DNA from: Kiritimatiellia bacterium
Lineage (GTDB): Bacteria; Verrucomicrobiota; Kiritimatiellia; RFP12; UBA1067
Assembly: GCA_017450695.1 (NCBI GenBank)
Contig: JAFSTA010000199.1
Coordinates: forward strand, 1-44,308
Reading direction: 5' to 3'
Length of the DNA stretch: 44,308 nt
The notes below the pieces were generated by a model that saw only the letters and a program-made list of their open reading frames with translations, had not been told where the DNA came from and ran no database searches. Shown here in pieces: positions 1-44,308 of the stretch. The translations under genes and the position numbers were made by a program. Positions within the stretch are counted from its first letter, which is position 1. Each line of letters opens with the position of its first letter.

Positions 1-74
1 TAATCCCTGTTATGATAACTTCAAGCCCGTCTTTTGAAGGGTGGATTGGGCGGGGAATCCGCAAAGTATCTCCC

Positions 75-371
75 CTATGCCTCGTAGTCCAGGCAGAGAC
101 GAATTTCGGCGTAAGGACGGACGCGCTCGTTCGCGACGGCGACATGGGCCGGATGCGTGGCATACCCCTTCAAGGCGTCTTCATCCACGAACGAAGAATC
201 GAGCAGGAGGTCGGCGTTTGAACTGGGGAGTCCATGTGTCTGGACAACCAGTTCCACAATTCCCGGCACGACACCTTTCAATCCCTCCAGTCCAGACTTA
301 ATTTCCGCCTTGACCGTTTCCTTATCCTGAACCTCATCTTTCAGCTTCCATAGAATCATGTGCTTCACCAT
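75..371 (-). CDS. Dabb (stress-responsive alpha/beta barrel) family protein
   Basis: A 98-residue protein with the pattern of the Dabb family (PF07876): an N-terminal KHxxLWKLK strand, a central helix (about 18-32), a hydrophobic strand with a V-x-H motif, an SF/VDEDALxxYxxHPAHxxV segment (about 60-80) and a closing strand. Dabb proteins are small ferredoxin-like alpha/beta dimers. Their cellular role is mostly undefined and no catalytic residues can be claimed here. The start is supported by a GAGG ribosome-binding site a few bases upstream. The gene follows the DNA glycosylase gene on the same strand after about 85 bp, and that gap holds a short dispersed repeat, so co-transcription is possible but unproven. 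Confidence 0.85.
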   Translation of the reverse strand: MVKHMILWKLKDEVQDKETVKAEIKSGLEGLKGVVPGIVELVVQTHGLPSSNADLLLDSSFVDEDALKGYATHPAHVAVANERVRPYAEIRLCLDYEA

Positions 372-456
372 GTCTTACCTCATCCTTTCTTTTGCAGTCG
401 ATCTCAACCGCGGATTTCCGAAAAGCCCATTTCCGTGCGTCTCGTGTGTTCCGTGG

Positions 457-1011
457 TTAAAAATTCCTTCCAATCGCCTTGTAGGGTTTTCTCTCCTTCC
501 CCTCGACCAGTACAAACCGCCATTTCCGAGCCTGATCACGCAATGTCGCATAACTTATTCCGATGCGGCTCGTAGCAAGATAGCGATAACGGTTGCCGTC
601 GTCCTCCAACCAAAGTCGTTCTGAATGCGCGAACGGCTCGCGATTCAATGAACGGTCGATTTGAAGGAACTTGGTCAGTTTCCCCGGTCCGACATGATCC
701 TCGACCCCACGAATCAGGACGGCTTGCGGATTTCCGACAGCCCCGGTCACGACATTCAGAAGGTTGTGCATTCCGTAACAGAGATAGATGTAAGCAATTC
801 CCCCACCCTCATACATGGGCGCATTCCGCTGGGTCTTGCCACGGTGCGCATGACAGGCGGAATCGGATTCGCCGCAATACGCCTCCGTCTCCACGATCTT
901 TCCGCGCAACACCGTTCCGTCATCCAGACGACGGCACAACCATTTTCCGATCAACAACTTTGCACCGGTCACCGCATCACAGGAAAAATCCGTTTCCCGC
1001 AATCTTCTCAT
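457..1011 (-). CDS. mpg: DNA-3-methyladenine glycosylase (AAG/Mpg family)
   Basis: A 184-residue protein matching the AAG/MPG family (PF02245), which removes alkylated and deaminated purines as the first step of base-excision repair. Visible features are a KLLIGKWLCRR start, the catalytic-site strand KIVETEAYCGESDSACHA (about 38-55), the YEGGGIAYIYLCYGMHNLLNVV DNA-intercalation and catalytic region in two parts (about 66-90), and VLIRGVE followed by GPGKLTKFL. The open frame extends upstream to 1383, but that extension is low-complexity, overlaps the neighbouring gene and is unlike the family. The ATG at 1011, preceded by AAGGA at about 10 bases, gives the normal family length. The stop codon lies inside a short intergenic repeat phrase. 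Confidence 0.93.
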   Translation of the reverse strand: MRRLRETDFSCDAVTGAKLLIGKWLCRRLDDGTVLRGKIVETEAYCGESDSACHAHRGKTQRNAPMYEGGGIAYIYLCYGMHNLLNVVTGAVGNPQAVLIRGVEDHVGPGKLTKFLQIDRSLNREPFAHSERLWLEDDGNRYRYLATSRIGISYATLRDQARKWRFVLVEGKERKPYKAIGRNF

Positions 1012-1083
1012 CGTCCCAAAATCCTTTGCTAGCTTGACCGGCTTGTTACGCGTGTTGAGCCAGTTAAGCCGGTTAAGCGATAC

Positions 1084-1103
1084 GGACGCGACGAAGCGCG
1101 TCC
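1084..1103. repeat. REP-like hairpin (GGACGCG/CGCGTCC)
   Basis: A 7-bp perfect inverted repeat, GGACGCG with CGCGTCC, and a 6-base loop, followed by TCCC. The same design recurs at about 9444-9465, and inside genes at 35980-35999, 37778-37796 and 41635-41654. It lies in the 160-bp gap between the glycosylase and the small secreted-protein gene. Confidence 0.6.
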
Positions 1104-1171
1104 CTCCCGTGTACCCAACCACCCAACAACCTGACCACTGAACCACTCGACCTGGCGCGAAGCCTCCCCTA

Positions 1172-1660
1172 CTATTCGAAAACGCCATCCACCACCGTGA
1201 TGACACTGGCATCATGCATATCGCAGTAAAAGCGTCCGACAACCGTGATGGTTGAATTCGTCTTGGGGAAGTCGGTCGGCCAAGCCAGCTTGTCGCGCAT
1301 GGCGAACTCGATGCCTTGCGCACAACACGCGGTCGCGTCCCGGATGATACAGTGGAATTTGCGCACCGGCTGTCCATCGTCATCTTCCCCTACTGAGGTC
1401 GAGAAAGCCCCACGCATCCGAACGGTCTTGCCGTCGTATTTATAGCCGTTCGAAAGGATATTGAAAACCTCTGCATAGACCATTGTGGCACTGAGACGGC
1501 TGAGATCGACATCAACCTTGGCGGGCTTGGCTGGTTTTTGCACGGCGGCTGGTGGAGCGGCTGTCTCGGCGGCAAAGGAAAACGGCACATCAAGATTCAA
1601 AACCAATCCGAACATCAGGAACGAGAACCATACGAACCGGGAAAGGAAGAAAGTCTTCAT
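1172..1660 (-). CDS. Small secreted Cys-Cys protein of the metal-transport operon
   Basis: A 162-residue protein with an N-terminal signal peptide (MKTFFLSRF, a hydrophobic stretch, then FAAE). A Pro/Ala/Lys-rich linker follows at about 30-47. The rest is an OB-like beta domain containing YDGKTVRMRG, a CIIRDATACCAQGIEF segment with adjacent cysteines, and a TVVGRFYCD strand. The adjacent cysteines and the order of segments recall the C-terminal domain of YcgQ/DUF1980 (TIGR03943) proteins, which also occur beside zinc systems. I treat that as a weak resemblance only. The ATG at 1660 overlaps the permease stop codon by four bases (ATGA), a sign of translational coupling. A role in periplasmic metal handling is inferred from the operon. 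Confidence 0.75.
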   Translation of the reverse strand: MKTFFLSRFVWFSFLMFGLVLNLDVPFSFAAETAAPPAAVQKPAKPAKVDVDLSRLSATMVYAEVFNILSNGYKYDGKTVRMRGAFSTSVGEDDDGQPVRKFHCIIRDATACCAQGIEFAMRDKLAWPTDFPKTNSTITVVGRFYCDMHDASVITVVDGVFE

Positions 1661-2514
1661 AATTTTTTCTCCGCGCAGAAGAATCCGATCAAACGGAAAA
1701 CAAGGAAGACGGCAATGTTCATCGCCACAATCGTAGAACCGACAGGCGTTCCTGCCAGAATGGAAATCAGCATACCGGTAACGGCGCAGAAAACGGAGAG
1801 ACAGGCGGAGGTAATGGTGACGGAAAGGAAACTCTTGCAAATCGCCATCGCGGAAAGAACGGGGAAAATCACGAACGCGGAGATCAGCAACGCACCTACG
1901 AGATTCATCGCGAGGACAATCACCACAGCAATGAGTACAGCCAAAAGAAGGTTGAAGAACCCCGTCCTGACGCCACTCGCCTGAGCAAAGGTTTCATCAA
2001 AAGTCAACGCGAAGATCCGATTGTAAAAGAAAACAAAGGCGAGGAGGACAACGACTGACAACGCGACACAAAGAATCACATCCGTTTTCGAAAGCGTCAG
2101 GATAGAAGTTGATCCGAAGAGCGTGCCGCAGACATCTCCCGAAAAGTTTGCCGAAGGCGAGAATTTGCTTAAAAGCAGGTAACCGACCGCAAGAGAACCC
2201 ACGGCAAGCATGGCAATGGCGGCATCCCCTTTGATCTTACGCTTTTCTCCGCCATGCAAGAGAAGAACGGCGCAGATGATCGTGGCGGGAAGAACCAGAA
2301 ACATATTGTTGCTCAACCCGAAGATCGCGGCGACAGCCATCACGCTGAACGCGACATGGGAAAGACCGTCCCCGATGTATGAGAAACGGCGCAACACGAG
2401 CGGAACGCCGAGGAGCGAGGCACACAAAGCGATGAGCGTACCCGCTACAAGCGCATTTTGTACGAAGGGGAAAGCCAGATATTGGCCAAGCGTCTGGAAA
2501 ACACCTTCTTCCAT
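1657..2514 (-). CDS. Metal ABC transporter permease, ABC-3 family (ZnuB/MntB type)
   Basis: A 285-residue integral membrane protein of the ABC-3 family (PF00950), which imports Zn2+, Mn2+ or Fe2+. It has about eight hydrophobic helices and the family signature PLVLRRFSYIGDGLSHVAFS near residues 37-57. GDGLSH is the typical conserved core, and the VGALLISAFVIFPVLSA segment lies near the C-terminus. The ATG at 2514 abuts the ATPase stop codon (TAAATG) and the 3' end overlaps the next gene, so the three genes form a tight operon. No substrate-binding lipoprotein is present in the window. The metal cannot be told from the sequence. Confidence 0.92.
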   Translation of the reverse strand: MEEGVFQTLGQYLAFPFVQNALVAGTLIALCASLLGVPLVLRRFSYIGDGLSHVAFSVMAVAAIFGLSNNMFLVLPATIICAVLLLHGGEKRKIKGDAAIAMLAVGSLAVGYLLLSKFSPSANFSGDVCGTLFGSTSILTLSKTDVILCVALSVVVLLAFVFFYNRIFALTFDETFAQASGVRTGFFNLLLAVLIAVVIVLAMNLVGALLISAFVIFPVLSAMAICKSFLSVTITSACLSVFCAVTGMLISILAGTPVGSTIVAMNIAVFLVFRLIGFFCAEKKL

Positions 2515-3186
2515 TTACTCCCCTCCCCGCAACAGCTGGTCGGCGGTGCCGAAGCACGGCGTCTTCCCCAACCGAAGAAAATGCTTCGCCTCCGCACGCG
2601 CGCCAAACAGGTCGTGCGTCACCATCACAATCGTCATCCCTTCCCGGTTCAGTCTGCGAATGAGTTCGTAGAGCGATTCCGTGGCCTGCGGATCGAGACT
2701 CGCGGTCGGTTCGTCAAGCAGGAGCATCCGATCTCCCGCGCAAAGCGCCCGGCAGAGCAGCGTTCGCTGTTGCTGACCGCCAGAAAGTTGACGATAACAC
2801 TTTTTCGCGAGGGATTCAATTCCCAGCCGCACCATGTTCTTGCGCGCCACGAGCTTTTCCCGACGAGAATAAAACGGACGCCAACCGATCCGGTTCTGGA
2901 AACCCGATAAGACAACCTCAGTGACAATCGCGGGAAAATCTTTTTGCAAGGCAGTCTGTTGCGGGAGATAGCCGATGTGAGAGGGTTCGAATCCCTCGCC
3001 AAACTCAATCGTTCCGGAGATAGCCGGAAGCAATCCGAGCAAAGTCTGGACCAAGGTCGATTTGCCCGCGCCGTTTTCGCCGACGATGCAGAGATAATCC
3101 CCCTGCTCCACCTCGAAGGACAACGCGGAGGAAACCGGATGGACTCCGTACCCGACAATCAAATCTTTACACCGCAAACAAAACAT
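2515..3186 (-). CDS. Metal ABC transporter ATP-binding protein (ZnuC/MntA type)
   Basis: A 223-residue ABC ATPase: Walker A GENGAGKST (about 36-44), a Q-loop at YLPQQ, signature LSGGQQQR, Walker B MLLLDEPT and the H-loop THD. It precedes the ABC-3 permease with no gap, so it is the energising subunit of that importer. The frame extends upstream to 3426, but the extra 80 residues lie in repeat-rich DNA and are not family-like. The ATG at 3186 gives the usual N-terminus (MFCLRCKDLIVGYG). A GGAA-type ribosome-binding site is only moderate. The coding strand includes a T-arm-like palindrome at 2981-2997 that I consider a coincidence. Confidence 0.92.
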   Translation of the reverse strand: MFCLRCKDLIVGYGVHPVSSALSFEVEQGDYLCIVGENGAGKSTLVQTLLGLLPAISGTIEFGEGFEPSHIGYLPQQTALQKDFPAIVTEVVLSGFQNRIGWRPFYSRREKLVARKNMVRLGIESLAKKCYRQLSGGQQQRTLLCRALCAGDRMLLLDEPTASLDPQATESLYELIRRLNREGMTIVMVTHDLFGARAEAKHFLRLGKTPCFGTADQLLRGGE

Positions 3187-3851
3187 CACACCATTCCAAG
3201 TGTCCCCTGCCCATCGAACATCCGATAATTCTACGGCAGACGAAAAAAATAGTATAAAGAAATTTTGAGTCTCGGTCAATCCCACTTCGATCAGGTCAGA
3301 AGTATCGGGCGCATCTGTATAATTCAAACTAAAATCCTCTGTTGAGATATTTGTTGAGCCACAAAGATCACGGAGATCACAAAGAAATGAAGGCTGGATA
3401 GGAAGAATATCGGCACTCCGGAACAAGACGCTCTTTCACTATTTGGGTGAGCAGCTTTTCTGTTGTAACCGTGTGAGTTTGGGAGCGAATAGCCTTTGTT
3501 TTCGGGTCTTTCTCTGCGTACTTTGCGGCTCTCTGCGGCTCCGCGTGAGAACCCAAACGAGGAATCTAGGTTCAACAAAGGTCTGCCGTGTTTAAACCCA
3601 GAAGTTTTATGTCATGGTCTCACGCCAAGTTCGCCAAGTACGCGAAGTGCCCGCCTTCCTTCCCTTTGCGAACTTTGCGTGAGGTTCAATCTCCGCGTTC
3701 GGTATCGCAGGTATCTACATGGATCACGGTGAAAAACGCAGATGCGCCCAGAAGTATCGGAGTATCGTGGCGCATCTCTGTCATTCACCGCCGGTTCTTT
3801 TGACCCTCATGTACATTCCCGCTTCCAGCGCAGGGTGGGCTTATTGCTTTC
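3187..3851. other. 665-bp intergenic region of degenerate dispersed repeats
   Basis: No convincing gene. The DNA contains phrases built on CTTTG/GCG/CTGCG units, at about 3500-3560 (ctctgcg, tactttgcgg, ctctgcgg) and 3613-3690 (gccaagttcgccaag and ctttgcgaactttgcg), plus a ccgtgatctttgtgg-type phrase at 3358-3392. The same kinds of phrase recur in other gaps and once inside the giant gene. The promoter of the metal-transport operon must lie at the left end, but I could not identify it with confidence. Confidence 0.6.
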
Positions 3852-4571
3852 TCATTTCGCCTGTTTCTTCGCGTTGGCAAGTGCTTTCTCGATGCGTGCG
3901 AGTGCGCTTCTGGAAAGTAGCGTGCGCGCTGGATCGGGAATCGACTCGCCAAAAAAATTGCAAAGCTCCTTCTCGCTTGCGTTCATGGCAAACTTCTCAA
4001 GTTCTGCTTTGATGATCGGATGGTCTTTGCCCATTGAGATCGCCGACCATTGCGCCGCACTCGCGGTCAAGTCAATGGGCGCATTTTCAGGGAAGACCAT
4101 GCCGCCTCGTGTGATGACCATTCTCGGTGCAGTTTCGTCGCCTGTCGCGAGAAAATACCCCCAGAAAAAGTCGAGGTTGCCCGGGGTTATCGTCTCAGGG
4201 TTATCGCCAACGAGATCGGAAAACTTCATCCCATTCAGCGCCTTACCGATGACCTTCGCCATCCATTTGGCCTTCAGTCCGTTTCTCGCCGTCTCCCAAA
4301 TATCTCTTTTGTCGAGCGACTTCGAAACCGCGCCAAAGTAAAGCCCGGACATGGGCATGATAACCGAAGGATTCTTTTCAGCCGTCGTCACGACGTATGG
4401 AATTCCTGCTATCACCTTTTCGACATTCGGTTGGCGATAATAGACATCTATCAGTTTCTCAAATGCGGCGTCCTGATGGTTTGGCTGCATGGGATCGCGT
4501 ACCTGCACACATCCGCTTGCCAAGGTCAACACGCCGACAACGAGAACCCGAATCAACTCTTCCGCTTTCAT
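3852..4571 (-). CDS. Predicted lipoprotein of unknown function
   Basis: A 239-residue protein starting MKAEELIRVLVVGVLTLASGC. The hydrophobic stretch followed by LASGC is a clear type II (lipoprotein) signal, so the mature protein should begin at Cys21 and be membrane-anchored. The remainder is soluble and mostly helical, with no cysteine cluster or catalytic motif that I recognise. The C-terminal about 25 residues form a basic amphipathic helix (LARIEKALANAKKQAK). I chose the ATG at 4571 because it places the signal correctly; an in-frame start 11 codons upstream is possible. No operon partner is evident, since the neighbours are more than 200 bp away. Confidence 0.7.
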   Translation of the reverse strand: MKAEELIRVLVVGVLTLASGCVQVRDPMQPNHQDAAFEKLIDVYYRQPNVEKVIAGIPYVVTTAEKNPSVIMPMSGLYFGAVSKSLDKRDIWETARNGLKAKWMAKVIGKALNGMKFSDLVGDNPETITPGNLDFFWGYFLATGDETAPRMVITRGGMVFPENAPIDLTASAAQWSAISMGKDHPIIKAELEKFAMNASEKELCNFFGESIPDPARTLLSRSALARIEKALANAKKQAK

Positions 4572-4790
4572 TTCATTCTCCAAGATTCCACCCCGCCGAG
4601 ACATCGGAATACCAACACGGCTAAAGTGAGGATGAGCATATCACATCACGATCTTACCGTCAGGCTGTGCCTGGCAGAAATTGGTGGAATTGGGGGTCAA
4701 CGAATGACGACAATGATCACAGAGATACGCCTCTGCAAGTTTAGATGGGGCGGAACCAGCGTTTCACGCAGAAGCGGCTTGACTGCAGTT

Positions 4791-6977
4791 CTAGGCTACA
4801 CGGAAACCGACGGCGGCTGTCGTGTGGGAGGAGCGGCGGGTGCGCGACTCCTTTTCCAATTCGCTGAGGCGGATTGCGTTGGTTACGTCCTCGCCCAAGT
4901 AGTAGAGGGACTGGCGAACCGTACGGAAATCACCGGGCGAAATATCCGGAATCGCATCGAGGCGTGCCTGTTCCTCCGCTGTCAGCGGGGTCTGGAAGAA
5001 ACGCTCAAAGAAGATGCGCTTGCCCTGCGAGTCCAGATAAGAGAACTCCAGCTTGAAGGTGAAGCGGCGGAGGATGGCGGGATCGAGTGAGGTGAAAAAG
5101 TTCGTCGCCCCGATCATCACCCCGGAGAAATTCTCCATCTGGTAAAGCAGCTCGTTCACCTGCGAAACCTCCCACGAATGGCGGGCGTTTCCACGATTCT
5201 GGACCATGCCATCCAGCTCATCCAGGAAGAGAATCGCTTTGGACGCCTTGGCGTCGGCAAAAGCATCGCGGATACGATCCTCCGTACCGCCGACATACTG
5301 ATCAAGCAGATCAGAACCCATCTTCACGACCACCTGCGTCTGAAGCATGGCGCCGAGGTACTTGACATACTCTGTCTTTCCCGTTCCGGGAGGCCCCCAC
5401 AGAAGGATGTTCATGCGGGGACGGTCGGTGGATTGGGAGAGCAGCGGATTGTCGTTCTCGGACTGGAAACGACGGATTGCGCCAAGAATCCGGTCGAGTC
5501 CCACATCACCCTTGATGGAAAGGCCGTCAAGGGAGTAGTCGCTCGAGGGAGAAAGAGAGCCGTTCTGCACGGAACGTCCCATCAGTTCGCAGTGCGACTT
5601 CATGAACGTCTCGATCAGCGTACCGACACGTTTCGGTGACGGTTGGAGGCGGTTGACATTCTCCAGTACCAGCGAGATGCCGCCGGCACTCGTATCGTAG
5701 CGCATGGCAAGTTGCTTCAGGGTGCTATCCGAGATCATCCCGGTCATCTTGAACTTCTCGATGTTGTTTTCCCAGATATGGCAACGTTGCTCACCGGAGA
5801 GCGCGCGAAAGCAGATGGAGTAGTCGAAGCGGCGCCGGACGGAGGGATCCATCTCCCCCGGATCGGTGTTGGAGATCCAAATCGCGGGCAACTTCATCGA
5901 ATCGAGAATCGAATTGATCACGCCCTTTTCTGACCCGCGCATGTACGTGAGGGTAGCTTTTGTGCGAAGCAGTTCATCCGCCTCGTCAATGATAAGGACC
6001 GCATCCGTTCCGCAGTTGTGTTCGTTAAAAATCTGAATACCCGCGAGACGGGTCGCCGCAGAAAAATTCGTTCCGTCTCCCTCGCCGAGGAGGAGGTCGA
6101 AAGACTGACGCCGTACCTTCTCGACCAAGGCGTGGGCAAAGCTGGTCTTCCCCGTTCCCGGCACACCATAGAGAAGGATGTTCAGCTTGCAGTTACCCTT
6201 TTGGCGCGCGTTCAGCATCTCGCACAGAAGAGTTCCGTCGCGATCCGCAAGCGCACCGAAGAAATTCCAAGGAAGCGTCTCGCCGGTATAACGCCGGTAG
6301 TAACGATCCGCCAACGGGGAAGAGTCGAATCCGGAGAAATAACCACCGAAATCCCCATTGTTAAAAAAGTAGTTATCAAGAATGCAGTTGTAGCGGCGGA
6401 GTTTTCCCTGCTTGCTCAGTGCGCACACGACATCAGGGTATGGACGATCGACCGCCATCGCGTAGAAGTCGGCGATTTGCGTGTCGCGTTCCGAATCATT
6501 GGGGAATTCGCAAAGCATGGTCTGGGAACGAAGATACACCAGAAGAAGAATCTCGCGTTCCAGTTCGGAGAGATTCAGGAACTCGCACAGGCGCTTGAAG
6601 CGACGCGCGAAGACACGATCCGCATCCGTGTCTTTCTGGATTTTCGTCTTCACAATTTTATCACAGGCGTTCAGCAGCATGGTTTTGCAACGCTGGCGAA
6701 GATTCGACTCGTTCCAAACCGTATTCAGCATGAAGTAAGCGCCGTCCGTATCCAATTCCAACGGGGAGCTTTTCGCCTCCATCAACGGCTTCAGCTCCTT
6801 TTCGGGAAAAGTTTCCAAAATGAGAATCGCGATGTCATCACGTGACATGTAGGCGCAAATCGGGAAGAAAAAATCTGTTTCCTCCACTGTCCCCTGATAG
6901 TTTTTGGTTAGGTTCTTCCAGAAGCGGAATGCGTGTCGTAACGCAACCGTCCGTCGTTCGTTTTTGTAGCCTTCCAT
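4791..6977 (-). CDS. Tandem AAA+ ATPase (two AAA modules)
   Basis: A 728-residue cytoplasmic protein with an N-terminal helical domain of about 250 residues and two AAA+ modules. Module 1 has Walker A GVPGTGKT (271-278), Walker B AVLIIDEADE (about 326-335), sensor 1 WISNTD and an arginine-finger region VRRRFD. Module 2 has Walker A GPPGTGKT (528-535), Walker B AILFLDELDG (about 581-590), sensor 1 ATN and ILRRF. It has no protease, DNA-binding or transmembrane segment. The double-AAA layout resembles Cdc48/ClpA-type remodellers, with module sequences closest to the classical AAA clade. The substrate is unknown and the N-terminal domain was not recognised. An AGGTGG ribosome-binding site precedes the ATG. 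The gene is isolated on both sides. Confidence 0.88.
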   Translation of the reverse strand: MEGYKNERRTVALRHAFRFWKNLTKNYQGTVEETDFFFPICAYMSRDDIAILILETFPEKELKPLMEAKSSPLELDTDGAYFMLNTVWNESNLRQRCKTMLLNACDKIVKTKIQKDTDADRVFARRFKRLCEFLNLSELEREILLLVYLRSQTMLCEFPNDSERDTQIADFYAMAVDRPYPDVVCALSKQGKLRRYNCILDNYFFNNGDFGGYFSGFDSSPLADRYYRRYTGETLPWNFFGALADRDGTLLCEMLNARQKGNCKLNILLYGVPGTGKTSFAHALVEKVRRQSFDLLLGEGDGTNFSAATRLAGIQIFNEHNCGTDAVLIIDEADELLRTKATLTYMRGSEKGVINSILDSMKLPAIWISNTDPGEMDPSVRRRFDYSICFRALSGEQRCHIWENNIEKFKMTGMISDSTLKQLAMRYDTSAGGISLVLENVNRLQPSPKRVGTLIETFMKSHCELMGRSVQNGSLSPSSDYSLDGLSIKGDVGLDRILGAIRRFQSENDNPLLSQSTDRPRMNILLWGPPGTGKTEYVKYLGAMLQTQVVVKMGSDLLDQYVGGTEDRIRDAFADAKASKAILFLDELDGMVQNRGNARHSWEVSQVNELLYQMENFSGVMIGATNFFTSLDPAILRRFTFKLEFSYLDSQGKRIFFERFFQTPLTAEEQARLDAIPDISPGDFRTVRQSLYYLGEDVTNAIRLSELEKESRTRRSSHTTAAVGFRVA

Positions 6978-7634
6978 TTTTCCACCTCTTTGTTTCTCCC
7001 GGCCCCATTGCCAGAAGACATGTTACAACCTGATTCAGTAAAATACGCTCACGCATTCTGTATGCCAAGACCGTGACGAAATGATTTCCGCGTAATCGCA
7101 TGATGAAAACCAAGAGGAAATGCCGACAATCCCAAACAAACACCCAAACAATGCCTGGATTCACTGATTCTGCATGCAGAATCAATCGCAACCGTATTTA
7201 TTGGGTTTTCTAATTCCTATCTGAAATTCTCGAAGAATTCGGACGATGGAGAAACCTGCGTGAGGAAGTGAAACGGCGAACATGCGGTCGTAGGCGACAC
7301 GCGGGACACGAGACATGAGACGAGTCCCAGTGTCGCTTCTCAGCCTCTCAACTTCCCCGCTTTTCAGCTGGTTGCTCGAAGCACCTCACTCGCCTTTCCA
7401 TTCTCGTGTATCGTATAGCGCGGGGGCGGACCAACCATCGCCACGATTGCACTTGTCGGCGAAAAGTCTTTGTTTTCACCCTCTGCGGCAGATTCCGTGT
7501 ATTCCGTGTGGTCCGTGGTTATTTCAAGCATTGCGGCTACGACGAGGCGTGACCATTCCATATTCCGTGTGTACCGTGGTTTTCAAATTGTCCAATAGAG
7601 GAATCTAGGTTCGACCGACTTTCGAACCATCGTC
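6978..7634. other. Intergenic region with dispersed repeat modules
   Basis: No gene seen. It holds a module with cttctcagcctctca and cagctgg at 7336-7390, then repeated nnCCGTGTnnTCCGTGG phrases at 7490-7530. A composite module at 7561-7610 runs from TATTCCGTGTG through CAAATTGTCCA to GAGGAATC. The last module recurs at 42768-42812, again directly upstream of a promoter-like sequence and a secreted-esterase gene, and in part at 8983-9009. Confidence 0.55.
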
Positions 7635-7663
7635 TTGACACGATCTGTGGAATCCGTTAGACT
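7635..7663 (+). promoter_or_regulatory. Sigma-70-type promoter of the esterase gene
   Basis: TTGACA (a perfect -35) at 7635-7640, a 17-bp spacer, then TAGACT (4 of 6 matches to the -10 consensus) at 7658-7663. Transcription would begin near 7670 and leave a leader of about 65 nt before the GAGGAG ribosome-binding site and ATG. Confidence 0.65.
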
Positions 7664-7735
7664 GAAATTCGTTTTGAGAACATCAGACAGTGGGATCGGA
7701 AGTGGTTTTCACTTCCCTCACCACGAGGAGAATCG

Positions 7736-8965
7736 ATGATGAAAAATTGCTTTTGGGCACTTGTCCTTGCTTATTCCGTAACTTGTTTCGCCGGAACGGA
7801 GGCGCCGTCATTGACCTACGAAACGCCGTTCCCCGGACTGAACGCGGGACGGATTTATTACTTCGTCCCCAAAGGCCTCGACCTTTCAAAACCAGCTCCC
7901 CTACTCATCTTCATGCATGGCGGGAACAAGAAGTCTCCGGACAACTCGCCGGAAAAGTATTTGGATCTCAAGACGGGCACGATGATGCCGACGTTGTATG
8001 ATGCTCCGTTTATCGTAGCCGCCCCATCTGCACCTCTCCTTCCACCGGAGGTTTCTAAGAAGAATTCTCGCTGGTGTCAGGAGGGAGCCACGAAATACAT
8101 CGATGCAACCATTGATGACGCGTGCAAGAAATACAAAATCGATCGTGAGCGCGTCTTCCTGGGCGGACACTCGATGGGTGGGTTCGGTGCCTATCACCTG
8201 TCGCAACTCATGGCCGACAAGCTGGCAGGCGTGTGGATGAGCGCAGGAGCCTGGTATCTTGCGGACTTCCGTTCCCTGCTCGGCACGCCGGTCTTTATCA
8301 TGCACGGGAAAAACGACTGTTCCCCTCTGAAAGAATTTGTGATCGGTACCTCGTCAGGCAAGGGGCGCCCGCATCACTGGACGGGTGTTTCCTACGCGCG
8401 CGCGGCTCATGAACTGATGACCAGGTACGGGATCGAGCACGTGTATGCCGAACATGCGGACGGGCATTCAATTGCCAGTCCTGGCGCGACGAACGCCACG
8501 GTTCGTTTCATGGAATGGACGAAGGACAAACGTCGCGCGCCGTATGCTCGCAAAACGGCTCTCATCACACCTTGCGGTTCCTGGCATCCGACAGCCGAAC
8601 CCGTGAAAAAGGCGCGTTGGCTGGAACTCATCGAAGCGATGGATGGAAAAATCATGATTGACGCGATCCAACTTCAGGGGCCGACGGTAGCTACCGTACC
8701 GGAAGATCTCGCGAAGCAGAGCTATACGCTGGAGAAACGTCCTGTCGAACATGGCGCCCGGATTATCGCTGAAAATCTCGGTAGTAACCGGTTCAAGGTC
8801 GAGACCGAGAACGTCAAACGTTTTGCGATCCTGCTTGCCCCACAGATGGGGGACCTAGCCAAGCCGTTCTCCGTCGAGCTGAACGGAAAGGAAAGGACGA
8901 TCCAAGCCGAACCGCTGGCAAACACGCCCGATTACACAGCGCGACTCGTGGTTACGATTCCGTAA
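7736..8965 (+). CDS. Secreted alpha/beta-hydrolase esterase (PHB-depolymerase/CE1-like)
   Basis: A 409-residue protein with a signal peptide (residues 1-19, ending CFAG) and an alpha/beta-hydrolase fold. The oxyanion-hole region is LLIFMHGGN (about 56-64). The nucleophile elbow is GGHSMGG with Ser146, the acid is probably Asp194 in HGKNDCSP, and the base His244 is in HADGHSI. The arrangement resembles the polyhydroxybutyrate-depolymerase/feruloyl-esterase group (CE1). The C-terminal about 130 residues form a beta-rich extension of unknown role. The substrate is unknown; a polysaccharide acyl ester is likely given the neighbourhood. GAGGAG lies 5 bases before the first ATG and 8 before the second (7739), so either may be the start. 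Confidence 0.85.
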   Translation: MMKNCFWALVLAYSVTCFAGTEAPSLTYETPFPGLNAGRIYYFVPKGLDLSKPAPLLIFMHGGNKKSPDNSPEKYLDLKTGTMMPTLYDAPFIVAAPSAPLLPPEVSKKNSRWCQEGATKYIDATIDDACKKYKIDRERVFLGGHSMGGFGAYHLSQLMADKLAGVWMSAGAWYLADFRSLLGTPVFIMHGKNDCSPLKEFVIGTSSGKGRPHHWTGVSYARAAHELMTRYGIEHVYAEHADGHSIASPGATNATVRFMEWTKDKRRAPYARKTALITPCGSWHPTAEPVKKARWLELIEAMDGKIMIDAIQLQGPTVATVPEDLAKQSYTLEKRPVEHGARIIAENLGSNRFKVETENVKRFAILLAPQMGDLAKPFSVELNGKERTIQAEPLANTPDYTARLVVTIP

Positions 8966-9556
8966 GTTACGTGCCATGCCTCATTTCAAATTGTCCAACA
9001 GAGGAGTAGAACGCGCAGTTGGCGCGTTCCCTGCGATGCGAACGGGCGCTAGCCAACGCACCGCGTGAAGCGACAAGAGTGTCGCTTCCCCGAACAATCC
9101 GCAGCCGTTTACGCAGGGGTTCGCAAAGAGAAGCACTTGGAGAACGAATCACAACTCGTTGGTGGTCATCGCGCAACCACGCGACGGTTCTCATCCGGCT
9201 CGCGGTTGCGAGCCATCCGAATTCCAGATTGTTCTCGATATTGTACCTGTTGTTTCCAAATCCATTCCCATCGCGTCCGCACCGCTGGACACGCGACCCT
9301 GCCGACGATTCTCACGCAGAGTCGCCGAGCCGCGGAGAACGGGAGGAACCCGAATTGGGTCGTGCTTGCCAGTCCTCCGTATGTCCTCCGTAGCCTTGCG
9401 TAGGAAGGATCGCGGCCGCAATACGGAACACGCCTTGCTTACACGGACGCGACGGGGCGCGTCCCTCCCCTGCGTAGGGCGAAACGAGAATGCGACGTGA
9501 AACGGCCGCTTCTCCGAATGTCCCATTCAGAACTTAGAGCGAGGAACTGCGTGGCG
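8966..9556. other. Intergenic region of REP-like hairpins and a solo MITE arm
   Basis: No gene. It contains a partial CAAATTGTCCAAC module (8983-9009), a GAACGCGC/GCGCGTTC hairpin (9009-9029) and GGCTCGC-GGTT-GCGAGCC (9197-9214). A 30-bp sequence at 9228-9257 matches the right arm of the MITE-like element at 42408-42437 at 26 of 30 positions. A tcacgcagagtcgccgag-type phrase lies near 9312-9335, and a GGACGCG/CGCGTCC-type hairpin near 9444-9465. The short hairpin GGCGTTAGCC overlaps the dnaA stop codon. Confidence 0.55.
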
Positions 9557-11326
9557 TTAGCCGCCCTGCGTCTGAAGGAGGACGGATGGATCGCGTCCCA
9601 GTTTGCGGACGATTTCGGACGAGATTTGATACAGTTCCTTTTCTAGCTTCAGGTTGTCGAGCATCTTTTTACAGGAGTGGAGCACGGTGGCGTGCGTCTT
9701 GTGGAACGCTTCGCTAATATCGTGCAGGGATTTCGGCGTCAATTTGCGGCAAAGGAACATCGCCAGTTGTCGCGGCTCCGCAATCGAACGTGGCCTTTCT
9801 TCACTCGTCATGTCCTTCATCGTCAGCCCGTAGTAATCACAAACCGCATGTTGAATCTCGGAACAGGACAATTCCTTTTGCAATTCATTCTCCAGAAGGT
9901 CATGCAAGATTGACCGGAGCTGGTCGATTCCAAGCTCCACCTTCTCGCCCGAATTGCGGATTAAGGAGAGATAGGAAAGCGTCCGGTTCAAGGCGCCCTC
10001 CAGCGCCCGCACGTTGGTCGTGATATTGTTCGCGATAAAAGTCAGTACCTCGTCCGAAAGGTTCTCGTGACTTTGGCTTTGCTTGTACCGCAGTATCGCC
10101 AGGCGCGTCTCGAACTTCGGGCATTCAATTTGCGTCACCAGTCCCGCGCTGAAACGAGAAACCAGGCGTTCCGGGAGACCGGCAATCTCTTTCGGCGGCA
10201 GGTCGCTCGTCATGATAATCTGCTTGTTGCTCCTGTGCAACTCGTTGTAGATGTTGAAAAACTCCTCTTGCAAGCCTTCCTTCCCCGCAAGGAACTGGAT
10301 GTCATCTACCATCAATACATCCGTCTTACGGTAACGCTTGCGGAAATCGGCAAACTTCTCCTTGTGCGCAATACAATCTACGTAATCGTTCAACATCGAT
10401 TCGCAGGTCACATAGCGCACGGTAATGGACTGGGTTTCCAGAATCCGATGCCCGATCGCCTGCATCAAATGCGTCTTCCCGATTCCCGTCGGGCCGTAAA
10501 TGAAGAGCGGATTGTACGCCTTGCCGGGCTTGCGGGCCACCTCGCCCGCGGCGTTGTACGCCCACCCGTTCGACGGTCCCGACACGAAATTCTCAAAAGT
10601 GAATTCCGGGTTCAGCTGGGAACGCATCTCGACAAGCGAGGCGTGGGAACGTTTTTTGGCAACCGGCGCGGGGGCAGGTGCGGGACGCGGCGCCTCCTCT
10701 TGACGACGATCCTCCACAGAGGGAACGGTCTGTTCCGCTACTGTGACCTCTACCGTTACGTTGGAGAATCCGCAGATAGAAGTCAACGCTTTCTGAATGA
10801 CTTCCCGATAGTTATTATCCGTCCAGTCTTTGACAAACTGATTCTCGGCCGAGAACAGAAACCGGTTGTTTTTTTCGTCAAAAGACACCGGCACCAACAG
10901 CCCCAACCAACGTTCCATCTCTTCCTGGTTGACGCTTTTGGTCTCCAGCATGATTTCCTTTGCCCGCTGCCAATATCCCGCCGGAGTAGAAAGAGCAGGC
11001 GGAACGACCGATTGCGTTGGGACAGGGGCGATTACGGTCGTGGGCACTTCCTGCACATTCGGTTTCTCGGACTCCGTCTGGAGGACAAACTCGATCGTGA
11101 TTTCTCCGGGGGCACCCAATTCAATTAAAGCGCTTTGAATCGGCTGCCGGTACTGGTTCTCGGCTATGATCTTGGTGAAAGCGTTTTCCACCCCCAACTG
11201 AAAGGATAGCCCGTTGAAGGAGACCGGAGAAATCTTCTCGATCGGCTGATACGCTTCCTTCTGCAAGGATTTCCGCAGAAGCTCCTTCACGTTTTTCCAA
11301 AGTTCAACTGCCACATTGTTTTCCAT
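9557..11326 (-). CDS. dnaA: Chromosomal replication initiator DnaA with duplicated N-terminal domain
   Basis: A 589-residue DnaA, against about 450 in most bacteria. The extra length is a second copy of the N-terminal oligomerisation domain: copy A at about 9-82 (LWKNVKELL to EITIEFVL) and copy B at about 117-196 (YWQRAKEIM to NVTVEVTV), each followed by a Pro-rich linker. The AAA+ core has Walker A GPTGIGKT (278-285) and Walker B VLMVDD (about 337-342). Domain IV ends with a helix-turn-helix reading HKTHATVLHS (about 542-551) in place of the usual GRDHTTVxHA. The ATG at 11326 is chosen because a further upstream start would be TTG without a ribosome-binding site. dnaN, recF and gyrB are not adjacent. 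Confidence 0.95.
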   Translation of the reverse strand: MENNVAVELWKNVKELLRKSLQKEAYQPIEKISPVSFNGLSFQLGVENAFTKIIAENQYRQPIQSALIELGAPGEITIEFVLQTESEKPNVQEVPTTVIAPVPTQSVVPPALSTPAGYWQRAKEIMLETKSVNQEEMERWLGLLVPVSFDEKNNRFLFSAENQFVKDWTDNNYREVIQKALTSICGFSNVTVEVTVAEQTVPSVEDRRQEEAPRPAPAPAPVAKKRSHASLVEMRSQLNPEFTFENFVSGPSNGWAYNAAGEVARKPGKAYNPLFIYGPTGIGKTHLMQAIGHRILETQSITVRYVTCESMLNDYVDCIAHKEKFADFRKRYRKTDVLMVDDIQFLAGKEGLQEEFFNIYNELHRSNKQIIMTSDLPPKEIAGLPERLVSRFSAGLVTQIECPKFETRLAILRYKQSQSHENLSDEVLTFIANNITTNVRALEGALNRTLSYLSLIRNSGEKVELGIDQLRSILHDLLENELQKELSCSEIQHAVCDYYGLTMKDMTSEERPRSIAEPRQLAMFLCRKLTPKSLHDISEAFHKTHATVLHSCKKMLDNLKLEKELYQISSEIVRKLGRDPSVLLQTQGG

Positions 11327-11412
11327 AGAAACAAATTCCTGATTTCCTTTCAACGGCTTGTGAAAGGAATATTGTTAAATCATATTTTTCGCTTCGGCGC
11401 AAGCGAGAAAGA

Positions 11413-11451
11413 TTATCAATTTACAACCAACTTATCTACAACTTATGAACA
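11413..11451. promoter_or_regulatory. Putative DnaA-box cluster upstream of dnaA
   Basis: The AT-rich gap between dnaA and dedA has three near-consensus 9-mers in one orientation: TTATCAATT (11413-11421), TTATCTACA (11432-11440) and TTATGAACA (11443-11451). The consensus is TTATNCACA, so the best has one mismatch. They could serve autoregulation of dnaA or be part of an origin. The CGCTT/AAGCG hairpin near 11390-11405 lies beside them. The evidence is motif only. Confidence 0.35.
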
Positions 11452-11469
11452 GGCGGTTTGCCATCGAAT

Positions 11470-12150
11470 TTACGCTTTTTCGCTGCCCTTTCTCGACATG
11501 ACCCAGTGCGTGACAGCAAGGTACACGACGATCAACACGGCGAGTGCCAACAGGATCCAGATGAGATCGCGGTTGACCAGATCCTTTCCCTTCTCCAGAA
11601 TCTCCCGCCAGGAGAGTCCGTCCGTGGTCTTCCCCAACACCCAGCCGACACCCCCGAGAATGGCGATCCAGATTCCCGCGCCCAATCCCGTGAAGAAGGT
11701 GAAACGTCCCAATGGCATCCGTGAAAGTCCCGCAGGAAGCGAGATGAGCTGACGGATCACAGGGATAAGCCGGCAGACGAATGTCGTCAGGTCACCATAC
11801 CGGTTGAAGATCTCGGCGGCGCGATCCAACGCATCCGGCTTGACGAAGAAGTAGCGTCCGTACTTGTGCAGGAAGGGATACCCGAATTTCCATGCGATCA
11901 GGTAATTGAAGTATGCGCCCGCCAACGAACCGGCGAGCCCTGCAAGCAACGCGACAACCAAATCCAGCCACGGAATACCGAAACTCAGTTCGGCACGTGC
12001 AGCCAGTACGCCAGCCGGAATCATGATGATTTCGCTCGGAAACGGAATAAACGAGCTTTCAATCGCCATGAATGCAAAAATCAGGAAGAATCCCCAAACC
12101 GGTGCCAGATCGACAGCCGCCTGAATGTTCGTGACCAAAAAATCCATCAT
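11470..12150 (-). CDS. DedA family membrane protein
   Basis: A 226-residue inner-membrane protein of the DedA/VTT (SNARE-associated, PF09335) family. It has the signature FMAIESSFIPFPSEIIMIPAG in two overlapping parts (about 27-47) with the conserved Glu and PFPSE. The second motif is FVCRLIPVIRQLISLPAG (about 130-147) with conserved Arg residues, followed by two C-terminal transmembrane helices. DedA proteins act as lipid scramblase or flippase-type transporters linked to membrane-potential homeostasis. AGAGGAGA precedes two adjacent ATG codons (12150 and 12147). The gene lies between dnaA and an ABC ATPase on the same strand; the 29-bp gap to the ATPase suggests co-transcription from upstream. 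Confidence 0.92.
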   Translation of the reverse strand: MMDFLVTNIQAAVDLAPVWGFFLIFAFMAIESSFIPFPSEIIMIPAGVLAARAELSFGIPWLDLVVALLAGLAGSLAGAYFNYLIAWKFGYPFLHKYGRYFFVKPDALDRAAEIFNRYGDLTTFVCRLIPVIRQLISLPAGLSRMPLGRFTFFTGLGAGIWIAILGGVGWVLGKTTDGLSWREILEKGKDLVNRDLIWILLALAVLIVVYLAVTHWVMSRKGSEKA

Positions 12151-12179
12151 TGTCTATTTCTCCTCTTGTTGATTCGTTC

Positions 12180-13016
12180 TCACTGGTCTGCTATGACCGG
12201 TTCAGAACCCACTTCATTCTCGCGGTCCACCAGTATGCAGACCGCGCCCATAGAGTCCATCGGCACCGATTTTACGGGACAGTGATAGACGGCGGAAAGT
12301 CGATCCCCTTGCAAAACCTCAGCGGGAGATCCATCTGCCACAACCGTTCCCTTGCTCAACAGGGCCAAACGTGGAAAGAACTGGCTTGCCAGCGTAAGAT
12401 CGTGTACCACCGTCAAAACCGTAATTCCCTTCTCCCGGTTCAGCCGTAACAGAAGCTGCAGGAAAGCCGTACCGTACCGCAAATCCAGATGTGCGGTCGG
12501 CTCGTCCAGCAACAGAATCTGCGGTTCTCCTGCCAGTGCCATCGCCAGCGCCAGGCGCTGGCGTTCACCTCCGCTCATCTGCCAAAAGGGACGATCCGAC
12601 AGCGCGAGCGTCTCCGTCCACGCCATCGCCTCGCGCACCGCCTCATGATCCTTCTCCGTAACTCCGCCTACAAGCGGAAGCCAGGGAGTTCTTCCGAGCG
12701 TCACGAATTCGCCCGCCGTGTAAGGGAGATCGCTCTCGGAATCCTGGGCGACACAGGTCAAGAGACGCGCACGCTGTCGCGGGGTGTAGTTGGCAAGTGC
12801 GCACCCGGCTAAACGGACTGATCCGCGTGTCACGTCAAGTTGTCCCGAAATGACGCGCAAGAGAGAGGACTTCCCTGCCCCATTTGGACCGAGGAGGGCG
12901 ACACATTCGCCCCGCCCGATCCGCAAGGTGACATCATGCAGAACGTGCGCACGTCCATACCCGGCCGTCACGCCGTCCAACTCAATCGCCGCACACTCTC
13001 GGATGTCCCGTTCCAT
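12180..13016 (-). CDS. ABC transporter ATP-binding protein (BtuD/FecE/FhuC type)
   Basis: A 278-residue ABC ATPase: Walker A GPNGAGKS (43-50), signature MSGGERQR (147-154), Walker B ILLLDEPT (167-174) and H-loop VHD. The sequence is typical of ATPases paired with FecCD/BtuC permeases for siderophore, haem or cobalamin uptake. No permease or binding protein is in the window, so its partners must be elsewhere. The C-terminal about 35 residues (DSMGAVCILVDRENEVG and beyond) extend past the normal ATPase end. The gene sits 28 bp downstream of the phosphodiesterase gene and 29 bp upstream of dedA, so the three may share a transcript. Confidence 0.9.
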   Translation of the reverse strand: MERDIRECAAIELDGVTAGYGRAHVLHDVTLRIGRGECVALLGPNGAGKSSLLRVISGQLDVTRGSVRLAGCALANYTPRQRARLLTCVAQDSESDLPYTAGEFVTLGRTPWLPLVGGVTEKDHEAVREAMAWTETLALSDRPFWQMSGGERQRLALAMALAGEPQILLLDEPTAHLDLRYGTAFLQLLLRLNREKGITVLTVVHDLTLASQFFPRLALLSKGTVVADGSPAEVLQGDRLSAVYHCPVKSVPMDSMGAVCILVDRENEVGSEPVIADQ

Positions 13017-13044
13017 CGACTGTTCCCGCTCTCGTGCAGACGAA

Positions 13045-13950
13045 TTACTTCAGCGCAGGACGTCCGCGCCAGCCCTCCGGAATCTCGTAACCGAGAAGCC
13101 AGGCGATCGTCGGGGCGGTGTCAGCCAGAATCGTCGCCTCCTTAAGCTTCAGGGTGTTCACGACGGGACCGTACACGAGGAAGGGAATCTCGAAGTTGTC
13201 AAGCCGATCCATGCCGTGTCCTTTGCCGAATCCACCATGATCCGCAATCAGCATCACGACCGTGTCCCGCATCGCCCCCATCTTTTCCAGTTTCTCAACT
13301 ACCTTGCCGAGGTTCGCATCGACATTCTGACAAGCGTTCGTGAAGAGCGGGCTACCCCATCCGTCACGATGCCCCGCACAGTCCACCTGATGCTGGTAGA
13401 GGAAGATCAGCTTCGGATTTTTATCCAGTTGCCGCAAGCAGTCTTCCATCGCGTCAACATCTTGCTTCGCGGGATCTCCGACATGGTAGTACTGAACATA
13501 GCTCATGTCGTTCGTCTCCTGACAGAAACCAATCCCATTCCAGTTGTAGATCGAGGCCGTGTAGGCATTCGGATCCTGACGACGGATTTCACTAAAGATG
13601 CACGGCGGCTTCCCCTTCGCCGTCAGCTTCCATGCGGGCACATCTGGCTTTTTGCTGTTCCACTTGCGGTAGCCGTGCATTTCCACCGTCGTCCCGAAAA
13701 ACGCCGTCGCCCAGTTGATACCGGAGGAGGTCGGGAAACAGTTGCGCGCAACTGTAAACTTTCCGTTCTTGCACAGTCGCGAAAAATTAGGCATCACGTT
13801 CCACGGAATGTACTGGTATCCGAAACCATCCACCCCGACCAGAACGACATGCTTCGCCATGCCGCCTTTCGTCTCTGCCGACACGTGTTGTGTCAACAGA
13901 CAACCGATTCCAACAACCGCCACCAACATCGATCCAATGATCCGTTTCAT
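13045..13950 (-). CDS. Secreted alkaline-phosphatase-superfamily phosphodiesterase
   Basis: A 301-residue protein with a signal peptide (MKRIIGSMLVAVVGIGCLL, cleaved near VSA-E). It belongs to the type I phosphodiesterase/nucleotide pyrophosphatase family (PF01663). Metal ligands are visible as Asp41 in LVGVDGFG, an Asp and a His in HQVDCAGH, and Asp-His plus a His in IADHGGFGKGHG. The nucleophile is in the FPTSSG segment (residues 72-77). The closing DTAPTIAWLLGYEIPEGWRGRP resembles sulfatase/phosphatase C-termini. The substrate is unknown, probably a phosphate ester or phosphodiester outside the cytoplasm. The ATG at 13950 has AAGGA at 7 bases and gives the signal peptide directly. Confidence 0.88.
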   Translation of the reverse strand: MKRIIGSMLVAVVGIGCLLTQHVSAETKGGMAKHVVLVGVDGFGYQYIPWNVMPNFSRLCKNGKFTVARNCFPTSSGINWATAFFGTTVEMHGYRKWNSKKPDVPAWKLTAKGKPPCIFSEIRRQDPNAYTASIYNWNGIGFCQETNDMSYVQYYHVGDPAKQDVDAMEDCLRQLDKNPKLIFLYQHQVDCAGHRDGWGSPLFTNACQNVDANLGKVVEKLEKMGAMRDTVVMLIADHGGFGKGHGMDRLDNFEIPFLVYGPVVNTLKLKEATILADTAPTIAWLLGYEIPEGWRGRPALK

Positions 13951-14083
13951 CTCGTTTCCTTTCACTTGTAACCGCAAGCTTTTGGCTTTCGGCTTTGATT
14001 ACCACATCTCATGCGCCGATTTTCAATCGTCACCGCATCTTTCACCGACGACACCTGCCGCCGTACTCTGAAAACACCTCTTT

Positions 14084-14506
14084 TTACCCATCGTCAAGGT
14101 CGTCCACCGACTCGGCAAGGGATACGAAACCGTCAGAAGATTTCCCAATGATCAAGTGGTCGAGGAACTTTACCTTCAACCGTTCACCCAAATCCTTCAG
14201 TTCTTTTGTCACCGCAATATCCGCCTTGCTAGGTGCGAGGTCGCCCGATGGATGGTTGTGCGCGATGATAATTTCCTCAGCCCCCGCCTTCAACGCCTCG
14301 CGGAAGATTACCCCCGCGTCTATCGTCGCCATCCCATCCTCATGCCCTACGGAGACGAGAATCGGCTTGGCGAGAACCTTGCCGGTCCCGTCCAGCGGCA
14401 ACACAAACACGCGCTCCTCCTTCTGCTCCTTCGGTAATGCCGCGAAAAAGAGGTCAGCCGCTTGCGAAGCGGTTTCAATCCGAATGTCTGCCAAAGTCTT
14501 TTCCAT
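14084..14506 (-). CDS. RadC-type JAB/MPN domain protein
   Basis: A 140-residue protein consisting only of the RadC JAB/MPN domain (PF04002): a VFVLPLDGTGKVL strand, then the metal site HNHPSGD at 83-89 followed by S and D (APSKAD), then DHLIIG and a FVSLAE ending. Full RadC proteins are about 220 residues with an N-terminal helix-hairpin-helix; that part is absent here. MPN domains of this type occur in mobile-element and anti-restriction contexts, and this gene lies directly downstream of a restriction-modification pair, but its biochemical role is not established. The ATG at 14506 follows an AGGGAG ribosome-binding site. Confidence 0.88.
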   Translation of the reverse strand: MEKTLADIRIETASQAADLFFAALPKEQKEERVFVLPLDGTGKVLAKPILVSVGHEDGMATIDAGVIFREALKAGAEEIIIAHNHPSGDLAPSKADIAVTKELKDLGERLKVKFLDHLIIGKSSDGFVSLAESVDDLDDG

Positions 14507-14666
14507 TTTTCTCCCTGATTATCCACATACCCCGTAGCGTTTTCCCAGAGCAGGTTTTCTACATAGCGTGCAGGATTCAAATTTTCTGCATCTGACATAT
14601 ACGCCACATAAGAAACGAATGTTTTTCAACAATATCTGCGGTGTCATTTTTGCACCTCAATCAGCA

Positions 14667-15542
14667 CTAGCATGACAAATCAAGCGGTAAATCGGAAATG
14701 TCTTTCAAGCGATTCCCCTGCACCAACATATCGAGTTGTTCGATGATGTCTTCGCGCCCATTCACCCCATATTCATGAACTGCCGCAAGTAGTTCGTACA
14801 ACGCGAAATGATACACACAGTCAAGGTCACCAGTCCCCAGCGCCAGAGAAGCGAGACGCGATGGCAAAGGCTCACCGGTGACAACAACAATATGCGGCAA
14901 ATGACCTTTTCGGTTGCGAATAAGGTTCAATGCTTCGGTTCGACTATTCTGCGCCCTGTCGCTTCGCATCGTCCACTTTGCCGAGATGGAAGCGTGAAGC
15001 AAAGGCAAGCCTCCGTTGGCAGCACGCAAATCCGCTTTTGTCGCGACTTCACCATCGATAAACTTTGCAGGGGCGTTGATTACTTCATCCGTGCAGAGTG
15101 CTCGTGAAATCACGATGTCCGGGGCAACCATGTAATCATTGCCGAGGACTGTCGAAAGCTGCTTCTCACGACGCATGACTTCCGCAAGGTAAGAAAGGTG
15201 CGAGTATTGGGCAAAGCTTGCAGTCTGGGTTTCCGCATGATTTCCCAGATTGCAAATACCCCATTCACCTGGGCGGAGGTGCTGCAGTTTGGGAAATGTC
15301 GCTTTCAGAAAGCCGCAAACCGCAGACTCAAAGAGAGAGCCGGACGTTTGTGCGGGCAATTTCGGGGAAACTTTTGCACCTATCCTTTTCGCAATAGCTA
15401 ACGCAAGTGCCTTTGACGGTACATTACTCGCATCAGCGTTGGATGCAACACCGTCGTTGGACAAAGATAGCACTCCTGAAGAAATGAGCACATCGTGAAA
15501 TGACTTTCGAGCTAGTGCAAGAATGGAACTATTTGTACTCAT
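14667..15542 (-). CDS. Type II restriction endonuclease, NgoMIV family
   Basis: A 291-residue enzyme of the NgoMIV family (PF09015), tetrameric type IIF endonucleases that cut G^CCGGC. Candidate catalytic residues are Glu72 (SLFESA), Asp142 (APDIVIS), Ser187 and Lys189 (ISAKW) and Glu203 (TEALNLI). Each sits two positions after the NgoMIV residues I recall (E70, D140, S185, K187, E201), which is strong support. The family stretches SDRAQN, LIRNRKG and GTGDLDCVYH also match. The ATG at 15542 follows AAAAGG and overlaps the methyltransferase stop by 14 bp. The specificity (GCCGGC) is inferred from homology. The local composition is less GC-rich than the flanks, consistent with horizontal transfer. 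Confidence 0.9.
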   Translation of the reverse strand: MSTNSSILALARKSFHDVLISSGVLSLSNDGVASNADASNVPSKALALAIAKRIGAKVSPKLPAQTSGSLFESAVCGFLKATFPKLQHLRPGEWGICNLGNHAETQTASFAQYSHLSYLAEVMRREKQLSTVLGNDYMVAPDIVISRALCTDEVINAPAKFIDGEVATKADLRAANGGLPLLHASISAKWTMRSDRAQNSRTEALNLIRNRKGHLPHIVVVTGEPLPSRLASLALGTGDLDCVYHFALYELLAAVHEYGVNGREDIIEQLDMLVQGNRLKDISDLPLDLSC

Positions 15543-17100
15543 GTTGAAGAACCTTTTTAATTTGATTTCCAACTGCACGAGCCACCGGTGGAGGAAATGC
15601 GTTTCCAATCATGCGACATGCCAATGTCTTACGACAACCGAAATCCCATTCGTCAGGGAAGCCTTGTATTCGCGAAAGCATCTCCTTTGTCAGCTTCGGC
15701 GTCCCTTCAAAATCAGGTCCAGGTGCCTCGTTCGCGACTCCTAACCCATCAACACCAAGTTCAGCCCATGCTCGCCGGGCGCGAACTGGCCCCAAGTCTG
15801 GACCTCCATGTTTCTTTGATCCGCCCACCACCGTCGGTGCAATTTTGTTTGCACCATCTGCCCATGCTTGAGCGCCTTTCCAACCCTTTGCAGCCATAAG
15901 CTCATGCAGAGTTTCACCCACTGTCGGCGTCTTTGAATGAGATGCTTGCGGGTAGGTAAAGTCACCTTCCATATCATTGCGTATGCCAACAATTACAACG
16001 CGTGGGCGTAACTGCGGGACGCCATAGTCAGAAGCATTGAGCAACTTAATGCTTACGCGGTAGCCAAGTCGCTCGATCGCGCTTAAAATAGTACGCCTGT
16101 AATCATCAAATTTCGGATCGAGGAAACCGCGCACATTCTCCAGCATAACCGCCTTTGGACGGATTTCGCCAATAAGTCGGATCGCTTCTGGAAACAGATC
16201 CCGTTCGTCATTTGCCCCCAATTGTTTTGATGCCACAGAAAATGGCGGGCACGGGACTCCACCGGCAAACAAATCAACATCCCGGTAGGGCTTTCCGTCA
16301 AACTGGCGGACATCCCCGCAAATGACATTCCAGTCCGGTCGATTCGACCTTAGAACAGCGCAATACTCAGGCTCGTATTCGACGAGAGCAATATGGTCAA
16401 AACCAGCCATGTCAAGTCCAATCGCCTGTCCGCCGGCGCCAGCGCAGATTTCTACACATGTTAGGCGATTTCGACTTTTCGCATGGAGTGCAATGGTTTC
16501 CGCATTTGCAATATGTACTCCTACTTCCTGTTGCCTAAAAAGCCATTCAAAATCCAACTGTATTGCTGCTTCACACACATAAAACTGTTCGGGGCGGAGA
16601 CGCGTGAGGATGGACGGCAGCTGTTTTGCGAGGTAGGGATCGTTGCGGTCGGGTGATTCAAGATAAGATTTGAGCTGTTTGCGGATTTGGGGAGAGGCAA
16701 CAAAGTCTCCGAGACGGATGATGACGCGTTCAGCCTCTTCCGGTAGTGTCAGTTTATGCTGGTACAGGAACTCTGTCTTGAATAAAAGATACCGGTTTCC
16801 GTGGACCTTGCCCTTCGCAGGATAGCCGTAATCACTAACAAGTTCTTCGCGGGTCTTCACGCCGAGAAAGGTTGCCCTGTACGTTTTCTGCGCTTTCGCG
16901 CCGTTGAATAGCCACAGTTCGGTAATCGTCGCCGCATCGTGTTCGGTGATTTTGTCTTTCGCTGAAATTGGATAGTTGTAGTACCCGCGCCAGCCCTGTA
17001 ACTGCCCGCCCTTATATGTGCCGACAAGCACGATTCGCTTGGGCGTACCTGTATTCGAACCGCCGCCCCTCTTTCGCAATGTCTCTCCTTGCTTCCTCAT
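15529..17100 (-). CDS. DNA (cytosine-5) methyltransferase of the NgoMIV-type R-M system
   Basis: A 523-residue protein whose C-terminal about 310 residues form a complete C5 methyltransferase: motif I CAGAGGQAIGLDMAGF (about 219-234), motif IV GGVPCPPFS with catalytic Cys284, motif VI ENVRGF (about 321), motif VIII RPRVVIVG and motif X GNAFPPPVARAVG. It should protect the site cut by the downstream endonuclease. The N-terminal about 210 residues (VLVGTYKGG, WRGYYNYP, ELWLFNGAK) are not part of a standard C5 methyltransferase and were not recognised. The ATG at 17100 lacks a clear ribosome-binding site; an in-frame TTG at 17163 also exists. Methylase before nuclease, with overlapping ends, is a common arrangement. 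Confidence 0.93.
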   Translation of the reverse strand: MRKQGETLRKRGGGSNTGTPKRIVLVGTYKGGQLQGWRGYYNYPISAKDKITEHDAATITELWLFNGAKAQKTYRATFLGVKTREELVSDYGYPAKGKVHGNRYLLFKTEFLYQHKLTLPEEAERVIIRLGDFVASPQIRKQLKSYLESPDRNDPYLAKQLPSILTRLRPEQFYVCEAAIQLDFEWLFRQQEVGVHIANAETIALHAKSRNRLTCVEICAGAGGQAIGLDMAGFDHIALVEYEPEYCAVLRSNRPDWNVICGDVRQFDGKPYRDVDLFAGGVPCPPFSVASKQLGANDERDLFPEAIRLIGEIRPKAVMLENVRGFLDPKFDDYRRTILSAIERLGYRVSIKLLNASDYGVPQLRPRVVIVGIRNDMEGDFTYPQASHSKTPTVGETLHELMAAKGWKGAQAWADGANKIAPTVVGGSKKHGGPDLGPVRARRAWAELGVDGLGVANEAPGPDFEGTPKLTKEMLSRIQGFPDEWDFGCRKTLACRMIGNAFPPPVARAVGNQIKKVLQHEYK

Positions 17101-17392
17101 AATTTTTCGCCGCTTCGTAATGATGAATATGATACCATTTCTTGTCCACCTAGCCAATAACAATATGAACCAAAATCAGCCGTCTTTAGCTTAAACCCGG
17201 TTGACCAGCTTGACACGCCAACGACGATAACGTCTTATCCTTGAGCAGAACGCGTAGCCTATGCGTTCCTTGCGGCGTGAACTGGCTGGTAGCCCGTTCT
17301 ACTCACGCCTCCACTACTTCTCAGCCTCTCAGCTGGCGCAAAGCACTCCTCTGCGTGAAGCAAATCCTATTACCTACTCCCGATTCCCAATT
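17101..17392. repeat. Intergenic gap with dispersed module (cttctcagcctctcagctgg type)
   Basis: A 292-bp gap without a gene. At 17283-17303 there is a partial GGCTGGTAGCCCGTTCTACT palindrome. At 17317-17360 the CTTCTCAGCCTCTCAGCTGG module is followed by GCGcaaagcac and gcgtgaag. The same module occurs at 7336, 21661, 23153, 30305 and 42733. Confidence 0.55.
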
Positions 17393-18583
17393 TTACCGAT
17401 CCACGAGCAACTCGCCTGTAGAGACCTTTTCCTCTAGCTGCTGGCGCATGGAATCGGCGGTCAACAGGAGTTTCGACAACTCGCCAGGCTTCTTTCCATC
17501 AGCCAATGCGCGAAGAAAAACCTCATAGGACTTCGCCACCTCGAAGAGAGTGGAGTCGCGTCCGACGGCACCGAGTCGAATCCGATTCGCAAGGGACCTT
17601 GCCAATCGCCGAATCTCGGACATCTCCGAATGCACAATGGCTTCCTGAAAGGTGTAGCCGAATCCTTTGGTTTCACTGAAGGTTTCGGGATAGAGGTAGA
17701 GTCCCAACCCGAAGCGATGGACGATTTCGCGTGTGGAAAGACCTGGCAACTTCACGACACGCCGTTCATCCAGCATCCGTTGGTCGATCTTCCGATCAAA
17801 GAGAACCAGGTCATCGGTCGATTCCAGCAAATTGGCAGCCAGAGTCGGAGACCATTTCGTTCCGGCGGCAGCCTTGCGAAGCAACGTCTCCAATATCGGA
17901 AGGTTGTTGCGACGATCCAAGAACCAGCTGGCCAGTACCGCCGAAACGGCCGGTTCCTGATCCGTCGCCAGACTCTTGAACGCGAATAATTCGGAGGCAG
18001 GGGGAAGGCACCCATGCGACCAAAGCTGGATCGTACGGTCAAGATCGAGCTGACGATTGTCGCGATCCTGACAACGGATCACGCCGTCTATCAGCCACAT
18101 CGGGATGTCTTCCGGCTTGGTGTCGTTCTCAATTGCTACATCCATCACCCACAGACGCAAGAAGGCAATGCAGATGGCGCGGCGGAATTTCAGCAGGTCG
18201 GTTGCCGACGGATCTTTCAGAAACAGCTGTTCTTTCGCGCCGCCCTGTGGATCACGATACCGGGTCAGCACGACCTCCGTGTCCCCGTCGGTCTGGTCTC
18301 CGATAATCACATCCAGAATCCCGTTGCGCGGCGTCAGTTTCAGATGGGTAACTCGCGCCAACTCGGTACGGACGCGTTGGATGTGCAACAGGACAGGAGA
18401 ACGCCAGCCAATCTTGTCGCGAGGAGAACGGATGCGGATCGTTCCATCGCTGGAGTAGATCGGCACCGTGAAAAGTCGATCCCTCGGACTGCGCGGCAAC
18501 TGGTTTTGCGCGACACAGCATCCCGTCCACGAGAGAACCGCAAACAGGCAAACGCACCACTTCATCCCTCCGGCATTCCTCAT
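17393..18583 (-). CDS. Secreted protein of unknown function, co-translated with hydF
   Basis: A 396-residue protein with a signal sequence (MKWCVCLFAVLSWTGCCVAQ); the WTGCC segment could also be read as a lipobox. The body is charged and predominantly helical, with an LxxWxMDVAIE..PxWLIDGV pattern near residues 140-170. That pattern recalls helix-rich peptidase-like domains without a HExxH motif, so I assign no activity. Its ATG overlaps the hydF stop codon as ATGA, which indicates translational coupling and membership of the rnfD-rnfG-hydF transcript. A second ATG, six codons later, is possible. No link to hydrogenase maturation is visible in the sequence itself. Confidence 0.75.
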   Translation of the reverse strand: MRNAGGMKWCVCLFAVLSWTGCCVAQNQLPRSPRDRLFTVPIYSSDGTIRIRSPRDKIGWRSPVLLHIQRVRTELARVTHLKLTPRNGILDVIIGDQTDGDTEVVLTRYRDPQGGAKEQLFLKDPSATDLLKFRRAICIAFLRLWVMDVAIENDTKPEDIPMWLIDGVIRCQDRDNRQLDLDRTIQLWSHGCLPPASELFAFKSLATDQEPAVSAVLASWFLDRRNNLPILETLLRKAAAGTKWSPTLAANLLESTDDLVLFDRKIDQRMLDERRVVKLPGLSTREIVHRFGLGLYLYPETFSETKGFGYTFQEAIVHSEMSEIRRLARSLANRIRLGAVGRDSTLFEVAKSYEVFLRALADGKKPGELSKLLLTADSMRQQLEEKVSTGELLVDR

Positions 18584-19800
18584 TTGCTACCCCTTTCTCC
18601 AGGCACTTCACGCAACGCTTCCAGGCAACGATGCAAGATTCCGTTCAGTTCCGCCAACGCAACCCCGTAGTTCGTGATAGCCACGCCCGCCTCCGTCGCC
18701 AACCGAATCCGGTGACAGACCTCACGGCGGTTCAGCATGCACCCGCCGCAGTGGATAACCAATGCATACTCGCTCAAGTCTGGCGGATAGCCCATTCCGC
18801 TCACCGTGGTAAAGCGGAATGTCTTGCCGGTTTTCTTCTGGAGCAGCTTGGGAATCTTGACTGTTCCGATGTCCTCCTTTTTGCGCAGATGCGTGCATCC
18901 TTCTGCAATGAGAATCCGATCCCCTTCCTGCAGGTGCCGCATCTTGTTCGCGCCGCGCACCAGCTCGTCGAGGTCACCCTTGTATCGTGCGAAGAGAATC
19001 GAGAAAGAGGTCAACGGGATCTCACGCGGCACGATCTGCGAAACCACCGCGAACGCCTGGGAGTCCGTCACCACCAAGGCTGGCGGTTCGGAGAGACGCC
19101 GCAACGCCTCACGCAACTCGGCCTCCCGTGCGACCACCGCAACCGCCCCGCGATCCAGCACGTCGCGCAATGTCTCCTGCTGCGGCAAGATCAGCCGTCC
19201 CTTCGGCGCGGCGGAATCGATCGGGGTCACCAACACCACAACCTCGTTCGGCTTGATCAAATCTTGCAGAATCGTTCGTTCCGCCCCTGTCTCTGGAACC
19301 ATCGATGCCAGCAAACGGCGCAACGCATCTACCCCCTCGCCCGACACGGCAGAAACGTCGATGGACTTCCCCCCCTCAATCGGATGAGGCTCCTCCGCCG
19401 TTCCCAGGTCGATCTTGTTACGCACCCAGACAAACGGGATCGCCTTTTCACGGAGAGTTGCAAGCAGTTCGCGTTCGGCATCGCAGCACGATTGGGAGGC
19501 ATCCGTCACAACAACGGCAATGTCCGTTCGTTCCAACACTTCACGTGTGCGCTGTACCCGCAAGCCGCCTAGGTCCCCTTCGTCATCGAGTCCCGGCGTG
19601 TCGATCAGTTCGACAGGTCCGAGGGGCAGCAACTCCATCGACTTGTACACGGGGTCTGTCGTGGTTCCCTTGACGGGCGAGACGATCGCCACAGGCTGCC
19701 CCGCCAGGGCGTTGACGAGGCTGGACTTTCCGGCATTGCGGCGGCCGAAGAACGCGATGTGCGTCCGTTCGCCACGCGGTGTTTCGTTCAGGGTTGACAT
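18580..19800 (-). CDS. hydF: [FeFe]-hydrogenase H-cluster maturation GTPase HydF
   Basis: A 406-residue HydF, the scaffold GTPase on which the 2Fe subcluster is assembled before transfer to HydA. The N-terminal GTPase domain has G1 GRRNAGKSS (19-27), a G2 Thr in GTTTDP, G3 DTPGLDD (67-73) and G4 RNKID. The C-terminal FeS site is EGCTHLRKKEDIG (Cys302, His304) plus HCGGCMLNR (Cys351, Cys354), the diagnostic CxH...CxxC set. The ATG at 19800 lies inside the end of rnfG (13-bp overlap). The longer open frame to 19911 is a shadow of rnfG. HydE, HydG and a hydrogenase are not in the window. Confidence 0.96.
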   Translation of the reverse strand: MSTLNETPRGERTHIAFFGRRNAGKSSLVNALAGQPVAIVSPVKGTTTDPVYKSMELLPLGPVELIDTPGLDDEGDLGGLRVQRTREVLERTDIAVVVTDASQSCCDAERELLATLREKAIPFVWVRNKIDLGTAEEPHPIEGGKSIDVSAVSGEGVDALRRLLASMVPETGAERTILQDLIKPNEVVVLVTPIDSAAPKGRLILPQQETLRDVLDRGAVAVVAREAELREALRRLSEPPALVVTDSQAFAVVSQIVPREIPLTSFSILFARYKGDLDELVRGANKMRHLQEGDRILIAEGCTHLRKKEDIGTVKIPKLLQKKTGKTFRFTTVSGMGYPPDLSEYALVIHCGGCMLNRREVCHRIRLATEAGVAITNYGVALAELNGILHRCLEALREVPGERGSK

Positions 19801-20330
19801 ACCAGCTTCAGTTTCGCGATGGCGTCGCGAATGCACTCCATCACCGCGCGGGAGGAGATGGTGGCGGCCGTAATCTCCGCGATTTCCCCGCCGTCCTTCT
19901 TGACGCGCCACTCCGTATCAACCGCACGGTCACGCATGGGCGCACGGAACTCTTCGGTCGCCATCTTCATGCCGAGCCCCGGCGTCTCTTTCGCCTCGAT
20001 CACCTCAAAGTTCGTCAGTTTCTTGTCGGCGCTGAATCCGACCATCAGACGGACCGTGCCGCCATACCCGTTTTCGGAAGCGCCCTCCAGCGCGTATGCG
20101 GCGGGCTTGCCGTCTTTCGAGGAGACATAATAAACGAAATTCGTCTCGTATGTCTTTTCGACAGGCTCCTCGCACGCGGGGGGCATGACCTTCTTGGCAG
20201 CAGCCAGCTTCCGCAAGATCGCCGACTGGCGGATCGGCTCTTCCGTGATCTTGCTAACAAACGCCAGCAGGGACGAGCAGACCGCGCAAATCAGAGTCAG
20301 GGTAACAATCAAACGAACCATGTCTTTCAT
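19788..20330 (-). CDS. rnfG: Rnf complex electron-transport subunit RnfG
   Basis: A 180-residue protein with one N-terminal transmembrane helix (about 5-25) and a periplasmic FMN-binding domain (PF04205). The covalent FMN site is in EITAATISSRAV, with Thr157 in TAATIS matching the S/T-G-A-T-x-S/T flavinylation motif. YALEGASENGYGGTVRLMVGF and ETPGLGMKM are typical. RnfG carries electrons within the Rnf ferredoxin:NAD+ oxidoreductase, which couples electron flow to ion translocation. It is downstream of rnfD by 15 bp and overlaps hydF at its 3' end. The alternative reading is NqrC, but the neighbour is RnfD-like. Confidence 0.93.
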   Translation of the reverse strand: MKDMVRLIVTLTLICAVCSSLLAFVSKITEEPIRQSAILRKLAAAKKVMPPACEEPVEKTYETNFVYYVSSKDGKPAAYALEGASENGYGGTVRLMVGFSADKKLTNFEVIEAKETPGLGMKMATEEFRAPMRDRAVDTEWRVKKDGGEIAEITAATISSRAVMECIRDAIAKLKLVCQP

Positions 20331-20345
20331 TCCTCTTCCTCCCCT

Positions 20346-21431
20346 TTACGCTTGGGCGACGGGGTTCTTCGGAAGCTTGGTCCCGAACACCCGGTTGCGG
20401 CAGGCGCGGTTGATGAGCGGCACCACGGCGTTCATCACGAGAATCGAGAAGCAGACGCCTTCCGGATACGCGCCGGTCTTGGAGGTGCGGATCACCATCG
20501 TGATCACGCCGCACCCCAAACCGAAAATCAGCTGTCCCTTCTTTGTTATCGGGGAGGTCACCATGTCCGTTGCCATAAAGATCGCGCCGAGGAAAAGTCC
20601 ACCGGAGAAAATGTGGATCAACGGCGGTAACGCAGTGGCTGGGGCACAAAGCTTCAAAATCTCCGCATACACAAAAACCGTCCCGATGAACGCGACCGGG
20701 ATATGCCAGGTGATCACCTTGCGCACGATCAGGTAGAGCCCGCCCAGCAACAGGGCTGCAGCACAAGTCTCTCCAAGCGAACCGTTCAAGTTGATGCCAA
20801 AGAGCAGATCCTTGAGAAAATCCCAGGGCACCTGCAACTGCCCGACGAAATCGCCGTTCTTGAACGCGGCCTTGGCGAAACCGAGCGGTGTCGCCGTGGT
20901 CAACTCCTGAACGTTGACGAGCGGTGTCGCATGAGCTGCCGCCAAATCATTCGCCCAGGATTTGAGGTGTGTTGACCACGAGGAAGCGCTCCATGTCGTC
21001 ATCGCCCCCGTGCAGGAAATCAGCAGGAAGGCGCGCCCAGCCAAGGCGGGGTTGAAGGGATTGCGTCCCAGACCGCCGAAAACCTGCTTCGACACGGCGA
21101 TCGCGAACGCGGAACCGGCAATCGCCATCCACGTCGGCAACTGCGGCGGCAGCGTCAAAGCCAGGAGCAGACCGGTCACGCACGCGCTCAAATCCCCAAG
21201 CGTGTTCTCGCGCTTCATCAACTTCCGGCAGATCCATTCCACCGCGCAACAGGAGGCGACGCAGACACCGATCAGACGGACCGCATGCCAGCCGAAGAAA
21301 TAACAGGCAACAGCCGTCGCCGGAGCGAGGGCTATCAACACGTCCAGCATAATCCCCGTGATCGACGCGCCGGAATGCGCATGCGGAGAGGAACTGACAA
21401 CAAACAGATCTTGACTCTCTTCTGGTTTCAT
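20346..21431 (-). CDS. rnfD: Rnf complex membrane subunit RnfD
   Basis: A 361-residue NqrB/RnfD family membrane protein (PF03116). It has about nine or ten hydrophobic helices, the conserved FGGLGRNPFNPALAGRAF in two parts (about 118-135), and a flavinylation motif TTATPL with Thr181. The loop ATDMVTSPITKKG and the GAYPEGVCFSILVMNAVVPLI ending are family hallmarks. It holds a covalent FMN and forms part of the ion channel of Rnf. It is the first gene of its operon: an extended -10 promoter lies 31 bp upstream. rnfC, usually immediately upstream, is absent, and rnfE, A and B do not follow. Confidence 0.95.
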   Translation of the reverse strand: MKPEESQDLFVVSSSPHAHSGASITGIMLDVLIALAPATAVACYFFGWHAVRLIGVCVASCCAVEWICRKLMKRENTLGDLSACVTGLLLALTLPPQLPTWMAIAGSAFAIAVSKQVFGGLGRNPFNPALAGRAFLLISCTGAMTTWSASSWSTHLKSWANDLAAAHATPLVNVQELTTATPLGFAKAAFKNGDFVGQLQVPWDFLKDLLFGINLNGSLGETCAAALLLGGLYLIVRKVITWHIPVAFIGTVFVYAEILKLCAPATALPPLIHIFSGGLFLGAIFMATDMVTSPITKKGQLIFGLGCGVITMVIRTSKTGAYPEGVCFSILVMNAVVPLINRACRNRVFGTKLPKNPVAQA

Positions 21432-21461
21432 CTTCCTACCCTAGGTTCAAAAGAAAATGAA

Positions 21462-21470
21462 ATTATAGCA
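21462..21470 (-). promoter_or_regulatory. Extended -10 promoter of the rnfD-rnfG-hydF operon
   Basis: On the minus strand the sequence reads TGCTATAAT, a perfect extended -10 (TGnTATAAT), in an AT-rich stretch. No good -35 is seen at 16-18 bp, as is common for extended -10 promoters. It is the last AT-rich block before rnfD, about 31 bp from the start codon. Confidence 0.6.
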
Positions 21471-21592
21471 AATTCCAATCCAAAAACACAGTCTAAATAT
21501 TTTGTTTTTCGGGAGCGTTCGGAGAAGCACCACTCCTATCTAGCGGGGAAGCTGAGAAGCGTGTTAAGCCGTGCAAGCCGGGGAGGTGGTTT

Positions 21593-21636
21593 GGCAATCG
21601 ATTGCAGTCGATCGCCTTCGATAGCTATCGATGATT
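21593..21636. repeat. 10-bp-period array of NNTCGANNGC
   Basis: About four units (AATCGATTGC, AGTCGATCGC, CTTCGATAGC, TATCGATGAT) in the gap between malic enzyme and rnfD. It is one of seven arrays with this exact 10-bp phase; the other six lie between 37.4 and 40.4 kb. Confidence 0.8.
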
Positions 21637-21660
21637 CACTACTCCCCACTCCCCACTGCC

Positions 21661-21701
21661 TTCTTCCCCGCCTCTCCGCTTCTCCGCTGGCGCGTAGCGC
21701 C
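21661..21701. repeat. Dispersed module with GGCGCGTAGCGCC hairpin
   Basis: A cctctccgcttctccgctgg phrase is followed by GGCGCGTAGCGCC, a 5-bp stem with a 3-base loop. The stop codon of the malic enzyme gene lies just right of it. The same phrase and hairpin recur at 23153-23193. Confidence 0.55.
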
Positions 21702-21707
21702 TCCCTC

Positions 21708-23000
21708 TCAGCGCGTCTGATTCCGTTGTTCGAGCGACGCGCGAACCGCCGCAAGGTCGCAGGGGGCGGCCGCGCCGGATTCGACAGCGGCTTTCGCCAC
21801 GGCGTAGGAGACATCCACGAAGAGGCGACGGTCAAACGGCTTCGGGATGATGTAGTTGTCGCCGAACTCCAGCTTCTCCTTCGCGTAAATCGCCTGTACG
21901 TCTGCAGGGACAGGCTGGTATGCCATCTCCGCCAAAGCACGCGCCGCCGCGATTTTCATCTGCGTGTTGATCGTGCGGGCACGCACATCCAACGCACCTC
22001 GGAAGATATAGGGGAATCCCAGCACGTTGTTGATCTGGTTGGGGAAGTCGGAACGTCCCGTGACCATCACATACCGCTTGCCGCGCAACGCCTCCGCCAC
22101 CACTTCGGGACGGATTTCCGGATCGGGATTTGCCATCGCGAAAATCGCGGGGAAATCCGACATCGACTGAACATCCGCGCCGCTCAGGCAATTCGCAGCG
22201 GAAACTCCGATAAAGATATTCGCCCCGCGCAAGGCCTCGGACAGGGTGCGCGCCTTCGTATCGGCGGCATGACGACGCTTGTGCGCGTTGAGATCGTCGC
22301 GACCGGTATGGATGACTCCCTTGCGGTCGCACATGACCAAATCCTGTACTCCGGCCGCCTTGCACATATCGGCAATGCGGATTCCCGCGGCTCCCGCCCC
22401 GTTCATCACAACACGCAGGTCCGACATCTCGCGGCCGCTCAATTTCGCATAGTTCATCACACCTGCGAGTGTGATAATCGCCGTTCCCCACTGGTCATCA
22501 TGGAAGACGGGAATATCCAGCATCTCGTCGAGCCGGTCCTCGATTTCGAAACAAGCGGGCGCCGCAATATCCTCCAGGTTGATCCCTCCGTACATCGGCG
22601 CGATCGCCATCACCGCGTCAATCACACGCTGCGGATCGGTCTTTCCCGTGTTCGCGCCGTTCAGACGGCAATGGTCGAGCGGAACCGGCCAGGCATCAAC
22701 ATCACCGAACGCCTTGAACAGCACACCCTTCCCCTCCATCACGGGAATGCTGGCGGAAGCGCCCAAATCACCGAGTCCCAAAATCGCCGTACCGTCCGAA
22801 ACAACGGCAACCAGCTTCTGCTTCGCGGTGTAATCAAACACGCTCACCGGATTCTGGGCGATCTCCTTCACCGCATGGGCCACGCCGGGCGTATAAGCGA
22901 GGCACAGGTCGTCCTGCGTCCGAAGCTCTTTCAGAAGACGCACCCCCACCTTGCCACCCAAGTGATACTGCAACACGGTTTCACGGTCAAAAACTGTCAT
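21708..23000 (-). CDS. NAD(P)-dependent malic enzyme (oxaloacetate-decarboxylating)
   Basis: A 430-residue malic enzyme of the short bacterial type, oxidatively decarboxylating malate to pyruvate and CO2 with NAD(P)H formation. Visible motifs are LAYTPGVA (catalytic Tyr), the KQKLVAVVSDGTAILGLGDLG region with the catalytic Lys, EDIAAPACFEIED (metal ligands), HDDQWGTAIITLAG, and a Rossmann GAGAAGIRIADM. The ANPDPEI segment follows. Two ATGs are close: at 23006 the AGGAG lies only one base before the codon, whereas at 23000 the spacing is seven, so 23000 is preferred. The cofactor preference cannot be read safely. It is monocistronic. Confidence 0.94.
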   Translation of the reverse strand: MTVFDRETVLQYHLGGKVGVRLLKELRTQDDLCLAYTPGVAHAVKEIAQNPVSVFDYTAKQKLVAVVSDGTAILGLGDLGASASIPVMEGKGVLFKAFGDVDAWPVPLDHCRLNGANTGKTDPQRVIDAVMAIAPMYGGINLEDIAAPACFEIEDRLDEMLDIPVFHDDQWGTAIITLAGVMNYAKLSGREMSDLRVVMNGAGAAGIRIADMCKAAGVQDLVMCDRKGVIHTGRDDLNAHKRRHAADTKARTLSEALRGANIFIGVSAANCLSGADVQSMSDFPAIFAMANPDPEIRPEVVAEALRGKRYVMVTGRSDFPNQINNVLGFPYIFRGALDVRARTINTQMKIAAARALAEMAYQPVPADVQAIYAKEKLEFGDNYIIPKPFDRRLFVDVSYAVAKAAVESGAAAPCDLAAVRASLEQRNQTR

Positions 23001-23069
23001 AGCCATACTCCTGTACTCCGAAAAAAGAATGGCTCCATTCTACACCCGCTTCCGTCAAAAGTCTAGCTG

Positions 23070-23217
23070 GAAGTAGGGGGAGGGTCGCGCCCCGTCGCGA
23101 CCGCATTGCGTATCCGGAATATCCGGCTTACCATGCTGGCGTGAAGCATCCTCGCTTCTCAGCCTCTCAGCCTCTCAGCTGGCGCGTAGCGCCGCCCCCA
23201 CCCCGCTTCTCAGCCAG
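23070..23217. repeat. REP-like palindromes downstream of the beta-helix gene
   Basis: Contains GGTCGCGCCCCGTCGCGACC near 23082-23101, then CTTCTCAGCCTCTCAGCCTC with CTCAGCTGGCGCGTAGCGCC at 23153-23193, whose GGCGC-GTA-GCGCC end can form a hairpin. These modules fill nearly the whole gap between the two genes. Confidence 0.55.
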
Positions 23218-25227
23218 TTACTTCCACCAACGTGCGGAGGACGGGAAGAGGTAGGCCGATGTGCCGCGCAGATCGACCGTGACGTCTTCCAGCACGCCTT
23301 TCGACGGCTTTGACATCTCCAGCGCCCACAACTCTGGGGAGCCTTTTCCTGTCGGCTTGATCGTTTCCCACTTGCATTCAGAAATGGAGTCTTGATCCCA
23401 AACACAGGTTCCGTCCGGCGCGAAGATTCGGGCATGGACATTCTCGCTGTCACCCTCTCCCGCCAAGCTGACTGTGGCGTTAGGCTCGGACTGGATCGGG
23501 AACCAGAGTTTACCCGTGGAGTAAACAAAACCGCGCGCACTTTGCGTCAGGTCAATCGCGACCGGTACATTGGCGGCTTCCAGGCAGACGGAGTGCGAAC
23601 CCAAATCGGGCGCAACCAGCTTATAGAACCCGGGTTTCTTGGCCTCGAAGGAAACCTGTTTTGCCTGGTCGCACGAAATCGGCAGCGTGGCGATCACCTT
23701 TCCGGCAAGATTGCAAACCTGGAATTTCTTTTCCTTCATCCCCGACCTGCCGACCGGACGTTGGCGCGCCTTGAAACAAACGGTGCCGGGGGCGCTCACG
23801 TAAAAGACATACTTGCCCTCATGCCGAAGCCGGACAGGCGTCAACGGCAGAAGTTCGCCCGGTTTGGCGTCGTGTACGGTCACCTTCGACAGATCGGGCA
23901 CGATTTTCGGAATCCGTTTCCAAGCGCACTCCGGGAATTTCGCGCGGAACCAGTTGGTATCCAGACTGACCTTCTCCGTCTTCCCGCCGGTCGTCACGGA
24001 AAAGTCAGCCGAGATGTCGGTGAACGGATTGCCCGCGCTGTTCCGGATGTGGAACAGGGGTGTCTCCTTGACCAGTCGAATCGCGCATCGTTCAAACCGG
24101 ACACCGCCGGGGGAACCGTACGTATCAGTGGAGGAACCAACCTCAACCACGCTGACACGGTCAATCGGCCGCGACTCCTCAATCGTGCAATCGACAAAAC
24201 GAAGCTTGATCGATTCCGCCGGTTTTCGGGAGATCCGAACCGGCATTCCCTTCGAATCGGAGAACGTGCAACGGTCGAATACCGTTTCCCCCTGAACCAG
24301 ATTTTCCTTCGAGAGATCCCGTGTGGAAAAATAAACGGATGTGTGGTTGTTGCTGACCGCGCGGCAGTTCTCCAGTCGGATACTGACCGGTTCTGTCGTT
24401 TCGTTGAGATTTCCCAAATAAAACTCGTATCCGTCTCCCTGATTCCCCGCGGAGAGGCAATTCCGCATCACGCAGTTCTTCAGGCGTTCCCCTGCCCTGT
24501 TCGGCTCGAAGTCAATTCCCGCCTGCGGCGCGGTTCCGCGCGTGTTGGTCATGCGCGTGTTCTCGATCAACAGGTTTTCCGCCGAGATCACGCTGATGCC
24601 CTGACGGTAGTTTTTGTCGCAGATGACATCCCGAATCACGATGTCCGTATCGGGAAGAGAAGCTTTGATGCAACCGAGATAGATGCCGTCCCCGCCGCTT
24701 TCAAGAAGGGAGATTCCCAGCACGCGGATATTGCGGCAGCTCATCAGCGAAAGCGCATGACGCCACTCCGCGTGTTCGTAAGGCGGTTTGTCATAGTCGT
24801 CGCGACGCATCCGCATGGTCGCCCCATACCCGATAATCGTCACGTTCGTGCAGCACCGCAACGTAAACAGGGCATCGCTCTTGCCGAAGAACTCGCCCTT
24901 TTTCGCCAAGATTTCCGATCCCGGCTCAAAGACGATCTCCAGATCGGAACGTCCCCAAAGCGGTCGCGAGATCCACGGAGACGGCATCTTGTCGATGATC
25001 AGCCTGGACGCGCGAGAACGCAATGCGGCCTGCAACGCCTCGGTCGAATCCTCCGAATTGAATCCCCACCAAGAGGCGCGCGCCTCCTTGCATTTTCCCT
25101 CCTGTACCTGCCGTACCAGATCCGGCCTCCCCTCCACAGCGTCAGCCTTCGCAATACCCGTGATCGATGCAGCCACGCAAAGCGTCGCCACATACCCGAT
25201 CTTCCTCCAGTCCCCTACTTTTTTCAT
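23218..25227 (-). CDS. Secreted right-handed parallel beta-helix protein
   Basis: A 669-residue protein with a signal peptide (cleaved near KADA, about residue 28). A parallel beta-helix spans about 55-400, with repeated NxxIxG and IENTxM coils such as NVTIIGYGATM, NIRVLGISLLESGGDGIYLG, NLLIENTRM and LKNCVMRNCLSAGNQGDG. The SGGDGIYL and NQGDGYEF pieces are typical of pectate-lyase-like or GH28/GH-type helix turns, but I cannot identify catalytic residues. The C-terminal about 250 residues are beta-sandwich-like. It is probably a polysaccharide lyase or glycosidase of an unassigned family. AAGGAG lies seven bases upstream of the ATG. Its nearest neighbour on the same strand is the GH31 gene. 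Confidence 0.82.
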   Translation of the reverse strand: MKKVGDWRKIGYVATLCVAASITGIAKADAVEGRPDLVRQVQEGKCKEARASWWGFNSEDSTEALQAALRSRASRLIIDKMPSPWISRPLWGRSDLEIVFEPGSEILAKKGEFFGKSDALFTLRCCTNVTIIGYGATMRMRRDDYDKPPYEHAEWRHALSLMSCRNIRVLGISLLESGGDGIYLGCIKASLPDTDIVIRDVICDKNYRQGISVISAENLLIENTRMTNTRGTAPQAGIDFEPNRAGERLKNCVMRNCLSAGNQGDGYEFYLGNLNETTEPVSIRLENCRAVSNNHTSVYFSTRDLSKENLVQGETVFDRCTFSDSKGMPVRISRKPAESIKLRFVDCTIEESRPIDRVSVVEVGSSTDTYGSPGGVRFERCAIRLVKETPLFHIRNSAGNPFTDISADFSVTTGGKTEKVSLDTNWFRAKFPECAWKRIPKIVPDLSKVTVHDAKPGELLPLTPVRLRHEGKYVFYVSAPGTVCFKARQRPVGRSGMKEKKFQVCNLAGKVIATLPISCDQAKQVSFEAKKPGFYKLVAPDLGSHSVCLEAANVPVAIDLTQSARGFVYSTGKLWFPIQSEPNATVSLAGEGDSENVHARIFAPDGTCVWDQDSISECKWETIKPTGKGSPELWALEMSKPSKGVLEDVTVDLRGTSAYLFPSSARWWK

Positions 25228-25337
25228 CGCTAACTCCTTTCCGATTGCTTAGCCTGCGAATCGCGTGAAGCCGGCTAAACGTGTCAAGCATTTCCTCAAG
25301 TTCCCCTCATTCCCGCGTAACGCGCGGACGCCGGGGT

Positions 25338-27536
25338 TTACCACGTGATCGATTTGCCGGAGGCGTCAACCATGCCGAGATCGATCTCACGGACTTCCTT
25401 CCCGCCATGAACCCTCACCCGCATACGACGCTTCTCCGGCATTCCTTTGAATGATCCCTTACGTGCGCCCACCGTGAACTTCGCGCCTGTGCCCGTCCTT
25501 TCGAGCGTGAGCGGCGTGAGCGCAAATTCACCCGTGCGGTACTTCAGCGAGATTCCGTCGTCCTCATACAGCTCGGCCTTGCCGTCCGCGCTCGGCCACG
25601 CCTCGAACACGACCTCCTCGTTCCATCCCTTCTCGATGTACTGCTTCAGCGGCCAAGTGGGAATGATCGCGCCAGCCTTCACGTAGAGCGCACCGCCCCA
25701 CTCCGGCGTCACCTCGATCGGCTTTTTGCAGGGGCCCTCCACCACAGCGTCCGTGCGCCATTCGTGCCAACGTCCGGGCGGAACCGTCACTTCCTTCGCG
25801 AACACGCCCACCAGCAGGTTGTCGCCCAGATAGTATGTGCTCGTGCAGTTGTCATACTCCCGCACATCGGGATGGACGAGCGGCAACGCGCGAACCATCG
25901 GCCACCCCGTGCGGGATGCGTTCGCCGCCGTACCGTACAGATACGGGACCAGGCGGTAACGGAGGTTGACATACGAACGGAAGACCGCGACCTTTTCCTT
26001 CGGGTTCACCCACGGAATGTCCCAGTAATCCCAGTTGTTTTGCTGCGCCCAAGGCGCGAGGAAACCGAAATGGATGCCCCGGACTGCGGAAGTTCCCGGT
26101 TCATCGCGAACCGTCATGTCGCAGCTTTGGTTGGAGTGCCCGCTCATGCCGAGATTCAGCACGGAGATCAGCGGACGGACTCCGCCTCCCGTGTCGCCCG
26201 CCCAGGTGGCGACATACTGCTGCACCCCCGCGTAACCGCCCGCCGAGTTCACCATCGCGCGACGCCCGGTGTAGTCCTCGTACCCCCGCGCCATCTGTTT
26301 CGCGTAGATCAACGGATAGAGGTTGTGCGCCTCGTCGTCCTTCATCCCGTTCGACCACTTGCGGTTCGGGACGCCGTTCCAGTCGGTCACCTGATATGCC
26401 CCGTCGAGCTTGAACGCCTGCGCACCCTGGTCCACGAACTGCCGCAGATGCTCGAACCACGGACGCGATCCCTCGGGATGACGGTAGGGTTCCGGATCGC
26501 CCGCATACCCGCCCGGAACGAGGGCCTTCGGCTGCTTCGCGGGAACCGCGTTCTCTTTCTTCGCCCCCTCGATATGTTCGTCATGCCAGGTGTCGGAATT
26601 GCTTCCCGCGACAGCCTCTCCCTTCTTTCCGGCGTCTTTCCCGGCAATCAGCTCCTCCTCATACCGGAAGAGATCATAATTGCAGCAGAGCCAGAGACTC
26701 AGTTTCATGCCGACGCGCCGCATCGCACTGGTGAAGGTGAGCGAACCTTTCGGAGCCCAGTACGGGAAATAGAAACGGCGCGAGTCCCAACGCTTGCGCG
26801 TGGTGGCGTCGTAAAAGGTCTCCATCCATCCCGGTTCCAACCCGATCACGTCGCACGGGATCTCATGGTCACGGAATCCCATCGTCTCGTCGATAAGCGC
26901 GAACTGGTCGATCCACTGGTTCGCGACAAAGGTGAAACCGAAGTTCCACACGGGAAGCAAGGCGGGACGCCCGGTAAGGCGCGTGTACGTGTCGAGCATC
27001 GCACGGTGATCCGCGCCGGTGAAGAAATAAAAGTCAGCCTCGCCTTCCTTCGCCGTGCAAACAATCGCGTTCGGATCGGCCTTGCCGACATCAATCGTGT
27101 GGCGCCAGGAGGAGTTGATGAGAAATCCCCATCCCTCGGTCGTAAACGCGACAGGCATCGGGATGTAGCTGTAGATGTTTTTGACATACACCTCGTAAGT
27201 GCCCGGACGACGCTGAATGTTGTCGCGAGAGACATCCCCCAGCCCGTACACGCGCGTCTCCTTCTGAAGCGGGAAGCGGATTTCAAACCCCGTGCCCGCG
27301 TGTTTCACCTCCGGCTTCACTTTCAAACCGTCGAGCGACGCGGAGGTCGCCAACGCTGGAAGGTTGGCAAAGACACCGTACCGGTTCATGCCGGATTCCG
27401 GCCACTGCGCGGCGCCATCTCTCTTCAGGCGCACGCGCCAGAGATCCGCGCCGAGTTTTTCGACCTTCAGTTCCGCCGCGCAGAGAACCCCCGAAAGACC
27501 GACAGTTACCGCCATTGCGATCACGTTGATGTTCAT
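25338..27536 (-). CDS. Secreted glycoside hydrolase family 31 (alpha-glucosidase/xylosidase type)
   Basis: A 732-residue GH31 enzyme with a signal peptide (1-20). An N-terminal galactose-mutarotase-like beta domain spans about 21-185, followed by a (beta/alpha)8 barrel from PVWNFGFTF (about 195). The nucleophile candidate is Asp378 in AFKLDGA and the acid/base candidate is Asp448 in TWAGDTGGG, followed by a C-terminal beta domain with DGISLKYRTGEF. The strings GLEPGWME and PLISVLNLGMSGHS are characteristic. GH31 members act on alpha-glucosides, alpha-xylosides, sulfoquinovosides or alpha-galactosides; specificity is not resolved. AAGGAG precedes the ATG by 10 bases. It likely works with the GH92 enzyme next to it in glycan breakdown. 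Confidence 0.93.
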   Translation of the reverse strand: MNINVIAMAVTVGLSGVLCAAELKVEKLGADLWRVRLKRDGAAQWPESGMNRYGVFANLPALATSASLDGLKVKPEVKHAGTGFEIRFPLQKETRVYGLGDVSRDNIQRRPGTYEVYVKNIYSYIPMPVAFTTEGWGFLINSSWRHTIDVGKADPNAIVCTAKEGEADFYFFTGADHRAMLDTYTRLTGRPALLPVWNFGFTFVANQWIDQFALIDETMGFRDHEIPCDVIGLEPGWMETFYDATTRKRWDSRRFYFPYWAPKGSLTFTSAMRRVGMKLSLWLCCNYDLFRYEEELIAGKDAGKKGEAVAGSNSDTWHDEHIEGAKKENAVPAKQPKALVPGGYAGDPEPYRHPEGSRPWFEHLRQFVDQGAQAFKLDGAYQVTDWNGVPNRKWSNGMKDDEAHNLYPLIYAKQMARGYEDYTGRRAMVNSAGGYAGVQQYVATWAGDTGGGVRPLISVLNLGMSGHSNQSCDMTVRDEPGTSAVRGIHFGFLAPWAQQNNWDYWDIPWVNPKEKVAVFRSYVNLRYRLVPYLYGTAANASRTGWPMVRALPLVHPDVREYDNCTSTYYLGDNLLVGVFAKEVTVPPGRWHEWRTDAVVEGPCKKPIEVTPEWGGALYVKAGAIIPTWPLKQYIEKGWNEEVVFEAWPSADGKAELYEDDGISLKYRTGEFALTPLTLERTGTGAKFTVGARKGSFKGMPEKRRMRVRVHGGKEVREIDLGMVDASGKSITW

Positions 27537-27694
27537 GCTTTACGAACTCCTTCCCGATTCCGAAACCATTCCCGGTGTCCAACCCAAGGAAAGGCAAACC
27601 ACCGCTGATACGTTTTTTATTTTATCAGAAGAAAGCAGCCAAGACAAGGAAGACTTCGGATGGTTCGTTTTTGGGAAACCAGTCGGGTTTTGCC

Positions 27695-27748
27695 TCGCGC
27701 TGCCCCAGCGCGAAAACCGCCAGCAACGCACGGCAAGCCGTGCGTTGC
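27695..27748. repeat. Pair of strong hairpins between GH92 and GH31 genes
   Basis: Hairpin 1 is TCGCGCTG-CCC-CAGCGCGA (27695-27713, 8-bp stem). Hairpin 2 has 12-bp perfect arms, GCAACGCACGGC and its complement, around an AA loop (27723-27748). They could terminate transcription from GH92, although a U-run is short (TTTT after the second hairpin on the minus strand). Confidence 0.6.
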
Positions 27749-27803
27749 CCCCCTACCATTCCTTGGTTATACGATTCTCACGGAGACTTGGGACTCCCCC
27801 TTT

Positions 27804-30068
27804 TCATTCCGAGACCGAATACGGTCGGTCTGAAGCGGCGGTGCCGCGTGTGCGATTCGGCGCACTCCCCATCTTCCATTCGATGCGACCGCCTTTGCGG
27901 AGTTCATCCGCTTGAAGGTAGTTGCGCGTGTATTCACGCCCATTGACAAGCATCGACTGGATATAGCGGTTGGCATCCGAGTTGCCGACAGAAGTGAGGC
28001 GCAATTCTTTACTTCCCGGCAGCGTAACGATCACGGACGGGAAGAGCGGCGACCCCAACACATACTCCCCGCTCCCCGGGCAAACCGGATAGAAACCAAG
28101 CGCAGACCAGACATACCACGCGGAAGTCTGCCCGTTATCCTCGTCGCCGCAATACCCGTCGGGCGTCGGTGTGTACAGGCGGTTCATTACCTCCCGCGTC
28201 CAATACTGGGACTTCCACGGTTCATTCGTCCAGGCGTAGAGATAGATCATGTGCTGGATCGGCTGATTCCCGTGCGCATACTGTCCGAAATTCATGATCT
28301 GCATTTCGCGAATTTCGTGGATGACGAACCGGTAGTAACTCTCATCGAAACGCGGTGGCAGCTGGAAGATCGAATCCAGTCGCTTGGTGAACGCGGTCTC
28401 GCCGTTCATCAGCCCGATCAACCCTTGAATGTCGTGAAAAACGCTCCACGTATAATGCAGACTGTTCCCCTCGGTGAAATCACCACCCCATTTGAAGGGG
28501 TTGAATTGGGGATCGAACGTACCGTCCTGATTCCGTCCGCACATCACCCCGGCGTCTGCGGAAAACAGATTGCGGTAGTTTTGGCACCGAGCGGCGAATT
28601 TACCGATCTCCTCTTTCGGACGGCCGAGCGCTTTTGCCAAGCGCCAAATGCACCAGTCGTCATACGCATATTCCAGCGTTCGCGCCGCACTCTCGTTGAT
28701 CCCGATGTCACGCGGAACATAACCTTTCGCCAGATACTCCGCCGCGCCGCACCGTCCCACGGACGAAATCGAGGGGTGCGCGTTCTCCGCGCCATGCACC
28801 AGTCCCTCGTAGAGTTTGCCGATGTCGTATCCTTCGCGAACCCCGTTCAGCCAGGCATCCGCCACCACTGCGGCGGAATTGTTCCCCACCATGCAGTTCC
28901 GGTGTCCGGGACTCGCCCATTCCGGCAACCAGCCGCTTTCCCGGTAACAGTTTTCCAGTCCCGCCATCATCTGCGCACTCCGTTCCGGGTAAACGAAATT
29001 CAGCAGCGGGAATAGCGCGCGGAAAGTATCCCAGAAACCGGTGTCGGTGTAGTAGTATCCGGGTTTGACAGAACCGTCATGCGGACTGTAATGGATCACC
29101 TTCCCGGACGCATCCACCTCGAAGAAGATGCGGGGGAAGAGCAAGGAACGGTACAGGCAGGTGTAAAACACGCGCCGCTGGTCTTCCGTTCCGCCGCCGA
29201 CCGCAATCCGCCCCAAGACCGCGTTCCATGCCGCACGCCCCTTTTCGCAGAGGACATCGAAGGAATCCTGTCCGAGCTCCTGCAAGTTGCGTTCCGCCTG
29301 TTCCTGACTGATGAAGGACGAGGCGACGCGCACCTGCACCTGATTCCCGCGAGCGCAAGGCTTGAATTTCACGATACACCCGACATGCTGATCCTGAAGT
29401 TCAGAAACCCCTTCCCGGATCTGGTCGTTCGACCAGATTTCTGTCGAAACGAACGGATGGTCGAACTCCAGCACAAAGTAATTGCGGAAATTTTTCGCCA
29501 CGCCGCCCGAATTTCGCGTACTCCATCCGATGATTTGGTTCGCTTCGGGAATCACGCGGATAAAGGATCCTTTTTCGAAGGCATCGACTACGAAATACGG
29601 CGCGTCCGTTTGCGGATAGGTGACGCGAAACAGGGCGGCACGTTCCGTAGGCGTCACCTCCACCGTCGTGTCCCAATCCGCCAGATAGACGCGATACTGA
29701 TGCGGCGCGGCCAGTTCCGCCTTGTGGGAGAAGAAGCTGGCACGGTCCTTCTGCGTAAAGGCGGGCTTGCCGGTCACGGGCATGACGGAAAACTGGCCGT
29801 AATCGTTGATCCACGGGCTCGGCTGATGCGTCTGCTTGATCCCCCTGATCTTTCGCGCCCCGTAGGTGTACGCCCATCCGTTCCCGTTCTCCCCCGTCTG
29901 AGGTGTCCAGGTGTTCATTCCCCACGGACGTGCAATCGCGGGATAGAGATTCCCCGCCGACAGTTCATGCGAACTGTCCGTACCCATCAATGGCAACACA
30001 TGCGAAACAAAGTCATCCGCACAGGCCATCCCAGCCATCAGGCAAAACACACAAACCAAAACTTTCAT
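27804..30068 (-). CDS. Secreted glycoside hydrolase family 92 (alpha-mannosidase)
   Basis: A 754-residue GH92 enzyme with a signal peptide (MKVLVCVFCLMAGMACA-DD). GH92 members are Ca2+-dependent exo-alpha-mannosidases that act on N-glycan or yeast-mannan-like glycans. Visible family strings are LPLMGTDSSHELSAGNLYPAI, NGWAYTYGA, DTGFWDTFRALFPLL, GNNSAAVVADAW, and the C-terminal GYCGDEDNGQTSAWYVWSAL, then GFYPVCPGSGEYVLGSP. The ATG at 30068, preceded by AAGGAA, gives the signal peptide; the longer open frame upstream does not. It is followed by the GH31 gene on the same strand with hairpins between. Specificity for a particular mannosidic linkage is not readable. Confidence 0.95.
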   Translation of the reverse strand: MKVLVCVFCLMAGMACADDFVSHVLPLMGTDSSHELSAGNLYPAIARPWGMNTWTPQTGENGNGWAYTYGARKIRGIKQTHQPSPWINDYGQFSVMPVTGKPAFTQKDRASFFSHKAELAAPHQYRVYLADWDTTVEVTPTERAALFRVTYPQTDAPYFVVDAFEKGSFIRVIPEANQIIGWSTRNSGGVAKNFRNYFVLEFDHPFVSTEIWSNDQIREGVSELQDQHVGCIVKFKPCARGNQVQVRVASSFISQEQAERNLQELGQDSFDVLCEKGRAAWNAVLGRIAVGGGTEDQRRVFYTCLYRSLLFPRIFFEVDASGKVIHYSPHDGSVKPGYYYTDTGFWDTFRALFPLLNFVYPERSAQMMAGLENCYRESGWLPEWASPGHRNCMVGNNSAAVVADAWLNGVREGYDIGKLYEGLVHGAENAHPSISSVGRCGAAEYLAKGYVPRDIGINESAARTLEYAYDDWCIWRLAKALGRPKEEIGKFAARCQNYRNLFSADAGVMCGRNQDGTFDPQFNPFKWGGDFTEGNSLHYTWSVFHDIQGLIGLMNGETAFTKRLDSIFQLPPRFDESYYRFVIHEIREMQIMNFGQYAHGNQPIQHMIYLYAWTNEPWKSQYWTREVMNRLYTPTPDGYCGDEDNGQTSAWYVWSALGFYPVCPGSGEYVLGSPLFPSVIVTLPGSKELRLTSVGNSDANRYIQSMLVNGREYTRNYLQADELRKGGRIEWKMGSAPNRTRGTAASDRPYSVSE

Positions 30069-30123
30069 ACCACCAATTCCTTTCCGAACAACTGAACCAG
30101 TTACACACAGGATGCCCATCGGG

Positions 30124-30342
30124 GAAGCGGCACTCCTGCCGCTTCACGCCGCATACTCGTTCCGCCTTACGCAGAGGCTTTGCCACCGTGGCATAAGTGC
30201 CGCCCCTCGCCTAACGCCGCTCCGCAGCCAAACCAACTTAGGGGCGCCAGCCCCATTTAGGCCGCAGGGCCACTTAGGCGGCGTCAGCCGCCACTTATCC
30301 TCTCCCCGTCTCTCCGCTTCTCAGCTGGCGGCGTTAGCCGCC
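30124..30342. repeat. Cluster of tandem mini-hairpins
   Basis: GAAGCGGCA-CTCC-TGCCGCTTC lies at 30124-30145. Three hairpins follow in a row: GGGGC-GCCA-GCCCC (30241-30254), GGCC-GCAG-GGCC (30260-30271) and GGCGGC-GTCA-GCCGCC (30277-30292). They are separated by ATTTA and ACTTA and flanked by ACTTA. The related GGCGGC-GTTA-GCCGCC is at 30327-30342, just before the giant gene's stop codon. It lies in a 275-bp gap with no gene. Confidence 0.7.
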
Positions 30343-30343
30343 C

Positions 30344-33300
30344 CTACTGAACCAACAATGAAACACTCCCCTTTCCTTTCAGCACGGCGGTACCGAAGCC
30401 GACGCCGCCGGTGACCGCGCCGAAGACGCTGAACTTGTTCTTCACGAGCTTGCCGCCCTTCACGGCATACACGACGAACGATCCCTTGAACAGCCCCGTC
30501 TTCGCCGTGTAGGTCAGCTTCAGACCCGACACGTTCGCGCCAGCGACCGTCACCGTGCCGCCCTTGTACGCCACCTTCGCCGCCTTGCCCGCGTCCCACT
30601 TCGTCCCGCTCACCTTCAGCGGGATGTCGAAGGGCGTCTGCGCAACCGCGCCCGGCACAAGACCGGACAACTTCACGTCGTCCAGCTCGACCGTCCGCGT
30701 CCCGGCAGCGACGTTCCCCTTCGCGCCGATGCCCTGTACCTCCCACGCCATCGTGAACGCGGGCTTCACCGTGTTCTTCCACGGGGTCAGCGCCGTCACG
30801 TCCACCAGCTGGCGCGAGTTCCTGTCGAACCACGCGACGAACCCGAACTTGCTCTTCTTTGCGTAGATCACCGGGACGCAGCAGTAGGCATCGCCGACGG
30901 TCATCATGCCGGCAGCGGTCACCTTCGTGCCGTCCGCCAGAACGCCCGAAACCTTCGCCTTGCCCTTCGCCGCCATCGTGACCGCCAGCGTCGAGTAGCC
31001 GCCCTGCGCGAATGCGTCCGCGTTCTCCGGTCCAAGCGCAAGAACGTAACTCTTGCCGCTGAACTTCGACAACACGGAGAGCGCGGCGGCATCCTTCGCC
31101 TTCGCCGCGTCCGCGCCGCCCTCCAGCGTTCCGACCTTCGCAACCGTCCCGCCGACCGCGTTCGCGCCGAGCGTCAGTCCCGCCAGACCGCCGCCGCCCG
31201 CGCCCGTGACGAGGTTCACGGTACCAGTGACCTTCGTCTTCTTGCCCGTGCTGAGCGGGACGAACGTCAGCGTCGCGGCGGAGGTCGTCTTACCCTTCGC
31301 AGGCTTCTTCACAGCCAGAGAGAACGTCCCGGCGATCACCCCATCGCCGTCCAGCGCGTATCCGTTGTAGGTGCATCCCTTGTACGCGGACGACAACCCG
31401 CCGTACACGGGGGCGTCATGCAGCGCATACTCCGGCGCGATCGCGATCCAGTAGGCGTACAGCCCCGTCAGACCGGCGGGCACGATGCTGGTCGCCGTCA
31501 CCCGTTGCCCCGTCCCATCCGGTCCGGTAAACCAACCGCCAAAGACAACCCCGTCCCGTGGCTTTGGTGTAGGCAGCACCCCAAACGGTTGCCCGACGAT
31601 CAGCGTCAGGTTGGTGGTCACACCGTTCACATTTATCTTCACCTGCGCCATCGCCGCCACCGTGTTCCACCACGCCGGATCGGTCTCTATCGGGTCGTTG
31701 TAGTGGTCGAATATGATTGTGGCGGAGTTGGTGATGATGGTATTTGCTGGGGCGTCGTCGCGCACTTTGATCCTGTATCGGACGTAGCCCTCGCCGCAAT
31801 GCGTGTCGTTGTTGGGAGGAAGGAAGCCGCCTGTCATGTCGGTTGGCCATCCCTCGCTGTCGCCGTTCGGGTCGATGATCCGCAGATACCACTGGGCAAC
31901 GCCGGTTTCTTCATCGACCGCAAACTCCGTCTTGACGCTCGTGTTCGTGCCTTCCAATTGCTTTTCGCTCCAGCCCTCGTGCAGACCGCTCAATCCGTTA
32001 TCGACGTTGTTGTTGTAGCCAACATCGAGCATTGTGAGCGACGACCAGTCGAGCGCGTCGGAGAGCGGGTTGAACACCTCCACGCACGCGGCGGCGGCAT
32101 CGGCGTCGGACTTGTTCTCGAAGAAGATGGTGTAGGTCAGCTCTTGTCCGGACTTCACCAGCCGCGCCTCGCCAACGCCCTCGTCCCCTTCCACCGCGTT
32201 CGGGTCGCACGACTTCGGCTCTTTGGAGCTGTCGTCGTCCTCGTCCTCGCCGTCATCGTGCTCCGGGTCGTAGCGCACGTCGAGAACGCACGTCGTCACG
32301 TCGTCCTCCTCGCCGCTCGACGCGACCGTCAACTGCACCGTGTACTGTTCCCCTTCGCAGACGAGATTTCCATCCGCATCAGTCGTCGTCGGCAGTTGCC
32401 CGTGAACCGTCACCCACGGGAAGTCAAGCTGCTGGTAGTCGTTGCCAGAACCGAAATCGGTCATGCGCATCGCGACCGTACCTTGCTTGCCAGCCGTATC
32501 AATTAGCTCGAAGCGATTGACGGTAATATCCTCCTCGTCGTCCGTCGTATAGGATTCCGAGGCGTCCAGATTGATCGACCACACGCCGTCAGAGTTCGCG
32601 TACACAGTCACGACCCCTCCCGGCTTCAGCGCATTCTCGCTCAACTGGTGCGTCGGCACAGCGACAAGTAGGCGGGCGGATTTGAGAGAGGCGGCCTTGC
32701 GCTTGGGCACCGACTTGGAGATGATGGCATGTACTCCACTTGGTTCAGCATTGACATTTTGCATGATGAAATTGTTTGTCCAATACAAATCATGCCTAGG
32801 CAATTGTGATAGACTTGAAAAACCGACAACGTTTCCAGCGGATAACACCATCAGAACCTTACGATATTCATATTCAGTATCACCCTCGTTCTCCTTCCAA
32901 GCAAGTGGTCTATCTGCGCCAAACAAATCCTCTGGAATATCAAGCTTAATACTCTCCTTCTGGGCATTTCCACATGGACGAGGATATTCACATACGACCT
33001 CTCCAATTTTCTTGTAAAATTTCGTAGGATCGCCACTTTGCGCCAATGTGTCAACAAGATTCGTAATATTCGAGAAGGATGTTGGCAAACCTTCATCTTC
33101 CAGTCCCTGTAAGTCAACAAGCCATGCCGTCACGGTACCGTGTTCTTTACAAAGAAGCGGATGCCATTCGCGAGTGTTGCTAAACAATTCACTGTAGTCA
33201 ACCGATAGGTTGTCCGCAAGGTTTATGATGGAAACCTTCAATTCCATACCCCCATCGATCTTGTCAGGTATCGTAGCGTCCACCTCCACATCGGCCGTAA

Positions 33301-36300
33301 TGTTCCATGCCTGTTTAAGCGCTCTTAACGACTTACCGTCAACTGAAACTGTCTGATCCGCTATCGCAGTCGAAAGATACCGCCAAGGGGTACGCCTCTG
33401 CCCCGCAAGTTCACGACAATCCAAAAACTCAAGAACATTATCGCGAATAAGTCCGGCAAAAACAGAATTTCCTGGCATGGTCATGTCATTACCCGCCAAT
33501 GAGTGCCAAGACCCCGGATAGCCAGTAAAATTGAAACCGAGGTTTCTGTATGCCAATGGTTGCTTGATTGTTTTGAGGAACCACTGGTGTGCCCAGGAAT
33601 GTCGATTTAGTTCCCCATTCTTGGACAATCCCCATAACTGCATTGCACCAAGATACCATTCGTGGAAGTCACCCTTCCGAATCAAGGCAAAATTGTAATG
33701 CCCGTACATTTCTCCAGTTTCCTCTAGCGACATATCGAACGACGACTTGTAAAATTCCACCTGTCCGCAAAGTAATCGAATAACTCGTATCCATTCACTT
33801 GGTGGCATTGTGTTAAACGTATGAACTCCGTTATCTGTCGTTGAGGTGTCCAATCCTATGAAACGATTGAATACCCCCGTACCATTCCAATAAGTCATTA
33901 TATTCGCTGCAACATGTGCACCATGACTGTGCCCAATCAACATTGTATTTGAAGGAACAATACCCATTTTCTCCAGATTCCTTTTCGCCTCGTTTACCGT
34001 CCTAGGAATATTTTGTGCCGAGCCTTTGAAATACTTGCTTGCAGTCCCTGGATTTACACCAAACATCACTCGTGCGCCATCTCCCCAGTTTACAGCAAGG
34101 ACATTACCCTTTCCCGACAATGCTTTTGCCGTCTCCACGATCCAATCTGTGGAAATGTTATTATCATTTCCGTGGCAAATAATGTAAGTGACCTGATTTG
34201 GATCTATCGCCTCACCTGTGCAAACCGAGTAGATATTATTCTCTTCTCTTACTGCCAGCGCCCATCTGCTACAAGCTGAACACCATTTCCAGACACTTCC
34301 ATCACGTGGATACTCTTTCCATGCATTTGAATTTTTAGTACACGTCAAGTAATGGGTACCACATCCGCCATCTCCCTTAGTTCCCTGTAATTTTATAGTC
34401 CCCCTCCCTGTGATATCTGAGGAACTCGTCCCTCCCGCCTCGGCGTTCTCTGCGGTCTCTGCGTGAGATTCATCCCCCGCATCCAACATTCCCGCCGCCT
34501 TGAGATACTGGTAGCGGCCAAAAGCCGACTTAAGCGTTTCGTAGTCCGTCGTCTGCGGCTCGACAGTGCCAAGCCATGTGCCGAGGTTCGTGTAGAACGC
34601 CGCGTATGTCGATCCGATCACCGTGCGCAATTTCGCCACGGTCGCATCGTCATCGGCGACATGATACAACACCCAATCATCATCATACAGCTCGCGAAGC
34701 GAGAACTTCGCCGATTTTGCCCCCTCTTGCGCCGCATGGTACGACCGCAGCTTCCACTTCACGTTTTCGGCGAGGATCGTTACGGGGATCGCAAGGCGTT
34801 GCGGTTCGCCGGGACGGAGCGTGCCAACGGGCGCTTCCGCCGAAAGGCCCATCACCTTCACGCTGTTGGTATAGACCGCGCCGTCGATTTTGAAGACCTG
34901 CCCTTGGGAAATCAACTCGAACACCGGCGCGGGCATGTCCGCGTTGCCCGTGTTCTCGTAGTCGATATAGACGGTGAGGGTGCGTCCGCGCCGTACGCTC
35001 GCCGGGGCGTCCAGCGTAGCCGTCAGCTTCGGCGCGGCGGGGATGTTCGCGACGGTGACGGCGGCGGGGAGCGTTGCGGTCGCGCCGTCCGCGCCAACCA
35101 TCTTCACGTCGTAGGTCGCGCCGGCGGTCAGGCGCGAGCAGTCGATCTGCGCCGTCATCCGTGTTGGCGAAACAACGCTCGACTGTAGAACGGGCGGCTC
35201 GCCCGTTCCGAACGCGCTGGCAGCGCGTTCTACTACCACCGTGCATCCTTCCGCGAAGTTAGCGCCGTCGATGACGAGGCCCGTCGTGCCCGTGTAGGGG
35301 AGCGTGGCGGGGCTGACGGACTGCACGGCGAGCGCGGCGGATTCGAGCGTCATGGAGAACGCCGCGCCGCTCGCGGAGGTCGTCTCGACGAGCAGATACG
35401 CCGTCGTCACGCCCGCCGGAATGCCGATCAAGCCGCCGTCCGCGCCCACCACGGCGCGGGCGGAGTAGCTGGACGCGCTTGGCATAAAGCCGCTGCCGAG
35501 ATAGACGACCGTGCCCGCCGGAGCGTTGATCCGCGCCACCATCGGCTCCGTGCCGTCCAGCGCGAACTTCGCGCTCGCGGGCATCCCCTTCTTTGACGTG
35601 CCGCTGAAGCCGTCCGCCGCCGCGCGGGCGGGGAGCGAAATCTCCACCGTTCCCGCGCTCGTCGCAATGTTGTTCGTGACGTTCGCACCCTCGTAGATGT
35701 CGCGCTCCACGTTGATGCCCACCTGGACGCGCCACGTGCCCTCCGCCTCAGGCGGCACGGTGAACAAGGCGGAGAACGTGTTCGTCGCGCCCACGGCGAG
35801 GGAAGCGGACTGAACGATGATGCCGAGGTCGAGCGAATACCCGCCATCCGCCGAAACGAGCGACACCTTGTCGCGCCACGAGCCGTCGATCGCCTGCTTG
35901 CCCACATTGGCGACGTCGTAGGAGATTGTAAGGGTGTCGCCAACGGTCGCAGCAAGCTGCGACCCTCCCGCAACGGGAGGGACGCAATTTATTGCGTCCG
36001 CCGCCAAGTCGTTCGCGCTCATTCCGCCCACAATCTCGTAAATGCCGATGTCGGGAGCGCCGTCGTCGCGCGGCTGTCCGTAGTAATCGTATTCCGGCGC
36101 GTTCGCGGCATCACCTGCGTTGACGCACGGCGACCCCTTCTGAATCCTGAAATCGCCATTCTCCGCATCAACAAACAGCGGATCGCCCCAGATGTTACCG
36201 TTGGAGCCGACAAGGCCGCATGACTGCGAGCCAATTTCTACAGGATTCCAGAATAGGCAGTTTGCCGTTGTGAAACGCGACGAAGGATCTCCGTAGGTGC

Positions 36301-39300
36301 CGGAATTCAACTCGCACCAGCCGTAGCCGCATTCCGCAAAGATGCAATTCCGATAAACCGGGTTGCCATTCCAATTTGACCAGTAGCACACGCCTACGCT
36401 GTTCTGAAAGAAAATGCAATTGACGTATTCGTTCTTCGAGCCACGGTACGGAGCTGTCGCCCACCCCGTGTCGCTAATTATGGTATTCTTGACAGAAATC
36501 GTTCCGCCCCAATTCCAAATGCCATCATAGAGCGCATAACCTACAAAACAGCAATCCATGTTCAAAGCGCCGGAACCGCTTGTTTCAAGTATGCCCGTTT
36601 CGTTGCTCGGAGCAGCATACATGGCCTTGCAGTATTTCAGATTGGCCGTTCCGCTGACGTAGATGTATCGCCAATCTCCCCCGGCGGGTCTCGTCTTCTC
36701 GCCATCGCCGTTGGTATCTCCACCAAATTCATCATCCTTGATGGACGTGAATACGATGGGCTGCGCCCGCGTACCGATGGCGCTCAGCGTCGCACCGCTG
36801 TTAACGGTGAGTGCCTTGTTTTCCGCGAACTTCACGACCGCACCAGGCTCGATGGTAAGTGTCACGCCCGACGCGACAGTTACATCTCCCGTCACGCAAT
36901 AGACATTGTAGCCCCGCCATACCTCGTTCCGTGAAATCGTGCCTCTAAGCGTGACCGTGGGATCGGGATGATAACGGTACTGCGTGGCATCGTTTCCGCT
37001 TACGCCATTGAGTACATACATATCCGCAACAGGCATCGAGAGATTACCGTCCTGCAGCGTGTCGCCGCCCACCGTATCGTCACTGGCGTGTGTGAAGATC
37101 ACGCCGTCCGCAATACATTGACCACCAGCTTCACACACAATCCCCGAACCGTCCATGAACTTGACTATCGTCCCCGGCGCGATAGTGAGCGTAGTGCCGT
37201 TCTTCACCGTGACCGTATCGGTAACGAGATGTGTTATGTCAGCCGTCCACGTCTCATCTGCGACGATCATGCCATCGTGCAAAATGACATTGTCGTCCAG
37301 CACCGCGAAACGCGCCGTCAGCGTTTCGTCTCCCGCCGCATGCGTGAAGCGATAGAGGCCTGGCGTTTCGGGGCGGGTCCAAGAGAGACTTCCGCTATCG
37401 ACAGCATTCGAGAGCAATCGAGTGCCATCGACAGCAACTTCGCAACTCACGGCGTTGCCCCAGCGCGGCGAATAGGTGATAGGTTCCTGCTCCTTCGCGA
37501 TCAACGTGCCGCCGAGCCCGCGCGTCTCGATGAACGTACCCGCACTCGGAGTCGATTCACCGTTTTCGATCACGTCGCTCACGGAGATGCGTCCGTTGTA
37601 GATTCTTACGATAGCCGCGTCGTTCGCTAGCTTGACGCTCCGCGCCCGCGTGGCTGAAAGCGCAAACGCCTCCGTGCCATTTGGCGTATAGGTGGATTTG
37701 AGCGGGATTTCTATGTATTTCGTCCCCTCGCTCGTGCCCGTCCAAGAAAGTGTCCCGGAGGTTGAAGAGAATGGGAGGGACGCGCTTGTCGCGTCCGAAA
37801 CCGCCCAATCTATCGAAAACGGCGCGTTGCGCGTGCCGCTCACCGAAACGGGGATGCGCACGACGCCGCTTTCGATTGCGACAATGGCGTCGTGCAGTTC
37901 CACTTCGGGATACGGCCGTACGGCGGCGTCCGGCGTCACCCAATAGCCGTTGTCGCTCCACAGTCCGCCGTTGAGCGTGACGATCTCGTAGGAGTTCGTG
38001 GCGAAGTCGCCGTCGCGCAGGTTGGTGTCGCCGCCGTAGGAATCGTTGCCGATGGAGGCGAAGAACACGTCCGCGCCTTCCGCGCCGTTGATCTGCACCT
38101 TGCCGCCGGACAGCACCTTGATTCCCGCCATTTCGCAGAACTTCACGATCGTGCCCTCGGTGATCGTGAGCGTCACGCCGTCCGGCACCGTCACCCAGTT
38201 GCGCACGACGTGGGCCTTATCGCTCGTCCATGTCGTATTCGATTGCAATCGACCGCCTTCGATTGCAGTCGTTTGCGAATCGAGCTTCAATATCGCCGCC
38301 GTGTTCGTGCCGCTTGTGAGCGTCTGCCAGCCCGTCGAAAGCGAGGCCGTGTTCCACGCGCTCGCCGTGCCGCCGGCGGGATCGCCCTTGTATTCCGTGT
38401 TGCTCACGAGAGCGTGACCGACCGTCCCCTCCGCGCGCAGCTCCAGCCGTCGCCCGGCACTCGCCGCGCTCGTGGAATACTCCAATGAAGCCACGTCAAT
38501 ACCGCCCTTGAACACTTTCACTTCGCACGTCTCGTTGGCGCGTGTCACGCTCCGCGCCAGCGTTAAACGGAGCGTGAACGTTTCCACGCCGCTCGGCACG
38601 TAGGTGGATTTGAGCGGGATTTCAATGTATTTCGTACCCTCATCGGAACCCGTCCAGGAGAGCGTACCGGAGGTTGCGGTCGCCAGAGGGGACGCCCCTT
38701 CCAACGCCCAGTCAATCGAGAACGGCGCATTGCGTGTGCCGCTCACCGTCACAGGCACACGAGCGACGCCATCAGAAATGCTCGCCAGCGAATCGTGAAG
38801 TGTCACTTCGGGATAGCCGCGTAGCTGCGCGTCCGGCGTCACCCAATAGCCGTTGTCGCTCCAGAGTCCGCCGTTGAGCGTGACGATTTCGTAGGAGTTC
38901 GTGGCGAAGTCGCCGTCGCGCAGGTTCGTGTCGCCGCCGTAAGTGTCGTTGCCGATGGAGGCGAATACCACATCCGCGCCTTCCGCGCCATTGATCTCAA
39001 CCCTGCCGCCGGACAGCACCTTGATGCCCGTCCCCTCGCAGAACTTCACAATCGCGCCTTGGCTGATCGTGAGCGTCACGCCGTCCGGCACCGTCACCCA
39101 GTTGCGCACCACGTGGGTTTTCGAGTTGTCCCAGGTGGTGTTCGATTGCAGTCGACCGCCTTCGATTGCTGTCGATTGCGGATCGAGCTTGAGAATCGCC
39201 GCCGTGTTCGTTCCGCTCGTGAACGTCTGCCAACCCGTCGCGAGTGAAGCCGTGTTCCATGCGCTCGCCGCGCCGCCGGCGGGATCGCCCTTGTACTCCG

Positions 39301-39487
39301 TGCCGTTCACGAGGGCGTGGCCGACAGTTCCTTCCTCGCGCAGCTCTAGATGCCGCCCGGCACTCGCCGCGCTCGTCGAATAGTCGAGCGTTGAGAGATC
39401 GATGTCGGCGTTGGCATTTAATGCGACTGCTATCGACAGCAATCGAATGCTTCCGATTGCTATCGCTCGAATGCTGTCGAATGCCAT
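30344..39487 (-). CDS. Giant secreted mosaic surface protein with lipase-like domain
   Basis: A 3,047-residue secreted protein; signal peptide residues 1-27 (cleaved near ANA-DI). Domains in order, with approximate residues: two near-identical 300-residue repeats (28-330, 328-633), a related third segment (633-830), a beta-helix ending in a choice-of-anchor-Q-like DPLFVD...GSPCVNAGD tail (830-1153), a CARDB domain (1157-1287), a TIG-like domain (1385-1483), and a second CARDB (1487-1580). Next come an alpha/beta-hydrolase insert (1697-2130, lipase-like, GHSHGAH with Ser1854), a DUF11-like domain (2425-2610, starting near CDPNA), an InlB-type repeat (2613-2686) and a Gly/Ala/Lys-rich beta tail. 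The C-terminus lacks an LPxTG or PEP-CTERM signal. Several dispersed repeats are embedded in frame. The ATG at 39487 lies 14 bases past the upstream stop codon; a TTG at 39520 is an alternative. Confidence 0.85.
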   Translation of the reverse strand: MAFDSIRAIAIGSIRLLSIAVALNANADIDLSTLDYSTSAASAGRHLELREEGTVGHALVNGTEYKGDPAGGAASAWNTASLATGWQTFTSGTNTAAILKLDPQSTAIEGGRLQSNTTWDNSKTHVVRNWVTVPDGVTLTISQGAIVKFCEGTGIKVLSGGRVEINGAEGADVVFASIGNDTYGGDTNLRDGDFATNSYEIVTLNGGLWSDNGYWVTPDAQLRGYPEVTLHDSLASISDGVARVPVTVSGTRNAPFSIDWALEGASPLATATSGTLSWTGSDEGTKYIEIPLKSTYVPSGVETFTLRLTLARSVTRANETCEVKVFKGGIDVASLEYSTSAASAGRRLELRAEGTVGHALVSNTEYKGDPAGGTASAWNTASLSTGWQTLTSGTNTAAILKLDSQTTAIEGGRLQSNTTWTSDKAHVVRNWVTVPDGVTLTITEGTIVKFCEMAGIKVLSGGKVQINGAEGADVFFASIGNDSYGGDTNLRDGDFATNSYEIVTLNGGLWSDNGYWVTPDAAVRPYPEVELHDAIVAIESGVVRIPVSVSGTRNAPFSIDWAVSDATSASLPFSSTSGTLSWTGTSEGTKYIEIPLKSTYTPNGTEAFALSATRARSVKLANDAAIVRIYNGRISVSDVIENGESTPSAGTFIETRGLGGTLIAKEQEPITYSPRWGNAVSCEVAVDGTRLLSNAVDSGSLSWTRPETPGLYRFTHAAGDETLTARFAVLDDNVILHDGMIVADETWTADITHLVTDTVTVKNGTTLTIAPGTIVKFMDGSGIVCEAGGQCIADGVIFTHASDDTVGGDTLQDGNLSMPVADMYVLNGVSGNDATQYRYHPDPTVTLRGTISRNEVWRGYNVYCVTGDVTVASGVTLTIEPGAVVKFAENKALTVNSGATLSAIGTRAQPIVFTSIKDDEFGGDTNGDGEKTRPAGGDWRYIYVSGTANLKYCKAMYAAPSNETGILETSGSGALNMDCCFVGYALYDGIWNWGGTISVKNTIISDTGWATAPYRGSKNEYVNCIFFQNSVGVCYWSNWNGNPVYRNCIFAECGYGWCELNSGTYGDPSSRFTTANCLFWNPVEIGSQSCGLVGSNGNIWGDPLFVDAENGDFRIQKGSPCVNAGDAANAPEYDYYGQPRDDGAPDIGIYEIVGGMSANDLAADAINCVPPVAGGSQLAATVGDTLTISYDVANVGKQAIDGSWRDKVSLVSADGGYSLDLGIIVQSASLAVGATNTFSALFTVPPEAEGTWRVQVGINVERDIYEGANVTNNIATSAGTVEISLPARAAADGFSGTSKKGMPASAKFALDGTEPMVARINAPAGTVVYLGSGFMPSASSYSARAVVGADGGLIGIPAGVTTAYLLVETTSASGAAFSMTLESAALAVQSVSPATLPYTGTTGLVIDGANFAEGCTVVVERAASAFGTGEPPVLQSSVVSPTRMTAQIDCSRLTAGATYDVKMVGADGATATLPAAVTVANIPAAPKLTATLDAPASVRRGRTLTVYIDYENTGNADMPAPVFELISQGQVFKIDGAVYTNSVKVMGLSAEAPVGTLRPGEPQRLAIPVTILAENVKWKLRSYHAAQEGAKSAKFSLRELYDDDWVLYHVADDDATVAKLRTVIGSTYAAFYTNLGTWLGTVEPQTTDYETLKSAFGRYQYLKAAGMLDAGDESHAETAENAEAGGTSSSDITGRGTIKLQGTKGDGGCGTHYLTCTKNSNAWKEYPRDGSVWKWCSACSRWALAVREENNIYSVCTGEAIDPNQVTYIICHGNDNNISTDWIVETAKALSGKGNVLAVNWGDGARVMFGVNPGTASKYFKGSAQNIPRTVNEAKRNLEKMGIVPSNTMLIGHSHGAHVAANIMTYWNGTGVFNRFIGLDTSTTDNGVHTFNTMPPSEWIRVIRLLCGQVEFYKSSFDMSLEETGEMYGHYNFALIRKGDFHEWYLGAMQLWGLSKNGELNRHSWAHQWFLKTIKQPLAYRNLGFNFTGYPGSWHSLAGNDMTMPGNSVFAGLIRDNVLEFLDCRELAGQRRTPWRYLSTAIADQTVSVDGKSLRALKQAWNITADVEVDATIPDKIDGGMELKVSIINLADNLSVDYSELFSNTREWHPLLCKEHGTVTAWLVDLQGLEDEGLPTSFSNITNLVDTLAQSGDPTKFYKKIGEVVCEYPRPCGNAQKESIKLDIPEDLFGADRPLAWKENEGDTEYEYRKVLMVLSAGNVVGFSSLSQLPRHDLYWTNNFIMQNVNAEPSGVHAIISKSVPKRKAASLKSARLLVAVPTHQLSENALKPGGVVTVYANSDGVWSINLDASESYTTDDEEDITVNRFELIDTAGKQGTVAMRMTDFGSGNDYQQLDFPWVTVHGQLPTTTDADGNLVCEGEQYTVQLTVASSGEEDDVTTCVLDVRYDPEHDDGEDEDDDSSKEPKSCDPNAVEGDEGVGEARLVKSGQELTYTIFFENKSDADAAAACVEVFNPLSDALDWSSLTMLDVGYNNNVDNGLSGLHEGWSEKQLEGTNTSVKTEFAVDEETGVAQWYLRIIDPNGDSEGWPTDMTGGFLPPNNDTHCGEGYVRYRIKVRDDAPANTIITNSATIIFDHYNDPIETDPAWWNTVAAMAQVKINVNGVTTNLTLIVGQPFGVLPTPKPRDGVVFGGWFTGPDGTGQRVTATSIVPAGLTGLYAYWIAIAPEYALHDAPVYGGLSSAYKGCTYNGYALDGDGVIAGTFSLAVKKPAKGKTTSAATLTFVPLSTGKKTKVTGTVNLVTGAGGGGLAGLTLGANAVGGTVAKVGTLEGGADAAKAKDAAALSVLSKFSGKSYVLALGPENADAFAQGGYSTLAVTMAAKGKAKVSGVLADGTKVTAAGMMTVGDAYCCVPVIYAKKSKFGFVAWFDRNSRQLVDVTALTPWKNTVKPAFTMAWEVQGIGAKGNVAAGTRTVELDDVKLSGLVPGAVAQTPFDIPLKVSGTKWDAGKAAKVAYKGGTVTVAGANVSGLKLTYTAKTGLFKGSFVVYAVKGGKLVKNKFSVFGAVTGGVGFGTAVLKGKGSVSLLVQ
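34432..34472. repeat. CTCTGCGG-type dispersed repeat inside the giant gene
   Basis: The sequence ggcgttctctgcggtctc followed by tgcgtgag matches the intergenic phrases at about 3500-3560 and in other gaps, but here it is in frame and encodes a SHAETAENAEAGG-type stretch just before the lipase-like domain. Confidence 0.6.
35185..35233. repeat. REP-like double hairpin inside the giant gene
   Basis: Outer arms GTAGAAC and GTTCTAC (7 bp) enclose GGGCG-GCT-CGCCC and GCGCT-GGC-AGCGC. The unit is read through in frame, encoding roughly ERAASAFGTGEPPVL in a TIG-like domain. Similar palindromes in non-coding DNA are at 41788-41813 and 42102-42126. Confidence 0.75.
35945..35999. repeat. Three consecutive REP-like hairpins inside the giant gene
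   Basis: GGTCGCAGC-AA-GCTGCGACC (35945-35964), CTCCCG-CAA-CGGGAG (35965-35979) and GGACGCAA-TTTA-TTGCGTCC (35980-35999) abut one another. On the coding strand they are read as the NCVPPVAGGSQLAATVG-type stretch at the start of a CARDB domain. Confidence 0.75.
37393..37436. repeat. 10-bp-period NNTCGANNGC array (giant gene)
   Basis: Units CTATCGACAGC, ATTCGAGAGC, AATCGAGTGC and CATCGACAGC in a 10-bp phase, within the giant gene near the RLLSNAVDSG segment. Confidence 0.75.
37778..37796. repeat. REP-like hairpin in the second 300-residue repeat
   Basis: GGACGCG-CTTGT-CGCGTCC, a 7-bp stem. The equivalent position of the first repeat copy has a different, shorter insert, so the flanking protein sequences (NAPFSIDWA and TSGTLSWTG) are identical but the middles differ (10 versus 13 residues). 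Confidence 0.7.
38237..38284. repeat. 10-bp-period array in copy 2 of the duplication
   Basis: ATTCGATTGC, AATCGACCGC, CTTCGATTGC and AGTCGTTTGC in phase. It is the counterpart of 39141-39188 in copy 1 and encodes part of the TAIEGGRLQSNTTW stretch. Confidence 0.75.
39141..39188. repeat. 10-bp-period array in copy 1 of the duplication
   Basis: GTTCGATTGC, AGTCGACCGC, CTTCGATTGC and TGTCGATTGC in phase, followed by GGATCGAGC. It encodes the PQSTAIEGGRLQSNTTW-type stretch. Confidence 0.75.
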
Positions 39488-39500
39488 CGAGTGCTGTCGG
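39423..39500. repeat. 10-bp-period array encoding the giant protein's signal peptide
   Basis: Units such as TATCGACAGC, AATCGAATGC, TTCCGATTGC, TGTCGAATGC and CATCGAGTGC in phase. The ATG of the giant gene is inside this array, so the signal peptide is translated from it. Confidence 0.8.
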
Positions 39501-40334
39501 TCATTTCCGTTCCTCAGCAATGTTCCGAGTGCCCTTACATGCCGGATAGTTTGTACATCCCCAGAAATCGCCTGTCTTGCCGTGCCTCACGCGCATTACG
39601 CCGCCGCACACGGGGCAAGGCGGGGCGTCTTCGTTCACGGTTTGGCGCTGGTTACGCTTCTCCTCCACACGCGCCGCCGTCATGCGCTCGGAGAATCCGC
39701 CCTCCTTCACGAACTCGTCGCCGTGCTGTTGGAGGAGCTTATCCAGCATATGGAGGGCTCGTCCAATGAGAATGAGCATCGCATTGGCGAAGACGATGCC
39801 GGATTCTGTTGTCGATTGCTTTCGATTGCAATCGATAGCGCCCGATTCTCGATGGCAATCGATAGCTGTCGATGGCTCTCGATTGCTACCGAACCATTTC
39901 TCAAACTTCGCACGCTGGGTGATGATGTGCCGCGAGAGGTCGTAGTTTATGTCGTCGCCGTAGTCTGCCGCGTCAAAGCGAACTGCGTACACCGCCTGTG
40001 CCTCGGCTGAACGCTGCGGCCACGGCGGCAGGTTCTTGTCAAGAAGCCATGTGAGGTAGTCGTCGCGCAGCTCGCAGAGACTCGCCTTGACGACGTCGAT
40101 AAGCTTCAGCGTCATCTGCATCGAAGTCGCCTGGCGTTCGCTGCCTTCGGTGAGGTTCTTCACGCCCGAGCGTGCCGCCTGGGCCATCTGGTCGAACTGG
40201 CGTCCGCAAGGGGCGTCCGCGAGCGTGAGAAACCGGCGGCAGAACACGAGCGTTTCCAGCTGGACAATGTTCATCAAGATGTAAACGTCAAGCCGCTTGT
40301 AGCCAGTTGAATTCTTAAAAAGTTGCGTAGCCAT
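39501..40334 (-). CDS. Four-helix-bundle suffix protein with C-terminal topoisomerase-type zinc finger
   Basis: A 277-residue protein. Residues 1-100 are a four-helix bundle of the TIGR02436/TIGR04258 kind (LFKNSTGYKRLDVY start, VKNLTEGSERQATSMQM, ELRDDYLTWL), related in fold to Avd accessory proteins of diversity-generating retroelements and to 23S intervening-sequence proteins. The C-terminal CPVCGG...FWGCTNYPACKG finger (about 243-268) is the zf-C4_Topoisom type and suggests DNA or RNA binding. Between them, residues about 148-176 (STAIDCHRESGAIDCNRK) are encoded by the array at 39808-39892 and are probably an insertion. It lies downstream of the SUMF1-fold gene and upstream of the giant gene. 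Confidence 0.82.
   Translation of the reverse strand: MATQLFKNSTGYKRLDVYILMNIVQLETLVFCRRFLTLADAPCGRQFDQMAQAARSGVKNLTEGSERQATSMQMTLKLIDVVKASLCELRDDYLTWLLDKNLPPWPQRSAEAQAVYAVRFDAADYGDDINYDLSRHIITQRAKFEKWFGSNREPSTAIDCHRESGAIDCNRKQSTTESGIVFANAMLILIGRALHMLDKLLQQHGDEFVKEGGFSERMTAARVEEKRNQRQTVNEDAPPCPVCGGVMRVRHGKTGDFWGCTNYPACKGTRNIAEERK
39808..39892. repeat. 10-bp-period NNTCGANNGC array inside the four-helix-bundle gene
   Basis: Units TGTCGATTGC, TTTCGATTGC, AATCGATAGC, then AATCGATAGC, TGTCGATGGC and TCTCGATTGC with one 17-base irregularity in the middle. The longest array in the window, it is translated in frame as a low-complexity insert between two conserved domains. Confidence 0.85.
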
Positions 40335-40363
40335 TAGATCGCCTTTCGCTTGTGGTTGTTTGT

Positions 40364-40411
40364 CTTTCGATTGCTGTCGGTTGCTGTCGATGGCAATCGA
40401 TTGCTATCGCA
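40364..40411. repeat. 10-bp-period array upstream of the four-helix-bundle gene
   Basis: TTTCGATTGC, TGTCGGTTGC, TGTCGATGGC, AATCGATTGC and TATCGC in phase. It lies in the 136-bp gap between the SUMF1-fold gene and the four-helix-bundle gene. Confidence 0.8.
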
Positions 40412-40470
40412 TTTCATCCGAGCCATGCGGTCTGCTTGCTCTTCCCGTCTTACTTGAGGACTCAGGAGAA

Positions 40471-41706
40471 TCATTGTCCTGCGGAACAAGCGAGGCGGAA
40501 GCCGCTTAAGCCGGGCCCATAGTCGTTACAACGATACGCAGAACGGCAGCACTCGGCGCCTTCGTGCCAAGTTCCGCCACGTGTCACACGCCAAGAACCA
40601 GAGACTGGACCAATTGGGTCTGTTACATTCGATGAACCCAGATTATCCTGATACCAATCAAGGCAGTGTTCCGCCACGTTACCATGCATGTCATAGAGTC
40701 CCCAGGCATTCGGCGCGTATGAGCCGACTTTTGTGTGGTAGGAAGAATAGCCACCCATACCATCGCTCATGTTGTAGGAATACCGCCCCACCTCGGCCAT
40801 CGCCGCATCCTGGTCGGTGTTTCCCAAGTCTTTTCCATTGTTGAGGGCCGTGGTCGTCCCGGCGCGACAGGCGTATTCCCACTGCGCCTCGGTGGGGAGG
40901 TCGAGGTTTAGCGAGGTGCGAGCGCGTACTTTGCCGAGGAAGGAATCGGCGTCAACCTGACCGTGGCTCGGCCAGTTCGCACCAACGTATGACCCGCGGA
41001 TGTCGGTGTCGAAAACAGCATCCACGGGGCGCGTGTCGCCACGATACCTCGATGGCGTTCCGCCCGTGACGAGTTGCCACTGCTTCTGCGTCGTCTCGAA
41101 GACGGCCATGTAGAAGGGCTTGGAGATCGTCACGGAGTGCTGCGTCTCTCCTCTCGACTGCCGCCCCAGCTCCGTGGAAGGGCTACCCATCGTGAACGTG
41201 CCGGGCAGGATGAGCCGCAGCCACAGTTCCGTGGTTCGGCACGTGTCGCTCGTGAGGTCAGGCCCGGCCGCCGAGAAGCGGACGGGGTAGCTCGCCGCGT
41301 CCGCGCCGCCCGAGAGGTCGATCACGATGAAGGGCGCAACCCCACGGATCGCCGTCATCTTCACGGAGAAACTGGGGGTGTGATAATTCGGCATATCCTT
41401 CGCGGCGTTCCACGTCATGCGGTGCGTGCCCGCCTTTACCGTGCCGTTCGCGCCCTCGCCCGTCAGCGTGCGCATCTGGAGGCGCGCCCCCGTGTCGTTG
41501 TCGGTTCCCTCTGGGAACACATAGACATCCGCGTTCGCGTCATCACACACCACGGTGTAGTCGATATCGACTAGGCCGTTCCACGGGTAGCGTTGGACGG
41601 CCTTCACGTCCGTCACGCTCACCGCCGCGTTTACGGACGGGACAAGTCCCGTCCCTCCCAGAATCACCGCCAGAGCGGACACCAGCATCATTCGTTTCAT
41701 GCTCAT
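40471..41706 (-). CDS. Secreted SUMF1/FGE-fold protein without the catalytic cysteine pair
   Basis: A 411-residue protein with a signal peptide (MSMKRMMLVSALAVILGGTG, cleaved near VNA-AV). An N-terminal beta domain (VTDVKAVQRYPWNGLVDIDYT) spans about 30-135. A formylglycine-generating-enzyme-type domain (SUMF1, PF03781) spans about 155-411, with FTMGSPSTELGR, LPTEAQWEYACRAGT, GLYDMHGNVAEHCLDWY and RVTRGGTWHEGAECCRSAYR. Sulfatase-activating FGE uses two cysteines in the RGGSFxC...YC motif; here the first is replaced, so sulfatase activation is unlikely. Such C-termini are also target domains of diversity-generating retroelements. AAGGA lies eight bases before the ATG. Confidence 0.85.
   Translation of the reverse strand: MSMKRMMLVSALAVILGGTGLVPSVNAAVSVTDVKAVQRYPWNGLVDIDYTVVCDDANADVYVFPEGTDNDTGARLQMRTLTGEGANGTVKAGTHRMTWNAAKDMPNYHTPSFSVKMTAIRGVAPFIVIDLSGGADAASYPVRFSAAGPDLTSDTCRTTELWLRLILPGTFTMGSPSTELGRQSRGETQHSVTISKPFYMAVFETTQKQWQLVTGGTPSRYRGDTRPVDAVFDTDIRGSYVGANWPSHGQVDADSFLGKVRARTSLNLDLPTEAQWEYACRAGTTTALNNGKDLGNTDQDAAMAEVGRYSYNMSDGMGGYSSYHTKVGSYAPNAWGLYDMHGNVAEHCLDWYQDNLGSSNVTDPIGPVSGSWRVTRGGTWHEGAECCRSAYRCNDYGPGLSGFRLACSAGQ
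41635..41654. repeat. REP-like hairpin inside the SUMF1-fold signal peptide
   Basis: GGACGGGAC-AA-GTCCCGTCC, a 9-bp stem, read in frame as part of the GLVPSVNA end of the signal peptide. It is of the same type as 1084-1103 and 35980-35999. Confidence 0.7.
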
Positions 41707-41787
41707 CCTCGTTTTCCTTTCCTTCCTCGTTTTCAAATCGTCATTCTGCATACGGCGGCTGGGGAAAGCCGCCATCCCATTCCCTCG

Positions 41788-41813
41788 CAAACGGGCTGGC
41801 AGCCCGTTCTACT
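41788..41813. repeat. Palindrome AACGGGCTG/CAGCCCGTT, possible terminator
   Basis: AACGGGCTG-G-CAGCCCGTT followed by CTACT. The same palindrome with GTAGAAC and CCAGCCCG is at 42102-42126. On the plus strand it is followed by A-rich sequence; on the minus strand no U-run follows. Confidence 0.55.
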
Positions 41814-42036
41814 AAAAACCTCCTCCGATGCATCAGATGAGGTGCTTAGGATACCTTGGATGAAACATCAAAGGAGGTGAGACTGCACGTGACAAGGCAG
41901 TACCTCTTTCATGCGTCACCCAGATGATAAGTGTCCTAAGCTTCCATCTGACGCAAACCCAAACGCAGGATACTCTCGGATTGAGACCTACCCACGCGGG
42001 CAATCTATGGCGAACGACGGCTTCCCGTCGAACACA
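41814..42036 (-). ncRNA. Candidate structured RNA or 5' leader of the SUMF1-fold gene
   Basis: Strong long-range pairing: TGCGTCAGATG (41945-41955 on the minus strand) pairs with CATCTGATGCA (41829-41839), 11 bp with one G-U. GCTTAGGA (41934-41941) pairs with TCCTAAGC (41844-41851), 8 bp. The interior holds a hairpin from 41866 to 41913 and GGGTGA/TCATCC (41916-41921 with 41858-41863). TGCGTCA can instead pair with TGACGCA locally, which excludes the long helix. CGACGG-GAAG-CCGTCG (42015-42030) forms a further hairpin. I do not recognise an Rfam family. The strand is inferred from the promoter at 42042-42071 and from two G-U pairs; one other pair favours the opposite strand. Confidence 0.45.
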
Positions 42037-42041
42037 AGAGA

Positions 42042-42071
42042 ATCTTACCACATAGGATTGACGAAAGGCAA
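42042..42071 (-). promoter_or_regulatory. Putative promoter of the structured RNA/SUMF1-fold gene
   Basis: On the minus strand TTGCCT (revcomp of 42066-42071), an 18-bp spacer, then TAAGAT (revcomp of 42042-42047) preceded by TGG, giving an extended -10 TGGTAAGAT. Transcription would start near 42035, leaving a leader of about 330 nt before the SUMF1-fold start codon. Confidence 0.45.
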
Positions 42072-42101
42072 GAAAGGATTTTTCAATTTTCTTGTCGGCT
42101 C

Positions 42102-42126
42102 GTAGAACGGGCTGCCAGCCCGTTCC
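42102..42126. repeat. Palindrome GTAGAACGGGCTG/CCAGCCCGTTC
   Basis: An inverted repeat of 8-9 bp with a short loop, almost identical to 41788-41813 on the opposite side of the RNA candidate. It is of the same family as the double hairpin at 35185-35233. Confidence 0.6.
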
Positions 42127-42283
42127 AGACATGAATACTGAACGCACAAGCTGCGTATTGGTTATAAGTTGGCATATTAGGCATTGCGGTCGCGATAGCG
42201 CGCACCCCTCCCGATCTCGCGCACCTTGCGGACTTTGCACGAGTCAAATTTATCCTCCTGTACGTTCACACGGAAGGTAGAAA

Positions 42284-42437
42284 GGAAACAACGGGAACAA
42301 CTTCAAAGACAACTGTCATTGGACGCGCGGGCTAACCCACCCGCGCCTATTACAAAATTTAGCTGTCGGCTGAACGCGGGCGGGTTAGCCCGCGTACCTT
42401 CTACAGGGTTGTTCTCGATGTTGTTTCTGTTGTTTCC
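42284..42437. mobile_element. MITE-like element, about 154 bp, with 30-bp imperfect terminal inverted repeats
   Basis: The arms at 42284-42313 and 42408-42437 are inverted copies matching at 24 of 30 positions. Inside lies a longer palindrome (42326-42345 with 42375-42394, about 20 bp with one mismatch), centred on CGCGGGCTAACCC and its complement. A solo arm is at 9228-9257. No transposase or target-site duplication was found. Confidence 0.5.
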
Positions 42438-42828
42438 AAATCCTTCCCGTCTCGACGTATCGGTCGCGACGGGGCGTGACCAATCTTCGCGTCCTTTGTG
42501 GACTTCGCGCCGTCGCTTGAGAGAAAAACCGGCTGTGAAAGGCGCTGACGCGCACCAAGAAAAAAGAGCAGGAGGTAGGGAAAATTAAATCGCTGCACTT
42601 TGAAATGGTTTATTTGACCGCATGTCGCGTGTCCTTGGGTAGGTGCGACGGGAAGGGACGAAAGGGACAAAAGCGACATGCGCGACGACTTTCCGACTCG
42701 CGCCTGTCCGTGTCCCTTACTTTTCAGACTCCCGCCTTTCAGCTGGCGTGAAGCACCTTTCGCGGTAAATTCCGTGCGTTCCGTGGTTCAAATTGTCCAG
42801 CAACGGAATCCGCGTCTGCATTTTGCAA
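42438..42828. other. Intergenic repeats upstream of the CE15 gene
   Basis: No gene seen. It contains a GGTCGCGACGGGGCGTGACC palindrome (about 42463-42482), a cttcgcgtcctttgtgg-type phrase (42486-42515), the CAGCTGGCGTGAAGCAC module (42739-42755) and the composite module at 42768-42812 that also precedes the esterase at 7.7 kb. Confidence 0.5.
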
Positions 42829-42857
42829 TTGGAATACGGCGGGATTTGTGCGATACT
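42829..42857 (+). promoter_or_regulatory. Promoter of the CE15-type gene
   Basis: TTGGAA at 42829-42834, a 17-bp spacer, GATACT at 42852-42857. Each box matches the sigma-70 consensus at about four of six positions. A GGAAGGAG ribosome-binding site follows at 42874-42880 before the ATG at 42888. Confidence 0.5.
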
Positions 42858-42887
42858 GTTGCCTTTGCAACGGGAAGGAGCGATTTT

Positions 42888-44308
42888 ATGAAATGGATTT
42901 TTTTGGCAACGGCGGGTGTTTCTCTTTCGCTTTTCGGCGCGACGAATCAACTTTCGGTGGCGCCTGTTCAGCCGCTTCCGGAACCGGAGAACGTGCCGGA
43001 ATTACTGGTTACGTCCAATGGACAGAAGGTGACATCGGTTGCCGCATGGGAGAAATCACGCCGCCCTGAATTGCTCCAGACTTTTGAGACGGAAGTTTTC
43101 GGCGTCCGTCCGTCGGTCACGCCCAAACTGAAATTCACGGTCGTTGCAGAGGATGCCAACGCGGTCGATGGCACAGCGTTGCTGAAACGCGTGAAGATCA
43201 CCTACACCGGTCCTTACGGCGAACGTGATTTCGTCGCAACCGCGTTTTTCCCGAAGAACGCGAAAGGTCCATCTCCGGTTTTCGTCTATCTCGCCTTCCC
43301 TCGTGACGGGATCAATTCACACCGCAGCGCAGGCGACGCCCAAGAACAGACCAGCCAACTTGAAGAGCGCTGGCCCGTGAAGAAGATGATCAACCGGGGG
43401 TTCGCCACCGTCGCGTTCCGCTGCACCGATGTCGCGGATGACGATTTCGACGGTTTCAACGCGGGTGTTTATCCGATTCTGCAGAAGCCCTCCGATCGCA
43501 CGGAGACGAGCTGGGGGGCGATCAGTGCGTGGGCGTGGGGCGCAAGCCGCGTGGCGGACTGGCTGGAGACGGAACCGCTGGCGGACAAGGCTCATCTTGC
43601 AGTTGTGGGTCTCTCGCGCCTTGGGAAGGCCGCGCTTTGGGCGGGCGCGACGGACACGCGTTTCGCGCTCACCTGTTCGGCTTGTTCCGGATGCTGCGGA
43701 GCCAAGTTGAACCACATCGAACTCGACAGGATCCGGCCCGGATACGGCGACGAGCACATCGCGCGTATCCTCCGTTTCCGTCACTGGTTTTCGCGGAGGT
43801 TCGACAAGTACCGCGGGAAGGACATGGAGCTGCCGTTCGACCAGCACCAGTTGATCGCGTTGTGCGCCCCTCGCCTCGTCTCGATCTCTTCGGGTTCGGA
43901 GGATCCGGGCGCCGGACCGCTTGGTGAATACTGGGCGGCGCGTCTCGCCTCCCCCGCATGGGAACTCTACGGGAAGAAGGGGTTGGTTTCGCATGATTTT
44001 CCCGCACCGGAACGGCTCTTGGGGAATGGTTCGATCTCTTACCACATTCGCAAAGGACCACACGGCCTGATCTATTCCGACTGGGAACGCTTCATGACGT
44101 TCGCAGAAGACAATGGTTGGATGGCGGAGAAAACATGCGGCGGCGGTCGTCACGCATTTCTCCAGCGCATGATGGAGAAAGCCGCCGCGCTCGGGATGAA
44201 AACAGCATACTTCGAGAATCCGAGTGGACTCACACCTCGATCACGCGCCTCTGCGAACGACCTGCTAAAACTCGGCCTCGCCTGTGCCCGCCATCCGGTT
44301 TTCTCGAA
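42888..44308 (+). CDS. Secreted CE15-type glucuronoyl esterase fused to a partial S11 peptidase segment (3' end cut)
   Basis: The frame is open from the ATG to the window end (over 470 codons). A signal peptide (MKWIFLATAGVSLSLFG-like) is followed by a glucuronoyl-esterase domain: the nucleophile motif GLSRLGKAALWAGATDTRF has Ser in GLSRLGK, and a late His lies in RKGPHGLIYSDWERF. CE15 enzymes cleave esters between 4-O-methyl-glucuronoxylan and lignin. From about codon 412 the same frame reads AFLQRMMEKAAALGMKTAYF, ENPSGLTPRSRASANDL, like the middle of S11 D-Ala-D-Ala carboxypeptidases, without the SxxK and SxN Ser residues. AAGGAG precedes the ATG by eight bases. It is partial at the 3' end. 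Confidence 0.8.
   Translation, partial: MKWIFLATAGVSLSLFGATNQLSVAPVQPLPEPENVPELLVTSNGQKVTSVAAWEKSRRPELLQTFETEVFGVRPSVTPKLKFTVVAEDANAVDGTALLKRVKITYTGPYGERDFVATAFFPKNAKGPSPVFVYLAFPRDGINSHRSAGDAQEQTSQLEERWPVKKMINRGFATVAFRCTDVADDDFDGFNAGVYPILQKPSDRTETSWGAISAWAWGASRVADWLETEPLADKAHLAVVGLSRLGKAALWAGATDTRFALTCSACSGCCGAKLNHIELDRIRPGYGDEHIARILRFRHWFSRRFDKYRGKDMELPFDQHQLIALCAPRLVSISSGSEDPGAGPLGEYWAARLASPAWELYGKKGLVSHDFPAPERLLGNGSISYHIRKGPHGLIYSDWERFMTFAEDNGWMAEKTCGGGRHAFLQRMMEKAAALGMKTAYFENPSGLTPRSRASANDLLKLGLACARHPVFS

Follow-up and report, generated by a model that had tools for sequence, protein, structure and literature searches.

Arrays of a 10-bp repeat unit in a Kiritimatiellia genome as the probable repeat part of insertion-like elements around four-helix-bundle genes

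REP/BIME sequences with RAYT genes represent a known arrangement in which a gene is flanked by its cognate repeat, and gene-less repeats are dispersed between other genes. The four-helix-bundle fold is known from Avd of the diversity-generating retroelements. To our knowledge, the function of S23/IVP-type four-helix proteins has not been established since the intervening sequences (IVS) were discovered around 1990, and we also know of no established source for the dispersed short tandem repeats of bacteria. The Coxiella IVS, located in 23S rRNA, was described as a selfish element; it has an S23 ORF and terminal inverted repeats, and GACAGAT heptamers stand before the ORF in two or three copies, depending on the strain (PMC4990558). 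The Xanthomonas S23 protein is pentameric and built of four-helix bundles, its function not known (PMC4990558); solved S23 structures are 2GSC and 2RLD. Cyanobacterial STRR heptamers and the TAACTGA heptamers of Beggiatoaceae are dispersed and mostly intergenic, with a motif specific to the lineage (PMC4679880).

The window analysed here is a stretch of 44,308 nucleotides from a Kiritimatiellia bacterium (contig JAFSTA010000199.1), in which an earlier note had described seven clusters of a 10-bp unit with fixed TCGA and GC, and two variable dinucleotides (NN) between them. All seven were confirmed, and they are displayed with the neighbouring genes in Table 1. With a probability of roughly 0.6, we regard these arrays as the repeat part of a family of insertion-like elements around four-helix-bundle proteins, represented by TIGR04258 here and by TIGR02436/S23/IVP elsewhere.

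Table 1. Positions of the arrays and of the genes next to them in the window.
Feature	Position	Strand	Placement and remarks
Dispersed array	21593..21636		Intergenic, between an RnfD/NqrB-type gene and a malic-enzyme gene; part of a composite element
7/8-mer arrays, ACTCCCC and CTTCTCCG	21641..21688		Same composite intergenic element as the array at 21593; found by TRF
3058-aa ORF	30344..39520	-	CARDB, lipase-like and DUF7619 domains; carries four arrays
Array	37393..37436		Within the 3058-aa ORF; four units
Array	38237..38284		Within the 3058-aa ORF; lies in one of two copies of a protein repeat within the gene
Array	39141..39188		Within the 3058-aa ORF; its protein-repeat copy pairs with the one that holds the array at 38237
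Array	39423..39500		Abuts the 3' end of the four-helix gene; one phase jump; also translated as the first part of the 3058-aa ORF
Four-helix-bundle + 4helix_suffix (TIGR04258) + topoisomerase-type Zn-ribbon protein, 277 aa	39501..40334	-	Assigned from profile matches
Array	39808..39892		Inside the four-helix gene, about residues 150-175; two runs with a 17-bp phase jump
Array	40364..40411		Directly upstream of the four-helix gene, between its start and the FGE-sulfatase gene
FGE-sulfatase-domain gene	40471..41790	-	Adjoins the four-helix gene

The 10-bp period is genuine, as the window holds 34 matches to the two-unit pattern TCGANNGCNNTCGANNGC, while dinucleotide shuffles give a mean of 0.02 and a maximum of 1, and 19 of its 45 TCGANNGC words have a partner at +10, where random placement would give 0.05. 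The period is not as exact as had been described, because two of the arrays contain phase jumps (24 and 17 bp), and the TCGA/GC core recurs without being strictly fixed, since CCGA, TCGG and TCGC are also present. A pyrimidine opens the NN after TCGA in about 75% of cases, and the practical core is RTCGAY. The unit is self-complementary, and a distance of 5 bp separates its TCGA and GC dyads. At three sites (G013:C33:21563-21792, L052:5563-5747 and G026:C17:125-228), unit runs are broken by phase shifts, and higher-order periods of 49 and 38 bp result.

A genome-wide count, which the earlier note had proposed, also placed the 10-bp phase far above chance: in the host genome (5.03 Mb, 287 contigs) there were 218 + 210 two-unit matches against 8 + 7 for a reversed-pattern control, where forward and reverse counts are not independent and cover the same arrays, as the unit equals its own reverse complement. 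In about 296 kb of host-genome stretches, picked for holding arrays and used for counting both pair spacing and placement, TCGANNGC pairs at spacings of 10, 20 and 30 bp numbered 71, 39 and 12, against 0.2 expected per spacing. The concern that the arrays could be confined to duplicates of one locus applies only to a part of them: they are found throughout the genome, but those at 38237 and 39141 are partly duplicates of each other, because they lie in two copies of one protein repeat. The array at 21593 has near-identical counterparts on two other contigs (C64 and C98), and it recurs with differences on many more.

Regarding placement, five arrays of the window are indeed within open frames: the 3058-aa ORF contains four of them and the four-helix gene one. 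The impression that such arrays are often in genes is, however, local to the window: the host stretches contain 31 intergenic and 9 coding array segments, although 82% of this DNA is coding under a simple ORF model, and seven of the nine coding segments belong to the two adjacent genes of the window. Translation of 39423-39520, where the array forms the first part of the 3058-aa ORF, gives MAFDSIRAIAIGSIRLLSIAVALNANAD, which resembles a signal peptide; perhaps the array provides a secreted protein with its beginning, or else the ORF is possibly cut short at this point. Many of the intergenic arrays are parts of composite spacers together with 8-mer arrays, e.g., GGTTNGGT and CTTCTCAG, and in the host genome an 8-mer array was found within 250 bp of 12 of the 52 array sites, compared with 4% of random positions.

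The search for a DNA-binding protein gave a candidate: the protein whose gene is flanked by two of the arrays and interrupted by a third carries a Zn ribbon of the nucleic-acid-binding type. Its N-terminal helical part is followed by the suffix domain (TIGR04258, residues 181-226, E = 3.8e-15, 55.5 bits, which passes the curated cut-off of 40) and by the ribbon (Zn_ribbon_Top1, residues 240-273, E = 6.7e-12). The TIGR02436 (S23-IVP) profile scores below its cut-off on this protein (15.5 bits against 24, E = 0.015), which suggests at most a distant relationship to TIGR02436/S23-IVP. Orthologues occur in a congener and in other families, two of them (L158 and L246) with similar neighbour genes in a different relative orientation, and one full-length relative was obtained in a plasmid search. 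Homologues can be aligned before the internal array (residues 1-151) and after it (residues 177-274). The array is an in-frame insertion between the helix bundle and the suffix domain, many homologues lack it, and its point is exact against array-less ones (L121, L161, L165 and L246); inserts of other lengths occupy the same point in L088, L106/L231, L157 and L158. The structure model of the protein is weak (pLDDT 62), with the lowest confidence at residues 150-174, the array insert, as expected of a linker; in fold comparison of this weak model, the Zn ribbon gave the sole meaningful match.

The linkage of gene and array extends well beyond the window. Of 289 genomes sampled from the phylum, 154 carry TIGR04258, and all 14 controls lack it. 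When 60 TIGR04258 loci were fetched irrespective of arrays, 34 had an array inside the gene or at most 200 bp away from it, i.e., only about half of the loci were over the array threshold, compared with 10 of 255 nearby windows of the same size (p = 1e-20). The TIGR02436 genes were meant as a negative control but turned out to be bracketed themselves, so random ORFs and windows were used instead. At least one side carried an array in 27 of 30 TIGR02436 genes of Verrucomicrobiota and 21 of 22 of Pseudomonadota (90-95%), and both sides did in 17 of 30 and 13 of 22, respectively (57-59%), while the corresponding values for random ORFs (n = 366) were 22% and 4%; an array was counted here within 250 bp at a TRF score of 30, and the contrast persists at stricter thresholds. 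At the TIGR02436 genes, inverted copies predominate on the two flanks (34 loci, compared with 7 for direct copies), and several TIGR04258 flanks consist of an array plus an inverted array; in the window, the orientation of the flanks cannot be told due to the self-complementary unit. The sampled genomes are mutually related, with many incomplete MAGs among them, arrays that are short or diverged escape TRF, and the ORF model is simple. The linkage of four-helix genes to bracketing short arrays is general in Verrucomicrobiota and Pseudomonadota.

Each four-helix gene has a word of its own. Those of the host genome carry TCGANNGCNN, CGACANN, TTCTAGNNN, CTTCTCAG, GTTCCCC and GGTTNGGT, and CTTCTCAG-type arrays flank a TIGR02436 gene there; the octamers seen in the composite spacers are therefore words that belong to other four-helix genes of the host. 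Relatives of the proteins in other genera keep the word, both for CGACANN (L228, L233 and L239) and for TCGANNGC (L157, L158, L161, L231 and L246). Among 90 loci, the proportion of non-syntenic pairs that have repeated 6-mers in common rises from 0.4% for unrelated proteins through 2% and 13% to 42% for the closest ones, a rise that would also be expected from common descent of a gene and its flanks; as these may be inherited together, the match of motif and protein need not mean recognition.

The arrays are also dispersed in genomes that own the gene. GGAC arrays with a 9-bp period (at least 10 matches) were found in 33 of 154 genomes with TIGR04258 and in 3 of 135 without it (p = 2e-7), and the reversed GGAC control gave no significant difference between the same two groups; p-values and counts from the compared genomes are not phylogenetically independent. 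GGCAGTA arrays occur in 5 of 120 Pseudomonadota, four of which own a GGCAGTA-flanked TIGR02436 gene and have such arrays at other genome sites too; in the fifth there is a single uniform locus. When genome contigs were scanned with a four-unit pattern, the matches listed were mainly from Lentisphaeria and Kiritimatiellae, and eight of nine array-bearing genomes of this type carry TIGR04258. Many arrays without the gene are present in three genomes (G038, G132 and G215), and G048 has arrays with only weakly P0001-like proteins; such gene-less, array-rich genomes could come from gene loss, incomplete assemblies or independent origin. In a Lentisphaeria MAG (L041:1346-1649), the inverted repeats TCGCCCCTA...TAGGGGCGA enclose TCGANNGC arrays and resemble small non-autonomous elements. 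Oligosphaera ethanolica (G136:C1, L218), an isolate with a single contig of 5.73 Mb, has 761 GGAC 9-bp matches and long TCGANNGC arrays, and would be a good laboratory subject.

A discrete insertion can be seen at the nuoC-nuoD junction of one genus, where the two genes abut in 24 of 30 loci (gap of -1 to 9 bp), while in four loci they are separated by 477-478 bp consisting of an array, a TIGR02436 gene and an array; the remaining two contain an unrelated insert. TIGR02436 elements at nuoC-nuoD are present in L294, L295 and L299, the last with a different word (GGCGAAT), and the insertion site has possibly been re-used. In L329, this junction holds an unrelated ORF, about 110 aa long. The nuoC-nuoD element is a TIGR02436 relative of the TIGR04258 element of the window, not that element itself.

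Ordinary microsatellites, where polymerase slippage expands the units and the four-helix genes tolerate repeats or sit in repeat-rich intergenic DNA, are an unlikely explanation. Uniform arrays of the same pattern do occur in unrelated taxa without TIGR04258: TCGANNGCNN arrays were seen in L059, L096 and L112 (Granulosicoccus, the archaeon Haloparvum and Sphingomonas), and those of Oligosphaera are close to uniform. The TCGANNGC arrays of the outlier taxa from the four-unit scan were taken for ordinary repeats, as they are uniform and TIGR04258 was found in none of 11 genomes. Near-identical units without a linked gene, as expected of ordinary microsatellites, were not what we found in the arrays of the window, where the NN vary and a gene is linked, and slippage alone does not give fixed TCGA/GC with varied NN. 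The strong enrichment at four-helix genes over random ORFs, the inverted flanks, the motifs that track the protein and the identical motif scattered elsewhere in the genome all argue against it too.

Somewhat harder to sustain is a functional RNA, in which hairpins of the transcript are bound by the four-helix protein and cut by RNase III as in the IVS, with dispersed copies tuning mRNA stability. The inverted arrays around TIGR02436 genes and at several TIGR04258 loci would suit it, and RNase III does cut IVS stems (PMC4990558), but the TCGANNGC arrays exhibit neither hairpin covariation of the NN dinucleotides nor extra folding stability, and there was no Rfam match, rRNA or other, in the window or in 40 related loci. 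Short TCGANNGC arrays contain fewer perfect palindromes around TCGA, in which the dinucleotides on its two sides are complementary, than expected (0.030 against 0.071). Hairpin selection within the TCGANNGC arrays was rejected due to this depletion and the lack of NN covariation.

The earlier note proposed that the arrays are helically phased, so that a protein could dock on one face of the DNA. Docking sites of this kind for a nucleoid or regulatory protein now seem improbable. A spacing of 10 bp in the clade of the window and the Zn ribbon of the linked protein speak for such docking sites, but the arrays that bracket related four-helix genes have periods of 7, 8, 9 and 10 bp, which makes the gene-array linkage independent of 10 bp per turn, and the dispersed arrays have no uniform orientation relative to neighbouring genes. 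Helical phasing is unlikely as an essential feature. Least probable is a diversity-generating retroelement product, with the four-helix protein in the role of Avd and the repeats written by a reverse transcriptase: such an enzyme with the tail GGSWNNNARNCRSANRNNN / GGSWNNNARNCRSANRNNNW, as in these retroelements, adjoins the four-helix gene in L167 (at 135-1418), and an FGE-sulfatase gene is adjacent in the window, but the variable NN positions depart from adenine-only mutagenesis and homologues of this enzyme are found in 0 of 80 other TIGR04258 loci (L168-L247), an absence that largely refutes it as a general mechanism.

Returning to the insertion-like elements, we infer that the protein is the spreader of its repeat. 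By analogy with the pentameric S23/IVP fold, and with the Zn ribbon in addition here, it would recognise the cognate repeat, either in DNA form or as a hairpin of the transcript, and this recognition may help copies to arise at new places, with recombination, slippage or an RNA intermediate as candidate routes for adding units or moving copies. On this view the arrays would be a selfish element reduced to its minimum, without the gene, comparable to the REP sequences that accompany RAYT genes. More tentatively, and with the odds somewhat against it, this reading could be extended to four-helix-bundle proteins of several phyla as a new kind of mobility or repeat-generating factor, each recognising its own 7-10-bp word, and seeding and extending arrays at new sites, even within genes, which would explain many so far unexplained bacterial short tandem repeat families including the rRNA intervening sequences. 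In the open-access literature searched, we found no report linking four-helix proteins to dispersed short arrays. If each protein owns a repeat word, the function of these proteins and the source of the repeats become testable in one experiment.

Compared with the known systems, Avd differs in its linkage to a reverse transcriptase, which is not general here. The STRR and TAACTGA repeats have a 7-bp unit and no linked gene has been described for them, with four-helix proteins not mentioned in PMC4679880. As in REP/RAYT, cognate repeats are dispersed between genes, but the units here are tandem and 7-10 bp long, whereas REP are palindromes of about 20-40 bp, and the Y1 HUH (TnpA_REP) tyrosine transposase is absent, the Zn ribbon being the only Pfam match of the linked protein. 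The 23S rRNA IVS share with the elements described here a four-helix-bundle ORF, terminal inverted repeats and tandem heptamers by the ORF; an ORF bracketed by terminal repeats with short tandem units is what we found, and at the TIGR02436 genes these repeats are inverted. RNase III excises the IVS from the 23S rRNA in which they sit, while the present elements are located in protein operons and in intergenic DNA (0 of 40 related loci within rRNA) and have dispersed gene-less arrays, to which the window adds the suffix domain, the Zn ribbon and the 10-bp unit. Among known systems, the 23S rRNA intervening sequence comes nearest, and the elements here are IVS-like four-helix elements outside rRNA, with dispersed arrays.
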